NCBI GenBank assembly: GCA_027306995.1
Contig: DAHUXS010000014.1
Span: 1-64,000 of the forward strand
Reading direction: 5' to 3'
DNA length: 64,000 nucleotides
DNA from: Lysobacter sp.
GTDB taxonomy: Bacteria > Pseudomonadota > Gammaproteobacteria > Xanthomonadales > Xanthomonadaceae
The notes under the pieces are model-generated. The model ran no database searches. It had not been told where the DNA came from and worked only from the letters and a program-made list of their open reading frames with translations. Each line of letters opens with the position of its first letter. Position 1 is the first letter of the stretch. Shown here piece after piece: positions 1 through 64,000 of the stretch. The translations under genes and the position numbers were made by a program.

Positions 1-1175
1 CGCAGGCAGTCGTAGCTGTGCAGCGCGTCGAGCTTGCGCACCAATTCGTCGTGGAACTCGCGGGCGTTGGGCGCCTTGTGGAAATACAGATAACCGCCGA
101 ACAACTCGTCGCTGCCCTCGCCCGACAGCACCATCTTCACCCCCATCGCCTTGATCCGTCGCGCCAGCAGGAACATCGGCGTCGACGCGCGGATGGTGGT
201 GACGTCGTAGGTTTCGATGTGGCGGATCACTTCCGGCAGCGCATCCAGTCCTTCCGCGAAGGTGTAGGTGAACCCGTGGTGCACGGTCCCCAGCGCATCG
301 GCGGCGATCTGCGCGGCGGCGAGATCGGGCGACCCTTCCAGGCCGATGGCGAAACTGTGCAGGCGCGGCCACCACGCTTCGCCGCGATCGTCATCCTCGA
401 TGCGCTGGCGCGCGAATTTCGCCGCGCAGGCGGCGACCAGCGACGAGTCCAGTCCACCCGACAGCAGCACGCCATAGGGCACGTCGCTCATCAACTGGCG
501 ATGCACCGCGCGCTCGAAAGCAGTGCGCAATTCCGCCTTGTCGGCGGCGACGCCTTCCACTGCATCGTATTCGCGCCAAGCCCGCTTGTACCAGCGCACC
601 GGTTCGCCACGCGTGCTGTCGTATACGTGTCCCGGCGGGAATGCCGCAACGTCCTCGCACACGCGAGCCAGCGCCTTCATCTCCGACGCCACCCACACCC
701 GGCCGTCGGCGTCGTGGCCCCAGTACAACGGACAGATGCCCATGTGGTCGCGGGCGATGATGAAGCGCTTCGCTTGCTCATCCCACAACGCGAACGCGAA
801 GATGCCGTTGAGCCGGCCGAGCCAGGTTTCCGCCGATTCGCCATCGCGATACAGCGCGTTGATCACTTCGCAGTCCGAACCGGTCTGGAACGCGTAGGGA
901 TGCGCGAGGCGACGCTCGAGATCGCGGTGGTTGTAGATCTCGCCGTTCACCGCCAGCACCAGTCCACCATCACCGGAACGGATCGGCTGCGCGCCGCCGG
1001 CGGGATCGACGATGGCCAGGCGTTCGTGGACCAGCAAGGCATTGGCGCTGGCGTGCACGCCGCTCCAGTCGGGGCCGCGATGGCGCTGGCGCGCCGACAG
1101 CGAAAGCGCCAGCGGTCGCAGGGGTTGCAGGTCCGCGCCGGGGCGGAGGTCGAAGACGCCGAGAATCGAACACAT
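1..1175 (-). CDS. asnB: asparagine synthase (glutamine-hydrolysing), 5' part, open at window edge
   Basis: This gene encodes the ATP-dependent enzyme that turns aspartate into asparagine using glutamine-derived ammonia in the cytosol. About 391 residues are visible; the family is usually about 550, so the C-terminus lies outside the window. The protein starts MCSILGVFD, placing the glutaminase nucleophile at Cys2. The class II amidotransferase domain fills the first 200 residues, including NGEIYNH. The synthetase domain opens with the ATP-binding loop LLSGGLDSS. The ATG was chosen because the nucleophilic Cys must follow the initiator Met, and a GGAG lies just upstream. The gene has no stop before the edge. 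The mRNA leader upstream carries a short ORF rich in Asn codons and a terminator hairpin, so expression is probably attenuated according to asparagine supply. Identification is firm. Confidence 0.95.
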   Translation of the reverse strand, partial: MCSILGVFDLRPGADLQPLRPLALSLSARQRHRGPDWSGVHASANALLVHERLAIVDPAGGAQPIRSGDGGLVLAVNGEIYNHRDLERRLAHPYAFQTGSDCEVINALYRDGESAETWLGRLNGIFAFALWDEQAKRFIIARDHMGICPLYWGHDADGRVWVASEMKALARVCEDVAAFPPGHVYDSTRGEPVRWYKRAWREYDAVEGVAADKAELRTAFERAVHRQLMSDVPYGVLLSGGLDSSLVAACAAKFARQRIEDDDRGEAWWPRLHSFAIGLEGSPDLAAAQIAADALGTVHHGFTYTFAEGLDALPEVIRHIETYDVTTIRASTPMFLLARRIKAMGVKMVLSGEGSDELFGGYLYFHKAPNAREFHDELVRKLDALHSYDCL

Positions 1176-1226
1176 GGTGAAGCTCCTGGATGTTTGAAGA
1201 CACGAAGTTTTGAAAGGCGCATAACG

Positions 1227-1256
1227 AAAAAGCCCGCACGTTTCGGTGCGGGCTTT
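1227..1256 (-). terminator. intrinsic terminator in the asnB leader (attenuator)
   Basis: An 11-bp perfect stem (1229-1239 with 1246-1256, arms GTGCGGGCTTT and its complement) has a 6-nt loop. Read on the minus strand it is followed by five Ts at 1231-1227. On the plus strand no T-run follows, so it belongs to the asnB direction. It sits upstream of asnB, after the Asn leader ORF, so it can only act as a premature terminator. A GCGGGT segment near the leader stop could pair with GCCCGC in the ascending arm and act as antiterminator. Confidence 0.8.
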
Positions 1257-1282
1257 CGGGTGTTGAGCGTGTGACGCGCGCG

Positions 1283-1345
1283 CTAACGACCGACCCGCGG
1301 GGGGCTGGCGTTATTGCGATTATTGATGGCGAAGGCGCGGGTCAT
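1283..1345 (-). CDS. asparagine-rich leader peptide of asnB
   Basis: This 20-residue ORF, MTRAFAINNRNNASPPRVGR, ends in TAG 107 nt before the asnB start. Four of five consecutive codons are Asn (AAT AAT CGC AAT AAC). An AAGG/AGG stretch precedes the ATG at suitable spacing. It is followed by a GC-rich segment and then a hairpin with a T-run ahead of asnB. This is the layout of classical ribosome-mediated attenuators such as trp or his leaders, here tuned to asparagine. When charged tRNA-Asn is scarce, a ribosome would stall on the Asn codons and let an antiterminator form. The ORF, codons and hairpin are seen directly; the mechanism is inference. Confidence 0.75.
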   Translation of the reverse strand: MTRAFAINNRNNASPPRVGR

Positions 1346-1379
1346 GGCCTGACCTTACCCCAGTTTTGTCGCAGTGCGC

Positions 1380-1401
1380 AACGGTTGCGCCAGCAACCGT
1401 T
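1380..1401. repeat. perfect inverted repeat between asnB leader and sigma gene
   Basis: Arms AACGGTTGC and GCAACCGTT (9 bp, perfect) flank a 4-nt spacer GCCA. The element lies between the divergent asnB leader and the ECF sigma promoter, about 35 nt upstream of the leader peptide start. Its position suits an operator for one or both genes. It has no T-run on either side, so it is not an intrinsic terminator. No binding protein can be named. Confidence 0.5.
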
Positions 1402-1417
1402 CGACCTTGGCCGGGCG

Positions 1418-1446
1418 GGAACCTTTTTCGCGGCCGCTGCATCCGA
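1418..1446 (+). promoter_or_regulatory. candidate ECF (RpoE-like) promoter of the sigma gene
   Basis: GGAAC at 1418-1422 followed by TCCGA at 1442-1446 resembles the RpoE-type -35 (GGAACTT) and -10 (TCTGA-like) elements at near-standard spacing. Many ECF sigma genes transcribe themselves from such promoters. The gene start is 26 nt further on. This is a match by eye only. Confidence 0.4.
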
Positions 1447-1471
1447 CGTATAACAGGCCGGAGGATCCGCC

Positions 1472-2188
1472 ATGTCGAACATCCGCATCGCCACCGATTA
1501 CGCTTCGGCATCGCTCGCCGAACTGGTGGCGCTGGCCCGCGCCGGCGAGCGCGAGGCCTATCGCCACATCATGCAGCGCTCCAACCAGCGCCTGTTCCGC
1601 ACTGCCCGCGCGGTCCTGAACGACGATGCCGAAGCGGAAGACGCCCTCCAGGATGCCTACACCAGCGCGTTCGCGGCACTCGGCGATTTCCGTGGCGATG
1701 CCGAAGTCACCACCTGGCTCACCCGCATCGTCCTCAACGCCTGCTATCAGCGCCTGCGTGCTCGCCACCCGGCAGTCGACCTCGAACAGGCCGAAGCCGC
1801 GCATGACGATACCCACATCCTGCAATTCCCGACGAGGTACGGCATGGAAGATCCGGCAAATTCCGCCGCGCGGGTGGAGATCCGCGGACTGATCGAATCC
1901 GCAGTCGGCATGTTGCCCGAAGCATTCCGCGTCGTTTTCGTGCTGCGCGACATCGAAGGTTGCAGCGTCGAGGAAACCGCACAGGCGCTGGGCATCCGCG
2001 AGGAAACGGTGAAGACGCGCCTGCACCGCGCCCGCCGGCAATTGCGCGACGCCCTGCACGACAGCGTCGAAACCTCGCTGCACGACGCCTTCCCCTTCCT
2101 CGGCCCGCGCTGTGCGCGCCTCACGGCCGCGGTGATGCAACGACTCGAATCCGATCCCCGCGATCCGCCCACTCCAGGAGACCACTGA
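1472..2188 (+). CDS. ECF-type RNA polymerase sigma factor
   Basis: The 238-aa product is an extracytoplasmic-function sigma factor. Region 2 spans about residues 28-97 (LFRTARAVLNDDAEAEDALQ and TTWLTRIVLNACYQRLRAR). Region 4 spans about 140-195, with the LPEAFRVVFVLRDIEG entry and a helix-turn-helix ending TVKTRLHRARRQLR. No region 3 is present, as expected for the class. An extra C-terminal tail of about 40 residues follows region 4. GGAGGA lies 8 nt before the ATG. The next gene starts 1 nt after the stop, and two small membrane proteins are co-transcribed. No zinc-binding anti-sigma protein is recognisable, so either neighbour might do that job (inference). An RpoE-like promoter upstream hints at autoregulation. 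Confidence 0.88.
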   Translation: MSNIRIATDYASASLAELVALARAGEREAYRHIMQRSNQRLFRTARAVLNDDAEAEDALQDAYTSAFAALGDFRGDAEVTTWLTRIVLNACYQRLRARHPAVDLEQAEAAHDDTHILQFPTRYGMEDPANSAARVEIRGLIESAVGMLPEAFRVVFVLRDIEGCSVEETAQALGIREETVKTRLHRARRQLRDALHDSVETSLHDAFPFLGPRCARLTAAVMQRLESDPRDPPTPGDH

Positions 2189-2189
2189 C

Positions 2190-2528
2190 ATGCTCGGTTA
2201 TGCACTCATCGTTTTCGCCATCGCCGCGCTTGGCGGACTGCTGATGGCCACGCGCGTACTGCGCGGGCATTTCGCCCCGTGGGCACTCTCGGTGCTGCAC
2301 GCGCTGCTCGGCGCGACCGGTCTCGTCCTTCTCATCATGTTGCTGCTCCAAGGTTCGACGCCGCAGCGGGTGATGATCGGTTTCGCGCTGCTGGTGCTGG
2401 CCGCGCTCGGCGGCTTCTTCCTGGCATCGTTCCACCTGCGTCGCGCCTTGCCGCCGAAAGCGGTCGTCCTCATCCACGCGGGCGTTGCCGTCGCCGGCTT
2501 CCTCACCCTGCTGAGCGTGGCGATCTGA
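2190..2528 (+). CDS. small four-helix membrane protein downstream of sigma factor
   Basis: This 112-aa protein consists almost entirely of about four hydrophobic helices (around residues 2-20, 32-53, 61-82 and 92-110) joined by short basic or Gln-containing loops such as LQGSTPQR. I do not recognise the family. The start lies 1 nt after the sigma-factor stop and the next gene starts 3 nt after its own stop, so the three are surely one operon. A role as membrane sensor or non-canonical anti-sigma is possible from context only. GGAG precedes the start. Confidence 0.7.
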   Translation: MLGYALIVFAIAALGGLLMATRVLRGHFAPWALSVLHALLGATGLVLLIMLLLQGSTPQRVMIGFALLVLAALGGFFLASFHLRRALPPKAVVLIHAGVAVAGFLTLLSVAI

Positions 2529-2531
2529 CCC

Positions 2532-2957
2532 ATGGCTGCGCGCCATCCACTACATCCCGCGCTGGTGCATTTCCCGGTGGCGTGCTGGTCGCTGGCGACG
2601 TTCGCGGATATCGCCAGCCTCCACTTCGGCGAACGCGTGTGGTGGATGGGTGGAATGCTGTTGCTGGCCGGCACCGCACTGGCGCTACCGGCCATGCTCG
2701 CAGGACTCTACGAGATGACGCGCATCCCTGCCGGCAGTCCGGCAATGCAAGCCGTGTATCTGCACATGGGCGCGATGCTCGGCGCGTTCACTCTCTTTCT
2801 CACCAGCTTGTTATTGCGCGCCCAACAGTTCCAGTTGCATCAGCCCGGCAATGCCTCCCTCGCTTTCGACATTGCCGGGTTTCTTGCACTTTCCGTCGGC
2901 GGCTGGTGCGGCGGGCAACTCGTGTATCGCTACGGCATCGGGACGCGCGGCGGCTGA
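2532..2957 (+). CDS. DUF2231-family membrane protein
   Basis: The 141-aa protein opens with HPLHPALVHFPVACW, the signature of the DUF2231 family of predicted inner-membrane proteins. Four transmembrane segments are visible. Family members often pair with haem or redox proteins, but the function is not established. It is the last gene of the sigma-factor operon. Its stop abuts the stop of convergent dapE with no intergenic base, so the two transcripts must overlap. Confidence 0.75.
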   Translation: MAARHPLHPALVHFPVACWSLATFADIASLHFGERVWWMGGMLLLAGTALALPAMLAGLYEMTRIPAGSPAMQAVYLHMGAMLGAFTLFLTSLLLRAQQFQLHQPGNASLAFDIAGFLALSVGGWCGGQLVYRYGIGTRGG

Positions 2958-4097
2958 TCAACCGGTAGCGAGCAAGCGTTCGATCACCGCGCCATACAAC
3001 GCCGGCAAGTGCTCCAAATCATCGACGCGTACGTTCTCGTCCACCTTGTGGATACTGGCGTTGACGGGACCGATCTCCACCACTTCCGTGCCGAGCGGCG
3101 CGATGAAGCGCCCGTCGGAGGTGCCGCCGCCGGTGCTTTGCTCCGGCTCGCTGCCGCTGAACTCACGGCAGACCGCCAGCGCGACATCGCGCAGGCGACC
3201 ACCCGCAGGCGACAGGAACGGCTCACCCGAAAGATTCCACTCGAGCGCAAAGTCCACGCCATGCGCACGCAGGAGGGTTTCCACCCGCGAACGCAGATCC
3301 TCCGCACGACTGGCAGTGGAATAGCGGAAATTCATCGAGGCCTGCAACATGCCGGGGATCACGTTGGTGGCGCCGGTTCCCGACTGGATGTTGGAAACCT
3401 GGAACGATGTCGGCGGAAAATCCTCGTTGCCCTCGTCCCAGCGTTCATTGGCCAACGCCGTCAGCGCGGGTGCAAACGCGTGGATCGGATTGAGCGCTTT
3501 TTCGGGATAGGCGACGTGGCCCTGCACGCCATGCACCACCAGCGTGCCGGTCAAGGAACCGCGTCGACCGACACGGATCAGGTCGCCCAATCGTTCCCTC
3601 GACGACGGCTCTCCCACCACGCACCAATCGATGCGTTCGCCGCTGGCGCGGAAATGTTCCGCGACCTTGCGCACGCCATCGAGATTGGTCGGTCCTTCCT
3701 CGTCACTGGTCAGCAGCAAGCCGACACGACCGCCATGATCGGGATGCCGCGCGACGAATGCCTCGAGCGCAACGACCATCGCCGCCACGCTGCCCTTCAT
3801 GTCCGCCGCGCCGCGACCGAACAGGTGACCCTCGCGCAGCGTCGGCGTGAATGGTGGCGACGACCAATCGTTCTCCGGTCCCGGCGGCACCACGTCGGTA
3901 TGCCCGAGAAACGCCAGCGTCGGACCCTCCGTGCCATGCGTCGCCCACAGATTGTCGACATCGCCATGGCGCAGCGATTCGCAGCGGAATCCGGCCTTCG
4001 CCAGGCGTTCCGCGATCAACGCCTGGCAGCCAGCGTCATCGGGCGTGACCGAACGACGCTCGATCAACGCCCTGGTCAGGTTGAGGACCTCGCTCAC
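2958..4097 (-). CDS. dapE: succinyl-diaminopimelate desuccinylase
   Basis: DapE hydrolyses N-succinyl-L,L-diaminopimelate to L,L-DAP and succinate in the lysine/peptidoglycan precursor pathway. The 379-aa product has M20-peptidase metal-site motifs: GHTDVVPPG (His66), the GRGAADMKG block (Asp near 99), the catalytic Glu pair in TSDEEGP (about 133-134), and a C-terminal SIHKVDENV His. The start is a GTG at 4097 overlapping the upstream ArsC-like gene's TGA by 4 nt, giving the family length of about 375. Longer in-frame extensions upstream lie inside that gene and are not used. The order yffB-dapE is the same as in E. coli. Confidence 0.95.
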
Positions 4098-4453
4098 TTG
4101 CCAGCCTCGAACAACTTCTTGAACCCGTTGTCGCTGAAGCCCTGGTGGATGCTGCCGTCGTCCATCACCACCAGCGGGCGCTTCACCAGCGTCGGGTGCT
4201 CGCGCAGCAGCAGTTTCCACTCGGCATCGGAACCCGGCGTCTTGCGATTCGGCGGCAAGTTGCGCCAGGTAGTCGACGACTTGTTGATCAGCGCATCCCA
4301 GCCGCCCACCGCGTCCTTCCACGCCACGAAGGTGTCCGGCACCTGCGGCGATTCGCGCACGTCGACGAAGGCGTAGGCGATCCCGAAGCGTTTCAGCCAG
4401 TTCTGCGCCTTCTTGCAGGTGTCGCAGTTCTTGAGTCCGTAGAGCGTGGTCAT
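4094..4453 (-). CDS. ArsC/Spx-family thioredoxin-fold protein (YffB-like)
   Basis: The 119-aa protein has the ArsC-like fold start [16 protein letters not shown] with a CxxC pair at Cys10 and Cys13, and the late motif LVKRPLVV (Arg plus cis-Pro region) typical of the family. E. coli YffB, encoded next to dapE, has the same layout. YffB-like proteins bind glutathione and lack proven arsenate reductase activity, so an arsenic role should not be assumed. Its stop overlaps the dapE GTG start, implying translational coupling. Confidence 0.88.
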
Positions 4454-4515
4454 GGATCGGGCTTCATCGCGGGAATGGACGGATTATCGCCAATCCGTCC
4501 ATTCCGCACATCACG

Positions 4516-6453
4516 TCACTGTTGCAGGACACCGACTTCAATCGAGGTCGGATGCGCCGCATCCTGGTAGACGCGCTGGGTCGCCTTGATGAAGTCGCTG
4601 TCCTTGGCTTCGTAGATGTTCGGCACGAACTTCTGCGGATTGCGATCGATGAATGGGAACCACGTCGACTGCACCTGCACCATGATGCGGTGGCCGGCCT
4701 TGAAAGTGTGGAACACGTCGTTGAGCGTGTAGTTCACCGCGGTCGGCTGGTTGGGCACGAACGGTTCCGGCTTCTCGAAGCTGTTGCGGAAACGCGCGCG
4801 CATCGGTTCGCCGCGCACCATCGTCTGCTGGCCGCCGCGATCGGGCTTGCCGGCCTTGCGGTCGTCGTCGCCGTAGCCCGGCATCTTGTCGGGGTTGACG
4901 TCGATCAGCTTGACGATGAAATCGGAGTCGGTGCCGCTGGTGCTCACCCACAGCTTGACCTTGATCGGACCGGCGAGCGTGGTGTCCGCGGCCAGGGGTT
5001 CGCTGGTGTAGGTGATCACGTCCGGACGCGACGACGCGAAGCGCTGGTCGGCGGCGATGTAGTCGCGGCTCCAGCGATTGATGATCTCGGTGGTGTACGG
5101 CACCGGATGCGCGGGATCGCTGATGTATTCGCCGAAGCCCGAAGCGATCGTCGGCTTGGCGTCGAATTTCAGGCCGTTGCCCGGCTGGAAGTAGATCGTG
5201 CGCGGCGTGACGTTCTTCGGCGGCCAGCTGTCGAAGCGCTGCCACTGGTTGCTGCCGGTCTCGAACACCCAGGCTTCCGGCAGGTCCGGATCGGGACCGC
5301 CCTTCAGCCAGTGCTTGAAGAAGGCGTATTCGACCGGGCGGTAATCGAGCGCGGTATCGCGACCGAATTCGGCATCGCCAACGCTGCGGCCGGTGCCGCG
5401 CAGCCAGCCGCCATGCGTCCACGGCCCGATGATGATCGAGTTGTGGATGCCGGGATTCTTCTCTTCCACCGCCTTGTACAGGTGCAGCGGGCCATAGAGG
5501 TCTTCGGTATCGAACCAGCCGCCGACGAACAGCACCGCAGCCTTGACGTTGTTCATCTTCGAGGGCAGATCGCGCGCCTGCCAGAAGCTGTCGTAATTCG
5601 GATGTGCCGTGATGTCGTCCCAGAACGCGATCGGCTGCACGAAGCGCTTCGGCGCATTCGAAAGCGCACCGAGCTTCAGGTAATAGTCGTAGCCGTCGGG
5701 CGTGCCGAAATCGACGCCCTTCGGCTGTTCCGGGGTCGGCTTGGGATGCGGATAGCCGAAACCGCCGTTGAAGAAGCCATAGGCCATGTTGAGGACAAAG
5801 GCGCCGTTGCGGTGCATGTCGTCACCGAGGAACCAGTTGCCGATCGGCGCCTGCGGCGACACCGCGACCAGCGCCGGGTGGGTGTTGATCGCGCCGATCG
5901 CGGTGTAGAACCCGGGATAGCTGATGCCCCACTGCCCGACCTTGCCGTTGTTGCCGTGGATGTTCTTGACCAGCCAGTCGACGGTGTCCCAGGTGTCGGT
6001 GGTTTCATCGACCTTGCCACCGACCGGACGCATGTTGACGTACTCGCCTTCCGACATGAAGCGGCCGCGCACGTCCTGGAACACGAAGATGAAACCGTCC
6101 TTCTCGTAGTCGGCGGTCTGGCCCAGCGTGTTCTTGTACTTGTCGCCATAGGGGCCGGCCGAGTACGGCGTGCGCTGCATCAGCATCGGATAGGTCTTGC
6201 CAGAACCAGCGTCCTTGGGCGAATAGACCACGGTGTGCAGCTTGACGCCATCGCGCATGGCGACGTCGTATTCCTGCTTGTCGTAATGCGCCTTGACGTA
6301 TTCGCCGCGGGCCTTCATCTCCGCCATCATGTCGGCCATCTGCGCGGCCTGCGACTTGGCGGCAGGCGCCGGCGCGGTGGATTGGGCGGTGACAGTGGCA
6401 GTGGCCGACGCGGCGATCAGCGCGGCGGCAAGCAGGGAGGTCTTCAGGCGCAT
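4516..6453 (-). CDS. secreted CocE/NonD-family alpha/beta hydrolase (X-Pro dipeptidyl-peptidase S15-like)
   Basis: The 645-aa protein begins MRLKTSLLAAALIAAS with a Sec signal peptide ending near TVTAQ. The hydrolase core has RDGVKLHTVVY, the nucleophile elbow GISYPG (Ser178) and a late GPWTHGGW that resembles the His region of S15/CocE enzymes. The C-terminal third is the jelly-roll seen in X-Pro dipeptidyl peptidases and cocaine esterase. It probably hydrolyses acyl or peptide bonds in the periplasm or outside; the substrate is unknown. An in-frame extension to 6906 exists but would remove the signal from the N-terminus and run into dapD, so the 6453 ATG is preferred. It interrupts the dapD - yffB - dapE neighbourhood. 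Confidence 0.88.
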   Translation of the reverse strand: MRLKTSLLAAALIAASATATVTAQSTAPAPAAKSQAAQMADMMAEMKARGEYVKAHYDKQEYDVAMRDGVKLHTVVYSPKDAGSGKTYPMLMQRTPYSAGPYGDKYKNTLGQTADYEKDGFIFVFQDVRGRFMSEGEYVNMRPVGGKVDETTDTWDTVDWLVKNIHGNNGKVGQWGISYPGFYTAIGAINTHPALVAVSPQAPIGNWFLGDDMHRNGAFVLNMAYGFFNGGFGYPHPKPTPEQPKGVDFGTPDGYDYYLKLGALSNAPKRFVQPIAFWDDITAHPNYDSFWQARDLPSKMNNVKAAVLFVGGWFDTEDLYGPLHLYKAVEEKNPGIHNSIIIGPWTHGGWLRGTGRSVGDAEFGRDTALDYRPVEYAFFKHWLKGGPDPDLPEAWVFETGSNQWQRFDSWPPKNVTPRTIYFQPGNGLKFDAKPTIASGFGEYISDPAHPVPYTTEIINRWSRDYIAADQRFASSRPDVITYTSEPLAADTTLAGPIKVKLWVSTSGTDSDFIVKLIDVNPDKMPGYGDDDRKAGKPDRGGQQTMVRGEPMRARFRNSFEKPEPFVPNQPTAVNYTLNDVFHTFKAGHRIMVQVQSTWFPFIDRNPQKFVPNIYEAKDSDFIKATQRVYQDAAHPTSIEVGVLQQ

Positions 6454-6488
6454 GGCGGGAATCCGGGAGGAATCCCGCAGTATTCGCA

Positions 6489-6527
6489 CGGGCCATGACT
6501 TGCGGCCCATGCCGGAAGTCATGCCCG
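6489..6527. repeat. long hairpin between dapD and the CocE gene
   Basis: Arms CATGACTT and AAGTCATG (perfect, 8 bp) are extended by four more pairs across one bulged C. The loop holds a further CGG/CCG pair. It starts 16 nt after the dapD stop. There is no T-run on the minus strand, so it may act as an mRNA 3'-end stabiliser or a weak terminator rather than a canonical intrinsic terminator. Confidence 0.5.
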
Positions 6528-6542
6528 GGCCTTTCAACGGCC

Positions 6543-7373
6543 TCAGTCGGCGAGGCCGCGCAACAATTCGTTGACCGACGTCTTGGCGCGGGTCTTCTCG
6601 TCGACCTGCTTGACGATCACCGCGCAATACAGCGAATGGCTGCCATCGACCGACGGCAACGACCCCGACACCACCACGCTGCCCGGCGGCACCACGCCGT
6701 AGCTGATTTCCTTCGTGGCACGGTTGTAGATGCGGGTCGACTGGCCGATGAACACGCCCATGCCGATCACGCTGTGGTGGCCGACGATCACGCCCTCCAC
6801 CACTTCCGAACGCGCGCCGATGAAGCAGTGGTCCTCGATGATCGTCGGCGACGCCTGCAGCGGTTCCAGCACGCCGCCGATGCCGGCGCCGCCGCTGATA
6901 TGGCAATGCTTGCCGACCTGCGCGCAGGAACCGACCGTCGCCCAGGTATCGACCATCGTGCCCTCGCCGACATGCGCGCCGATGTTGACGAAGCTCGGCG
7001 TCAGCACCACGTCCTTGGCCAGGTGCGCACCGCGCCTGACAATGCTGCCGGGCAGCGCACGCACGCCCAGCGCGCGAAACTTCTCTGCATCAAAACCTTC
7101 GAAGCGCAGCGGGATCTTGTCCCACCACGGCGCCGGCTCGCCCGGCACCAGGCGCATGTCCTGGGTGCGGAAATACAGCAACACGGCCTTCTTCAACCAT
7201 TCGTTGACGCGCCAGCCATCACCCTGCGGCTCGGCAACGCGCAACACGCCCTCCTCCAGGCCTTCGATCGCGGCATCGACGTGCGGGCGCAGGGCATCGA
7301 GCGCGGCGGCGTCGAGTTCAGCGCGCCGTTCCCACGCGGATTCGATGGTCTGCTGCAACGATGGTGCGGTCAT
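6543..7373 (-). CDS. dapD: 2,3,4,5-tetrahydropyridine-2,6-dicarboxylate N-succinyltransferase
   Basis: DapD uses succinyl-CoA to acylate tetrahydrodipicolinate in lysine and diaminopimelate synthesis; two genes further on, dapE removes the succinyl group. The 276-aa length matches E. coli DapD (274). An N-terminal helical domain is followed by left-handed beta-helix hexapeptides such as [20 protein letters not shown] and [15 protein letters not shown]. The ATG at 7373 overlaps the glnD stop as ATGA, so its translation is coupled to the nitrogen sensor gene. Confidence 0.96.
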
Positions 7374-9943
7374 GCATGGTCTCCCTGGAGGATGGCGGAC
7401 AAGGCCTGGCGCAGGTCGTCCTGCGCGGCGCTGTCCAGAGGTTGTCCGTCGGCGCGGCTGATCCGGAATACGTCTTCGGCGCGCTCGCCGAAGGTGGCGA
7501 TGCGGGCATCGTGCACTGCATAGCGATGTTGCAGCAACAGGTGCGCGATATCGGCGAGCAGGCCCGGGCGGTCGTTGCAGACGATGGCGAGCACGGTGCG
7601 ACCGTACTCCTCGGAAAACCCGGCCTGCGGCGCAACGCGGAAATGACGGAGATGGCTTGGTCGCGAGTGACGCGCCGGCTTCACCTGGTCGAGCGGGCGC
7701 GACAGCACGTCTGCGAGCCGGCGTTCGATCTCGACCGGCTCGATCGCGCTGCGCGGGTCGCGAGGCATCAGCACGAAGGTGTCGAGCACGTGCCCCTGCG
7801 GCGCATCGAGCAGGCGCGCGTGCAGGACATCGAGGCCAAGGCGATCGAGGGTGGCGACGATGGCGGCGAACAGGCCGGGACGATCCGGCGTGTGCACCAG
7901 CAACTCCAGCGACATGTCGCCCGCTGCCGGATGGCGCGCGGCGACCCGCGTTTCTCCGGCAGTCATGCCCAGGAGTTGCGCCGCCATCCACGCCAGTTGC
8001 TCTGCGCGGGCATGCAGGAAGCTGCGCTCCGGCAACCAGCGCATGCCATCGTCGTCATGTCCCATGCCGTCGAGCAGCAGGCCGACATTGGCTTGCGCTT
8101 CGGCGATACGGGCGTCGATGGCGACCGGATCTTCCGATCCGCGACGCAGGGCCAATCGCGTCGCGACGTAGAGATCGCCGAGCAGGCGATCCTTCCATGC
8201 GTTCCACAACTTGGGCGACGTCGCCGCGATGTCGGCGCAGGTCAGCAGGTAGAGATGGTCGAGGCGCTCGCGATCGCCGACCAGCTTGGCGAACTTCTGC
8301 ACCACTTCGGCGTCGCTGATGTCCTGCTTCTGCGCAGTGACCGACATCGTCAGGTGCTGTTCCACGAGCCACGCCACCAGCGCGGTATCGGCGTCGGAGA
8401 GGTCGTGGGCGATGCAGAACTCGCGCGCGTCCACCGCGCCGAGGATGGAATGATCGCCGCCACGCCCCTTGGCGATGTCGTGGAACAGTCCGGCCAGCAA
8501 CAGGAGTTCCGGCTTGCGCAGCAGCGGCCACACTTCATGCGCACGGGCGAAGCGCTGGGTATCGGCGCCACTCGCGAACAAGGCGAAATTGCGCAGCAAC
8601 GCCAATGTGTGCTGGTCGACCGTGTAGGTGTGAAACAGGTCGAACTGCATGCGCCCGGTCACCCGCGCGAACGCCGGAATCCAGCGCGCGAGCACGCCGA
8701 GGCGCGCCATCCGTTCCAGCGTCGCCACTGCGCCCGGCGCGGCCAGCAACTGCATGAAACGTTCGCGCAGCGCTGGCGCTGCATCCGTATAGGCGGGAAC
8801 CGACGGCAAGGCTTCGGCCAAGGCACGCGCGGTGCGCGAATGCAGGCCGCGCACGTCGGGCTCGCGCTCCCAGGTGGCGAACAGATCGAAGATGCGCGCG
8901 GGATCGCCAGCCGGCCAGGCCGGATCACGCGCGACCAGATAGCCGCGCTGCAGTTCGAATTCGTCGTCGATCGCTTCGGCGACCGCCTCGCCTTCCAGCT
9001 GCTCCTCGAAACGTTGCAGCAGGCGATCGCCGATCCGCTGCACGCGCGCGGCATTGCGATAGAACTCCTGCATCATCGTCTCGACCATGGCGTTGTCGGC
9101 CTGCTCGACGCGATTCATCCGCGCCGCCAGCGCGCGCTGGTGGTCGAAGCGCATTCGCTCCTCGCGCTTGCCGGCGACCAGGTGCAGGCCGTAACGCAAG
9201 CGTTGCAGCACCGCCGCCGCGCCTTCCAGCGTCCCGCGTTCGCCATGGCCGACCTGTCCAAGCGATTCCAGCGCATCCAGCCCGGGTGCGCCAAGGACGC
9301 GCATCGCCATCCAGCGCAGCGTCTGCAGGTCGCGCAGGCCGCCCGGTCCTTCCTTGATGTTGGGTTCGAGGTTGTCGGCGGTATCGTCGAAACGGGCATG
9401 GCGCGCACGCAACTCTTCGCGCTTGCCGTCGAAATACTGCGCGGGTGACCAAGAGCGTTCCGGCGCGATCGCATCGGCCAGTTCCGCCACTGCCGTTTCC
9501 GCACCTGCCAGCAGACGCGCATCCATCAATGCCGTCACCGCGGTGATGTCGTCGCGGGCGGCGGCGATGGTTTCATCGCGCGAACGCACGCTGTGCGAGA
9601 CCGGAATCCGCGCATCCCACAGCAAGGCGATGCAGCGCGAAATCGCTTCGACGACATCAGGGCGTGAAGCCTGCTCGGTCAACACCAGCAGGTCGACGTC
9701 GGACTGCGGATACAGGCTGGAACGGCCGTAACCGCCGACCGCGAACAGCGCGGCATCCACCGAATCCGGAATGCACTGCGCCCACGCCTCGCGCACCAGG
9801 ACATCGATGCCTTGCGCACGCGCTGCGGTCAGTTTCGACGCGACTTCGCCACGATCGAAACGCGCAGCCAGCTGCGCATCCAGCGCTTGCACGCGTTCGC
9901 GCGCAGCCTGCGCCCACGCGGCGTCCGCGGCGGGATCGATCAC
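7370..9943 (-). CDS. glnD: bifunctional uridylyltransferase/uridylyl-removing enzyme, PII regulator
   Basis: GlnD senses glutamine and uridylylates or deuridylylates PII, setting nitrogen assimilation. The 857-aa product has the nucleotidyltransferase motif [15 protein letters not shown] (about residues 70-84), a domain with [15 protein letters not shown], and an HD domain containing [13 protein letters not shown]. Two C-terminal ACT domains follow ([19 protein letters not shown] and [17 protein letters not shown]). Start is a GTG at 9943 overlapping the map stop by 4 nt. Upstream in-frame sequence belongs to map and is not part of this protein. It forms a coupled map-glnD-dapD string. Confidence 0.96.
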
Positions 9944-10713
9944 GCCGGCGGCGGCGGACTGCCGGCCGACACCGTCAGCACGTCGTAGCCGGTCTCGGTC
10001 ACCACGATCATGTGCTCCCACTGCGCCGAGAGCTTGCGGTCCTTGGTGACCACGGTCCAGCCATCGGGCAGCAGCTTGGTGTGGAAGCCGCCTTCGTTGA
10101 TCATCGGTTCGATGGTGAAGGTCATGCCCGGGGTCAGCACCAGCCCCTGCCCCGGCTTGCCGTAGTGCTTCACCTGCGGTTCGTCGTGATAGATCTTGCC
10201 GATGCCGTGGCCGCAGTAATCGCGCACCACGCTGAAGCGCTCGGCTTCGGCGAGCTGCTGGATGGCATGGCCGACATCGCCCAGCGTCGCGCCCGGCTTC
10301 ACCGCGCGGATGCCGGCCCACATCGCCCGGTAGGTGGTATCGACCAGGCGCTTCGCCATCACCGACGGTTCGCCGACGAAATACATGCGGCTGGTATCGC
10401 CGTGCCAGCCGTCCTTGATGACGGTGACGTCGATGTTGACGATGTCGCCATCCTTGAGGATCTTGGCCTCGCTCGGGATGCCGTGGCAGATCACGTTGTT
10501 GACCGAAGTGCACAAGGTCTTCGGGTAGCCGCGATAGCCGATGTTGGCCGGGATTGCGCCCTGCACGTTGACGATGTGCTCGCGGGCGATGCGGTCGAGT
10601 TCCTCGGTGCTGACGCCCGGACGGACGTGCTCGGCCATGAGGTCGAGGACCTCGGACGCGAGACGCCCGGCTTCGCGCATCTGTTCGATTTCGGCGGCGT
10701 TCTTGATATGCAT
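9940..10713 (-). CDS. map: type I methionine aminopeptidase
   Basis: This cytosolic enzyme removes the initiator Met from nascent proteins. The 257-aa length fits the family. All five metal ligands can be placed: Asp95 (NIDVTV), Asp106 (GDTSRM), His169 (CGHGIG), Glu202 (IEPM) and Glu233 (QWEH), with the substrate His79 in VICHGIP. The usual neighbour on the divergent side is rpsB; here 15 kb of surface-protein genes lies between them, on the same strand as map. Confidence 0.97.
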   Translation of the reverse strand: MHIKNAAEIEQMREAGRLASEVLDLMAEHVRPGVSTEELDRIAREHIVNVQGAIPANIGYRGYPKTLCTSVNNVICHGIPSEAKILKDGDIVNIDVTVIKDGWHGDTSRMYFVGEPSVMAKRLVDTTYRAMWAGIRAVKPGATLGDVGHAIQQLAEAERFSVVRDYCGHGIGKIYHDEPQVKHYGKPGQGLVLTPGMTFTIEPMINEGGFHTKLLPDGWTVVTKDRKLSAQWEHMIVVTETGYDVLTVSAGSPPPPA

Positions 10714-10764
10714 GCCGACATTATCGCCGATCCGTCAATGCCCGACGATTCCCTTGCCGGACCG

Positions 10765-10797
10765 AGGGGATTGCGGGCCTTTGCACCGCAATCCCCT
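10765..10797 (-). terminator. 12-bp hairpin after the giant repeat-protein gene
   Basis: Arms AGGGGATTGCGG and CCGCAATCCCCT pair perfectly around a 9-nt loop, 15 nt downstream of the stop of the giant gene and about 50 nt before map. No T-run follows on the minus strand, so this could be a factor-assisted terminator or a stabilising 3' structure separating the surface operon from map. Confidence 0.5.
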
Positions 10798-10811
10798 GGA
10801 TCCCCGGCGGG

Positions 10812-13800
10812 TCAGGGCTTGCTGGCCTCCGGCACCGGGGTGCGCGGCATTTCCAGCGGCTGATTCGCCGAGTCGGTGCCCTGCTGCCGCGGGTTGCCCT
10901 GCGGCACCGGCTTGTCCTTCAGCTTCAAGGCCGGCTGCCCCGCTTCGGTCTGCACCGAACTGATCTCGCCTTGCGCCTTGCGCGCCTTGACCTGCTCGAT
11001 CACCTCGTTGCTGCACGAGCCTTCGATGAAGTCCGCCCGCTGCATCTCGCCATTTTTCATGTCCACGAACAGGCTGCCGGCATCCCCCGCATTGCGGTTG
11101 CTGCTGGTCACCAGACGGCTGCGCGTCGGCAAGGTCGTCGTATCCACCTTCAGGATATGCGTCGTCGGACGCACGCCGCAGTAGCTGTACTTGCCCTCCG
11201 AGTCGCTGACCAGGTAGGTGCCGTTCTCGAAATACAGCCGCACCCCCGGAATGCCCAGCTCTTCCTTGTCCTTGATCGAGTTGACGTTGCAGTCCACGAA
11301 GATCTGACCGACCACGCAGCCCTCATCCGAGAACACGCCACCCGTCACTTCGACCTTCCATTGGCCTTCGTTCGAGCAATCCTCCGACTTGGCCGCGCCG
11401 TTCCCCGGACACTGCGCGACGGCATGGTTGATGCCGTCACCCTGCATCGCACCCACGCCGACCCGGACGCGGTAGGCAATCTGGACCTGGGCTCCGGGCG
11501 CGATCCGGTCCAGCGTGGTCCGGATCACCGGGCCTGGCTCGCCTTCAACGCGCACCAGGGTGGCGCCGCGAACCTGCGTGGAACCGGCAATCATGCTGAA
11601 GCCGGCGGGCAGGCGATCCACGATCGTCGGCGTCAACACCGTACTGGTGCCGGCATTCTTGATGCTGATCGTGTAGTACACCAGGTCGCCCACTTCCGCA
11701 GACTGCGTGGAGCCGCGCTTTTCCAGAATCAACTTGCCCGGTTCTGGCGGCACGACCGGCGTCACCACGCAGTGATCCGGATCCGTGGCGGCATCGCACA
11801 GCGGCGGATTCGGGCATGACTGCGTCGCCGGGTCGCAACCCGCCGGTGGCAGCTTGGTGTTGTCGGTCACGATGTTGGTGATGGTGGTCACCCCGTAAGG
11901 GATCGGATCCACCACCCGCACCACGACCGTGGCCGTCGCCGTGCCGCCATTGCCTGCAATCGGACCCGCCACCGCGATCGTGCACAGCTTGGCACCGACA
12001 TTCCCGGCCACGCAGTTGCTGCTCACACCGGTACCACCGATACCGACAAGCGTGGTATTCACCGGCAGCACCTCGAAGAAAGCGTGATTGCTTGCTGCAG
12101 CGCTGCCGCTGTTGGTCAAGGTGATGGTGTACGTCAGGGTTTCGCCCGATTCGGCCTTGCCGGGAACACGACCGCTTTCGCCAGTCAGGGCCTTTTTCAC
12201 CTTGATGTTCGGCACGGCCACCGGGGTGACCACGCAGTGATCCGGATCCGCGGTTGCATCGCACACCGGCGGCGGCACGCACACCTTCGTCACCGGATCA
12301 CAGACCGGCGGTGGCGGCGTGCACGCCTGCGTCGTCGGGTCGCAGCCCGTCGGCGGCGTGGCCGTGTTGTTGGTGACCAGGTTGTAGATGTTGGCGACGC
12401 CAACCGGGATCGGATTGACGACCTTGACGATCACCGTCGCCGTCGCCGTACCACCACTTCCGGCAATCGGACCGGCCACCGTGATCGTGCACAGCTTCGC
12501 TCCTGCATCACCGGCCACGCAGTTGCTCGTCACACCGTTGCCGCCAATGCTCACCAACGTGGTGTTGGCCGGCAACTCTTCATAGAACGCGTGGTTGGTC
12601 GCTGCACCAGAACCGCTGTTGGTCAGCGTCAAGGTATAGGTCAGCTGCTCCCCCGCTTCGGCCTTGCCGGCAACCGCACCGGATTCGGCAGTCAGGGCTT
12701 TCTTGACTGTGACGTTGGGCTCTGCCACCGGCGTGACCACGCAGTGATTGGGGTCCTTGGCCGGATCACAGGCCGGTGGCGGCACGCACACCTTGGTCAC
12801 CGGATCGCAGACCGGCGGTGGTGGCGTGCATGCCTGGGTTGCAGGATCGCAACCACCCGGCGGCGTGATCGTGTTGTCGGTGATCAGGTTGTAGATGTTC
12901 GCCACGCCAACCGGGATCGGGTTGACGACCTTGACGACCACCGTCGCAGTGGCCGTGCCACCGCTACCGACAATCGGACCGGCCACGGTGATCGTGCACA
13001 GCTTGGCCCCCGCATCGCCGGCAGCGCAATTGCTCGTCACGCCGGTGCCGCCAATGCTCACCAAGGTGGTATTGGCCGGCAGTTCCTCATAGAAGGCGTG
13101 GTTGGTGGCTGCGCCAGAGCCGCTGTTGGTCAGCGTCAAGGTGTAGGTCAATTGCTCACCTGCCTCGGCCTTGCCAGGCACCGTGCCCGATTCTGCCGAC
13201 AGCACCTTCTTGATCGTCACGTTGGGCTCAGCCACCGGCGTCACCACGCAGTGATTTGGATCCGTTGCCAGATCGCAGGTGGGCGGCGGCACGCACACTT
13301 TCGTCACCGGATCGCAGACCGGCGGCGGCGGTGTACACACTTTCGTTGTGGGATCGCAACCACCCGGTGGCGTGGTCGTGTTGTCGGTGATCAGGTTGTA
13401 GATGTTGGCGACACCAACCGGGATCGGATTCACGACCTTGACGATCACCGTCGCCGTCGCCGTTCCGCCATTGCCTGCAATCGGACCGGCCACGGTGATC
13501 GTGCAGAGCTTGCTACCGGCATCGCCAGCAGCACAGTTGCTCGTCACGCCGGTGCCGCCAATGCTCACCAAGGTGGTGTTGGCCGGCAGTTCCTCGTAGA
13601 ACGCGTGGTTCGTCGCTGCACCAGTGCCACTGTTGGTCAGCGTCAAGGTGTAGGTCAACTGCTCACCCGCCTCGGCCTTGCCGGGCACCGTGCCCGATTC
13701 TGCCGACAACACCTTCTTGACTGTCACGTTCGGTGTAGCCACCGGCGTCACCACGCAGTGATCCGGATCCGTGGTTGCATCGCACACCGGCGGCGGCACG

Positions 13801-16800
13801 CACACCTTGGTCACCGGATCACAGACCGGCGGGGGTGGCGTACACACCTGGGTTGCAGGATCGCAACCGCCCGGCGGCGTGGTCGTGTTGTTGGTGACCA
13901 GGTTGTAGATGTTGGCGACACCAACCGGGATCGGATTGACGACCTTGACGATCACCGTCGCCGTCGCCGTGCCGCCACTGCCGGCAATCGGGCCGGCCAC
14001 CGTGATCGTGCAGAGCTTGCTACCGGCATCACCAGCGGCACAGTTGCTCGTCACGCCGGTGCCGCCAATGCTCACCAGAGTGGTGTTGGCTGGCAGTTCC
14101 TCGTAGAACGCATGATTGGTGGCGGCGCCGCTGCCGCTATTGGTCAGCGTCAAGGTGTAGGTCAGCTGCTCACCCGCCTCGGCCTTGCCGGGCACCGTAC
14201 CGGACTCGGCACTCAGCACCTTCTTGACCGTGACGCTCGGCTCAGCCACCGGCGTCACCACGCAGTGATCCGGATCCGTCGCCGGATCGCAATGCGGATT
14301 GGTGCAAACCTGGGTTGCAGGATCGCAACCGCCTGGCGGCGTGGTCGTGTTGTTGGTGACCAGGTTGTAGATATTGGTCACTCCGACCGGGATCGGATTG
14401 ACGACCTTGACGATCACCGTCGCAGTCGCCGTTCCGCCATTGCCCGCGATCGGGCCGGCCACCGTGATCGTGCAGAGCTTGGCGCCCACGTCATTGGCCG
14501 CGCAGTTGCTCGTCACGCCGGCACCGCCAATGCTCACCAACGTGGTGTTGGTCGGCAACTCCTCGTAGAACGCATGGTTCGTCGCCACACCTGCGCCGCT
14601 GTTGGTCAGCGTCAAGGTGTAGGTCAACTGCTCGCCTGCCTCGGCCTTGCCAGCCACCGTGCCCGACTCGGCACTCAGCACCTTCTTGACCGTGACGTTC
14701 GGTGTGGCGACCGGTGTCACCACGCAATGGCTCGGATCCGTTGCCGGATCGCACGGCGGCGGGTTGGTACACACTTGCGTCGCTGGGTCGCAGCCCGGCG
14801 GCGGCGTATTGGTGTTGTCCGTGATCAGGTTCGCCACCTGCGTGACACCCGCGGGAATCGGATTCGCGACCTTGACGATCACTGTCGCCGTCGTCGTTCC
14901 GCCATTGCCCGCGATCGGACCGGCCATCGTGATCGTGCACAGCTTGGCACCCACGTCGCCCGCCACGCAGTTGCTCGTCACGCCACTGCCCGTGATGCTC
15001 ACCAGCGTCGTGTTGAGCGGCAGCTCCTCATAGAAGGCATGGTTGGTGGCCGAAGCACTGCCGCTGTTGGTCGCCGTCAAGGTGTAGGTCAGTTGCTCGC
15101 CCGCTTCGGCCTTGCCGGGCACCGTGCCCGACTCTGCCGACAACACCTTCTTGACTGTCACGTTCGCAGGCACCACCGGCGTCACCACGCAGTGGTTCGG
15201 ATCCGTCACCGGATCGCATGGCGGCGGGTTGGTACACACTTGCGTCGCCGGGTCGCAACCCGGTGGCGGCGTATTGGTGTTGTCCGTGATCAGGTTCGCC
15301 ACCTGCGTGACCCCTGCAGGAATCGGATTCGCAACCTTGACGATCACCGTCGCCGTCGCCGTGCCGCCATTGCCCGCGATCGGACCGGCCACCGTGATCG
15401 TGCACAGCCTGGCGCCCACGTCATTGGCCGCGCAGTTGCTCGTCACACCAGTGCCGCCAATGCTGACCAACGTGGTGTTGGCTGGCAGTTCCTCATAGAA
15501 GGCATGGTTCGTCGCCACCCCTGCGCCGCTGTTGGTCAGCGTCAAGGTGTAGGTCAGCTGCTCACCTGGTTCAGCCTTGCCTGCGACCGTACCGGACTCG
15601 GCAGTCAGGACTTTCTTGACCGTCACGTTCGGTGTGATCACCGGCGTCACCACGCAGTGGTTCGGATCCGTCACCGGATCGCACGGCGGCGGATTGGTAC
15701 ACACTTGCGTCGCCGGATCGCAACCGGTCGGCGGTGTGGTCGTATTGTCGGTCACCAGGTTTGCCACCTGCGTGACGCCTGCAGGAATCGGATTCGCGAC
15801 CTTGACGATCACCGTCGCCGTCGCCGTTCCGCCATTGCCCGCAATCGGGGCGGCCACCGTGATCGTGCACAGCTTTGCCCCGGCATCGCCCGCGGCGCAG
15901 TTGCTCGTCACGCCCGTGCCGCCAATGCTCACCAGCGTGGTGTTGGCCGGCAACTCTTCATAGAACGCGTGGTTGGTGGCTGCACCAGTACCGCTGTTGG
16001 TCAGCGTCAAGGTATAGGTCAGCTGCTCGCCCGCTTCGGCCTTGCCTGCGACCGTACCCGACTCCGCCGTCAGGGCTTTCTTGACCGTGACGGCACTTTG
16101 ACCATTGGTAAACGTGCACTCGATCAAACCGCCAGCCTGGACGTTCGCGCCCGGAATGGTATACACGCCATTCGCCAGGCTACCGACCGCCACGCCATTG
16201 CTGGTGCAGGTCGCATTGTCCAGACTCCAATTGGCGGGCATGCTGCTTTCTTGAATCGTGACCGGTTGGCCAATGGCGACCGCCTTGAACGGCTGGTCAC
16301 CGGCGATCGTCGAATTACCGTCGACATCGACTGCGGTATTCGCGGCGGCGGTGGAAACCGTACCAGTCGTTTCGGTGGTGCCCGTCAGCGTGAACTGGAA
16401 TGGACCGCCCGCGGAACCGAGCGTCTTTTTGCTGACCACGATCGATGGCGGGCCCATCGGAGGCAGGCTCGCGCAGGCCCCGCCGTCCAGGTTCGCCGTT
16501 TGCGGCGCGGAACTCAAAAGGTCATAGGCCAGCGTCCCGCTTCCATCCACATGGAAAACGCGGAAGACTTGTCCACCCGACTTGTAGGGATACATCGTGC
16601 CGTTGCTGTCGAAGAAGATCGAACCGTAGCCACCAACGGGAGCATCGGTGCGCTTGGGCAGCGTCACCCCAAGCAGCGTAGTGACTGCGCCCGTGCTCGG
16701 GTTGATCCGCAATACATGGCCGGTTGCCGCATTGACCGTGTAGATATTGCCGTCGGTCGGATGGAAAGCCATGTCCGTGAGATCCGGCGCCGCTTCGCCC

Positions 16801-19800
16801 CCCGACAACGGCACGGTGTTCACCACCGCATTGGTCGTGACATCGACGAAATACAGCGCGTTGTTCAGCAGCGCAACATACTGCCCAGCGGGAGAGAAAT
16901 CCGCGACATAGGCATCCAGGGGCACTCCGCCCGCGGCGGTCGGCCACCCTGTCGGCGCGGTCGCGAATGGAAAATCGGCAACACCACCCTGCCCGACGCG
17001 AACCAGACGGCGATTGGCCGTGGTGCCCGGGATGGGAGAGTTGTCGAACACGTAAATGTATCCGTCCTGCGAGCGGAAGCCGGCGGCATTGCCGGCCGCG
17101 GTGTTGTTGATCGGGCCAATCAGGCTTTGGTTGCCCGTCGCCAGATCGAATGCAAACAAGCTGGTCGGATTGCTGTCGCGGGTGACGAAAGCGTTGGCCG
17201 GGCAACTTGCGAATGGCGGCGGTGGCGGCACCACCGGCGTCACCACGCAGTGGTTCGGATCCGTCGCCGGATCGCATTGCGGCGGCGTGGCGCACGCCTG
17301 TGTCGCCGGATCGCAACCGCTTGGCGGCGTGGTCGTATTGTCGGTCACCAGATTCAAGATCTGCGTGACGCCGGCAGGAATCGGATTGTTGACCTTGACG
17401 ATGACGGTTGCCGTGACCGTACCGCCGCTGGCTGCAATCGGACCCGCGACCGTGATCGTGCACAACTTGGCGCCCGCATCGTTGGCCGCGCAGTTGCTCG
17501 TCACGCCAGTCCCGCCAATGCTGACCAACGTGGTATTGGCCGGGATGACTTCGTAGAACGCATGGTTCGTCACCGGAACCGTACCGCCGTTGGTTGCCGT
17601 CAGGGTGTAGGTCAGTTGCTCACCCGCCTCGGCCTTGCCCGCGATCGCGCCTGATTCCGCCGTCAGCACTTTCTTGACGGTCACCGGCGGCACGATCACT
17701 GTCGCCGTGGCGTCGGAAGACGTGGTCAGGGCGACCGTCGGCGTGCTGTTGACGACTCCGCGGATGGCAGTGTCGTTGGTGTAGACGTTCCCGCTCTTGT
17801 TGCCCACGGGATTGAAGACCAACTCCACCGAGCGGATCGTCCCGTCCGGCTGATTGCCGGTGCTGACGAAGCGGATGGCCGTCGCCGCAGACAGCGTCGC
17901 CGGGCATCCCGGTCCACCGAACTGCGCCTGGGTGCACCAGGTCGTGCCGCCGCCAGGCAGCGCATTGCTGGGATCATTCGGATCCCGATTGATCGTGCCC
18001 GGCGTTTTCGCCGTGTAATAGATCGTCGTCGCAGGCGAGCCATCGTTGGAAATCACGGGCGCCGATGCCAGGCCCAACGTTCCGTTGAAATTGCTGGCCG
18101 GGGTACGGGCATCGCCGTTATAGGGAAAAATGTCGATCAAGTCGGACGAATTGACTTGCGCGCCGATCGCGCCCCAGGTGAGCTGGAACTTGATTTGTCC
18201 GCCCGGAACGACCTGCGGCGTGGAACTGGTCTTGCCGATCTGCAAGCCGCCCGGCGTCGACACGGTCAGGCCGCGACGATCCGCATTGCGGCACGTCGTG
18301 CCCGTGACGTTGCCGCTGCCGGAAATCGTATAGCCCGGCTGCAACTCGCCATCGTAGATGCCACTTCCGGCAGGGTCGGAACAACTCCCGGGAACGAAAG
18401 GCATGGCCGGACTCGTCGCGGAGGCGACGTTGACCAACGTGTTGCTGTTGGGTACGAACGGATCGACCACCGCCTTGAAGTTGATCGGGCCCAGCGTGAT
18501 GCCGGGCGCCGGTGCCGGCGTGACGTTGTTGAACGTCCAGGTCAACGTGGTGTAGCCCGTCGCCGGGACGTTGTTCTGCACGGTTGGCGCGCCGGTGCTG
18601 CCGGGGGCCACGGAAGATCCGGCGACAAAGGTCGTGCCCGGCGGCAGGATGTCGGTCACCGTCACCGTGGTCGACGGCATCGACAGTCCGCTTGCCGGCA
18701 GCGTCGCAATGGGAATCAATTGATATTCGATCGTGCTGCCCGCGACGACTTGCGTCGCGTTGTTGCTGGGCGTGACCGTCCTCTTGTTCATGGTCAGCAG
18801 CACCCGCGCCAATGTCGCGCGATCCCCGAACGGCGAAGCGACCGGATCGGCGCCTGCAGGCGCAATCGCCCACCATTTGCCGGACGTATCCTGGGTCGTG
18901 GTGCCGAATGTCGTGCCATCCGCGCCGGCGATCGTGTAGGCCGCCCAGTTGTCGATCGGCTGACCCGTCGGAATCGTTGCGCCGGCGCTCGCGCCACCCC
19001 ATCCGCTGGCGGAGTAGGTGCCCAGCGCCTGCATGACGAAATTGATTGTGACGCCGGAATTCGGTGCCACCGGCGCATCGCGATAACGAACCTTGGTGAC
19101 CGCTGCAGCGCCGCCCGGAACCGCGGCGAGACTGCTGTACCACACACCACCGGTGGACTGATCGTCCGCGCAGGTGCCCGCGCGCATGTCGTCCTCGGAT
19201 GCCCAGGTGCTACCTACGCCGCCAAGACCACCCACGCCATATTCCAATACGCCACCGGCGGGGTTGCCGCCGAAAGAGGTCGCGGTGAAACGCAACGTAT
19301 CGATTTTTTCGCACACGGTCGCGACATGGGGAACGCTGTCGCCATTGGCGTACAACACATGCCCGTCGACCTGCTGCCCGGGCGTCACATAACCGGTGCC
19401 GGCTTGAAGGTCGACGCCCGTCGCGTCGGTGTTGTAGGTCTTGCGGAAATAGCCCGCACTGACCTGCTGGCTGATCTGCACCGAGCCGCTGTTGTTGGGA
19501 ATGTTCGGATCCGTATTGGGCTGGCCGGACACGCTGGTGCCGGACATCGTGATCGTGTTGGGGATCGTCGTGGTCCCTTGCGGGATGCCTGCCGCCGGAA
19601 TCCAGAACGCCACTGCATAGGACAACACGTAATTCGTGCCTGCCGGGATCGGCCCGACACCAATATCGATCGTCGGATAGCGACTGGTCGTCAGATTGGC
19701 TCCGCTGATCGTCAGCGTCGCCGTGCCTCCCGCGCCTCCCGGCTGCGTTGCCGAACAGGTGCCGGGGTCCGTCACCTCATCTGCACCCGCAGTGGCATCC

Positions 19801-20729
19801 GTCTTGTGCTGGAAAGAATTCGGTGCATTCCAGATACGGGCCTCGTCGCCCACCCCGATCCCGTATTCCGCCGGATCGTTGTTCCCCTGGCAGGAACGAC
19901 CGGCTGCCGTGCCCCAGGTCACCAGTCGCGCATCCGGTCGCGGCGCCGGATCGGAAATCGTCAAGGGTCCGGCCATCGCCTCGGCTCCTTGCGCGCCATT
20001 GGGCACCTGAACCGAAACCGCGTAAACGAGCAGATACCCATCTTCTCCGGCAGGGCCCTTGTAAGGGATGGTGCGAGCGCCTTCTTTCACCGCGTCGTAG
20101 CGCGGTTGCGCCAGGACGGTCACTGGCCCGCTCACGTTGTTTGCCGTGATCGACGGGGTGACTGCCGAACTGAACGTGGTCGTCGGTGTTGGAATCGCCG
20201 TGCCATTGGGCGTGGTGCCACGCACGGTCGCCTGGGCAAAGGTGAAGTTGGTGCCCGGCGCCGGCGGCGTTGTGATGACGCAGGTCAGCGTCTGTCCATC
20301 AGGGCTGATGCCGCTGCCGACGCCGGTGCATTCCGGCGGCAGCTGGCGCCAATCGGCAACCGGCTGGCCACCTGCCGTGGGCAGGGTGCTGACATAGGTA
20401 ATCGGCGCATCGGCCGCGCTGTCGTTGCTGCGTTCGAACTTGTAGGTGATGTTGGCGTTCGTGCAGACCTTGTTGTCGGAAGAACTGGTATCCAGATCGC
20501 ATCCGCCATTGCCGGTCACGACATAGGAAACATTGGCGGAGGTGATCGCGGCAAACACCGCCGGCGATGCCAGCAACAGCATTGCCGCCATGAAGGCCGT
20601 CATCCATTTCCGCCCGACGGAAAGCAGGCCGCTCGACGCGTTCTGCATTTGCACGCAGGCAACGCCGTCCTTGCGCTTGCCTTTCAGTTCTGAGGATCGA
20701 TCCATATCGCTTGTTTGCCGCATCTTCAT
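10812..20729 (-). CDS. giant secreted DUF11-repeat surface protein with SdrD-type B domain
   Basis: The product is about 3305 aa. A long basic N-terminus leads into a signal segment (KWMTAFMAAMLLLASPAVFA, ending near residue 50). Residues from about 60 to 1010 hold several DUF11-like beta-sandwich domains (for example VTVTDILPPGTTFVAGS). One full repeat follows at about 1010-1170. A propeller-like stretch (LFAFDLATGNQSLIGPIN, TDMAFHPTDGNIYTVN) covers about 1170-1425, then a prealbumin-like domain to 1545. Nine tandem repeats of 155-169 aa follow, each starting VTVKKxLxAESG and ending DPxHCVVTPV. A last DUF11 domain and an SdrD-like Ca-binding B domain (DCNVNSIKDKEELGIPGVRL) precede a basic, Pro-rich tail. 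No LPXTG, T1SS glycine-rich repeats or barrel is seen. ATGs at 20729, 20705 and 20648 and a TTG at 20771 are possible starts; none has a clear SD. It is probably a surface fibre or adhesin handled by the two upstream gene products (inference). The frame is intact across the whole repeat array. Confidence 0.85.
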   Translation of the reverse strand: MKMRQTSDMDRSSELKGKRKDGVACVQMQNASSGLLSVGRKWMTAFMAAMLLLASPAVFAAITSANVSYVVTGNGGCDLDTSSSDNKVCTNANITYKFERSNDSAADAPITYVSTLPTAGGQPVADWRQLPPECTGVGSGISPDGQTLTCVITTPPAPGTNFTFAQATVRGTTPNGTAIPTPTTTFSSAVTPSITANNVSGPVTVLAQPRYDAVKEGARTIPYKGPAGEDGYLLVYAVSVQVPNGAQGAEAMAGPLTISDPAPRPDARLVTWGTAAGRSCQGNNDPAEYGIGVGDEARIWNAPNSFQHKTDATAGADEVTDPGTCSATQPGGAGGTATLTISGANLTTSRYPTIDIGVGPIPAGTNYVLSYAVAFWIPAAGIPQGTTTIPNTITMSGTSVSGQPNTDPNIPNNSGSVQISQQVSAGYFRKTYNTDATGVDLQAGTGYVTPGQQVDGHVLYANGDSVPHVATVCEKIDTLRFTATSFGGNPAGGVLEYGVGGLGGVGSTWASEDDMRAGTCADDQSTGGVWYSSLAAVPGGAAAVTKVRYRDAPVAPNSGVTINFVMQALGTYSASGWGGASAGATIPTGQPIDNWAAYTIAGADGTTFGTTTQDTSGKWWAIAPAGADPVASPFGDRATLARVLLTMNKRTVTPSNNATQVVAGSTIEYQLIPIATLPASGLSMPSTTVTVTDILPPGTTFVAGSSVAPGSTGAPTVQNNVPATGYTTLTWTFNNVTPAPAPGITLGPINFKAVVDPFVPNSNTLVNVASATSPAMPFVPGSCSDPAGSGIYDGELQPGYTISGSGNVTGTTCRNADRRGLTVSTPGGLQIGKTSSTPQVVPGGQIKFQLTWGAIGAQVNSSDLIDIFPYNGDARTPASNFNGTLGLASAPVISNDGSPATTIYYTAKTPGTINRDPNDPSNALPGGGTTWCTQAQFGGPGCPATLSAATAIRFVSTGNQPDGTIRSVELVFNPVGNKSGNVYTNDTAIRGVVNSTPTVALTTSSDATATVIVPPVTVKKVLTAESGAIAGKAEAGEQLTYTLTATNGGTVPVTNHAFYEVIPANTTLVSIGGTGVTSNCAANDAGAKLCTITVAGPIAASGGTVTATVIVKVNNPIPAGVTQILNLVTDNTTTPPSGCDPATQACATPPQCDPATDPNHCVVTPVVPPPPPFASCPANAFVTRDSNPTSLFAFDLATGNQSLIGPINNTAAGNAAGFRSQDGYIYVFDNSPIPGTTANRRLVRVGQGGVADFPFATAPTGWPTAAGGVPLDAYVADFSPAGQYVALLNNALYFVDVTTNAVVNTVPLSGGEAAPDLTDMAFHPTDGNIYTVNAATGHVLRINPSTGAVTTLLGVTLPKRTDAPVGGYGSIFFDSNGTMYPYKSGGQVFRVFHVDGSGTLAYDLLSSAPQTANLDGGACASLPPMGPPSIVVSKKTLGSAGGPFQFTLTGTTETTGTVSTAAANTAVDVDGNSTIAGDQPFKAVAIGQPVTIQESSMPANWSLDNATCTSNGVAVGSLANGVYTIPGANVQAGGLIECTFTNGQSAVTVKKALTAESGTVAGKAEAGEQLTYTLTLTNSGTGAATNHAFYEELPANTTLVSIGGTGVTSNCAAGDAGAKLCTITVAAPIAGNGGTATATVIVKVANPIPAGVTQVANLVTDNTTTPPTGCDPATQVCTNPPPCDPVTDPNHCVVTPVITPNVTVKKVLTAESGTVAGKAEPGEQLTYTLTLTNSGAGVATNHAFYEELPANTTLVSIGGTGVTSNCAANDVGARLCTITVAGPIAGNGGTATATVIVKVANPIPAGVTQVANLITDNTNTPPPGCDPATQVCTNPPPCDPVTDPNHCVVTPVVPANVTVKKVLSAESGTVPGKAEAGEQLTYTLTATNSGSASATNHAFYEELPLNTTLVSITGSGVTSNCVAGDVGAKLCTITMAGPIAGNGGTTTATVIVKVANPIPAGVTQVANLITDNTNTPPPGCDPATQVCTNPPPCDPATDPSHCVVTPVATPNVTVKKVLSAESGTVAGKAEAGEQLTYTLTLTNSGAGVATNHAFYEELPTNTTLVSIGGAGVTSNCAANDVGAKLCTITVAGPIAGNGGTATATVIVKVVNPIPVGVTNIYNLVTNNTTTPPGGCDPATQVCTNPHCDPATDPDHCVVTPVAEPSVTVKKVLSAESGTVPGKAEAGEQLTYTLTLTNSGSGAATNHAFYEELPANTTLVSIGGTGVTSNCAAGDAGSKLCTITVAGPIAGSGGTATATVIVKVVNPIPVGVANIYNLVTNNTTTPPGGCDPATQVCTPPPPVCDPVTKVCVPPPVCDATTDPDHCVVTPVATPNVTVKKVLSAESGTVPGKAEAGEQLTYTLTLTNSGTGAATNHAFYEELPANTTLVSIGGTGVTSNCAAGDAGSKLCTITVAGPIAGNGGTATATVIVKVVNPIPVGVANIYNLITDNTTTPPGGCDPTTKVCTPPPPVCDPVTKVCVPPPTCDLATDPNHCVVTPVAEPNVTIKKVLSAESGTVPGKAEAGEQLTYTLTLTNSGSGAATNHAFYEELPANTTLVSIGGTGVTSNCAAGDAGAKLCTITVAGPIVGSGGTATATVVVKVVNPIPVGVANIYNLITDNTITPPGGCDPATQACTPPPPVCDPVTKVCVPPPACDPAKDPNHCVVTPVAEPNVTVKKALTAESGAVAGKAEAGEQLTYTLTLTNSGSGAATNHAFYEELPANTTLVSIGGNGVTSNCVAGDAGAKLCTITVAGPIAGSGGTATATVIVKVVNPIPVGVANIYNLVTNNTATPPTGCDPTTQACTPPPPVCDPVTKVCVPPPVCDATADPDHCVVTPVAVPNIKVKKALTGESGRVPGKAESGETLTYTITLTNSGSAAASNHAFFEVLPVNTTLVGIGGTGVSSNCVAGNVGAKLCTIAVAGPIAGNGGTATATVVVRVVDPIPYGVTTITNIVTDNTKLPPAGCDPATQSCPNPPLCDAATDPDHCVVTPVVPPEPGKLILEKRGSTQSAEVGDLVYYTISIKNAGTSTVLTPTIVDRLPAGFSMIAGSTQVRGATLVRVEGEPGPVIRTTLDRIAPGAQVQIAYRVRVGVGAMQGDGINHAVAQCPGNGAAKSEDCSNEGQWKVEVTGGVFSDEGCVVGQIFVDCNVNSIKDKEELGIPGVRLYFENGTYLVSDSEGKYSYCGVRPTTHILKVDTTTLPTRSRLVTSSNRNAGDAGSLFVDMKNGEMQRADFIEGSCSNEVIEQVKARKAQGEISSVQTEAGQPALKLKDKPVPQGNPRQQGTDSANQPLEMPRTPVPEASKP
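11750..16095 (-). repeat. nine tandem coding repeats of about 465 or 507 bp
   Basis: Nine consecutive copies encode the same module: VTVKKxLxAESG, LTYTLTLTNSG, ATNHAFYEELPANTTLVSIGG, VTSNCxxxDxGxKLCTI, GGTATATVIVKV, then a Cys/Pro linker. Neighbouring copies differ mostly at synonymous positions. Four copies have a 507-bp period (phase points near 12388, 12895, 13402, 13909). The copies to the right have a 465-bp period (near 14647, 15112, 15577). The 42-bp difference is a second CDPxTxxCxPPP unit in the linker. The terminal copy at 11750-12213 is the most diverged. Confidence 0.9.
17222..17685 (-). repeat. isolated tenth copy of the surface-protein repeat
   Basis: A single copy of the same module lies apart from the array, separated from it by about 1.1 kb coding for a propeller-like domain and a prealbumin-like domain. 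It has the short linker with a variant end (CATPPQCDPATDPNHC) and runs into a poly-Pro stretch before the propeller. It reads AIAGKAEAGEQ and YEVIPANTT, so it is more diverged than the core copies. Confidence 0.85.
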
Positions 20730-20792
20730 AATGGTTTCAGCATGTGTCGCCAGCAACTGCCGGCGATCCAATCAAGATTTGCGTGATGCCCG

Positions 20793-21839
20793 TTACTGCC
20801 CGGTGCGCTTGACGCCGACGATCTCGACACTGACGCGACGATCCGGCTGCAGGCACTGCGTCAATGCCGGCGTGGCGCGTTCGCCCTTGCATTGGCCCGT
20901 CTCGCCAGTCGGCTGGCTTTCGCCCACACCCGTCGTCTGGATCGGCGCATCCAGGCCGTGATCCTGCAGATACTGTTTGACCGTCCACGCCCGACGCTCA
21001 GACAGCGGTTGGTTGTACGCATCGCTGCCCAAACGGTCGGTGTGGCCAACCAGACGGATACGGTCCACCCGGGCATACACACTGTTCACCCGCGCAATCA
21101 ACGCATCCAGCTTGGCCTTGCCCTCGGGCAACATGTGCGCCAGATCGCTGCGGTCGAATTTGAACAATGCATCCGCCGCCAGATCAAACTGCTCCAGCGT
21201 TGGCGCCGGTGCCGGTTGCGGGTCCGGCTGGCTGCACTCGCTCGCTCGCTTCTCCGCCTTTGCGGTCAGGTCCTCGGCGATCTGGATGTACGGATTGGCG
21301 TGCCGCCAACCGCCATCGTGGATCTCGTTGCCGGCGTGCACCAGTTCGACTTCGGCGCAAGCCGTTGCCTGCGCCGCGCACTGCCAACCCTTCACCTGAT
21401 GCAACGAGTCGTATTTCGCCCACAGGTCCGGACGCAATTTCTCCGCGCCGTTCACCAACGGCGTTTCCCAGCCCGGATCGGTACCCGCTTCCAGCGCCGA
21501 GATCAGCTTCACCGACTCGTTCAACGCCGCCTGCGGATAGCCGCCGCGGTCATTGCGCGTGTATTCGTGAAAACTCGTGTCCAGCCAGCACTGCGCTTTC
21601 GACAGATAGTAGTTGTCGACCCGGATGCCCTTGTCGTTCAAGGCCTTGATCCGCTCTTGCGTCTGCTGGTAGGTCTGATGGTCGGCATGAATCGCCGCTT
21701 GGCTGATGCGCGCCGGCGCCGGCTGCAACTGCGGCGCGGACGCTTCCTGTGCATGGATGGCGCCGCATATTCCCAGCAAGGACAGCGACAGCACCAGTGA
21801 CGGACTGCGTGCATTGATTTCGGACTTCATAGGATTCAT
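20793..21839 (-). CDS. OmpA-family peptidoglycan-binding outer-membrane protein
   Basis: The 348-aa protein starts with a signal peptide (SPSLVLSLSLLGICGAIHAQ). The middle, about residues 40-215, is an alpha-helical region with Cys residues (KAQCWLD, GWQCAAQATACAEVEL) and no obvious barrel. The C-terminal OmpA domain has ALFKFDRSDL, GHTDRLGSDAYNQPLSERRA and RRVSVEI, the elements that bind diaminopimelate in peptidoglycan. It sits between the large barrel gene (58-nt gap) and the giant repeat gene (63-nt gap), so it probably anchors this surface system to the cell wall. Two in-frame ATGs (21839, 21830) are possible starts. Confidence 0.88.
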   Translation of the reverse strand: MNPMKSEINARSPSLVLSLSLLGICGAIHAQEASAPQLQPAPARISQAAIHADHQTYQQTQERIKALNDKGIRVDNYYLSKAQCWLDTSFHEYTRNDRGGYPQAALNESVKLISALEAGTDPGWETPLVNGAEKLRPDLWAKYDSLHQVKGWQCAAQATACAEVELVHAGNEIHDGGWRHANPYIQIAEDLTAKAEKRASECSQPDPQPAPAPTLEQFDLAADALFKFDRSDLAHMLPEGKAKLDALIARVNSVYARVDRIRLVGHTDRLGSDAYNQPLSERRAWTVKQYLQDHGLDAPIQTTGVGESQPTGETGQCKGERATPALTQCLQPDRRVSVEIVGVKRTGQ

Positions 21840-21897
21840 GGCAACAAGACTTGGCGTAAAAAAGGATTACGGGTAAAGAACCGGAAAACGCGGGAGT

Positions 21898-24800
21898 TCA
21901 TCGCGGCAGGCTCCGGTTGACGTCACGGGAGTTGCCCTTGAAGAGGTTCTCGTCGAACTTGAAGCGCAGGCGCAAGAACACGCCCTGATTGGTGTACTCG
22001 CCGCCGCTCAACTCATCGTCGCGGAACCCGCGGACGTTGTAGCCGGCGGACAGCCACAGGTTGGACGTGATCATGTAGCCGACCTCGGCGCCGATTGCGT
22101 ATTGCCGCGCACCGCCCGGAGTCCACATCTGGTATGTCGCGCCGCTCACATCCCAACGCTCGCTCAGGCCGTAGGTCACGCGCGCGCCGACCAGATACGC
22201 GCGGAACTTGTCGCGCGACTGGGCGAAATAATCGGTCTGCTGTTTGCCCGCCAAACGGCCCGTCACCCACCACACGCGGTTCGGGTGCCAGTCGGCCAGC
22301 ACGCTGACGATGTGCTTGTCATACCCGTTGCTGGCCGGCGTCAGCGCGGCCTCGCCGGTGCTGTCCTGCAGCCAGTCATCCATGCTGTAGTCGCGGCGGG
22401 TCCAGTACTCGTATTTGCCGAGCACGTTCAGCCGGTTGGTGTCGGTATCGCGGTAGGCGAAACCGAACTGCGTCCGGTTCTCGTAACTGCTCTTGCGATT
22501 GCCTTGGTAATCGTTGAGCAGATAGTAGTTGCGGAACATCGCGGTCCAGTCGCGATTGAGCTTGCGCGCTACCGTGGCCGTCGACAGCCAACTGTCATAA
22601 CCGCTGTTCAACCATGAAGCCGTCGGTGCGCCCACGACCGCGCCGCTATTGTTGATCGCCCCGCTGCGCCGCCATTCCAGGCGGCTGTTGACCAGCCACA
22701 GTTCACTCGGACGCCAGTCAAACGCGAATGTCGCCGCCGTGGACTTTTGCGCATTGCCATCGAGCACCTGCAAGTGCTCGAAGCCGGTTTCCATGCTGAA
22801 ATTCGGCGACAGGTTCCAGCGATTGCGGATACCGCTGGCCATCTGCGCCTGACGCGCGCCATAGGCGTCGTACATCCGGTATTCGTTGAAAACGCTGCCG
22901 CCCTGCATGTACTGCGTTTCGATCCCGAATACCAGCGCATCGCTGTTGTACGGGCTGGCGGTGCTCGCCCCGGTCGTCGGATCGCGCACCTGATCCGAGG
23001 TCGCCACCGTGCTCAGGCCGGTGTTCCATTCATAACGGCCATACAGACGCGTCTGATCGTGCACTCGCCAGCCAACGCCCAGGGAGGCCCGGCGATGCTC
23101 GATGTGGTCTACGTCCTGCTCCACTTCACCGCTGAGATCGAACCGTGCGTTCGGCTTGTACTGCGCGGCGACGCGCAACGCCGTGTAAGCCACGGGCACC
23201 CCGGCCAAGCCGTTTCCGACCCAACTGCCGTAACCCCCGCTCCAGCTTGAACCGGTGTTGTACAGCGTCTGCCCGGTTCCCGGGTTGATCGCATTGCTCG
23301 AACCGCCGAAGAATCCGCCGCCAAAACCCGGCGTCACGACGCCAACGCCATAAGGCGCGTTCAAATTGCCCGGCACCACCAGGCCATTCGCGCCGCCGTT
23401 GCCGCTGTGTTCGCTGACGTGATTCGCGCCCACTTCAAGAATGAAGCGCTCATTGGGCTGGTAGCGCACACCGGCCTGCGCTTGCATGCGATCGGCATCG
23501 GTGAGCCGATCCTCGATGTAATTGCCCTGCGCATACAGGCTCCAGCGTGCATGCGTCTTGCCCTTGTCTCCGCCCAGCAGCCATGCGGCATTCAAGCCGC
23601 CTTCGCGGCGCCCGCCCAGGAACGAGGCGGCGGGATTGTTGAAGTTGCGGTCGCTCTCGCCGTACCAGGCGAGAAAATCGAAGCGCTCGCCGTTGTGGCC
23701 GAACTCGGCGCGCCACGCATCACCACTAACCCGCGCGCCATTCGCATTCGGGTCCAAGGTGTAGATATTGCCGCCCAGTGCGCTTTCGTCGCTGCGCGTG
23801 CGCGCCACTTCGCCCCGCAACCAGGTGTTGCGGTCGAAGTTCACGGTCGCATTGGCGCTGGCCAACTCGAATGGCGCGAGCGGGTTTTGATCCCTGACAA
23901 AACTGCCGCCGACTTCCAGGAACTTGTTGATCCGGTACTGGCCGTTGGCGCCGTAAACCCAGTATTTCTGGCCACCCTGCTCCACTTCGTAGGTGATGCG
24001 CACCGAGACCGGATTGAGGTTCTCGTCCACCGAGGGAATCGGGTGCGTGAAGATGATCCGGCCACTGAACGGCTCGAAGCTGTAATCGTTGAAGCGGCCC
24101 ATCGTGTCGACGTTGATGATCCGCGCGGGCGCGTTGCGGTCGCGCGTGATCACTTCCACCCGCTCGCTGCCCAGCACCGCATAGGTGCTGTTGCTGACCG
24201 TATACGGGCCTGACAACCCACGGCCCGGGAACTCTTCGACGATCTGGCGCAGGGTGTCGTAGGACGCAAACACGTCCATCGCCCCCCGGTCATTCTCCAG
24301 GTGACCACGAATGCCGGTCATCGCCCGGTTGTATTGGCCCAGATCGCGCGTGCGCGTATCCGCCACATTGCCCTGGCCATAGTGCTGGCTGAAGCCATCG
24401 CCGGTCGCGATGTCGCCATACATCAGATAATTGCGGCCCTTGTCCAGGCGCAAGTACAGGCGACTGTTGCTGCGCGCCTCAAAACCGACAATCGACGCAT
24501 CGCCATACACCGGGAACCAACGCTCCGGATCCAGATCGCGGAACAATTGGTTGGAATCGGGCTTGTCGCTGTCATATGCCATGGTCAGCAATGCATTGCC
24601 CTTGACCCGGCCTTTCAGAAAGAACGCCGTGCGCAGCGCAGCGTCGCGCTTGCCGTCGCCGCTTTGCCGCGACCAGCTGTTGATGCGGTCTTCGAAATCA
24701 TCGTTGGGACGCGCCTGGCTCAAGGCCAGCGGATTCTTGCGATCAAAGCGCACGATTCCGTCCACAAGACCGACTGCCACCATGTCGCGCAGGGCCGGAA

Positions 24801-25323
24801 TGAACTGGATCTTGCCTTTCGCCAGCGCCTGTCCGGCGCTGACCTGCACGGTCACCGTGGTCGGCTCGATCGGCGCTTTCAGGCCTACTTTCGCCACGCC
24901 GTTGTGCACCACCAGCTGGACGCCCGGCGTCACCGGATCGCTATCCAATTTGCCGAGACCGGCCTCGTCGGTGCGTGCGCCGGGCAACTGCAGCACGCCA
25001 TTGCTGGCCTCTACCGTGACCACCGTGTCCTGGGTCGACAAATTACCGGCGACATCGAGCACGCGGATGCTCAGATTGGCCACCGTTTGCCCATCGGCCG
25101 GCAAGCTGTCGCGCTCGGTCTCGAGCTGGATCTGGCCAACGGTTTGCGCCGGCGCCACCAGGATCGAACTGCGCGCGGGTGCAAATTGGCCCGGAACCGG
25201 GGGCCGGGCCTGCTGCTGTGCGAAAGCATTCCGGCCCGGAACCACAAGGCCCAACGCACTACAAATCGCACAGCACAGCACCTTGTTATGGAGGCGTTGT
25301 CGAGAAGCGTTGTTTCGCACCAT
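21898..25323 (-). CDS. large outer-membrane beta-barrel protein with N-terminal Ig-like region
   Basis: The 1141-aa protein begins MVRNNASRQRLHNKVLCCAI with a signal peptide ending at NAFAQ. Residues of about 50-175 look like an invasin-type Ig domain (TERDSLPADGQTVANLSIRVLD, TVVTVEASNGVLQLPG). The rest alternates aromatic and polar residues in many strands (RLYLRLDKGRNYLMYGD, GYMITSNLWLSAGYNVRGFR), ending in strands near LRLRFKFDENLF. No TonB box or plug motif is visible, so it is unlikely to be a TonB-dependent receptor. A TTG at 25338 is also in frame, but the ATG at 25323 gives a better signal peptide. It is first in an operon with the OmpA-like and giant repeat genes, and might export or anchor the repeat protein (inference). 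Confidence 0.85.
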   Translation of the reverse strand: MVRNNASRQRLHNKVLCCAICSALGLVVPGRNAFAQQQARPPVPGQFAPARSSILVAPAQTVGQIQLETERDSLPADGQTVANLSIRVLDVAGNLSTQDTVVTVEASNGVLQLPGARTDEAGLGKLDSDPVTPGVQLVVHNGVAKVGLKAPIEPTTVTVQVSAGQALAKGKIQFIPALRDMVAVGLVDGIVRFDRKNPLALSQARPNDDFEDRINSWSRQSGDGKRDAALRTAFFLKGRVKGNALLTMAYDSDKPDSNQLFRDLDPERWFPVYGDASIVGFEARSNSRLYLRLDKGRNYLMYGDIATGDGFSQHYGQGNVADTRTRDLGQYNRAMTGIRGHLENDRGAMDVFASYDTLRQIVEEFPGRGLSGPYTVSNSTYAVLGSERVEVITRDRNAPARIINVDTMGRFNDYSFEPFSGRIIFTHPIPSVDENLNPVSVRITYEVEQGGQKYWVYGANGQYRINKFLEVGGSFVRDQNPLAPFELASANATVNFDRNTWLRGEVARTRSDESALGGNIYTLDPNANGARVSGDAWRAEFGHNGERFDFLAWYGESDRNFNNPAASFLGGRREGGLNAAWLLGGDKGKTHARWSLYAQGNYIEDRLTDADRMQAQAGVRYQPNERFILEVGANHVSEHSGNGGANGLVVPGNLNAPYGVGVVTPGFGGGFFGGSSNAINPGTGQTLYNTGSSWSGGYGSWVGNGLAGVPVAYTALRVAAQYKPNARFDLSGEVEQDVDHIEHRRASLGVGWRVHDQTRLYGRYEWNTGLSTVATSDQVRDPTTGASTASPYNSDALVFGIETQYMQGGSVFNEYRMYDAYGARQAQMASGIRNRWNLSPNFSMETGFEHLQVLDGNAQKSTAATFAFDWRPSELWLVNSRLEWRRSGAINNSGAVVGAPTASWLNSGYDSWLSTATVARKLNRDWTAMFRNYYLLNDYQGNRKSSYENRTQFGFAYRDTDTNRLNVLGKYEYWTRRDYSMDDWLQDSTGEAALTPASNGYDKHIVSVLADWHPNRVWWVTGRLAGKQQTDYFAQSRDKFRAYLVGARVTYGLSERWDVSGATYQMWTPGGARQYAIGAEVGYMITSNLWLSAGYNVRGFRDDELSGGEYTNQGVFLRLRFKFDENLFKGNSRDVNRSLPR

Positions 25324-25634
25324 CAAATTCCAATCCAAATAGTTGTTCTCGTTGTTGCCAAGCGCCCCGGGAAATCAAGCCACTGGCGACACGACCCAAA
25401 TCCGTGGGACAAAAAGGGAAACAAATGGCGCAGCCGCGCCCGAAATGCAGAAAGCGCGCTTGGCGCCCTGCGTTGCCAGGACATGCGTGCATGCCCCGGA
25501 TGCGTCCCCTCACCCTCCCCTGCCTATTGCGATTTCGTACAAGACACGTGCGTACGTCCCGGGGCATGGTGTATGCCTTCATCCCCCCGGTCGTTGCTGC
25601 TCCACGAACCCTGCGTTCGCAATACCCCGACGGA
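25324..25634. other. intergenic region between divergent surface operon and rpsB
   Basis: About 310 bp without a coding sequence. It must hold the promoter for the minus-strand surface operon, but no convincing -35/-10 pair was found by eye. It is less GC-rich near the barrel start than the flanking genes. No terminator or tRNA-like structure was seen. Confidence 0.5.
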
Positions 25635-25663
25635 TTGCGCAATTTGCCGGGGAGGCCTAGAAT
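25635..25663 (+). promoter_or_regulatory. sigma-70 promoter of rpsB-tsf
   Basis: TTGCGC at 25635-25640 and TAGAAT at 25658-25663 are separated by exactly 17 nt. The bases after the -10 are GC-rich (GGGGAGT), as in stringently controlled ribosomal promoters. It would give a leader of about 220 nt before rpsB. Confidence 0.7.
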
Positions 25664-25669
25664 GGGGAG

Positions 25670-25892
25670 TTCCCTGGTCTCCAGGGGCCGCCCACGTCGG
25701 GCGTCACCGACGAATACACACCTGCAGCACACACCCGCGCCGGGGTGTCCCGAGGCTTCCAGCCAAGGGATCTGTCGCGGAGGCCGCAGGGAGGCCCAAC
25801 CCCGGAATCCGTCGCCCTAGCCTTGAACAGGCACGAAGGCGAACCGCCATCCATTCCCTTCGGCGGTGGATTCCCCATCAGGAGTACACGCA
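25670..25892 (+). promoter_or_regulatory. rpsB mRNA leader, candidate S2 autoregulatory region
   Basis: The leader carries a hairpin ACACCC/GGGTGT (25731-25736 with 25743-25748). Near the start codon, ACCGCC/GGCGGT (25843-25848 with 25862-25867) competes with ATCCA/TGGAT (25849-25853 with 25867-25871) just ahead of the AGGAGT Shine-Dalgarno. In E. coli S2 represses its own operon through the rpsB leader. Whether this structure is homologous cannot be decided by eye. Confidence 0.4.
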
Positions 25893-26759
25893 ATGCCCCA
25901 GATCACCATGCGCCAGATGCTGGAAGCCGGCGTCCATTTCGGCCACCAGACCCGCTACTGGAACCCCAAGATGGGCCCGTACATCTTCGGCGCCCGCGGC
26001 AAGATCCACATCATCAACCTCGAGAAGACCGTTCCGCTGTTCAACGACGCGATGAACTTCCTCTCGAAGATCGCCCAGAAGCGCGGCACCGTGCTCTTCG
26101 TCGGCACCAAGCGCAGCGCCCGTGATTCCGTGAAGGAAGAAGCCGAGCGTTGCGGCCAGCCGTTCATGACCCAGCGCTGGCTGGGTGGCACCCTGACCAA
26201 CTTCGCCACCGTGAAGAAGTCGGTCAGCCGCCTGAAGGAACTGGAAGCCGCGGAAACCGACGGCACCTTCCAGAAGCTGGTCAAGCACGAAGTGATGACC
26301 CTGCGCCGCGAGCGCGACAAGCTGGAAGCCTCGCTGGGCGGCATCAAGGACATGAACCGCCTGCCCGACGCGCTGTTCGTGATCGACATCGGCCATGAAG
26401 ACATCGCCATCAAGGAAGCCAAGACCCTCGGCATCCCGGTGGTCGCCGTCGTCGACACCAACTACGACCCGGCCCTGGTCGACTACGCCATCCCCGGCAA
26501 TGACGACGCCATCCGCGCCGTGCAACTGTACGCCCGCGCCGCCGCCGACGCCGTGCTGGAAGGCAAGGCCGCCGCGCCGAACGCCGCCAGCGTGAGCGAG
26601 GACGACTTCGCCGCCGAAGGCAAGCCGGCCCGCGGTCGTGCCCCGGCCCGCAACAAGGCCAACGCCGCCAAGGCTGCCGAAGGCGAAGGCGAAGTGATGG
26701 CCCGCGCCGAAGCCGAAGTGGCCGAGAACGAAGCCGTCGAGCGCGACGCCGCGGTGTAA
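25893..26759 (+). CDS. rpsB: 30S ribosomal protein S2
   Basis: The product is 288 aa with the S2 core [42 protein letters not shown] and [11 protein letters not shown]. The last 45 or so residues form an Ala/Glu-rich tail absent from E. coli S2 (241 aa). The start at 25893 follows AGGAGT; an in-frame ATG at 25866 adds unrelated residues and has no SD. It is the first gene of the rpsB-tsf operon. Confidence 0.98.
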
Positions 26760-26859
26760 TTCCGCCGCAATCGAGCCGCGCCAACATTCGCGGCTTCGAT
26801 CCGAATCGAATCAAGCGGAGCCCGCCTCCGCTGAACCACCTATTTCCGAGGTTTTACCA

Positions 26860-27738
26860 ATGGCTGAAATCACCGCTTCCCTGGTCAAGGAACTGCGCGA
26901 GCGCACCGGCGCCGGCATGATGGAGTGCAAGAAGGCACTGACCGAAAACAACGGCGACATCGACGCCGCGGCCGAATGGCTGCGCAAGTCGGGCCTCGCC
27001 AAGGCCGACAAGAAGGCTGATCGCGTGGCTGCCGAAGGCCGCATCGCGATGGCGCAGGCCGGCGGCAAGGCCGTGCTGGTCGAAGTGAACTCCGAAACCG
27101 ACTTCGTCGCCAAGGACGCCAACTTCATCGCCTTCACCGACGCCGTCGCCCAGGCCGCCCTGGCCTCCGGCGCCGCCGATGCCGAGGCGCTGAAAGCCGC
27201 CAAGCTCGCTTCCGGCGAGACCGTGGAAGAAGCCCGCGCCGCCGCGATCGCCAAGCTCGGCGAGAACATCCAGGTCCGTCGCCTCGTCGCCATCGACAGC
27301 GCCAACAACGTCGCGGCCTATGTCCACGGCGGCAAGATCGGCGTGCTGGTCGAAGTGAAGGGCGGCGACGCCGACTTCGCGCGTGGCGTCGCCATGCACG
27401 TCGCGGCGATGAACCCGCCGTACAACAAGGCTGCAGACGTGCCGGCCGACTTCGTCGAGAAGGAAAAGGAAATCGAGCTGGCCAAGATGTCCGAGAAGGA
27501 CAAGGCCAAGCCGGCCGACATCCTTGAGAAGATCATTGGCGGCAAGATCGCCAAGATCGTCAACGAAGTCACCCTGTACGGCCAGCCCTTCGTGCTCAAC
27601 ACCGACCTAAGCGTCGAAGCCGCGGCCAAGGCCGCCGGCGCCGACGTGGTGCGCTTCCAGCGCCTGGCCGTGGGCGAAGGCATCGAGAAGGTGAAGGAAG
27701 ACTACGCCGCCGAAGTCGCCAAGGCGATGCAAGTCTGA
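26860..27738 (+). CDS. tsf: translation elongation factor Ts
   Basis: EF-Ts recycles EF-Tu by nucleotide exchange. The 292-aa product has the N-terminal UBA-like part with [15 protein letters not shown], the SETDFVAKD motif that contacts EF-Tu, and the HVAAMNPPY core segment. GAGG precedes the ATG. It lies 100 nt after rpsB and is followed by a strong terminator, so it ends the operon; pyrH, often next, is 5 kb away. Confidence 0.98.
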
Positions 27739-27761
27739 TCTCCACGTTCGCGTGAGAATCG

Positions 27762-27790
27762 AAAGCCCGCTGGCAACAGCGGGCTTTTTT
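27762..27790 (+). terminator. rho-independent terminator of rpsB-tsf
   Basis: Arms AAAGCCCGCTG and CAGCGGGCTTT (11 bp, perfect) flank a GCAA tetraloop, followed by a run of six Ts. It begins 24 nt after the tsf stop. Confidence 0.95.
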
Positions 27791-27799
27791 GTAGCCATG

Positions 27800-27844
27800 T
27801 GACGCTGTACGGCAGCGTATGTACACGAAACTGACGCTGCGTCA
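27800..27844. promoter_or_regulatory. clustered palindromes upstream of the pilus operon
   Basis: ACGCTG/CAGCGT (27802-27807 with 27813-27818) lies next to a perfect 6+1+6 palindrome, TGACGC-T-GCGTCA (27832-27844). TGACGCTG occurs twice, at 27800 and 27832, 32 nt apart. The remaining space to the pilin gene (27845-28086) is the most AT-rich stretch nearby and has no ORF; no clear -35/-10 pair was found. The cluster may be an operator for the pilus genes (inference). Confidence 0.4.
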
Positions 27845-28086
27845 CTTCATGAAATTGTCTTCATGCCGCGTTGAGCACCGATTCATTTTCCGACTGCTTT
27901 CGCATCGTTCGAATGCCAGGAAAATCTTGATGCGAATCGCGTTTAGGCATTACATGATTGTCGAATAATTGCTGAACCGCACAGTTTAGATTCCAGGACA
28001 ATCGACCTGGCATCAACTGGCACGGCTCCTGCTCATGGATGGGGGAAATCCCGTTTCACTCTTCCATACCCCAGGAATCGTTCCCC

Positions 28087-28578
28087 ATGAAGAAGCTCTC
28101 CCTCCTCGCCGTCGCCGTTCTGGCTTTCGCCGCCGCTCCCACCATGGCAGCCACCAATCCGGCCACCGCCAACTTCAACGTCACCCTGACCGTGCAGAAG
28201 GCCTGCACCGTTGGCGCCACCGACATCGCCTTCGGCACCCATGACTTCACCGAAGCCGGTCCGCTCAATGCCAACTCGACCATCACCGTGAAGTGCACCA
28301 AGGGCACGGCCTACACCGTCGCGCTCAACAAGGGCACCAACGGCGCCAGCGAAACCGCGCGCGTCATGAAGGGCGCCACCACGACCGACACCGTGGCCTA
28401 CACGATTGCCAACAACTCCAGCGGCGGCACCAACTGGGGCACCACTGCCGGCACGGTCGGCGGAACCGGCAATGGCGCCAACCAGACGCTCACCGCCTAT
28501 GGCCAGGTGCTGACGAGCGCGCTCAACGTCACCCCGGACAGCTATTCGGATGTCGTCACGGTCTCGGTCTCCTACTAA
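28087..28578 (+). CDS. spore coat U-type pilus subunit
   Basis: The 163-aa secreted protein has a signal peptide MKKLSLLAVAVLAFAAAPTMA, then a single spore coat protein U (SCPU) domain. The domain shows FNVTLTVQKACTVG, the YGQVLTSALNVTPDSYSD region and the C-terminal beta strand VVTVSVSY typical of donor-strand pilins. The ATG at 28087 was chosen over an upstream in-frame ATG (28039) because it starts the signal peptide and AGGAA lies before it. It is the first gene of a four-gene chaperone-usher operon, probably the major pilin. Confidence 0.9.
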   Translation: MKKLSLLAVAVLAFAAAPTMAATNPATANFNVTLTVQKACTVGATDIAFGTHDFTEAGPLNANSTITVKCTKGTAYTVALNKGTNGASETARVMKGATTTDTVAYTIANNSSGGTNWGTTAGTVGGTGNGANQTLTAYGQVLTSALNVTPDSYSDVVTVSVSY

Positions 28579-28587
28579 GCTAGACCA

Positions 28588-29307
28588 ATGACTGCAGCAC
28601 GCGTCCTTTTTGCTGGCCTGCTGGCCTGCGCCCTCCTCGTGACGACACCCGTACGGGCGTCGTCGTTGCAGGTGGCGCCGACCGGCCTCGCGCTGGCCGC
28701 CAATCAGAATGCCGACGTGCTGCGGCTGTCCAACACCGGCAACGACCCGATGCGGGCGCAAGTACGGGTATTCCACTGGACACAACGCGACGGCAAGGAC
28801 GTGCTGGAACCGACGCGCGACATCGTGGCCACGCCGGCCATGCTGTCGATCGCGCCGGGCGCCAGCCAGCTGGTGCGTGTGGTGCGGCTGACGTCACCCG
28901 GAGCCACGGAAGGCAGTTACCGGGTGATCGTCAGCGAATTGCCGCCGCCGAAAAAAGAAGGCGTCAAGGTCGGGCTGCAATTCGCCCTTGAATATTCGCT
29001 TCCGGTCTTCCTGTTGCCGTCAGGCGCCACGCAAGGCAACGACTACGCGTTGCATGCACGGCGCATGGGCAATGAACTCGAGGTGTCCAACAGCGGGCGC
29101 ATGCATGCCCGGCTGTCGCAGGTTTCGGAAATCGGTGCGGGGGGGCGACGCAGCGTGTTGTTCCCCGGCCTGCTCGGGTATGTATTGCCTGGCCAGACCA
29201 TGCGCTGGACGCTGCCACCCGCCAAGGATCCGGGCACCAGCGCCTTCGAGGCGGTGATCAACGATGACAACGCCGCCAGCCCGTTGCCGACTTCAACGAC
29301 GCCCTGA
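28588..29307 (+). CDS. pilus periplasmic chaperone (PapD-like)
   Basis: The 239-aa protein has a signal peptide (LLACALLVTTPVRA) and a PapD-type N-terminal Ig domain with LQVAPTGLALAANQNADVLRLSNTG and the family motif GSYRVIVSELPP. A shorter second domain follows (LEVSNSGRMHARL). The basic residues at the N-terminal strand and the VRVVR stretch fit donor-strand complementation. It starts 9 nt after the pilin stop, and its 3' end overlaps the usher gene by 44 nt. Confidence 0.9.
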   Translation: MTAARVLFAGLLACALLVTTPVRASSLQVAPTGLALAANQNADVLRLSNTGNDPMRAQVRVFHWTQRDGKDVLEPTRDIVATPAMLSIAPGASQLVRVVRLTSPGATEGSYRVIVSELPPPKKEGVKVGLQFALEYSLPVFLLPSGATQGNDYALHARRMGNELEVSNSGRMHARLSQVSEIGAGGRRSVLFPGLLGYVLPGQTMRWTLPPAKDPGTSAFEAVINDDNAASPLPTSTTP

Positions 29308-31639
29308 CCTCCTTGCGGTCGCACTGGCCTGTTGCCTGTTCCCCGTCATCGCGATGGCGGGCGACGGCGCTGCCGCCGATCCGGGAGCGACTGGCGACGA
29401 GGTTTATCTCGAGGTGTCGCTGAACCAGACGCAGAAGCCATCGCTGTATCGCTTCGTGGTCCGCAATGGTCGCCTCTATGCCAGTTCCTCCACCCTGCGC
29501 GAGTTGGGCTTGCGGACATCCGATGCCAACGCGGGCAGCGATCTGTTGCCTGTCGAACACGATGGCATCGTGGCCGCGTACGACATCGCCGCCCAACGCG
29601 TGACGATCACCGCGCCGTTGATGCAAATGGTGCTCGCCACCACCCGCATCGACGCGCGCGCCCAGGCCGACACGGCATCGCCGACGCCGCTTGGCATGCT
29701 TTTCAGTTACGACGCCGACGCCATCCGCAGCGGCGATGGCGGCAACGTGGTGATCGCGCCCGCGCTGAAGCTGTTCGGGCTCGGTCGCGCCACCCTGGAA
29801 ACCAATGGCATCGTGCAATCCAGTTCGATCGGCGATGGCTGGCACAGCCGCAGCGTGCGACTCGATACCCGCGCACGCTGGACGTTCCCGGATCGGGCAC
29901 TGGAAGTCGTCATCGGCGATACCCTGACCGATGGCCCCGACTGGAGCCGGCAAACCCGCATGGGTGGCATCCGCATCGGCACCAATTACCGTTCGTTGCA
30001 GCCATATCGCGTGCTGTCGCCCGGCCCGGTGTTCAATGGCGAAAGCGCGGTGCCCTCGAACGTCGAGTTGTACGTCAACGGCATCAAGCAGTACGAAGGC
30101 GAAGCGCCGGCCGGCCGTTTCGTCGTCAATGGCGCGCCGTCGATGGAAGGTCTCGGCACTGCGCAACTGGTGGTGACCGACGCATTCGGCCGCAGTCGCA
30201 GCATCGACATCCCCTTCTATGGCTCGCAGCGTTTGCTGGCACCTGGACTCGACGACTGGTCGGTCACGCTCGGGCGCGTGCGCCTCGACTACGGCGCGCG
30301 CTCCTCGCACTACGCGCTGGATACCGCGCTCGACGCCAGTTGGCGACGCGGCTTGAGCGGCAGCTTCACCAGCGAATTCCATCTCGAAGCCAGCCGAGGC
30401 CTGCGCGAAGGCGGTGCCGGCGGTTCATGGTTGCTTGGCCGTGCCGGCGTCGTGCATGCGGCATGGGCAGCCAGCAGCACCGGCGCATTGCACGGATCGC
30501 AATCGGCGTGGGGCTATCAATGGGCCAACGGGCGCTTCAGCTTCGCGCTCGACAGCATCCGTAGCCACGGCGATTACCGCGATCTTGCCGCGGTCGAATC
30601 CGGTTTCCTGCCGCCACGCGTATCCGAAAGCGCCAACGTCGGCCTGTCATTGGCAACGCTGGGCAACTTCAACCTCACCTATGCGCATCTCCAATACGTG
30701 GGACAACCGGCCAGCCGCCTGGCTGGCCTGTACTGGAGTCGCGCGGCGGGACGCCGTTGGTTCGTCAACGCCGGCGGCAACATCGATCTCGATCACCACG
30801 ACCAGCGCAGCTTCTCGCTGGGCCTCACCGTGCTGCTGGACGGACAACGCCAAGGGCATGCTTCGGTCCAGCGTTCGCAGGAGCGAACCATCACGCAACT
30901 GGACATGGCGAAGATGGCACGGGTGAACGGCGACATCGGTTGGCGCCTGCAAGCGCGCCACGACACTGCCGGCGGCAATGGCGGATTGGCCGAGGCGACC
31001 TGGCTGACGGAAGCCGTGCAGCTGACCGCTGGCGTCGCGCAGGACGGCGGCAATCGCCAGTACCACCTCGCGGCGAATGGCAGCGTGGTGTGGCTGGGAC
31101 GCAGCGTGTTCGCGTCGCGCCAGGTCACGGACGGTTTCGCATTGGTCGACACCGGCTATCCCAACGTGCCGGTCAAGCTCGAAAACCGCCCTTACGGCAC
31201 CACCAACCGCAGCGGCCAGATCATCCTGACGCCATTGTTCTCGTTCCAGCGCAACCTCGTGTCGATCGATCCGACCGCACTGCCGGCCAATGTGCGCGTG
31301 CCGGTGCGCGAGAAGGTCGTGGTGCCCGGTGCCAGCGGCGCGGCGACGGTGTCGTTCGAGCTTGCACAGGTGCATGCGGCCATCGTCGTGCTCCACGATG
31401 CCGCGGGCCGCGTATTGCCGATGGGCAGCGACGTGCATCGCGCCGGCGCGGCCGACAATGGCGACGACACCATCGTCGGCTACGATGGCGAGGTCTATCT
31501 GGAAGGCCTGTCCGCAAGCAACGTGCTGGAAATCGCCATGCCGAACGGCCGTTGCACGGCGCGCTTCGAATACGCCGCGCATGGCGCCGACATTCCACGC
31601 ATCGGACCGGTGACCTGCGCCGCGGAGAACGCGAAATGA
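29264..31639 (+). CDS. pilus outer-membrane usher
   Basis: The 791-aa usher carries a signal peptide, an N-terminal chaperone-binding region (EVYLEVSLNQTQKPSLYRFVV), the barrel, and the plug-domain stretch SNVELYVNGIKQYEGEAPAGRFVVNG. C-terminal domains end with NGRCTARFEY and a Cys pair (NGRC, VTCA). The length fits ushers of the spore coat U class. The gene overlaps the chaperone by 44 nt and the next gene by 4 nt (ATGA), a tight operon. Confidence 0.92.
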   Translation: MTTPPARCRLQRRPDLLAVALACCLFPVIAMAGDGAAADPGATGDEVYLEVSLNQTQKPSLYRFVVRNGRLYASSSTLRELGLRTSDANAGSDLLPVEHDGIVAAYDIAAQRVTITAPLMQMVLATTRIDARAQADTASPTPLGMLFSYDADAIRSGDGGNVVIAPALKLFGLGRATLETNGIVQSSSIGDGWHSRSVRLDTRARWTFPDRALEVVIGDTLTDGPDWSRQTRMGGIRIGTNYRSLQPYRVLSPGPVFNGESAVPSNVELYVNGIKQYEGEAPAGRFVVNGAPSMEGLGTAQLVVTDAFGRSRSIDIPFYGSQRLLAPGLDDWSVTLGRVRLDYGARSSHYALDTALDASWRRGLSGSFTSEFHLEASRGLREGGAGGSWLLGRAGVVHAAWAASSTGALHGSQSAWGYQWANGRFSFALDSIRSHGDYRDLAAVESGFLPPRVSESANVGLSLATLGNFNLTYAHLQYVGQPASRLAGLYWSRAAGRRWFVNAGGNIDLDHHDQRSFSLGLTVLLDGQRQGHASVQRSQERTITQLDMAKMARVNGDIGWRLQARHDTAGGNGGLAEATWLTEAVQLTAGVAQDGGNRQYHLAANGSVVWLGRSVFASRQVTDGFALVDTGYPNVPVKLENRPYGTTNRSGQIILTPLFSFQRNLVSIDPTALPANVRVPVREKVVVPGASGAATVSFELAQVHAAIVVLHDAAGRVLPMGSDVHRAGAADNGDDTIVGYDGEVYLEGLSASNVLEIAMPNGRCTARFEYAAHGADIPRIGPVTCAAENAK

Positions 31640-32628
31640 ACCTGCGCGCCATCCTGCTGTTGCTCTTCCTCGCCGGTCTCGGCCTGGCATCGCCGCGCGC
31701 GCATGCAACGACGACCTGCAGCGCATCCGCACCCGATATCGTGGTCGCCGGCTACGACGGCAGCGCGCAGGCATCGGCCAACACCAACGTGACGGTGACC
31801 TGCAATTCGGACGCGAGCTCGCTGCTGGGCGGAACCGCGTACGTCACCTTGTGCCTCTACATCGGCAACACGCCGCGCACGCTGCAAAACGGAAGCAATT
31901 CGCTGTCCTATGACCTCTACACGTCGGCCGGAACCGTTTGGCAGGCCTCGTCGGCGAGCCCTCCCTCACAGCAGATCTTCACCTTGAGCTACCAGGTCGG
32001 CGGACTGTTCAGCAGCGGCGGTAGCGGCCAGATCACGGTGCCGATCAGCGCAAGGATCCCCGCACAAACCGGATTGTCGACCGGCACGTACTCCCAGACC
32101 CTGACGGCGACCAGTGGCGAGTTCAGAAGTTCGGAACCCACCGGCTTCGGCGGCGGCACATCGCAACCCGCCAGTTGCAAGAGCGGTGGGAATGGCGGCT
32201 CGACGACCTCGCTCGCATTCCCCTTCACCGTTTCGGCCAATGTCGCGGCACGTTGCCTGATCCGCACCGCGACCGACCTCGCATTCGGCAGCGTACCGGG
32301 AATCCTTGCCGCGAACGTCGACCAGACTTCGCTGGTCACGCTCAACTGCACCAATACCACTGCCTGGAAAATGGGCCTCGACAACGGCATCAACGCCAGC
32401 GGCAACACGCGACGGATGACGGACGGATCCGGCAATTACGTGAACTACGAGTTGTATCGCGACAGCGCGCGTACGCAGCGTTGGGGCAATACCGTCAACG
32501 TCGATACCACGGCCGGCGCCGGCACCGGCATCGATCAGGGCGTGACCGTCTACGGTCGTGTCCCGGCGCCGCAAAATGCCACCCCGGGCAACTACAGCGA
32601 CACCGTCACGGTGACCGTCAGTTATTGA
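31636..32628 (+). CDS. two-domain SCPU protein, probable pilus tip subunit
   Basis: The 330-aa secreted protein has a signal peptide ([20 protein letters not shown]) and two SCPU domains. The first is at about residues 25-180 and is Cys-containing (TTTCSAS, VTCNSD). The second is at about 195-330 and ends VTVTVSY like the pilin ([24 protein letters not shown]). In related operons the last gene with a duplicated SCPU domain is thought to be the tip adhesin. It starts within the usher stop (ATGA). The operon ends 76 nt before pyrH with no clear terminator. Confidence 0.85.
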
Positions 32629-32704
32629 ATCCGGAAACGGAACGACCGGCGATTCGACCATTCCGGTAGAATCGCGGCATCCCCCGACCTGCCCCGGAGC
32701 GCCC

Positions 32705-33421
32705 ATGACCGCCCTCGTCCATCGCCGTGTCCTGCTGAAACTGTCGGGTGAGGCGCTGATGGGAGACGAGGATTACGGCATCGATCCCAAGGTACTGGTG
32801 CGCCTGGCCAACGAGGTCAAGGAAGCGCACGACGCCGGCGCCGAAGTCGCGCTGGTGATCGGCGGCGGCAACATCTTCCGCGGCGCGGGCTTGGCCGAAG
32901 GCGGCATGGATCGCGTCACCGGCGACCACATGGGCATGCTGGCGACGGTGATCAACGCGCTGGCGATGCAGGACGCACTTGAAAAAGTCGGACTGAAGGC
33001 GCGCGTCATGAGCGCGATCAAGATCAACGCGGTCGCCGAAGACTACATCCGCCGTCGCGCCGTCCGTCATCTCGAGAAGGGCCGCATCACGATTTTCGCC
33101 GCCGGCACCGGCAACCCGTTCTTCACCACCGATTCCGGCGCCGCATTGCGCGCGATCGAAATCGAGGCCGACCTGCTGCTGAAAGCGACCAAGGTCGACG
33201 GCATCTACGATCGCGACCCCAAGAAGCACGCCGATGCCGTGCGTTACGACCGCCTGAGCTACGACGACGTGATCGCCCGCAACCTGCAGGTGATGGATAC
33301 CGCCGCCTTCGCGCTGGCTCGCGACAGCAAGCTGCCGATGCGCGTCTTTGACATCGACGAACCCGGCGCGCTGCTGCGCATCCTCAGCGGCGAAGCGATC
33401 GGCACCCTCGTCGCTGCATGA
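32705..33421 (+). CDS. pyrH: UMP kinase
   Basis: This cytosolic enzyme phosphorylates UMP to UDP and links pyrimidine supply to growth. The 238-aa product begins [14 protein letters not shown], then has [18 protein letters not shown] and [11 protein letters not shown], all typical of the bacterial amino-acid-kinase-fold UMPK. GGAG precedes the ATG. A TAGAAT at 32667-32672 could be its -10 element, though no good -35 is present. Normally it follows tsf; here a pilus operon separates the two. Confidence 0.97.
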
Positions 33422-33438
33422 TTTCAATCATCTGAAAT
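33421..33438. repeat. short dyad upstream of the CDF gene
   Basis: ATTTCA and TGAAAT arms (6 bp, perfect) flank a 6-nt spacer, starting on the last base of the pyrH stop and lying 35 nt before the exporter start. It could be an operator for metal-dependent control or chance; nothing more can be said. Confidence 0.3.
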
Positions 33439-33472
33439 AGTATCCGCGCGCGGCATCGCCCAGACTTCCGCG

Positions 33473-34396
33473 ATGAGCGGACACCACAATCATTCCCATT
33501 CCAATACCCGCGCCTTCGCGTGGGTCACGCTGATCAACCTCGCCTACACGGCGGTGGAAGCGTGGTACGGCTTCAGCACCAATTCGCTGGCGCTGCTGTC
33601 CGATGCCGTCCACAACTTTGGCGACGTGCTCGGCCTCGGGCTGGCCTGGGGCGCCGCATTGTTGGCCAAGCGCCCTCCGCAGGGTCGCCATACCTATGGC
33701 TGGCGACGCGCCACCTTGCTGTCGCCGCTGGCCAATTCGCTGCTGCTGGTGGTGTTCTCCGGCGCGCTCGGCTGGGAGGCGATCCGTCGCTTCAATGCAC
33801 CGCCGACCATTCCGCCGATACCGGTGATGGTGGTCGCCGCGATCGGCATCGTGGTGAATCTCGCCGCCGCCGCCTTCGTTCATGGTGGCCACGAAAACGA
33901 CCTCAATCGCCGCGGCGCATTCCTTCATCTGGTTGCCGACGCCGTGGTGTCGCTGGCGGCGGTACTGGCCGGTGCCGGCATGATGCTGTTCGGATGGAGC
34001 TGGCTGGATCCGGTGACCGCGCTGCTGGTGTCGGTGGTGGTGCTGGTCGGCAGCTTCAAGCTGCTGCGCGACAGCTTCGATGCGGCGATGGACGCGGCCC
34101 CCGCCCACATCGACATCGAGGAAGTCTCGACCTTCATCCGCGAACAGCCCGGGGTCGTCGCCGTCCATCACCTTCATCTGTGGTCGCTGGGCAGCAACGA
34201 GATCGCGCTGACCGCCCACGTCACCCGCCCGCCCGCACCGGACGACAGCGACCACGACGCCTTCATCGATCGCCTCAACCACGCGCTCGACGATCGCTTC
34301 GGCATCAACCACGCCACGCTGCAGCTGGAACACGGCCGGGAATGCGGCCACGACTGCCATGATCGCGCAGCGCATCACGATCATCACGACCACTGA
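33473..34396 (+). CDS. cation diffusion facilitator, zinc/divalent-metal exporter (CzcD/ZitB type)
   Basis: The 307-aa inner-membrane protein has about six helices. The CDF transport site appears as [10 protein letters not shown] (His47, Asp51) and HLVADAVVS (second His/Asp pair). A cytosolic C-terminal domain with [23 protein letters not shown] follows. Both ends are His-rich (GHHNHSHS and HHDHHDH), as in zinc exporters of this family. It probably exports Zn2+, perhaps Co2+ or Cd2+, using proton antiport. It sits between pyrH and frr, which are more often adjacent. Confidence 0.9.
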
Positions 34397-34440
34397 GGGC
34401 CCGAGAGTGGCCCGACCGGCGGCGTGGCGGCGTTCCCCCC

Positions 34441-34446
34441 TATAAT
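34441..34446 (+). promoter_or_regulatory. candidate -10 element upstream of frr
   Basis: A perfect TATAAT lies 31 nt before the frr start in an otherwise GC-rich gap. The expected -35 position reads GGCGGC, which is poor, so the promoter would depend on the -10 or on an activator. Confidence 0.4.
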
Positions 34447-34476
34447 CCCGGGTCACGTTTTTGTAGGAGGCCGGGG

Positions 34477-35034
34477 ATGCTGAACGAAATCAAGAAAGAC
34501 GCACAGGCACGCATGCTCAAGAGCATCGATGCCCTGCGCCACACCCTGACCAAGATTCGTACCGGTCGCGCCACCAGTGCGCTGGTGGATCACATCAAGG
34601 TGAATTACTACGGTTCCGACATGCCGTTGGCGCAGGTCGCCAGCGTCGCCGTGACCGATGCGCGCTCGCTCACCATCACGCCGTGGGAGAAACCGATGGT
34701 CGCGGCGGTCGAGAAGGCGATCATCAATTCCGACCTCGGCCTGACCCCGACCACCGCCGGCACCACCATCCGCATCAACATCCCCGCCCTCACCGAAGAT
34801 CGCCGCAAGGAACTCTCCAAGGTGGTGCATGGCGAGGGCGAGGACGCCAAGGTGGCGATCCGCAATATCCGCCGCGACGCCAACCAGCATGCCAAGGATC
34901 TTCTGAAGGAAAAGAAGATCACCGAGGACGAGGCCACGCGCCAGGACGACGAGATCCAGAAGATGACCGACAAGGCGATCAAGGATGTCGACGAGGTCGT
35001 GAAGCTGAAAGAACAGGAATTGATGTCGGTTTGA
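34477..35034 (+). CDS. frr: ribosome recycling factor
   Basis: RRF splits post-termination ribosomes with EF-G. The 185-aa length is exact for the family. [21 protein letters not shown] and the coiled-coil stretch [19 protein letters not shown] are diagnostic. TAGGAGG lies 8 nt before the ATG. Confidence 0.98.
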
Positions 35035-35074
35035 TGGGCCTGTTGCGCTTGGTCATGCAGCGTCATCGGAACCA

Positions 35075-35117
35075 CTCGCGCTCGGTCACGTACTTCAGTA
35101 CGCTCCCTCGCGCTCGG
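35075..35117. repeat. REP-like element between frr and uppS
   Basis: An 11-bp direct repeat, CTCGCGCTCGG, occurs at 35075-35085 and 35107-35117. Between the copies lies a hairpin with arms CGTAC and GTACG around TTCA (35089-35102). The 145-bp gap has no coding signal. The compact repeat-hairpin-repeat layout looks like a small extragenic repeat; whether copies exist elsewhere in the genome cannot be seen here. Confidence 0.45.
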
Positions 35118-35179
35118 GCTCCTCTTCCTTGCCTGACCTGCGCTCACGACGGCCCTGAGATGGTTTGGAAAGTGGTGCC

Positions 35180-35911
35180 ATGAACGCTGGCACCCCGAGG
35201 CATGTCGCCATCATCATGGACGGCAACGGGCGCTGGGCCGAACAACGCCGGCGCCCGCGCCTGATCGGCCATCGCGCCGGCGCGCGCGCCGTGCGCGACA
35301 CCATCGAGTTCTGCATCGAGCAGGGCGTCGAGGCGCTCACGCTGTTCGCGTTTTCCAGCGAGAACTGGGGGCGCCCGCAGGAAGAGGTCAGCGGCCTGAT
35401 GCGGCTGTTCCTGTCGGTGCTCGATCGCGAGGTGGACGAGCTGGCGCGCCGCGACGTGCGCATCCGGTTCATCGGCGAGGCACAGGCATTCTCGCCCGAC
35501 ATCCAGAAACGCATGCAGGCGACGGAGGCGCTGACCGCCGCCAACACCGGGCTGACATTGGTGATCGCCGCCAATTACGGAGGCCGCCAGGACATCGCTG
35601 CGGCCGCCCGCCAACTGGCGACCGACGCCCGCGATGGCCGCATCGATCCCGCCACCATCGACGAAGCGATCTTCGCCGCCCACATGGCGCTGGCCGATCT
35701 CCCCGCCGTCGATCTCTGCATCCGCACCGGCGGCGACCTGCGCATCAGCAATTTCCTGCTGTGGCAGCTGGCCTACGCCGAACTATGGTTCACCCCAACG
35801 TTGTGGCCTGACATGGATGCAGCGACACTGCAGGCCGCATTCGACGATTTTTCCCGGCGCCAACGCCGCTTCGGACTCACCGGGGCGCAGGCGTCCCGGC
35901 AACAGGCATAA
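35180..35911 (+). CDS. uppS: undecaprenyl diphosphate synthase
   Basis: UppS is the cis-prenyltransferase that extends FPP to C55-PP, the lipid carrier for peptidoglycan and O-antigen. The 243-aa product has the catalytic Asp14 in [13 protein letters not shown], the [11 protein letters not shown] segment, NYGGRQDI and [15 protein letters not shown]. The ATG at 35180 was chosen with GGAAAG upstream. Substrate FPP would come from ispA, also in this window. Confidence 0.97.
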
Positions 35912-35914
35912 CGC

Positions 35915-36784
35915 ATGGCAGCGACCCGTACCCGCATGATTTCCGCCTTCGTGATGGGCCCGGCGGCCCTGCTGGCGGTCCTGTTCCTGCCCACCAGCTG
36001 GATGGCGGTGGTCGCCGCGTTGCTGTTCCTCGGCGGTTTGTGGGAATGGTTCAAGCTCTCCGGCGTCGAGGACAGCCTGTCGCGCCTGCTGCTGGTCGCC
36101 CTGCATTTGTTGATGATGGTGGCGCTGGCCTGGGGCTCGCATACCGCGCAAGGCGGCACCTCGGCCCTGTTCGAAGTGGTGATCGTGATCGGCGCGGCCT
36201 GGTGGGTGCTGAGCCTGCTATGGCTGGCCAATTACGAATTCGGTTCCCACCACGAAAGCTGGTCGCGGGTGGTGAAACTGCTCGCCGGCACGCTGGCGGT
36301 GATTCCCGCCTGGTGCGCGCTGCTGGTCCTGCACGGCACGCCCCAGGGCACGGTCGACCATGGCCTGATCCCGAAAGGCCACGTCTGGCTGCTGGTCGCG
36401 CTGATGACGGTCTGGGCCGCCGATACCGGCGCCTATTTCGCCGGACGCGCCTTCGGCAAACACAAGCTGGCGCCGCGCATCAGCCCCAACAAGACCATCG
36501 AAGGCCTGGCTGGCGGATTGCTGCTGGGCGTGATCGTCGGCATGGCCGTGGCGAGTTTCACCGGCATCGCGATCACCTCGTTGCCCGCGGTCGCCCTGCT
36601 CTGCGCGGTCACCGTACTGATTTCGGCGGTTGGCGACCTCTTCGAGAGCCTGCTCAAGCGCCACGCCGGCGCCAAGGACTCCTCCGACCTGATTCCCGGC
36701 CACGGCGGCATCCTCGATCGCGCCGACAGCGTGCTGGCGGCATTGCCGGTGTTCGCGCTGGTGAAAGGATTGCTGGGGCTGTGA
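35915..36784 (+). CDS. cdsA: phosphatidate cytidylyltransferase
   Basis: CdsA makes CDP-diacylglycerol, the branch point for phospholipids, in the inner membrane. The 289-aa protein has about eight hydrophobic helices. The CDS signature lies at the end: [20 protein letters not shown], then [15 protein letters not shown]. The gene starts 3 nt after uppS and overlaps dxr by 4 nt. Confidence 0.96.
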
Positions 36785-37986
36785 ACGCGCACACCGGCCC
36801 CGTCCGGGTCGCGGTACTCGGCGCGACCGGATCGATCGGCGCATCCGCGCTCGACGTCATCGCCCGCCATCCGCAGCAATGGCGCGCCAGCGTCCTGGTC
36901 GCCGGAAGCCGCGTGGCCGAGCTGATCGAACTGTGCCGCCGCCATCGCCCCGACCACGCGGTGGTCGCCGACGAATCGGCCTTTGTCGCCCTGCGCGACG
37001 GCTTGCGCGATGCCGGACTCGCGACGCAGGCCCACGCCGGTATGGCCGCGATCGACGCCCTCGCCGGCAGCGATGCCTGCGAAGTGGTGGTGGCCGCGAT
37101 CGTCGGTGCTGCCGGACTCGATTCCACCTTGGCGGCGGCGCGCGCCGGCAAGCGCTTGCTGCTGGCCAACAAGGAATCGTTGGTGCTGGCCGGCGAATTG
37201 CTGATGGCGACCGCGCGCGAGCACGGCAGCACGATCGTTCCGATCGACAGTGAACACAACGCGGTGTTCCAGTGCCTGCCGGTCGACGGCGATCGCAGCG
37301 CCCTGTCCTCGATCGTGCTGACCGCATCCGGCGGTCCCTTCCGTGGCCGCACGCGCGCCGAACTGGCGGATGTCACCCCGGCGCAGGCGGTGGCGCACCC
37401 CAAGTGGTCGATGGGTCCGAAGATCTCGGTCGATTCCGCCACGCTGATGAACAAGGGCCTCGAGGTGATCGAAGCCCACCACCTGTTCAACCTGCCTGCC
37501 GAACGCATCCGCGTACTGGTGCATCCGCAGAGCCTGGTGCATTCGCTGGTCGAGTTCGAGGATGGGTCGACGCTGGCGCAGCTCGGCCGGCCCGACATGC
37601 GCACCGCGCTCGCGGTCGGCCTGGCCTGGCCGCGGCGCGTCGCATCCGGCGTCGATCGGCTCGATCTGCTGCAGCACGGCACCCGGCAGTTCGAAGCGCC
37701 CGATCTCGAAACTTTTCCCGCGCTGCGGCTGTCCTACGAGGCATTGCGCACCGGCGGCACCGCGCCCGCCATGCTCAACGCCTTGAATGAATTGGCCGTT
37801 TCAGCCTTTCTTCAGGGGAAATTGCGTTTCCTAGACATTCCCGCGCTGGTCGAAGAAGGACTGGCGATGCTGCCCGTCATGGCGGCGACATCGCTGGACG
37901 TGCTGCGCGACGCCGATCGCGAAGCACGCACGGTGGGTGAGCGCCTGCTGTCCCGTCACCTCCCCCGAGCCACCCCGCACGCATGA
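36781..37986 (+). CDS. dxr: 1-deoxy-D-xylulose 5-phosphate reductoisomerase
   Basis: Dxr catalyses the first committed MEP-pathway step, using NADPH. The 401-aa product starts at a GTG within the cdsA stop (GTGA). The Rossmann motif VLGATGSIG is near residue 15. [27 protein letters not shown] and [15 protein letters not shown] form the metal and substrate site. No dxs is seen here. The MEP pathway, ispA and uppS together explain how the cluster supplies C55 carrier lipid. Confidence 0.97.
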
Positions 37987-39320
37987 ATGGTTTCTTCGGA
38001 TCGTTGTGGTGGCTGCTCATCACCCTCGGGGTGTTGGTCACCTTCCACGAATTCGGCCACTTCTGGGTCGGTCGCCACTTCGGCGTGAAAGTGCTGCGCT
38101 TCTCGGTGGGATTCGGCAAGCCGATCTGGTCGCGCATCGGTCGCGACGGCACCGAATACGCCATCGGCGGAATTCCGCTCGGTGGTTACGTGAAATTCCT
38201 CGACGAACGCGAAGCCGACGTCGCCCCGGAAGAACTCGACCAGGCCTTCAATCGCAAGCCGATCTGGCAGCGCATGCTGATCGTCGCGGCGGGTCCGGTC
38301 TTCAACATCGTGCTGTGCGTGGCCCTGCTCTGGGGCATGCTGGTCATCGGTCGCCCCGACTACGCGCCGGTGATCGGCCACGTCCAAGGCATCGCCGCCG
38401 CGGCCGGTATCCAGCCCGGCGATCGCATCCTGCGCATCGACGGCGAAGACATCCCGACCTGGAACGATGCACTGCCAGCGCTGGCCCGCCGCGCCATTGC
38501 CCACCAGGTCGCGACGGTCGACGTCCGCGGCGCAGATGGTCACGAATCCAGTCACGCCCTGCGCCTCGACCAATTGCCCGCGCGCATCAACGAACTCGAA
38601 TTGATGGATGACATGGGCATGGCCGCCAAGCGACCGCCCGCGCCCCCGATCGTCGGTGATGTCGCGACCGGCAGTGCCGCCGTCGGCCATGTGCAACCCG
38701 GTGACCGCATTCTCAGCGTCAACGGCAACCGGATCACCAACTTCGAGGACATCCGGCCGCTGGTCCAGAAAACGGCGCCGGGAGCGGCGGTCCAGCTGGT
38801 GGTCGAACGCGCCGGCAAGACACTGGACATGGCCATCGCGCCCGTCGTGCAGGGCAATGCCCGGATCATCGGGATCGGGCCGCAGCAGGACGACAATCCC
38901 CCCTACGACACCGTGCGCCGCCTTGGTCCGTTGCAGGCGGTGCCCGCCGCGATCCATGAGACAGGCGCCCTGCTCCACGATTCGGTGACCATGATCGGTC
39001 GCATGATCCGTGGCCAGGCCTCGCGCGAATCGGTCTCCGGCCCGGTCACGATCGCGAAGATCGCCAACGCCTCGGCCCAGATGGGCCCGGCCTACTTCCT
39101 GCGCTTCCTCGCCCTGATGTCGCTCAGCCTGGGCGTGCTCAACCTGCTGCCGATCCCGATCCTCGACGGCGGCCACCTCGCCATGTACGCCGTCGAAGCC
39201 GTGCGCGGCCGCCCCCTCGGCGAGCGCGCCCTCGCCATCAGCCAATCGATCGGTCTGATGATGATCCTCGGCCTGATGGGCCTGGCGTTCTACAATGACC
39301 TCTTTGGCCAGTTCCACTAG
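37983..39320 (+). CDS. rseP: site-2 RIP zinc metalloprotease
   Basis: RseP cuts anti-sigma RseA and leftover signal peptides inside the inner membrane. The 445-aa product has the zinc site TFHEFGH (His22, Glu23, His26), two PDZ domains (around [13 protein letters not shown] and [13 protein letters not shown]), and the third ligand region [12 protein letters not shown]. The ATG lies in the dxr stop (ATGA). It directly precedes bamA, as in related genomes. Confidence 0.97.
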
Positions 39321-39336
39321 CCCCCCACCGGATTCG

Positions 39337-41730
39337 ATGATGCGAAACCCCAGCCGTCACCTGCTTGCCCTCGCCTTGGCCGCCGCCCTGGCCACACCCG
39401 CCTGGGCGCAGTCCATCGTCGAGCCCTTCCGGGTGTCGGACATCCGCGTGGACGGCCTGCAGCGCATCGCTCCCGGCACCGTATTCACCTACCTGGCGGT
39501 GGAACGCGGCGACATGCTGGACCAGGCCAAGGCTGAACAGGCGATCCGCGCGCTCTACAAGACCGGCTTCTTCAGCGACGTCAAGCTCGATCGCCAGGGC
39601 GACATCCTGGTGGTGTCGGTGGAGGAACGCCCGGCCATCAACAAGGTCACCGTCACCGGCAACGAGGACATCAAGGACGACGACCTCAAGAAGCCGTTGA
39701 AGGAAATCGGCCTGACCGAAGGCGACACCTTCGATCCGATGAGCCTCGACCGCGTGTCGCAGGAACTGACCCGCCAGTACAACAACCGCGGCAAATACAA
39801 CGTCCAGGTGACGCCGTCGGTGACCAAACTCGATCGCAACCGCGTCGACGTCGCCATCGCGATCAAGGAAGGCAAGGCCGCCAAGATCAAGCACATCAAC
39901 ATCATCGGCAACGAGAAGTTCACCGACAAGCAGTTGATGCGCGGCTGGGAATCGCAGACCACCAACTGGAGCAGCTGGTACAGCCGCGACGACCAGTACT
40001 CGAAGGAAAAGCTCTCCGGCGACGTCGAGAAGCTGCAGTCCTACTACCTCGACCGCGGCTACATTGATGCCGACGTCAGCCAGGACAACACCCAGGTCAC
40101 GATCAGCCCCGACAAGCGCGCGATGTTCATCACCGCCGGCCTGACCGAGGGCGAGCAGTACAAGGTGTCGGCGCTGACCGTCAGCGGCGACACCATCCTG
40201 TCCAAGGAAACGATCCAGAAACAGTTCGACGCCTTCATCAGGCCGGGCTACGTCTTCTCGCGGCGCGCGATGGAAGCCGCCACCGATTCGGTGACGGCGA
40301 TGCTGAGCAACATCGGCTACGCCAACGCCCAGGTCGTCCCCAACCCGACGGTGGATCGCGAGGCGCGCACTGTCGCACTCGACATGCAGGTGCAGCCGGG
40401 GCCGCGCGTCAACGTGCGCCGCATCGTGTTCAAGGGCAACAACCGCACCGCCGATGACGTGCTTCGCCGCGAAATGCGCCAGTTCGAAGGTGCGTGGTAT
40501 TCGCAGGCGGCGATCGACCGCTCCAAGATCCGCCTGCAGCAGCTCGGCTACTTCGAGAAGGTGGACATCGAATCGCAGCCGGTGCCGGGCGCTTCCGACC
40601 AGGTCGACCTGGCGGTGAACGTCAAGGAAACCAACTCGGGCACGCTGAGCTTCGGCGTCGGCTACTCGCAGCTGGGCGGCGTGATGCTCAACGGCAGCAT
40701 CTCCGAGCGCAACTTCCTTGGCAGCGGCAACCAGCTCACCATCGCCCTGCAGCGCAGCGCCTATCAGAAGCAGATTTCGTTCAACTTCCTCAATCCGTAC
40801 TTCACCAAGAACGGCGTCTCGCTGGGCTACAACGTCTATTACAGCGACACCAACTACGCCGACGCCAACGTCGCCAACTATTCATCCAGCCAGGGCGCGG
40901 CGCAGATGGTGCTGGGCCTGCCGATCACCGAATGGGATTCGGTGTCGTTCATGCTCGGCGTCGACCGCAAGAAGATCAGCGCGAACATCTACACTCCGCA
41001 GCCGATCTGGGACTACATCAATGCGATCGGCCACATGACCTTCAAGGCCGCGCGTGCGCGCGTGGCATTCGGTCGCGATACCCGCAACGATGCCCTGCAG
41101 CCCAGCGTCGGCATGCTGCAGCGCCTGTCGCTGGAAGCAACGCTGCCGGGTTCCACCGCCAAGTACTACACGATGGAATACACCGTCTCCAAGTACTGGC
41201 CGTTGAGCTCGTGGCTGGTGCTGAACGCCGTTGGCGACGTCGGCTACGGCAATTCCTACGGCGCCGCCCGCACCACCACCCTGCCGGATGGCCGCATCGT
41301 CAATTCGCGCGGCCTGCCGTTCTTCGAGAACTACTACGCCGGTGGCGTGTCGTCGGGTGGTCGCGTCCGCGGCTTCGTCGACAACTCGCTGGGTCCGCAG
41401 GCGATTTCGGCTTTCTACAGCACTCCGCAGCCGATGGGCGGTTCGTTCAAGACCGTCGGCACACTGGAAACGTTCTTCCCGCGCATCATCGATTCGCCGT
41501 CGGCGCGTCTGTCGGCCTTCCTCGACTTCGGTAACGTGTTCCAGAACCGCGCCGCGTTCAAAACCTCGGAATTGCGTGCGTCCACCGGTATCGCGCTGAT
41601 GTGGCGCTCGCCGATGGGCCCGATCTCGATCAGCTATGCGCTGCCGCTGCGCTACCAGCGCGCCGACAAGCCGGGCCAGCTGAAAGACCAGATCGAGCGA
41701 CTGCAGTTCACCTTCTCCGGCACGTTCTGA
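39337..41730 (+). CDS. bamA: outer-membrane protein assembly factor BamA
   Basis: BamA inserts beta-barrel proteins into the outer membrane. The 797-aa product has a signal peptide (HLLALALAAALATPAWAQ), five POTRA domains (first starting FRVSDIRVDGLQRIAPGTVF), and an Omp85 barrel with GVGYSQLGGVMLNGSISERN and the VRGF motif in GRVRGFVDN, ending in a Phe (TFSGTF). Two adjacent ATGs (39337, 39340) are equivalent starts; an earlier in-frame start inside rseP lacks a leading signal. Unlike E. coli, no skp follows. Confidence 0.97.
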   Translation: MMRNPSRHLLALALAAALATPAWAQSIVEPFRVSDIRVDGLQRIAPGTVFTYLAVERGDMLDQAKAEQAIRALYKTGFFSDVKLDRQGDILVVSVEERPAINKVTVTGNEDIKDDDLKKPLKEIGLTEGDTFDPMSLDRVSQELTRQYNNRGKYNVQVTPSVTKLDRNRVDVAIAIKEGKAAKIKHINIIGNEKFTDKQLMRGWESQTTNWSSWYSRDDQYSKEKLSGDVEKLQSYYLDRGYIDADVSQDNTQVTISPDKRAMFITAGLTEGEQYKVSALTVSGDTILSKETIQKQFDAFIRPGYVFSRRAMEAATDSVTAMLSNIGYANAQVVPNPTVDREARTVALDMQVQPGPRVNVRRIVFKGNNRTADDVLRREMRQFEGAWYSQAAIDRSKIRLQQLGYFEKVDIESQPVPGASDQVDLAVNVKETNSGTLSFGVGYSQLGGVMLNGSISERNFLGSGNQLTIALQRSAYQKQISFNFLNPYFTKNGVSLGYNVYYSDTNYADANVANYSSSQGAAQMVLGLPITEWDSVSFMLGVDRKKISANIYTPQPIWDYINAIGHMTFKAARARVAFGRDTRNDALQPSVGMLQRLSLEATLPGSTAKYYTMEYTVSKYWPLSSWLVLNAVGDVGYGNSYGAARTTTLPDGRIVNSRGLPFFENYYAGGVSSGGRVRGFVDNSLGPQAISAFYSTPQPMGGSFKTVGTLETFFPRIIDSPSARLSAFLDFGNVFQNRAAFKTSELRASTGIALMWRSPMGPISISYALPLRYQRADKPGQLKDQIERLQFTFSGTF

Positions 41731-41746
41731 CGAAGACGGTGCGGAG

Positions 41747-42778
41747 GTGGGGGACGCAGCCACGGGGTTCACGCTTGCGGAGTTGTCGCAACGCTTCGGT
41801 CTGGAGTTGCGCGGCAACGATCCGACAGTCCTGATCCGCGGCGTCGCCACCCTGGCGTCGGCCGGCAGCGGGCAACTCGCCTTCCTCGCCAACCCGCGCT
41901 ACCGCGGCCAGTTGGCCGACAGCACCGCCGCTGCGGTGGTGCTGCGTGCGGAAGATGCCGATGTCGCGGTCATGCCGGTATTGGTCGCACGCGATCCCTA
42001 CGCGGCATTCGCGAAGATTTCGGCGCTGTTCGAGGCACGCGAAGCGCATCCTGTCGGCGTCCATCCGAGTGCGGCGATCGCTGCCGATGCGGTGATCGAT
42101 CCATCTGCTTCCATCGGCCCGTTCGTGAGCATTGGTGCACGCAGCCGCATCGAGGCAGGCGCGGTGATCGGCCCCGGTTGCGTGATCGGCGAAGACTGCG
42201 TCGTCGGCGCCGGCTGCGAACTGGTCGCGCGCGTCACCCTGGTCATGCGCGTGCGCCTCGGTCGCAACGTGCGCATCCACCCCGGCGCCGTCCTTGGCGC
42301 CGCCGGCTTCGGCCTGGCAATGGAGGCCGGACGCTGGCTCAACGTGCCGCAACTCGGCGGCGTGGCGATCGGCGACGATTGCGAGATCGGCGCCAACACC
42401 ACCATCGATCGCGGCGCGCTTGACGACACCGTGCTGGAAGAGGACGTGCGCCTCGACAACCAGATCCAGATCGGCCACAACGTGCGCGTCGGCGCGCATA
42501 CCGCGATGGCGGGCTGCGTGGCGGTCGCCGGCAGCGCGCGCATCGGCCGCTACTGCCTGATCGGCGGCGCGGCCGGCATCGTCGGCCATATCGAACTGTG
42601 CGACAAGGTCACCGTGACCGCGATGACGCTGGTCACCCATTCCATCCACGAACCGGGCGAGTATTCGTCGGGCACCCCGATGATGGAAAATAGGCAGTGG
42701 CGCCGTTCGGCGGCCCGCTTCCGGCAACTGGATGCGCTGGCCCGCAAGGTGAACGGCCAGGACAAGGAGAATTCATGA
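41747..42778 (+). CDS. lpxD: UDP-3-O-(3-hydroxyacyl)glucosamine N-acyltransferase
   Basis: LpxD adds the second acyl chain in lipid A synthesis. The 343-aa product has an N-terminal uridine-binding domain (FTLAELSQRFGLEL, LAFLANPRY) and a left-handed beta helix with the catalytic His region QIQIGHNVRVG. The start is taken as the GTG at 41747; no closer ATG exists and the SD is weak. It ends in an ATGA overlap with fabZ. Confidence 0.95.
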   Translation: MGDAATGFTLAELSQRFGLELRGNDPTVLIRGVATLASAGSGQLAFLANPRYRGQLADSTAAAVVLRAEDADVAVMPVLVARDPYAAFAKISALFEAREAHPVGVHPSAAIAADAVIDPSASIGPFVSIGARSRIEAGAVIGPGCVIGEDCVVGAGCELVARVTLVMRVRLGRNVRIHPGAVLGAAGFGLAMEAGRWLNVPQLGGVAIGDDCEIGANTTIDRGALDDTVLEEDVRLDNQIQIGHNVRVGAHTAMAGCVAVAGSARIGRYCLIGGAAGIVGHIELCDKVTVTAMTLVTHSIHEPGEYSSGTPMMENRQWRRSAARFRQLDALARKVNGQDKENS

Positions 42779-43239
42779 GCAACACCCTGCTGCAAATGCC
42801 GCTCGACGTGGTCGGAATCCAGAAACTGCTTCCGCACCGCTATCCGTTCCTGCTGGTCGACCGCGTGACGGAATTCGAAGCACACAAGCGCATCCTTGCC
42901 TACAAGAACGTCAGTGCCAACGAACAATTCTTCCAGGGTCACTTCCCCGGCCACCCGGTGATGCCGGGCGTGCTGGTGATCGAAGCGATGGCGCAAGCCG
43001 GTGGCTTGCTCAGCTACCTCACCCGCGGCGGCATTCCCGGCGATGACATGATTTCCTACCTGGTCAAGGTGGACGGCGCCAAGTTCTCGCGCATGGTGGT
43101 CCCCGGCGATCGCCTCGACCTCGATGTGTCGATCAAGCGCGAGATCCGCAACATGACGCTGTTCTACGGCGTCGCCCGCGTCGATGGCGAACAAGTCGCC
43201 TGCGCCGAAATCCTCTGCGCCGAGGTCAAAGCCGACTGA
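42775..43239 (+). CDS. fabZ: 3-hydroxyacyl-ACP dehydratase
   Basis: FabZ dehydrates 3-hydroxyacyl-ACP in fatty-acid elongation and competes with LpxA and LpxD for hydroxyacyl-ACP. The 154-aa product has the hot-dog active site [20 protein letters not shown] with the catalytic His and Glu. [15 protein letters not shown] opens the fold. The ATG at 42775 lies in the lpxD stop; the in-frame upstream extension falls within lpxD and is rejected. Confidence 0.97.
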
Positions 43240-44021
43240 TGGCGAGCGAGATCCACCCCAGCGCGCAGATCGATCCCGGCGCCCGCATCGGCGCGGACGT
43301 GCGCATCGGCGCGTTCACCGTGATCGGCGCGGACGTGGAGATCGGCGACGGCACCTGGATCGGATCGCACTGCAGCGTCACCGGCACCACCCGCATTGGT
43401 CGCGACAACCGCATCGTCGGCCACGCCGCGATCGGCGGCGACCCGCAGGACAAGAAGTACCACGGCGAGCACACCACGCTCGAGATCGGCGACCGCAACA
43501 CCATCCGCGAATTCGTCACGATCAACCGCGGCACCGGCGACGGCGGCAGCATCACCCGCGTCGGCGACGACAACTGGCTGCTCGCCTACGTGCACGTCGC
43601 CCACGACTGCATCGTCGGCAATGGTTGCGTGTTCTCCAACAACGCCACCCTCGCAGGCCATGTGGTGGTCGGCGACCAGGTGATCCTCAGCGGCTTCGCC
43701 GGCGTCCACCAGTTCTGCCGTATCGGCGCCCACGCCTTCATCGGCATGGGCGCGTTCGTCAACGGTGACGTGCCGCCGTTCCTGATGGTGGCGCAGGAGA
43801 AGTACGCACGTGCGCGCGGCATCAACAGCGAAGGCCTCAAGCGCCGCGGCTTCGATGCGACGCGGATCGCCGCGATCAAACGCGCCTACCGCGCGCTCTA
43901 CATGGGCGAAACCAAACTCGACGAAGCGAAGGTCGAACTGGCGGAGATCGCCGCCGGCAGCGAAGACGTCCGCGCCTTCCTCGACTTCATCGAACGCGGC
44001 GAACGACCGCTGTTGCGATGA
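43239..44021 (+). CDS. lpxA: UDP-N-acetylglucosamine acyltransferase
   Basis: LpxA starts lipid A synthesis by O-acylation of UDP-GlcNAc. The 260-aa product is a left-handed beta helix of hexapeptides ([15 protein letters not shown]). It has the [11 protein letters not shown] segment that holds the catalytic His in the family, then [15 protein letters not shown] and a helical C-terminus. Start and the fabZ stop share one base (TGATG). Confidence 0.97.
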
Positions 44022-45190
44022 ACACGCCGCTGCGCATCGCCCTGTGCGCCGGCGAGGCCTCGGGCGACCTGCTCGGCGCCGATCTCGTGCGTGCCTTGGG
44101 CGAACGTTTCCCGAACGCCGAATTCGCAGGTATCGCCGGGCCGAAGATGCGCGCCGCTGGCGTCACGTCGTGGCGGGACGCTTCCGAACTCAGCGTGATG
44201 GGCCTGGCCGAAGTGCTGCGCCATCTGCCGCGATTGCTGCGCCTGCGCCGCGACTTCCGCCAACGCGTGCTCGACTGGAAACCCGATGTCTTCATCGGCA
44301 TCGATGCCCCCGACTTCAATCTCGGCGTGGAGAAATGGCTGAAGGCGCGCGGCGTGCGCACCGTGCACGACGTCAGCCCATCGATCTGGGCCTGGCGCGA
44401 GGAGCGCGCCGAGAAAATCGGCGAGAGCGCCGATCGCGTGCTCTGCCTGTTCCCGATGGAGCCGCCGATTTACGCGAAGCATGGCGTCGATGCGCGCTTC
44501 ATCGGTCATCCGCTGGCCGATTCGATGCCGCTGCAACCGGATCGCGCTGCCGCGCGTCGCATGCTCGCCATCGTCGGCGATGGCCCGGTGCTGGCGTTGT
44601 TGCCGGGATCGCGCATGGGCGAAATCGCGCGGATGTTGCCGACATTCCTGGAAACCGCGGATCGCGTCGGCAAGCAGGTCGACGATCTCGAAGTCCTGAT
44701 TCCCGCAGCGGACGAACAATGCCGGCGCGCGATCGAATCGCAGTTGCAACAGACGCCGCTGGCGCATGCGCGCGCAAGCATCCTCGACGGGCAGGCACAA
44801 CATGCGATGGTCGCCAGCGACGTCGTGCTGCTGGCGTCGGGCACCGCCGCGCTGGAAGCGATGCTGGCGAAACGGCCGATGGTGATCGGCCATCGCATCT
44901 CTCCGACCACCTATCGCATCGTCAGGATGTTCGGCCTGCTGAAATCGCGCTTCGTCAGCCTGCCCAACATCCTCGCGAATCGCGAACTCGTCCCGGAATG
45001 CCTGCAGGACGATTGCACGCCGGAACGCCTCTCCGGCGAGTTGCTGCGCTGGCTGCGCGACCCGCAGGCATTCGCCGCGATCGAACCGGAATTCGTCCGC
45101 ATCCACGAGGAATTGCGTCGTGACGCATCAATGCAGGCAGCGCAGGCGATTTCCGACTTGGTCGCACAAGGCGAGCCGTCGCCGGCGTGA
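44018..45190 (+). CDS. lpxB: lipid-A-disaccharide synthase
   Basis: LpxB is the GT19 glycosyltransferase that joins UDP-diacyl-GlcN and lipid X. The 390-aa product has the start [19 protein letters not shown], the [16 protein letters not shown] region and a C-terminal nucleotide site ([27 protein letters not shown]). It begins in the lpxA stop (ATGA) and ends in the rnhB start (GTGA). Confidence 0.96.
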
Positions 45191-45807
45191 GCGCGCAATC
45201 CTCGTCCGAATCCGATTCAACGCTGCGCATCGCCGGCGTGGATGAAGCCGGCCGCGGCCCGCTCGCCGGCCCGCTGGTGGTTGCCGCCGTCGTCTTTCCG
45301 CCGGGACGCACGCCGGTGAACGGCCTCGACGACTCCAAGCAGCTCAGCGCCACCCGCCGTGAGGCGCTCTATCCGCGTATCATCGAACGCGCACTGGCTT
45401 GGAGCGTGATCGAGGTGGAGGTCGAGGAGATCGACCGCATCAACATCTATCAGGCGACGATGGCCGGCATGCGCCGCGCGCTGGAAGCGGTGGCCGTCCA
45501 TTGCGATATCGCGCGCATCGACGGCAACGCCCTGCCCAAGGGCCTGCCCTGTCCGGCCGAGGCTTGGATCGGCGGCGACGCCCGCTGCCGGTCGATCATG
45601 GCGGCATCGATCCTGGCCAAGGTCACCCGCGACCGCCTGATGGCCGATCTCCACCGCCAATACCCCGAGTACGGCTTCGATGGCCACAAGGGCTACGGCA
45701 GCCCGCAGCACCTCGCGGCCCTGCGCCAGCACGGGCCCTGCCCGCAGCACCGTCGCAGTTTCGCACCGGTCCGCGAGACGCTGATCGTGCAGGGCCAACT
45801 GCTCTGA
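45187..45807 (+). CDS. rnhB: ribonuclease HII
   Basis: RNase HII cuts RNA in RNA/DNA hybrids and removes single ribonucleotides. The 206-aa product has [12 protein letters not shown] (Asp19, Glu20), [13 protein letters not shown], the third acidic site region RIDGNALP and the C-terminal GYGSPQHL. The start is a GTG overlapping lpxB by 4 nt. Confidence 0.95.
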
Positions 45808-45840
45808 GCCGGCGCCCCGCGATCCGACCCATGTCAAGCC

Positions 45841-45869
45841 TTGTCCCGGCCCGCCCGCGACCCTACCCT
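45841..45869 (+). promoter_or_regulatory. candidate promoter of dnaE
   Basis: TTGTCC (45841-45846) and TACCCT (45864-45869) are 17 nt apart in the 100-bp rnhB-dnaE gap. The match is moderate. Confidence 0.4.
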
Positions 45870-45907
45870 GATCCCTGATCTCGGCGCGCCTGCGCCACTG
45901 GGAGCGC

Positions 45908-48900
45908 ATGTCGGCCCGTTTCGCCCATCTGCAGCTGCATAGCGAGTATTCGCTGGTCGATTCCACCATCCGCCTCGACGGACTGGTGCGCGGCTGCGTG
46001 GAACTCGGCCTGCCCGCGGTGGCGATCACCGACCGCAACAACCTGTTCGCACTGGTGAAGTTCTACAAGCTGGCCGAGGGCGCCGGACTCAAGCCAATCG
46101 CCGGCGCCGATCTGACAGTTGTCGATCCCGAAGGCGCCAGCAGCCAGCTCACCCTGCTCTGCCGCGATCACGACGGCTATCTCGCGCTATCGCGCCTGCT
46201 GACGCGCGCATGGATGCATGGCCATCGACAAGACGGCGTCGGCATCGACAGCGCATGGCTGGATGACGAGAATCTCGCCGGCCTGTTCGCGCTGGCAGGA
46301 CGCGACTCCTCGGTCGGCACCGCGCTACTCGGCGGTCGCGACGAACACGCGCGGGCCGAAGTCGAACGCCTGCAACGGTTGTTCGGCGATCGCCTGAATC
46401 TCGCACTGACGCGCACCCAGCGCCCGCACGAAGACGCATTCAACGCCTACGCGTTGCATCTGTCCGGACAACATTCGATTCCGGTGGTCGCCAGCAACGA
46501 CGTGCGCTTCCTCGACAATGAGGACTTCGACGCCCACGAAGCGCGCGTCTGCATCGCCACCGGCCGCGTGCTCGACGACCCCAAGCGTCCACGCCTGTAT
46601 TCGCCGGAACAGTCGCTGAAATCCGGCGAGGCGATGGCCGAACTGTTCGCCGACATTCCCGACGCGATCGACAACGCCTTCGCCATCGCCGAATGCTGCA
46701 ACCTCGAACTGCGCCTCGGCACCTATTACCTGCCGGCGTTCCCGGTGCCGTCCGACGAAACGCTGGACAGCTGGATCCGCGGCCAGTCGCACGCCGGCCT
46801 GCGTGCGCGCCTCGAACAGCAGGCGCCCGCCGAAGGACACGATGCGGCGAGCTATCGCGAGCGTCTCGACCGCGAACTCGACGTCATCATCTCGATGGGC
46901 TTCCCCGGCTACTTCCTGATCGTGGCCGACTTCATCAACTGGGCCAAGGATCACGGCATTCCGGTCGGACCCGGTCGTGGTTCCGGCGCCGGTTCGCTTG
47001 TGGCGTGGTCGCTGGGCATCACCGACCTCGATCCGATTCCCTACGACCTGCTGTTCGAACGCTTCCTCAACCCGGAACGCGTGTCGATGCCCGACTTCGA
47101 CATCGACTTCTGCATGGACCGCCGCGACGAGGTGATCGATTACGTCGCCGCGAAGTACGGCCGCGATCGCGTCAGCCAGATCATCACCTACGGCACCATG
47201 GCGGCGAAGGCGGTGGTGCGCGATACCGGCCGCGTGCTCGGTTTCCCCTATGGTTTCGTCGATGGCGTCGCCAAGCTGATTCCGATGACGCTCGGCGTCG
47301 GGCTGGAAGACGCGCTCGGGAAGACCGAGAAAGCGCAGAAGGACGACGCCTGGCGCAGCGACGAACTGATCGGCCGTTACGAGGCCGAGGACGACGTCCG
47401 CGACCTGATCGATCTCGCGCTCAAGCTCGAGGATCTTCCGCGCAACGCCGGCAAGCACGCCGGTGGCGTGGTGATCTCGCCATCGCCGCTCTCCGACTTC
47501 TGCCCGCTGTTCGCCGAACATGCCGGTGGTGGCGAAGGCCGCAACCCGGTCACGCAATTCGACAAGGACGACGTCGAAGCGGTCGGCCTGGTGAAGTTCG
47601 ACTTCCTCGGCCTGCGCACGCTCACCATCGTCGATTGGGCGGTGAAGGCGATCAACGCGCGCAAGCCCAAGGGCGAAACTCCGCTCGACATCACCAAGCT
47701 TCCGCTCGACGACGCCAAGACCTACGAACTGTTCGCGCGCGGCGATACCGTCGCGGTGTTCCAGTTCGAATCGCGCGGCATGCGCGAATTGCTGAAGCGC
47801 GCCCTGCCCGACCGTTTCGACGACTTGATCGCCCTGGTGTCGCTGTATCGCCCCGGCCCGATGGACCTGATCCCCGACTTCATCGAGCGCAAGCACGGCC
47901 GCGCCGAGGTGAAGTATCCGCACGCGTTGCTGGAACCTGTCCTCAGCCCGACCTACGGCGTGGTGGTGTACCAGGAACAGGTGATGCAGACCGCGCAGAT
48001 CCTCGCCGGCTATTCGCTGGGCGGCGCCGATCTGCTGCGCCGAGCGATGGGCAAGAAGAAGCCCGAGGAAATGGCGAAGGAACGCGTCAAGTTCGAGGAA
48101 GGCGCGAAGGAGCATCATCACCTCGAATCGAAGGTGTCGGGGCCGATCTTCGACCTGCTGGAAAAATTCGCGGGTTACGGCTTCAACAAATCGCACGCCG
48201 CTGCCTACGCGCTGGTGAGCTACCAGACGGCGTGGCTGAAAACGCATTACCCCGCGGAATTCATGGCCGCGGTGCTGTCCTCCGACATGGACAAGACCGA
48301 AAAGGTGGTCGGCTTCCTCGATGAAGCGCGCACGATCGGACTCGCGGTGTTGCCACCCGACGTCAATGCCTCGCGCTACATGTTCGATGCGGTGGATGCG
48401 AGGACGGTCCGCTACGGCTTGGGCGCGGTGAAGGGCGTCGGCCAGAACGCCTGCGAAGCGATCGCCGACGAACGCGAACGCAGCGGCCCGTTCACCGACA
48501 TGCTCGATTTCTGCCAGCGCGTCGACATGACCAAGCTCAACCGGCGCGCGGTCGAGGCGCTGGTCAACGCCGGCGCAATGGATGCACTGGGCGTCAATCG
48601 TCCCAGCCTGCTTGCGCAGCTGCCGGAAGCGCTCAAGGCCACCGAGCAACAGGCGCGCGAACGCGAGACCGGACAGGATTCGCTGTTCGGCGGTGGCGGC
48701 AGTGCCGCGCCGATCTTGCGCATCGAGTTGCCGGAAGTGGTCGACTGGCCGCTGTCGCGCAAACTCGATGGCGAACGCGACACGCTCGGCACTTACCTCT
48801 CCGGCCATCCCATCGATCCCTACCGCGATGCGCTGAAGGCATTGGTCGGCCACGGCCTCAACGATCTCGACGCGATCTGGGCCAATCGCAGCAACGAAGA

Positions 48901-49447
48901 GAAGCGTGGCTGGCGTCCGGAGAAAACCGTGGTGCTGGCGGGCCAGGTGATCGCGCTGCGCAAGCGCGGCGAATCGCAGGCCTTCGTGACGCTGGAAGAC
49001 GGCGCCGGCCGCATCGAAGTGATGTTCTTCTCGGAAGCGCTGACGGAATATTCCGCGCTGCTCACCCGTGACCGCATCCTGGTGATCGAAGGCGGCCTGC
49101 GCGAGGACGAATTCAGCGGCGGCTACAGCCTGCGCGCACGCCGCTGCTGGGACTTCGAGCTGCTGTGCCCGAACGCTGCGCGCAAGCTCACCGTGCGCAT
49201 GGACATGCGAGTGCCCGGTGCGCTGCAGGCGCTCGACCAGGCCTTCGCCGAACATCGCCCCGGTTCCACCCCGATCCGCCTGGAAATGCTCCGCGACGGC
49301 GCCCGTGGCGCCATCGACCTCGACGGCAGCAACGCCATCCGCGTCAGCGCCGGCCTCGCCGCCGCGCTCAAGGCCCAGCCGGGCGTGCGCGGGGTCGCCC
49401 TGGTCCTAGACAAGCCCTGGCTGCAGGTCCGACCCGACGCCGGCTGA
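45908..49447 (+). CDS. dnaE: DNA polymerase III alpha subunit
   Basis: DnaE is the replicative C-family polymerase. The 1179-aa product has an N-terminal PHP domain (FAHLQLHSEYSLVDS). The palm carries PGRGSGAGSLVAW and the catalytic acidic motif MPDFDIDFCMDRR (near residue 396). Next come finger motifs (SLYRPGPMDLIPDFIERK, YQEQVM), HhH and OB-fold (VVLAGQVIALRKRG) regions. GGAGC precedes the ATG. Confidence 0.98.
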   Translation: MSARFAHLQLHSEYSLVDSTIRLDGLVRGCVELGLPAVAITDRNNLFALVKFYKLAEGAGLKPIAGADLTVVDPEGASSQLTLLCRDHDGYLALSRLLTRAWMHGHRQDGVGIDSAWLDDENLAGLFALAGRDSSVGTALLGGRDEHARAEVERLQRLFGDRLNLALTRTQRPHEDAFNAYALHLSGQHSIPVVASNDVRFLDNEDFDAHEARVCIATGRVLDDPKRPRLYSPEQSLKSGEAMAELFADIPDAIDNAFAIAECCNLELRLGTYYLPAFPVPSDETLDSWIRGQSHAGLRARLEQQAPAEGHDAASYRERLDRELDVIISMGFPGYFLIVADFINWAKDHGIPVGPGRGSGAGSLVAWSLGITDLDPIPYDLLFERFLNPERVSMPDFDIDFCMDRRDEVIDYVAAKYGRDRVSQIITYGTMAAKAVVRDTGRVLGFPYGFVDGVAKLIPMTLGVGLEDALGKTEKAQKDDAWRSDELIGRYEAEDDVRDLIDLALKLEDLPRNAGKHAGGVVISPSPLSDFCPLFAEHAGGGEGRNPVTQFDKDDVEAVGLVKFDFLGLRTLTIVDWAVKAINARKPKGETPLDITKLPLDDAKTYELFARGDTVAVFQFESRGMRELLKRALPDRFDDLIALVSLYRPGPMDLIPDFIERKHGRAEVKYPHALLEPVLSPTYGVVVYQEQVMQTAQILAGYSLGGADLLRRAMGKKKPEEMAKERVKFEEGAKEHHHLESKVSGPIFDLLEKFAGYGFNKSHAAAYALVSYQTAWLKTHYPAEFMAAVLSSDMDKTEKVVGFLDEARTIGLAVLPPDVNASRYMFDAVDARTVRYGLGAVKGVGQNACEAIADERERSGPFTDMLDFCQRVDMTKLNRRAVEALVNAGAMDALGVNRPSLLAQLPEALKATEQQARERETGQDSLFGGGGSAAPILRIELPEVVDWPLSRKLDGERDTLGTYLSGHPIDPYRDALKALVGHGLNDLDAIWANRSNEEKRGWRPEKTVVLAGQVIALRKRGESQAFVTLEDGAGRIEVMFFSEALTEYSALLTRDRILVIEGGLREDEFSGGYSLRARRCWDFELLCPNAARKLTVRMDMRVPGALQALDQAFAEHRPGSTPIRLEMLRDGARGAIDLDGSNAIRVSAGLAAALKAQPGVRGVALVLDKPWLQVRPDAG

Positions 49448-49525
49448 TCCGGCCTCCGCACGCCGCCGTCCGGCCCTGTCATCGTCATCCGCTAGACTGT
49501 CCTCCTTGTTTCACCCAGACCCTCC

Positions 49526-50485
49526 ATGAACCCGAACTACCTCGATTTCGAGCAACCCATCGCCGATCTGGAAGCGAAAATCCAGGAACTGCGCCAGGCC
49601 AGCGCCGGCCCGGGGGTCAATGTCGACAACGAAGTGCGCGCGCTGCAGGAAAAGCTGCGCCAGCGCACCGCCGTGATCTTCCGCGACCTCGCACCGGCGC
49701 AAATCTCGCAGATGTCGCGCCACCCGCAGCGCCCGTACACGCTGGACTACGTCAAGGTGATCTGCGACGAATTCCAGGAACTGGCCGGCGACCGCGCCTT
49801 CGCCGACGACGCCGCGATCGTCGGCGGCCTGGCCCGCATCGATGGCCGCCCGGTGATGGTGATCGGCCACCAGAAGGGCCGCGATACCAAGTCCAAGGTC
49901 CGCCGCAATTTCGGCATGCCGCGCCCCGAGGGCTATCGCAAGGCCCTGCGCCTGATGAAGCTGGCCGAGCGTTTCCAGTTGCCGATCTTCACCTTCATCG
50001 ACACCCCCGGCGCCTACCCCGGCATCGGCGCGGAAGAACGCGGTCAGTCGGAAGCGATCGCCCGCAACCTGATGGAGATGGCCGAACTGCGCGTGCCGAT
50101 CATCTGCACCGTGATCGGCGAAGGCGGCTCCGGCGGCGCGCTGGCAATCGGTGTCGGCGACCGAACCTTGATGCTCGAATACGGCACCTATTCGGTGATC
50201 TCGCCGGAAGGCTGCGCGGCGATCCTGTGGAAGGATGCAGCCAAGGCCAAGGAAGCCGCCGAGCAGATGGCAATCACCGCGCCCAAGCTCAAGGCGCTGG
50301 GCCTGATCGACAAGATCGTGCGCGAACCGATCGGCGGTGCGCAGCGCAATCCGCAGCAGACCGCGAAGCGCCTCAAGGCCATCCTGCTCAACGAACTGGC
50401 CGCGCTCGACACGCTCTCGGTCGACGAGCTGCTGGAACGCCGCTACCAGCGCCTGCGCGGCTACGGGGCGTTCGAGAACGGCTGA
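49526..50485 (+). CDS. accA: acetyl-CoA carboxylase carboxyltransferase alpha subunit
   Basis: AccA forms, with AccD, the carboxyltransferase that makes malonyl-CoA. The 319-aa product opens [15 protein letters not shown], then has [19 protein letters not shown] and the oxyanion/CoA region [20 protein letters not shown] about 30 nt before the ATG may be its -10. It follows dnaE, the same order as in E. coli. Confidence 0.97.
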
Positions 50486-50558
50486 TCGGCATCGCCAGCC
50501 CAACCTATACTCCGGGTGCCGGCAATCGGCCGGCATCCATCGGGGAGGGTTGCACAAG

Positions 50559-50849
50559 ATGATCATCAAGCGCATTGATCCCGTTTCGGCCGGCAAGATC
50601 TCCGGCATCATCGGCGTCGCGATCGGCCTGATCGCCGGCGTGTTCCTTTTCCTGTTCAGCAGCATGTTTGCCGGCGCGATGGCGCACCAGGGCAACGGCT
50701 TCGCCGGCGCCATGTTCGGCGGCGTCGCCGGCATCGTCGTCCTGCCGATTTTCTACGGCGTTTTCGGTTTCATCGGCGGCCTGATCCAGGCGCTCATCTA
50801 CAACCTGGCCGCCGGCTGGGTTGGCGGCATTCGCGTCGAGACGGAATGA
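50559..50849 (+). CDS. small two-helix membrane protein (DUF3566-like)
   Basis: The 96-aa protein starts MIIKRIDPVSAGKISGIIGV and has two long hydrophobic, Gly-rich helices (about 12-40 and 50-85). The start with K-R-(I)-(D/N)-P-x-S resembles the DUF3566 group seen in many bacteria, whose function is not settled. GGGGAGGG lies 10 nt before the ATG. A TATACT at 50506-50511 may be its -10. Its stop overlaps the tilS start (ATGA), so it may set tilS translation. Confidence 0.75.
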   Translation: MIIKRIDPVSAGKISGIIGVAIGLIAGVFLFLFSSMFAGAMAHQGNGFAGAMFGGVAGIVVLPIFYGVFGFIGGLIQALIYNLAAGWVGGIRVETE

Positions 50850-52123
50850 GTGCAACGCTGTCGCTGACGGCATCACCGACCGCCATCGATGCCGCATCGG
50901 TGGTGGTCGGCCTCAGCGGCGGCCTCGATTCCACGGTCCTGCTGCATCGCTTGCGCGATATCGCTCCGCGCCTTCGCGCCATCCACGTCCACCACGGCCT
51001 GCATCCCGATGCCGATGCGTGGTCGGAACATTGCGCTGCATTGTGTTCGACGCTCGATGTGCCACTGGAAATCATTCGCGTCGAAATCGATGGCGATTCC
51101 GGACTCGGGCCGGAAGGCGCTGCCCGCGCCGCACGCCACGCCGCATTTGCGGCGGAACTGCAGGATGGCGAAGTGCTCGCGCTCGCCCACCATCGCGACG
51201 ACCAGGCGGAAACCTTCCTGCTGCGGGCATTGCGCGCATCCGGAACCGACGGACTGTCGGCGATGCGGTCGTGGCGACGGTACGAACACGGCTGGTTGTG
51301 GCGACCGCTATTGGATACATCGCGCGTCGACATTCTCGCGTATGCGAACGTGCATGGATTGGCGTGGATCGAGGATCCTTCCAACGCCAGCGCCACGTAC
51401 GATCGCAACTTCCTGCGCAACGAAGTCCTGCCGCTGCTGCGCCAACGCTGGCCGCAAGCAGCGACATCCTTCGCACGCAGCGCCACGCTGGCCACGGAAA
51501 CAACCGAACGCGATGCCGATGGCGTCCGCATCGCGCTGATCGCCTGTCGCCGCGACGATGGCGATCTCGACGCCACCACCTTGCAACGGCTCCCTGCATC
51601 GCTACGTGCGGATGTATTGCGTCGCTGGGTGACCGAAGCCGGACTGCCGCCATTGCCCGCCAGCGGCATCGACGCGATCGAACGGCAACTGTTGCCCGCG
51701 CGTGCCGATGCCGAAGCCGAATATCGCTGGCAGCAGACGCGCATCCTGCGTTGGCGCGATCGGCTGCACGCCGAAATGTCGCGCTCGCCCCTGGATCCCG
51801 ATTTCCATGCCGAATGGGATGGCCGCGATCCACTGCAGCTGCCCGATGACATGCGGCTGGAACTGATCGGCGCGCCTGCCTTCGATCATCCGTTCGACGT
51901 CCGTGCCCGTCGCGGTGGCGAGCGCATCCGCCTGCCCGGCCGCGATCATTCGCACGCGCTCAAGCACGCCCTGCAGCAGGCCGCCATGCCGCCGTGGCTG
52001 CGCGAGCGCCTGCCCCTGCTCGTCGACGGGGACGAAGTCCTCGCCGCGGGCGAACTGCTTTCCGCGCGGCTGCACGGCTGGCTGCACGATCATGGCGCCC
52101 GCCTGCACTGGCATCTCGGCTAA
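50846..52123 (+). CDS. tilS: tRNA(Ile)-lysidine synthetase
   Basis: TilS converts C34 of tRNA-Ile(CAU) to lysidine so that it reads AUA. The 425-aa product has the PP-loop SGGLDST (about 24-30), HVHHGLHPDAD, LALAHHRDDQAETFLL, WIEDPSNAS and the RNFLRNEVLPLL helix. The C-terminal domain has RARRGGERIRLPGR. It starts inside the preceding small gene's stop. Confidence 0.96.
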   Translation: MSATLSLTASPTAIDAASVVVGLSGGLDSTVLLHRLRDIAPRLRAIHVHHGLHPDADAWSEHCAALCSTLDVPLEIIRVEIDGDSGLGPEGAARAARHAAFAAELQDGEVLALAHHRDDQAETFLLRALRASGTDGLSAMRSWRRYEHGWLWRPLLDTSRVDILAYANVHGLAWIEDPSNASATYDRNFLRNEVLPLLRQRWPQAATSFARSATLATETTERDADGVRIALIACRRDDGDLDATTLQRLPASLRADVLRRWVTEAGLPPLPASGIDAIERQLLPARADAEAEYRWQQTRILRWRDRLHAEMSRSPLDPDFHAEWDGRDPLQLPDDMRLELIGAPAFDHPFDVRARRGGERIRLPGRDHSHALKHALQQAAMPPWLRERLPLLVDGDEVLAAGELLSARLHGWLHDHGARLHWHLG

Positions 52124-52132
52124 ACTCGACCC

Positions 52133-52417
52133 ATGGCCCGCAAATCCCCCGCATCGTCGCCACAGGACCCGTCCCCGGTCGCCAGCTTCGAGACCTCGCT
52201 CGACGCGCTCGAAGCACTGGTCGAACGCATGGAACAGGGCAATCTCGGCCTCGAGGAATCCCTGTCCGCCTACGAACGCGGCATCGGCCTCTACCGCGAA
52301 TGCCAGGCGGCGTTGGAACAGGCCGAGTTGCGGGTGCGGCTGCTCAGCGACCTCGATGCCCCGGAATCCGCCCGTCCCTTCCCGGATGACTCGACGGATC
52401 GTTCCGGTGATGCCTGA
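52133..52417 (+). CDS. xseB: exodeoxyribonuclease VII small subunit
   Basis: XseB partners XseA in single-strand DNA degradation. The 94-aa helical protein has [40 protein letters not shown]-type sequence across residues 19-58, diagnostic of the family. It begins 9 nt after tilS and overlaps ispA by 8 nt, the same xseB-ispA pairing as in E. coli. Confidence 0.95.
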
Positions 52418-53294
52418 TGCCGCCGCGCTGCTCGCCGATTGGCGCGCGCGCACCGAATCCGATCTCGACCACGTCCTTTCGGACACGTTCGCCAGTACGC
52501 GCCTCGCCGACGCCATGCGCCATGCGGTGAAGGCCGGCGGCAAGCGCATCCGGCCATTGCTGGTGCATGCGACGGTGCATGCATTGGGCGGAGATGGCGA
52601 ACATGCGCGACAGGCTGCCGTCGCGGTGGAACTGCTCCACACCTATTCGCTGGTCCACGACGACCTGCCGGCGATGGACGACGACGCCCTCCGTCGTGGC
52701 CAGCCGACCGTGCACGTCGCCTTCGACGAAGCCACCGCGATCCTCGCCGGCGATGCCCTGCAATCGTTGGCGTTCACCATCCTGGCGTACGGCGCCGTGC
52801 CGGCCGATGTCTGCGTGAAGCATCTGCGCGAACTGGCGCACGCCTCCGGCATCGACGGCATGTGCGGCGGGCAAATGCTCGACCTCGAGGCGACCGGCGC
52901 CGCCGATGCGCTGTCGATCGCCGAGCTGGAACGCCTGCATGCGCTCAAGACCGGCGCGCTGCTGCGCGCGGCGGTGCGCATGGGCGCGTTTGCCGGTGGT
53001 GCGGACGCTACGCAACACAAGGCACTTGATCGCTACGCCGATGCGCTCGGCCTCGCCTTCCAGATTCGCGATGATCTGCTCGACATCGAAGGCGACAGCG
53101 CCACGCTGGGCAAGACCGCGGGCAAGGACCTGCAACAGCAGAAATCGACCTTCCCCGCCCTGCTCGGCATCGATGCCTCGCGGCAACGCCTGCACGAACT
53201 CGCGACTGAAATGAACGACGCGCTGGCCGGCTTCGACCAGCGCGCCGATGCGCTGCGTGCGATCGCGCGCCAGGTGATCGAGCGCGATCGCTGA
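52410..53294 (+). CDS. ispA: farnesyl diphosphate synthase
   Basis: IspA condenses DMAPP and IPP to FPP, the substrate for uppS. The 294-aa product has the first Asp-rich motif DDLPAMDD (from Asp84), KAGGKRIRP for diphosphate binding, GQMLDLE, and the second motif DDLLD. The ATG at 52410 gives the family length (E. coli 299). dxs, which often follows, is replaced here by a convergent DUF4870 gene 10 nt away. Confidence 0.95.
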
Positions 53295-53304
53295 AACTGC
53301 GCGG

Positions 53305-53745
53305 TTACTTCACCAACCGCAGCGAGAACGGATAGCGATAGGGCTTGCCTTCCCATGCAGCGATCGCGGCGAGGATCGAGCACACCAGCCACATCAACGC
53401 ACCTGCCCCGAGCACGGCCAGCAACAGCAGTCCGGCCGGGATGGTGACCAACGCGCCGACACCGAGCGTGACCACGGTGGCGCCCACCAGCACGATGCCG
53501 ATCAGGATCGCGGCGCAGGCGCCGAGGAACATGGTGATGTTGAAGTTGAGCGCTTCCTTGGCGTGTTCGGCCGCGAACGGGTGACGGTCGCGGACCAACG
53601 CCCACACGCCCAACGCCACCAGCGCACCGGCCACGCCGGCGAACCAGTGGGTGAAGAACGCAGCCAGCAACGCGCCCACATGCACGCCCGCCGCCCATTG
53701 GCGATCGGCGGCATCGTGCACGGCGACTTGTTCGATCGTGTCCAT
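53305..53745 (-). CDS. DUF4870 membrane protein (paralogue 1)
   Basis: The 146-aa protein has a short polar N-terminus, then three to four helices with ALNFNITMFLGACAAILIG and the C-terminal signature KPYRYPFSLRLVK of DUF4870 (Tic20-like) proteins. The family function is unknown. The ATG at 53745 was chosen because the longer in-frame form adds an unrelated stretch. A GATCAC/GTGATC dyad lies at 53776-53791, between this gene and the DUF1501 gene. A second copy lies 3 kb away. Confidence 0.8.
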   Translation of the reverse strand: MDTIEQVAVHDAADRQWAAGVHVGALLAAFFTHWFAGVAGALVALGVWALVRDRHPFAAEHAKEALNFNITMFLGACAAILIGIVLVGATVVTLGVGALVTIPAGLLLLAVLGAGALMWLVCSILAAIAAWEGKPYRYPFSLRLVK

Positions 53746-53839
53746 CTCTACGACTCCAATCCAACAGGATGACGGGATCACTATGGTGATCGCCCTGCCC
53801 GACAACAAGTGACGGAGGTGGGGATGACTTTCGTCGTGT

Positions 53840-54994
53840 TCAGGCAGCGCGGATCAGACCACGCATCAACGCGACATCGGCACTGGCGGGAAACACGCGG
53901 GCATCGCTGGCGGCGGCGCCCACGCCCAGATGCGATTCCAGCACGCCCTTGAACAGTCCGCGCATGTCGCTGGTGGCCAGCAGATCGCGCTGCTGGTTGA
54001 GTTGCGAGTTGGCGAGCCCCGGCCATGTTCCGCCCACGCGGCCGCCATTCACTGCACCACCGGCAAGGAAGGCGACGCCGCCGGTGCCATGGTCGGTGCC
54101 ATTGGTGCCGTTGACGGCGGCCGTGCGTCCGAATTCGGTGACGACCACGATCGCCGTGCGTGGCCAGATCGCGTCGCCGTTGCTCTTGAACGCCTGCAGA
54201 CCCGAATCCAGTTCGAACAGCTTGCGTTGCAGGATTCCGGCTTCGTTGTAATGCGTGTCCCAGCCGGTGTCCTCGACGAAGGCGATGCGCGGGCCATCGG
54301 CGGCCGACATGAAATGCGCGGCGGCGCCCAAGGCATCGGCGAGATGCCCGCGCTTGTCGCCGGCCTTGGCGGTGTTGTCGTTCTCGTCGGTGCCGGCGCG
54401 CGCGAATGCCGGCCCCAGCATCGGGTCGCGCGCATACAACAACTGCAAGCGTTGCATCAGGATCGGATCGATCGCATGCGCCAGCGGCGGCGACCACGTC
54501 GTCGCGGCGCCGTTGCCGCGCATGATCAACGGCATCACCGCGGTGATGGCCAGGCCGCTCGATCCGCCGAGCTCGTGCACGCAACGATTCATCCAGCCGC
54601 TGCGGCCGCCCGGGCCCTGGGTGCCGTTCTCGACGCAATCCTGGGCCTCGAAATGCGAGCGCTCGCGATACGGCGGCGCCACCGCGACGATCGGCAGGAA
54701 TTCCTTCGCCGCATACAGTTGCGATGCGAATGTCAGCGACGGATGCAGGGCGAAGCCGCCATCGATCGCATGGGCGTCCTTGATCGCCGCTTCGCCAAGC
54801 GCGCCGCGCAGGCGCAGGTAGTCGGAATCGTTCGGGCGCGGCAATGCATGCAGGCCATCGAGGCCGCCGCGCAGCAACACCACCACCAGGCGGGTGTCGT
54901 TCGTCGAGGTCGCGGCCAGCGCGAACTTCGGCAGCGTTCCGACCAGCGATGCGGCAGCGCCCGCCATCAGGAATTGGCGTCGGCTCAGGGCCAT
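53840..54994 (-). CDS. DUF1501 Tat-exported protein
   Basis: The 384-aa protein starts MALSRRQFLMAGAAASLVG with a twin-arginine motif (SRRQFLM), so it is exported folded. The DUF1501 core follows, with VVVLLRGGLDGLHALP, a GWDTH segment typical of the family, and VVVTEFGRTA. DUF1501 is related to the alkaline phosphatase/sulfatase superfamily, but its substrate is unknown. It starts 1 nt after the DUF1800 stop; the pair is almost always found together. Confidence 0.88.
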   Translation of the reverse strand: MALSRRQFLMAGAAASLVGTLPKFALAATSTNDTRLVVVLLRGGLDGLHALPRPNDSDYLRLRGALGEAAIKDAHAIDGGFALHPSLTFASQLYAAKEFLPIVAVAPPYRERSHFEAQDCVENGTQGPGGRSGWMNRCVHELGGSSGLAITAVMPLIMRGNGAATTWSPPLAHAIDPILMQRLQLLYARDPMLGPAFARAGTDENDNTAKAGDKRGHLADALGAAAHFMSAADGPRIAFVEDTGWDTHYNEAGILQRKLFELDSGLQAFKSNGDAIWPRTAIVVVTEFGRTAAVNGTNGTDHGTGGVAFLAGGAVNGGRVGGTWPGLANSQLNQQRDLLATSDMRGLFKGVLESHLGVGAAASDARVFPASADVALMRGLIRAA

Positions 54995-54995
54995 C

Positions 54996-56414
54996 TCAGG
55001 CTCTCCACTGGAAGGACGGACTGGCCAGCAGCAAGGCAACGCCCTGGCGCGGCGATTCGGCACGGCGCACGGCGAGCAGCGTTTCCGCATCCATGCCGTC
55101 ACCGAGCGCGCGTGTCGCCATCTGCACCGGATCGTTGCTCGCCGTCTGCGGCGCGGCATCGGCCAGCGTCTGCGCGGCCTGGACGCGCTTGAACAACGCA
55201 TCGGGGCCGGACCAGTCGGCCGCGGTGTCGGCAAATCCCGCCGGCGAACGCGGCTGGAACACCGGATGGCCCATGCGCGCCTGCAGGTCGAGCGTGCGCG
55301 CGGCATCCTTCTGGCCGTCAAGCGTCAACGCGCGCATCGACGACACCAGGAAATCCTGCGGCGTCTTGAACTTGCGCGCGGTCGGCGCCCACGCCAGCGG
55401 ATGCTTCACCATCGTCGAATACAGCGTCGAAAGATCGCCGCCGGACGCGAGATAGGCCTTCGCCATCGCGGCCACCAGCTGTGGTGGCGGCTGGTCGGCA
55501 ACGAAGTGCCGCGCCAGCTTGAACGACAGGTGTTGCGCGGTCGCCGGATGCAGCGCGAGATCCGCCAAAATGGCACGTCCCTGTGCCTCGCCCTCTTCCC
55601 GATAGCGTTTGCCGAGCACGCGGCGATCGCCGGGCTCGTGCGTGTTGGCGTTGAAACGGAATGGTGATCCGGTGTCCGAGGTGTCCTGCGGGCGTTGCAG
55701 GCTCCAGCCGGTGATCGCCTTCGCGAGTTCGATCACGTCGCCCTGCGCATAACCGCCGTTGACGCCCAGCGTGTGCAATTCGAGGATTTCGCGCGCGAGG
55801 TTCTCGTTGAGGCCGCGTCGCGCCGCCTTGGGGTTCGGCGCGTTGCGTGCGCGCATGCCCGCCTTGGAATCGACGCCGATCGATTGCGTGTTGTCGAGAT
55901 AGAGCAGCATGCCCGGATGCGTCTCGATCGCCATCAAGAGATCGGAGAACTTGCCGAAGGCATGCGGGCGGATCGCCTCGCGCTCCATCGGCGCCGCGAA
56001 CGACGCCGCGATGTTCTTGTCGGTGGAAATCGCGAAATGGTTCGACCAGAAACGGACGATGCGTTCCGGGAAACCGCGCGCCGTGACCACCGCGACCTGC
56101 TGCCGCAATGCGATTTCCTGGCGGATGCGCTGGCGCAGGTCTTTCTCGGCGTCCTTGGCCGCCTGCTGCGCCATCATGTCGCCGTTCGAATCCTTCGCCA
56201 TCTTGCGCAGGTCGCGCACGGTGCCTTCCTGGCGCAAATAATCCAGGCTGTTCGGCAAGGCATCGGGAAGCACTTCGGCGCCGGCGGAGAGCTGCGACAA
56301 CAACCAGCCATGCGGATCGCTCGTGGCATCGCCAAGCTCGCCCGGGCGGGCACCCAGCCCGAAGCGGTTGACGGCAGTGACGACGGCGATGGACTGCGCC
56401 ATGGCAGGACTCAT
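54996..56414 (-). CDS. DUF1800 family protein
   Basis: The 472-aa protein begins SIAVVTAVNRFGLGARPGEL, the usual DUF1800 entry. It has RIVRFWSNHFAIS, NENLAREILELHTLGV and KLARHFVADQPP, all diagnostic. The function is unknown; the partner DUF1501 gene follows 1 nt later. ATGs at 56414 and 56402 are both possible. No signal peptide is clear, which is unusual next to a Tat-exported partner. Confidence 0.88.
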   Translation of the reverse strand: MSPAMAQSIAVVTAVNRFGLGARPGELGDATSDPHGWLLSQLSAGAEVLPDALPNSLDYLRQEGTVRDLRKMAKDSNGDMMAQQAAKDAEKDLRQRIRQEIALRQQVAVVTARGFPERIVRFWSNHFAISTDKNIAASFAAPMEREAIRPHAFGKFSDLLMAIETHPGMLLYLDNTQSIGVDSKAGMRARNAPNPKAARRGLNENLAREILELHTLGVNGGYAQGDVIELAKAITGWSLQRPQDTSDTGSPFRFNANTHEPGDRRVLGKRYREEGEAQGRAILADLALHPATAQHLSFKLARHFVADQPPPQLVAAMAKAYLASGGDLSTLYSTMVKHPLAWAPTARKFKTPQDFLVSSMRALTLDGQKDAARTLDLQARMGHPVFQPRSPAGFADTAADWSGPDALFKRVQAAQTLADAAPQTASNDPVQMATRALGDGMDAETLLAVRRAESPRQGVALLLASPSFQWRA

Positions 56415-56483
56415 GAAGTACCTGCCACGGGAACGCGCGCCAACCGCAGCGGGTTGACGCGCGCCTACGACATTACCGATTTG

Positions 56484-56864
56484 TCACTTGATCAGGCGCA
56501 AGGTGAATGGGTAGCGGTAAGCCACGCCTTCATTGGCCTTGATGCCGGCGATCACGGCAAGAATCAGGCCCGCCAGACCGACCAGCGGCATCAGCACGAT
56601 GCCAATGGCCACGAAGATCAGCAGGAAACAGACGAACAACGCGATCGACAGGGTGATCTGGAAATTCAGCGCTTCCTTGCCCTGGTCATCGACGAACGGC
56701 ATCGTGTCCTTCTTCACCAGCCATACGATCAGCGGGCCAAGCAGATGGCCGAACGGAACGATCAACCCTGCCAATGCCGACAGGTGCGCGATCATTCCCC
56801 ACTGCCGTTCGTCGGCACTGATTCCGGATGCCCCGGCGGTTGTCTGTGTCGTCTCTTCGTCCAT
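56484..56864 (-). CDS. DUF4870 membrane protein (paralogue 2)
   Basis: The 126-aa protein has ERQWGMIAHLSALAGLIVPFGHLLGPLIVWL, a KEALNFQITLSIAL helix and a C-terminal YRYPFTLRLIK, matching the paralogue at 53.3-53.7 kb, which lacks much of the first helix. GGGAGGGG precedes the ATG. Function unknown. Confidence 0.85.
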   Translation of the reverse strand: MDEETTQTTAGASGISADERQWGMIAHLSALAGLIVPFGHLLGPLIVWLVKKDTMPFVDDQGKEALNFQITLSIALFVCFLLIFVAIGIVLMPLVGLAGLILAVIAGIKANEGVAYRYPFTLRLIK

Positions 56865-56932
56865 CGTTACCCCTCCCGATATTGGTTTGGGTCGATGGTA
56901 CGCCAGCCGGATGACCGGGCCAACCGATCGCC

Positions 56933-58300
56933 TCAGCCGCCGGCGACGGTCATCCGCCCGACCAGCAGCGAGCCCATGCGAGTGGACGAACGGGGGTCGA
57001 TATCGCGACCGATCGCTTCGACCGCCATGAACATGTCGCGCAAGTTGCCGGCGATGGTCACGCCATCGACCGGGTGCACGCGCTTGCCGTTCTCGATCAG
57101 GTAGCCGGCCGCGCCACGCGAATAATCGCCGGTCACGGTGTTCACGCCCTGCCCCATCAGCTCGGTCACCAGCAGCGCGCGCGGCAGGTTGGCGATGATG
57201 GTCTCGAGGTCATCGACATTTCCCTCGACATCGAGGTTGTAGATGCCACCGGCATTCGCGGTGCTCTGCAGGCCCAACTTGCGCGCCGAATAGCTGCCGA
57301 GCACGTAACGCTGCAACACGCCGTTGGTGACCAGCGGCGATGTCTGCGTGGCGGTGCCTTCGGCATCGAACGAAGTGGAACGAAAGCCACCCATCAGGTG
57401 TGGTTGTTCGATCATCGACACCCAGTCCGGGAACACCTGCTTGCCGGCGTGGTCGACCAGGAAACTGGCGTGGCGATACAGTGCGCCACCCGAGACCGCG
57501 CCGATGAAATGACCGACCAGCGAACGCGCGACTTCCGGCGCGAACACGATCGGCAAGGACCCCGTCGGCAACCCGCGTGGATCGAGGCGTTCCACCGTGA
57601 GTGCCGCTGCACGCCGGCCCACCGATTGCGCCGATTCCAGCGCATCCGAACGCAGGGCCGCGGTGTACCAGCCATCGCGCTGCATGCCGTCGCCCTCGCC
57701 CGCGATCAGCGCGCACGACAGGCTGTACTGCGTTTCGCGCTCGTGGCCCATGAAGCCATGGGAGTTGGCATAGACGCTGACGCTTTCGCTGGCGGAATTG
57801 GAGCAGCCATCGGAATTGCGGATGCGCGCATCGGCATCGCGGCCAGCCTGCTCGCTGGCGAGTGCCTGCGCGATCATGGCGTCGGCGTCGAAGTGTTGCG
57901 GATGCCATTGGTCGAACTCGCGCAATTCGCGCGCCATCCGTTCCGGATCAGCCAGTCCTGCGGCCGGATCGGTTTCGGTGTATCGCGCGATGGTGCAGGC
58001 GTGTTCGACCGTCGCCGCAAGACTGGCCTCGGAGAAATCCCCGGTGCTGGCCGAACCTTTGCGTTGGCCGAAATAGACGGTCAGCGAGACGCCGCGATCG
58101 CGCGTCGATTCCACCGTCTCCACCGCCCCCATCCGCACCGAGGTGCTCAAGCCCCGCGATTCCGAGCAGTCGACCTCGGCCTGGGTCGCGCCGCTGGTCT
58201 TGCACAGGTCCAGCACCCGCTGCGCCAGCGCCGACAGGTCTTCGATCCGCTGCGGGCTGTCGTCGGCGGGATGGGCGATGGACAGGTCGATCGTGTTCAA
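56933..58300 (-). CDS. pmbA: TldE/PmbA metalloprotease subunit
   Basis: PmbA (TldE) pairs with TldD in a zinc protease that trims peptides such as microcin precursors and degrades CcdA. The 455-aa product has [36 protein letters not shown] and [13 protein letters not shown]; it lacks the HExxxH site, as expected for this subunit. It is divergent from yjgA with 36 nt between starts; tldD lies just beyond. Confidence 0.95.
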
Positions 58301-58336
58301 TGGCGTATCCTTGATGCTTCGAACTGGAGATTAGTG

Positions 58337-58915
58337 GTGCGCGGTCGCGATTCCGAAACCGGTGAATTCCTGGGAGCCAGCCGCAGCCAGCAGCGGCGCG
58401 AAGCGCTGGACGTGCTGGAACTGGCGGAAACCCTGACCGGGCTTCCCAGTGGCCAGCTGGCGGCGCTGCCGATCCCGGAAGAACTGCTGCCGCATCTGCA
58501 CGATGCCCGCCGCTTTTCGTCGCATATCGCGAAGAAGCGCCAGATCGCCTTTCTCGCCAAGCAGATGCGTCGCCAGGACGATGAAGTACTGGATGCGATC
58601 CGTGACGCGCTGGATGCGCATAGCGAGGGATCGAAGCGCCAGGTCGCCGACATGCACCGCGCCGAAGATTGGCGCGTACGACTGATCGAAGGCGGCGACG
58701 ACGCGATGGCGGCCTTCGTCGATGCGCATCCGGATGCCGATCGCCAGCGCCTGCGCCAGCTGGTGCGCAACGCCAAGGACGAAGCCGCGCGCAACAAGCC
58801 GCCGCGCGCCTTCCGCGAACTGTTCCGCGAGATCCGCAGCGCGTTCGAGGGTGGCAGTACCGCGTCGCACGACTTCGATGCCGATGTCGCCGACGACGAT
58901 TCCAGCGACGCCTGA
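58337..58915 (+). CDS. darP: dual-action ribosomal maturation protein (YjgA/DarP)
   Basis: The 192-aa protein matches the YjgA/DarP family, which binds pre-50S particles: [37 protein letters not shown] and [14 protein letters not shown] are characteristic. Two GTGs (58334, 58337) are possible; 58337 was chosen because GGAG at 58326-58329 then has normal spacing. A far longer in-frame ORF upstream is antisense to pmbA and not real. The pmbA-yjgA pairing is known in E. coli. Confidence 0.88.
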
Positions 58916-58926
58916 GCGCGCGGTTT

Positions 58927-60369
58927 TCACGCCTGCGTTCCGCCCACGGTCATCTCGCTGATCAGCAGCGACGGTTGACCGACGCCGACCGGCACCGACT
59001 GTCCATCCTTGCCGCAGACGCCGACGCCATCGTCGAGCGCGAGATCGTGACCGACCATCGTCACCCGCTGCATGGTTTCCGGACCATTGCCGATCAGCGT
59101 CGCGCCCTTGACCGGCGCGGTGACCTTGCCGTCCTCGATCAGGTAGGCCTCGGTGGCGGAGAACACGTACTTGCCGCTGGTGATGTCGACCTGGCCGCCA
59201 CCGAAGTTCACCGCGTACAAGCCACGCTTCACGCTGCGGATCATGTCTTCAGGCGAATGGGTGCCGGCGAGCATGTAGGTATTGGTCATGCGCGGCATCA
59301 CCGTATGCGCGTACGACTCGCGGCGACCGTTGCCGGTCGACTTCGCGCCCATCAGACGCGCATTGAGCGTGTCCTGCATATAGCCGGTGAGCACGCCGTC
59401 TTCGATCAGCGTGGTGCAGTTGGTGGGCGTGCCTTCGTCGTCCATGTTGAGCGAACCGCGGCGACCGGCGAGCGTGCCGTCGTCGACGATGGTCACGCCC
59501 GGCGACGCCACGCGCTGGCCCATGCGGCCGGCATAAGTCGAGGTGCCCTTGCGATTGAAATCGCCTTCCAGGCCGTGGCCGACCGCTTCGTGCAGCAGCA
59601 CGCCGGTCCAGCCGTTGCCGAGCACCACCGGCATCACGCCGGCCGGCGCATCGACCGCCTCGAGATTCAACAGCGCGGCACGCAAGGCCTCGCGCGCGAA
59701 TTTTTCCGGCTTGCCGTCGCCCAATAGTTCTTCGTACGAATAGCGTCCGCCGAATCCCGCGTAACCGGATTCGCGACGACCGTTCTGCTCGACGATCACC
59801 TGCACGTTCATCCGCACCAGCGGACGCACATCGGCGGCGAGCACGCCCGCGCTATTGGCGACGAGCACGGTGTCGACGCCACCGGAGATCCCGACCATCA
59901 CCTGCTTCACGCGCGGATCGAGGCTGCGCACCAGGGCATCGACCTTGCGCAAGGCATCGACCTTGGCATCGTTCGACAAGGCATCGACCGGATCGAGCGC
60001 GGGATACAACGCGCCCTGCGTGCGCGACACCAGCGCCTGGGGCGCATGGAGTCCGCCATCGCGGGCGATCGCGCGCGCGGCGCCCGCGGCTTCCAGCAAG
60101 GCCTGCGCGCTGATGTCGCCGGAATAGGCAAAACCGGTCTTCTCGCCACTGATCGCACGCACGCCGACACCCTGGTCGATGGAATGCGCGCCGTCCTTGA
60201 CGATGCCGTCCTCGATGCTCCAGCTCTCGCGCCTGGCGTGCTGGAAGTAGAGGTCGCCGAAATCGATGCCCTTGCCCATCAGCGCGGCGAAGGCGGGATC
60301 GAGTCGTTGCAGGTCGAGCCCGGACGGAACCAGCAAGGTGGAGCTGGCGATCTGGAGCGGATTTTGCAT
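58927..60369 (-). CDS. tldD: TldD metalloprotease catalytic subunit
   Basis: TldD carries the zinc site of the TldD/TldE protease. The 480-aa product has [11 protein letters not shown] (HExxxH), preceded by [11 protein letters not shown], plus [20 protein letters not shown] at the N-terminus. An ATG at 60402 adds 11 residues; 60369 gives the usual length (E. coli 481). Order yhdP-tldD-yjgA-pmbA is conserved in the group. Confidence 0.95.
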
Positions 60370-60434
60370 GGATTTCCCGGGATAAATCGAGGGGGAGATC
60401 ATCTCATGTCGGGATGAAAGCGCGGAAAATCAAG

Positions 60435-63400
60435 CTATCGCGCTGGCGCCTGCGCCGCCGCTTTCCCGGCTTCCTGCACTTTCGGATCGCTCCACGGTCC
60501 GGTGACGCGATAGGTCTTCTCGGCCATCTGGCTGAAGGGCTTGCGCAATACCGCACCAGCCACCGCGCCGATCGCCGCGCCCACCGGACCGCCGGTCAAC
60601 GCACCGACCGCGGTCAGGACATTGCCGGTCTTGGGATAGACGTGAATGGTCTGGTCGAACTGCTGCGCGGCCATGTCGGCCGCACCCTCGATGCGGATGT
60701 CGGCCGCCGATCCCTTGATCGCCAGGTTGTTGCTGTGCGCCTTGCCGCCATCGAAACGGATGTCGCCGGTGACGCTGTTGAAGCGGAAGCCGCTGTCGAA
60801 GAAATCGTGGAAGTCGAGCGTGAGCCGGCGCGGCAACTGGGCAAGACTGAGCAGGCCGAGCACGCGACCGACGCCGGGCTGCACCTTCACCAGTTGCCCG
60901 TCGCGCATGTCGATGTTCATCGATCCCGCCAATGTCGCGCCGCTGGCATCGACCGGTGCGCCAGGCCAACGCAGGTCGAGCAGCACGCTGCCCTTGCCGT
61001 CGCCGAGTTGCCCTTTCATTCCCAGTCCGTCGAGCAGCGCACCGAAATCTTGGGTATCGAGCCGGGCCTGCACGCGCGTCTGCGCGGCGCGTCCCGTTCC
61101 AAGCCAACTGCCGGTGGCGGCGAGATGCTGCTGGCGCGATTGCAGGTCGAGTCGATCCACCTGCAATCCACCGGCGACCTGGTGCGTGCGCAACACGGCG
61201 GTATTGAATGCAAGGGCGCCGACGCGCAGGTCGTTGATATCGAGGGCCAACGGCGGAATGTGCGCGGGATCGATGTCGTTGTTTGAAGAAGACGCCGATG
61301 CCGTTGCAGCCGCCCCACCCGGCGACGATGTCCAATGCACGCGATCGAATTTTCCGCTGATGGTGGCATTGCTTGCATTGGGAATCGTCAGCTGTCCTTG
61401 CAAGGCGTCGCCCTGCACCTGCACCAGATAGCCGTTCCCGCTCGGCGTCATCCGCAGGCGCGATGCCGGGAATGTCGCCGCACCCAGCAAAAGGCGATCG
61501 GTGGTGATGTCCAGGCGCTTCAGGGAGAAGGAACTGTCATCGCCGCCGGTCATCGCCAGCCACGCCGGCGCATCCAGGCTTGGCGCGTGCCCCGTCACCA
61601 CCAGCCCGGAATCAGGCGGCGTTTCGGGATTGCCATCGCCCATCGCCATGGCGATGCCGGTATGCCCGTTCGCGCTGCGTGCGCGCACGTTCACGACGCG
61701 ACCCAGCTTCACTCCGATCTCGCCCTGCCCCAATGGCAGCGGCAAGGTGATGACGGAGGGCATCGTCGTTGCCGCGACCTTCGCGAATGGCGCGGGGAGA
61801 TCGAGCTTCGTTCCCACCAGGTCCGAGCGCAATTCGACATGGTTGACCGTCGTCGCGCTCGCGCCCTTCGGCACGTCCACCGCCACCGTCCAGCGCGAAC
61901 GGCCATCGACATGCGGCTGCATCCATTTCAGGTCGGGTACGCGCGCCAGCAATTCGCGCGCACCGAGCGTGCCTTGGAGCGCGGCTTCGAACACGTTGCC
62001 GTGGTCGCGGACATCGCCCCCCGCGCGCAGGTCGAGCGTGCCCGGCTGGCCTTCATGCACCACGCTCAAGCCATCGGCGACGAAACCGCCGCGATCGTAC
62101 TTCGCGCTGCCACGCACGTTGTCGAAGCGCAGGCCATATTCGCGATGCGCGAGCTTGGCCCCGTCCAGCGTGGCGATGCCATCGAGCTTGTAGGGCAGAT
62201 CGTCGTGGAACGGCAGGAACAGGGTGAGGCTGGTGCGCGCCGGCCCGCCGACATCGAGTTGCGCGAATACCGATCCGAGATCCTTCTCCAGCGGGCTCTG
62301 GCGCAGCATCTCCAGCATCTGCTTGGCGTCGCCATTGCCATCGGCCTTGACGGTCAACTCGGCCTTGTCGAAGCTGGGGATATCGGCCACCGCGTGGGTG
62401 ACGTTGACGCCGGCGATGGTGCCATCGGTTTCGATGTGCATGCCAGCGCCGAGGAATTGCACATGCGTGAGCTTGCCGCGCAATTCGGGCCAGTCGGGCT
62501 GGAACTTCAGCACCGCATCGCGGACGTCGGCATCGACTTCGAACAGGCCGCTGTTGTTGCGAAACGGCCAATCGTCGAGATCGCCGGACACGACTGCGTG
62601 TGCGCGTTCGATATGGCCACCGACCAATGCCATGTTCAACCAGTCGACGGTCGCCTTCGGCATCATGTAGTTCACCCAGTAGCCGTGCGACGCCGTCACC
62701 GGCGTCTGGCTGGTGACATCGGCGGCGATGCCGATCAGCGGGCGAGTGCCATCACCCTGCCAACGCAAGCCGCCGCGCGCATCCACCGAGACTTCAGGCG
62801 ATGACAGGTGCAAGGCATCGGTGCCGAAACCGAAACCATCGCCATCGCGATACCAGACGATGTTGCCGTTGGGCTGGTATGTGTGCGGCACGCCGAAACC
62901 GCTGGGCCAATCGAAGGTGAAACGACTCGTCGGGTCGAGCGCCAGCGCGCCACCATCGCGGTCACCGATCATGCGCCCGCTCACGCCGCTCACGCCCGGG
63001 GCATGGCCGACGGCGCGGAAGCCGACACGATCGGCGGTCGCGGTCACGCGCGGCTGGTCCGCGCTTCCGGCTAGGCGCACGTCACGCAGGCTGCCCTGCG
63101 GCTGCGCTTCCGTCAGCCAGCGCGCGAGTCCCGCGGGAACCCGGTCCGACAATGCCGCGATCGACGCCACCATCGGCAGATCGACGCGCGCCACGGCAGC
63201 CGAAAGACGATCGCCACCGGCAACGCTCAAGCCATCCAGCGTCTGCGTCGTACCCGCGCGGGTGATGGTGAGCGTCGGCACGTCCATGCGCCAATCCGTG
63301 CCGGAATGGCGATATCCGGCCAACCCTTGCACACGCTGCAACAGCACCGGCGTGGCAGTCGATCCCGGTGTGCTCGAACGCAACAGCACGTCGCTGAAAT

Positions 63401-64000
63401 CGCTGCGGCTGACCAGTTTCGTCACCCGGCGCGCGCCTACGTCCAGCCACGCCTCGCCGCTGCCATGGCCACCGGCCAGCGCGACGCCGAACAACTGCAG
63501 GAAGCCCTGGTAACCCTTGAGGTCGAGACCGCGGCTGCCGACATAGACGCGGCCGTCACCGCTGTGGCGATCGAAATCCATCGTGGCGAAGGTTGGCGTC
63601 GCGACGCCCTTCAGCCAGCCGCGCATGCCGACGCGCACGCGCGCGCCATTGACCTGCGTGCGCACGTCGATGCGCGGAATGTCGGCGTGCAATCCCAGCG
63701 AATGCGCATCCAGCGTCAGGCTGCCGCCGATCACCTGCAACTCGCCCAGCGGTTCGAGCGTGGTCAGCGGATCGCCACCATTGGTCTGCCCCGGCAATCC
63801 ACGCACATGCCAGGTGCCATCGTCGTCGCGCTGCAGGTTGACGTGGATGCCGCGCAGGCGCAGTTCGGTGAGGCGATTGCCCGGCAGCCAGCCGGTGTAC
63901 TGGGAGACCAGCAGCTCGGCATCGCCAAGCCGCAACGGATTGTCAGGCGAGCCGACGGTGAGATCGCGCAGCGACAACAAGGGACCACGACGCGTCCAAT
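60435..64000 (-). CDS. yhdP: YhdP family AsmA-like protein, C-terminal part, open at window edge
   Basis: About 1188 residues are visible and the N-terminus lies beyond the window; the reading frame has no stop to base 64000. YhdP is a very long, inner-membrane-anchored AsmA-like bridge that helps carry phospholipids to the outer membrane. Signs of the family are the edge sequence WTRRGPLLSLRDL, repeated beta-rich segments, and the C-terminal DIRIEGAADMAAQQFDQTIHVYPKTG region. It ends VTGPWSDPKVQE. It lies just upstream of tldD, as in related genomes. The start is not in this window. Confidence 0.92.
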   Translation of the reverse strand, partial: WTRRGPLLSLRDLTVGSPDNPLRLGDAELLVSQYTGWLPGNRLTELRLRGIHVNLQRDDDGTWHVRGLPGQTNGGDPLTTLEPLGELQVIGGSLTLDAHSLGLHADIPRIDVRTQVNGARVRVGMRGWLKGVATPTFATMDFDRHSGDGRVYVGSRGLDLKGYQGFLQLFGVALAGGHGSGEAWLDVGARRVTKLVSRSDFSDVLLRSSTPGSTATPVLLQRVQGLAGYRHSGTDWRMDVPTLTITRAGTTQTLDGLSVAGGDRLSAAVARVDLPMVASIAALSDRVPAGLARWLTEAQPQGSLRDVRLAGSADQPRVTATADRVGFRAVGHAPGVSGVSGRMIGDRDGGALALDPTSRFTFDWPSGFGVPHTYQPNGNIVWYRDGDGFGFGTDALHLSSPEVSVDARGGLRWQGDGTRPLIGIAADVTSQTPVTASHGYWVNYMMPKATVDWLNMALVGGHIERAHAVVSGDLDDWPFRNNSGLFEVDADVRDAVLKFQPDWPELRGKLTHVQFLGAGMHIETDGTIAGVNVTHAVADIPSFDKAELTVKADGNGDAKQMLEMLRQSPLEKDLGSVFAQLDVGGPARTSLTLFLPFHDDLPYKLDGIATLDGAKLAHREYGLRFDNVRGSAKYDRGGFVADGLSVVHEGQPGTLDLRAGGDVRDHGNVFEAALQGTLGARELLARVPDLKWMQPHVDGRSRWTVAVDVPKGASATTVNHVELRSDLVGTKLDLPAPFAKVAATTMPSVITLPLPLGQGEIGVKLGRVVNVRARSANGHTGIAMAMGDGNPETPPDSGLVVTGHAPSLDAPAWLAMTGGDDSSFSLKRLDITTDRLLLGAATFPASRLRMTPSGNGYLVQVQGDALQGQLTIPNASNATISGKFDRVHWTSSPGGAAATASASSSNNDIDPAHIPPLALDINDLRVGALAFNTAVLRTHQVAGGLQVDRLDLQSRQQHLAATGSWLGTGRAAQTRVQARLDTQDFGALLDGLGMKGQLGDGKGSVLLDLRWPGAPVDASGATLAGSMNIDMRDGQLVKVQPGVGRVLGLLSLAQLPRRLTLDFHDFFDSGFRFNSVTGDIRFDGGKAHSNNLAIKGSAADIRIEGAADMAAQQFDQTIHVYPKTGNVLTAVGALTGGPVGAAIGAVAGAVLRKPFSQMAEKTYRVTGPWSDPKVQEAGKAAAQAPAR

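Follow-up and report, generated by a model that had tools for sequence, protein, structure and literature searches.

How is asnB controlled at a locus where the gene is preceded, on its own strand, by a very short reading frame rich in asparagine codons and by a terminator-like hairpin? The locus lies at one end of the window, by which we mean the whole 64-kb (64,000-nucleotide) stretch of DNA analysed; window and contig both begin within asnB. Amino-acid attenuators follow a common plan: an ORF in which codons for the end product abound, a terminator before the first structural gene, and an antiterminator formed between a leader segment and the ascending terminator arm. Comparison of related genomes leads us to regard the element as, very probably, a ribosome-mediated attenuator that controls asnB transcription by sensing asparagine via charged tRNA-Asn. 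Its parts are as follows, with the basis of the assignment in brackets.

3..1175, minus strand: asnB, glutamine-hydrolysing asparagine synthase B, 5' part, starting at 1175 (NF006949, 600 bits, cut-off 499)
1183..1187, minus strand: AGGAG, Shine-Dalgarno sequence of asnB (sequence)
1227..1231, minus strand: terminator U-run (sequence)
1229..1256, minus strand: intrinsic terminator hairpin, 11-bp perfect stem and 6-nt loop (ascending arm 1256-1246, descending arm 1239-1229)
1248..1253, minus strand: GCCCGC, part of the ascending terminator arm and able to pair instead with 1298-1293 (folding, covariation)
1257..1259, minus strand: CCG, predicted extension of the antiterminator through CGG at 1292-1290 (folding)
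1283..1345, minus strand: leader ORF of 20 codons, MTRAFAINNRNNASPPRVGR and stop (sequence; conserved upstream of asnB)
1293..1298, minus strand: GCGGGT antiterminator segment within the last codons of the leader ORF (alignment, folding, covariation)
1310..1324, minus strand: control codons AAT AAT CGC AAT AAC, Asn Asn Arg Asn Asn (sequence)
1352..1357, minus strand: predicted -10 box TAAGGT, separated by 6 nt from the leader ATG, whose A is the predicted +1
1376..1381, minus strand: predicted -35 box TTGCGC, with an 18-nt spacer to the -10 box
1472-2188, plus strand: divergent sigma-factor gene, the next gene upstream of the leader

The leader ORF (ATG ACC CGC GCC TTC GCC ATC AAT AAT CGC AAT AAC ... 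TAG, 1345-1283) has Asn at codons 8, 9, 11 and 12. A GC-rich stretch separates it from the hairpin, which reads AAAGCCCGCAC-CGAAAC-GTGCGGGCTTT (1256-1229) and runs into the U-run. The earlier note had described a 20-codon leader with four Asn in five codons and a perfect 11-bp terminator with a T-run, both on the asnB strand; coordinates and letters agree with that description, and GCGGGT (1298-1293) and GCCCGC (1253-1248) are both present where it had placed them.

Several trivial origins could be set aside. Among all ORFs of 8-60 codons on both strands of the window, the leader is the only one with at least four Asn in five codons, and 20 first-order Markov windows contained no Asn-rich ORFs of the leader type. 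Together, these results rule out chance as the origin of leader and terminator. A perfect stem of at least 8 bp with T within 120 nt follows 9 of the 845 distinct short-ORF stops of the window. Because the leader sits between asnB and the divergent sigma-factor gene, no other gene's 3' end accounts for the terminator, and its attribution to the neighbour was rejected. NCBIfam and Pfam searches with four leaders gave no match to a known peptide family. Rfam likewise provided no family at threshold, the best being Thr_leader (26.3 bits versus 55), and Leu_leader scored 19.8 bits against a gathering threshold of 50. A consensus scan of the window for promoters and terminators missed both the terminator and the promoter of the leader; its single match is a plus-strand site at 1397-1418.

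The earlier note had suggested looking in related asnB upstream regions for a conserved short ORF with Asn codons plus a terminator, and alignment across the family bears this out. We denote the window's family as f1, a second and a third family as f12 and f2, and two sister families as f9 and f7. asnB was detected in 13 of the 17 genomes of the window's genus, counting the own genome, and in 184 of the 198 genomes of the family. An ORF with at least three Asn in eight codons, within 520 nt upstream of asnB, is present at 137 of 140 f1, 28 of 29 f12 and 3 of 3 f2 loci (168 of 172 in total); with at least four Asn in eight codons the count is 155 of 172. As controls, the same filter was passed by 1 of the 172 antisense strands and by none of 90 hisG-upstream pieces. 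A further 43 upstream regions were taken from elsewhere: 19 from f9, 19 from f7 and one each from f5, f10, f4, f150 and the divergent f1 asnB of genome G056. Asn-rich ORFs precede asnB in 0 of 19 of the f9 cases, 1 of 19 of the f7 cases and 0 of 5 of the single places; the divergent f1 gene (G056, L222) is without a leader. A class-wide search found a close asnB in 4 of 229 genomes, namely the own genome, two others of f1 and one of f150.

The four loci that fail the filter are L041, L155, L173 and L204. The leader of L041 sits further upstream and that of L155 is diluted, as judged by eye; when 600 nt of upstream sequence were considered, the first 40 f1 loci all had a leader, L041 included. 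The f1 sample of 140 consists of 40 loci and 100 of 116 further matches listed (left out were G039, G131, G033, G137, G106, G201, G112, G166, G197, G189, G192, G075, G177, G203, G205 and G188). G056 came from the order set and stands outside the 140, and L002, L015 and L016 were omitted as fragments or other genes. The 29 f12 places represent every f12 genome with an asnB match: 15 entered via the RNA model described below and 14 via asnB alone, and 13 of the latter 14 have the leader.

In f7, which is otherwise mostly without a leader, the lone Asn-rich case (L253, also L366, genome G465) has the leader MFAIYNTINTTNNRLLRSAGSF and a 12-bp terminator, 75 nt before asnB; by eye, this leader is not leaderless in the sense considered below. 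When f7 was examined again (22 usable loci, mostly from the same genomes; 2 of 26 loci gave no start), this case came up once more, together with a weak filter pass, L363, 31 nt before asnB. Separately, 29 of 30 f1 loci (L372-L401) have no ORF with four His in eight codons in the 1500 nt preceding hisG, and the His-rich ORF at L383 looks fortuitous, so that f1 his genes seem to be without a classical attenuator beside hisG.

The terminator, too, is kept across the family. A stem of at least nine pairs (G-U allowed) lies within 110 nt of all 137 f1 leaders, and the 8-nt tail window contains at least five T in 127 of them and fewer in 10; at L030 the hairpin finder picked another stem. An RNA covariance model built from 35 leaders matches, at E <= 0.01, 346 of the 395 family genomes, a count that includes the training sequences. 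In the order it matches 96 of 200 genomes, where weak matches need not be an asnB leader.

What is being conserved in the ORF? Asn makes up 26.4% of the last 20 leader codons, a figure raised by the filter. AAC and AAT occur 445 and 439 times, compared with seven Lys codons. The equal use of the two Asn codons and the near absence of Lys suggest that selection acts on the amino acid and hence on translation. This bears on the idea that an RNA-binding protein or a ligand, not the ribosome, toggles the two hairpins and that the ORF is incidental. Conservation of the alternative pairing as RNA would agree with such a switch, but selection on translation and the lack of any Rfam family at threshold speak against it, and we consider it extremely improbable. 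It might also be argued that the attenuator is ribosome-dependent yet senses general translation or another amino acid such as Arg, which ranks second in frequency among the residues (16.9% of the last 20 codons) and lies within the Asn run in many leaders. However, any GC-rich frame has many Arg and Ala codons, and Asn at 26.4% is not common there; moreover, the gene that follows is one for asparagine synthesis, and the genome has AsnRS. Another control signal is thus most unlikely, and asparagine sensing is the reading pursued here.

The remainder of the peptide differs between lineages (NNNNRNNASLPRAGD, NNNNRNNLRANNRARPMRVCD, NNNNRANNNANRWRARA) while the Asn richness persists. Within lineages the C-terminal stretch (NNRNNASLPRAGD or RANNRARPMRVCD) changes little. 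In alignment A1 (35 leaders, excluding L026, L027, L030, L042 and L043), most invariant columns fall in the leader segment GCRGG and in the terminator arms. The segment resembles the descending terminator arm and can substitute for it in pairing: GCGGG sits just before the leader stop and pairs with the ascending arm of the terminator.

The antiterminator pairing of GCGGGT with GCCCGC proposed in the earlier note gains from comparison, as leader segment and terminator arm change together. Among 136 f1 leaders (L030, where another stem had been taken, was excluded), 100 combine GCGGG with CCCGC and 15 combine GCAGG with CCTGC, with no crosswise combination; of the rest, 13 lack an exact motif and eight were left unclassed by pattern (128 classed). 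In A1, the pair 47-114 is G-C in 29 leaders, A-U in six and broken in none, and two of the seven pairs drawn are open, 50-111 in 6 of 35 leaders and 51-110 in 27 of 35. In three of the six A-U cases the terminator partner is merely a G-U wobble, so in these cases the leader tracks the ascending arm more closely than the terminator does. Compared with 500 shuffles of A1, the number of paired cells and the covariation score exceed all 500, and two of five covariation measures lie within the shuffled range, being reached by 309 and 480 of the 500 shuffles.

Duplex energies agree with these patterns. The mean for a leader with its own arm is -16.9 kcal/mol, compared with -14.8 kcal/mol with arms of other genera and -9.7 kcal/mol for the stretch of 36 nt that lies further upstream; the own duplex beats the swapped mean in 93 of 136 leaders. 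In a permutation with 38 genus representatives, 0 of 2000 arrangements were as good, a test that ignores kinship and in which the GCAGG genera may be one clade. The leader-arm match reaches 13 bp in some lineages (GGCCGATGCGGGT with ACCCGCATCGGCC). In the window it is short, with 6 bp ending in G-U plus 3 bp. Overall, covariation supports a conserved, mutually exclusive antiterminator for a five-base core.

These data also bear on a function in trans, whereby the leader peptide, or the terminated RNA as an sRNA, acts elsewhere, the terminator makes a short transcript and asnB merely lies downstream. The C-terminal stretch, well conserved within lineages, could be taken in this sense, and a leader peptide with trans functions, peTrpL, is described in PMC7298713. 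However, Asn richness is kept between lineages as much of the other peptide changes, the conserved C-terminal codons overlap the pairing segment that changes with the terminator, and all the listed leaders lie upstream of asnB (weak RNA-model matches elsewhere set aside). We therefore regard a trans function as very unlikely compared with attenuation of asnB itself.

How the two structures might exclude each other was explored by folding seven representatives with a ribosome mask that began 15 nt before the A-site codon and ended 11 nt beyond it. The earlier note had called for folds with exclusive structures, and these were obtained for one state of the RNA only. While the descending arm is unmade and the ribosome stands at the last Asn codon, the antiterminator forms in six of seven leaders (not in L037); in the window it reaches -22.7 kcal/mol, versus -4.0 kcal/mol for a ribosome on the stop codon. 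Once the RNA is complete, the terminator mostly wins. It prevails in five of seven leaders for a stall at the first Asn codon (the window included; L132 and L181 are the exceptions), and in 7/7 both for a stall at the last Asn codon and for a ribosome at the stop codon. Partial folds of this last state often have the ascending arm paired elsewhere (7, 9, 6, 2, 2, 8 and 7 pairs), while the full fold always gives the terminator. In L181 the stop lies too far downstream, and a ribosome there leaves the segment unmasked. Since the terminator usually outcompetes the antiterminator in complete RNA, the switch would have to be kinetic and cotranscriptional. Judging from these models, lineages may differ in the details of switching.

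The layout upstream of the ORF adds a feature that is new relative to the earlier note. In 54 f1 leaders with a single in-frame ATG, T at -35 is found in 93%, A at -11 in 89% and T at -7 in 87%. With the best start chosen, the layout TTGnnn-N16-19-nAnnnT-N5-7-start fits 139 of 168 leaders, compared with 4 of 168 for out-of-frame start codons, and the gap between hexamer and start is 6 nt in 106 of the 139. By family, the strict layout holds for 133 of 137 f1, 5 of 28 f12 and 1 of 3 f2 leaders. In f12 and f2 the hexamers are of types such as TCTAGT, and TTGC or a close form is kept. It might be asked if the -10 box is instead a Shine-Dalgarno sequence. This was rejected: the fixed bases are A at -11 and T at -7, and the middle varies. 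An SD-like 4-mer precedes 47 of the 139 leaders, mostly because the hexamer contains AGGA; among leaders whose hexamer has no AGGA the count is 7 of 99, compared with 162 of 168 at asnB starts.

The leader ORF is thus predicted to be leaderless, with transcription beginning at its own ATG. A transcription start downstream of the leader ORF, which the earlier note had considered fatal to an attenuator, finds no support in a sequence with a conserved predicted promoter just upstream of the leader ATG. There is a precedent in the trpL leader of Sinorhizobium (S.) meliloti, where the transcript begins with the leader ATG, according to PMC7298713. The asnB leader would resemble it in starting at the ATG, its 5' end being predicted from promoter spacing. 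Unlike the asnB leader, S. meliloti trpL senses Trp, belongs to an alphaproteobacterium and has a 5' end reported in PMC7298713.

From these features we infer transcription start, stalling, termination and read-through as follows. RNA polymerase would start at the leader ATG or within a base or two of it, and a ribosome would load on the 5' AUG. With plentiful Asn-tRNA, the ribosome would reach the leader stop and cover GCGGG in the last codons; the GC-rich hairpin with its U-run would then form and transcription would end before asnB. With scarce Asn-tRNA, the ribosome would stall in Asn-Asn-Arg-Asn-Asn, about 12-26 nt upstream of the GCGGGT segment. The free GCGGGT could then pair with GCCCGC once the ascending arm is made, and the polymerase would read into asnB.

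The enzymes of asparagine supply fit such a sensor. AsnRS (TIGR00457) is above cut-off in 20 of 21 genomes, own included. AsnA was found in one of 31 genomes, the own genome giving no match. GatB, needed for the indirect Asn-tRNA route, was found in 4 of 21 genomes (three over cut-off), all from other families of the order; it was found in 0 of 13 genomes of the window's genus, the own genome again giving no match. With AsnRS present and AsnA and GatB not found, charged tRNA-Asn should report free asparagine made by AsnB, and the lack of a GatB match speaks for the asparagine-sensing reading. asnB is the only asparagine synthetase type found in the own genome. A second asnB-like frame of that genome, outside the window (G000:C8:24814-25320), is 90% identical over residues 223-391 and broken off at a contig end, with the upstream region absent from that contig. 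Four of the 17 genomes of the genus (G005, G006, G007 and G014) gave no asnB, AsnA or GatB match and all have AsnRS; from gene content, they are predicted to need outside asparagine.

The mechanism is known in kind. The asnB leader shares the codon-rich ORF, the terminator and the antiterminator with the trp, his, leu, thr, phe and ilv leaders (Rfam RF00506 Thr_leader, RF00512 Leu_leader, RF00513 Trp_leader), but differs in having Asn as the control amino acid and in matching no Rfam family at threshold. Moreover, no separate pause hairpin is established, and the pairing segment lies inside the leader ORF. Gram-positive bacteria have T-box riboswitches for Asn, which read tRNA-Asn charging before an amino-acid gene; T-boxes bind the tRNA directly and are without a leader ORF. 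Both systems would read the charging of tRNA-Asn, and the asnB element does have a leader ORF and again corresponds to no Rfam family at threshold. Asparagine specificity is apparently undescribed. A search of the open literature for an asparagine or asnB attenuator found no earlier description; the main text of PMC2965389 contains neither 'asparagine' nor 'asnB', and 'asparagine' does not occur in the accessible part of PMC1262725. If the reading is correct, asparagine is one more amino acid to which leader-peptide attenuators of Proteobacteria respond, and control of asparagine synthesis can be predicted for Xanthomonas, Stenotrophomonas, Lysobacter and their relatives. The predicted leaderless start offers a test bed for coupling between the first ribosome and RNA polymerase on leaderless mRNA, and the covariance model allows the element to be annotated by machine.

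To see which named bacteria carry the element, the best 80 of 569 asnB loci from named genomes were scored by script for leader and hairpin, and 51 of these 80 have both. Carriers among the matches listed include Xanthomonas euroxanthea, X. cannabis, X. arboricola, Stenotrophomonas maltophilia, S. nematodicola, Pseudoxanthomonas kalamensis, Lysobacter, Luteimonas, Thermomonas haemolytica and Arenimonas malthae, as well as Rhodanobacter, Dyella, Fulvimonas and a Frateuria MAG. Matching leader peptides suggest that f12 is Rhodanobacteraceae. One of the 51, Shewanella abyssi, looks fortuitous, its leader being 414 nt away; a Rubrivirga MAG, described below, also belongs to the 51. The other 29 of the best 80 fail. 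Among them are the genes of Aeromonas, Vibrio, Rheinheimera, Alkalimonas and the remaining Shewanella, but also, contrary to the general pattern, that of Coralloluteibacterium (L323), which has no leader. The MAG 'Proteobacteria bacterium SZAS-108' (L312) has a leader peptide identical to that of the window. Three records with other-phylum labels, L293 (Rhodococcus sp. RD6.2), L280 and L310, have an asnB 74-82% identical to the query and no leader; they are either mislabelled records or cases of horizontal transfer.

A broader proposal can be put forward only tentatively, as something we think somewhat more doubtful than probable: that Asn is a so far unlisted control amino acid, that the attenuator, with leaderless loading of the first ribosome on the 5' AUG, is ancestral to the Xanthomonadaceae/Rhodanobacteraceae lineage, and that such attenuators have arisen more than once (f7 L253, Rubrivirga MAG L339). 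In the Rubrivirga MAG, an Asn-rich ORF (IRNLTNANRN) is followed by a 13-bp GC hairpin and eight T, just upstream of asnB at 1501, and possibly represents an independently evolved Asn attenuator outside Proteobacteria.
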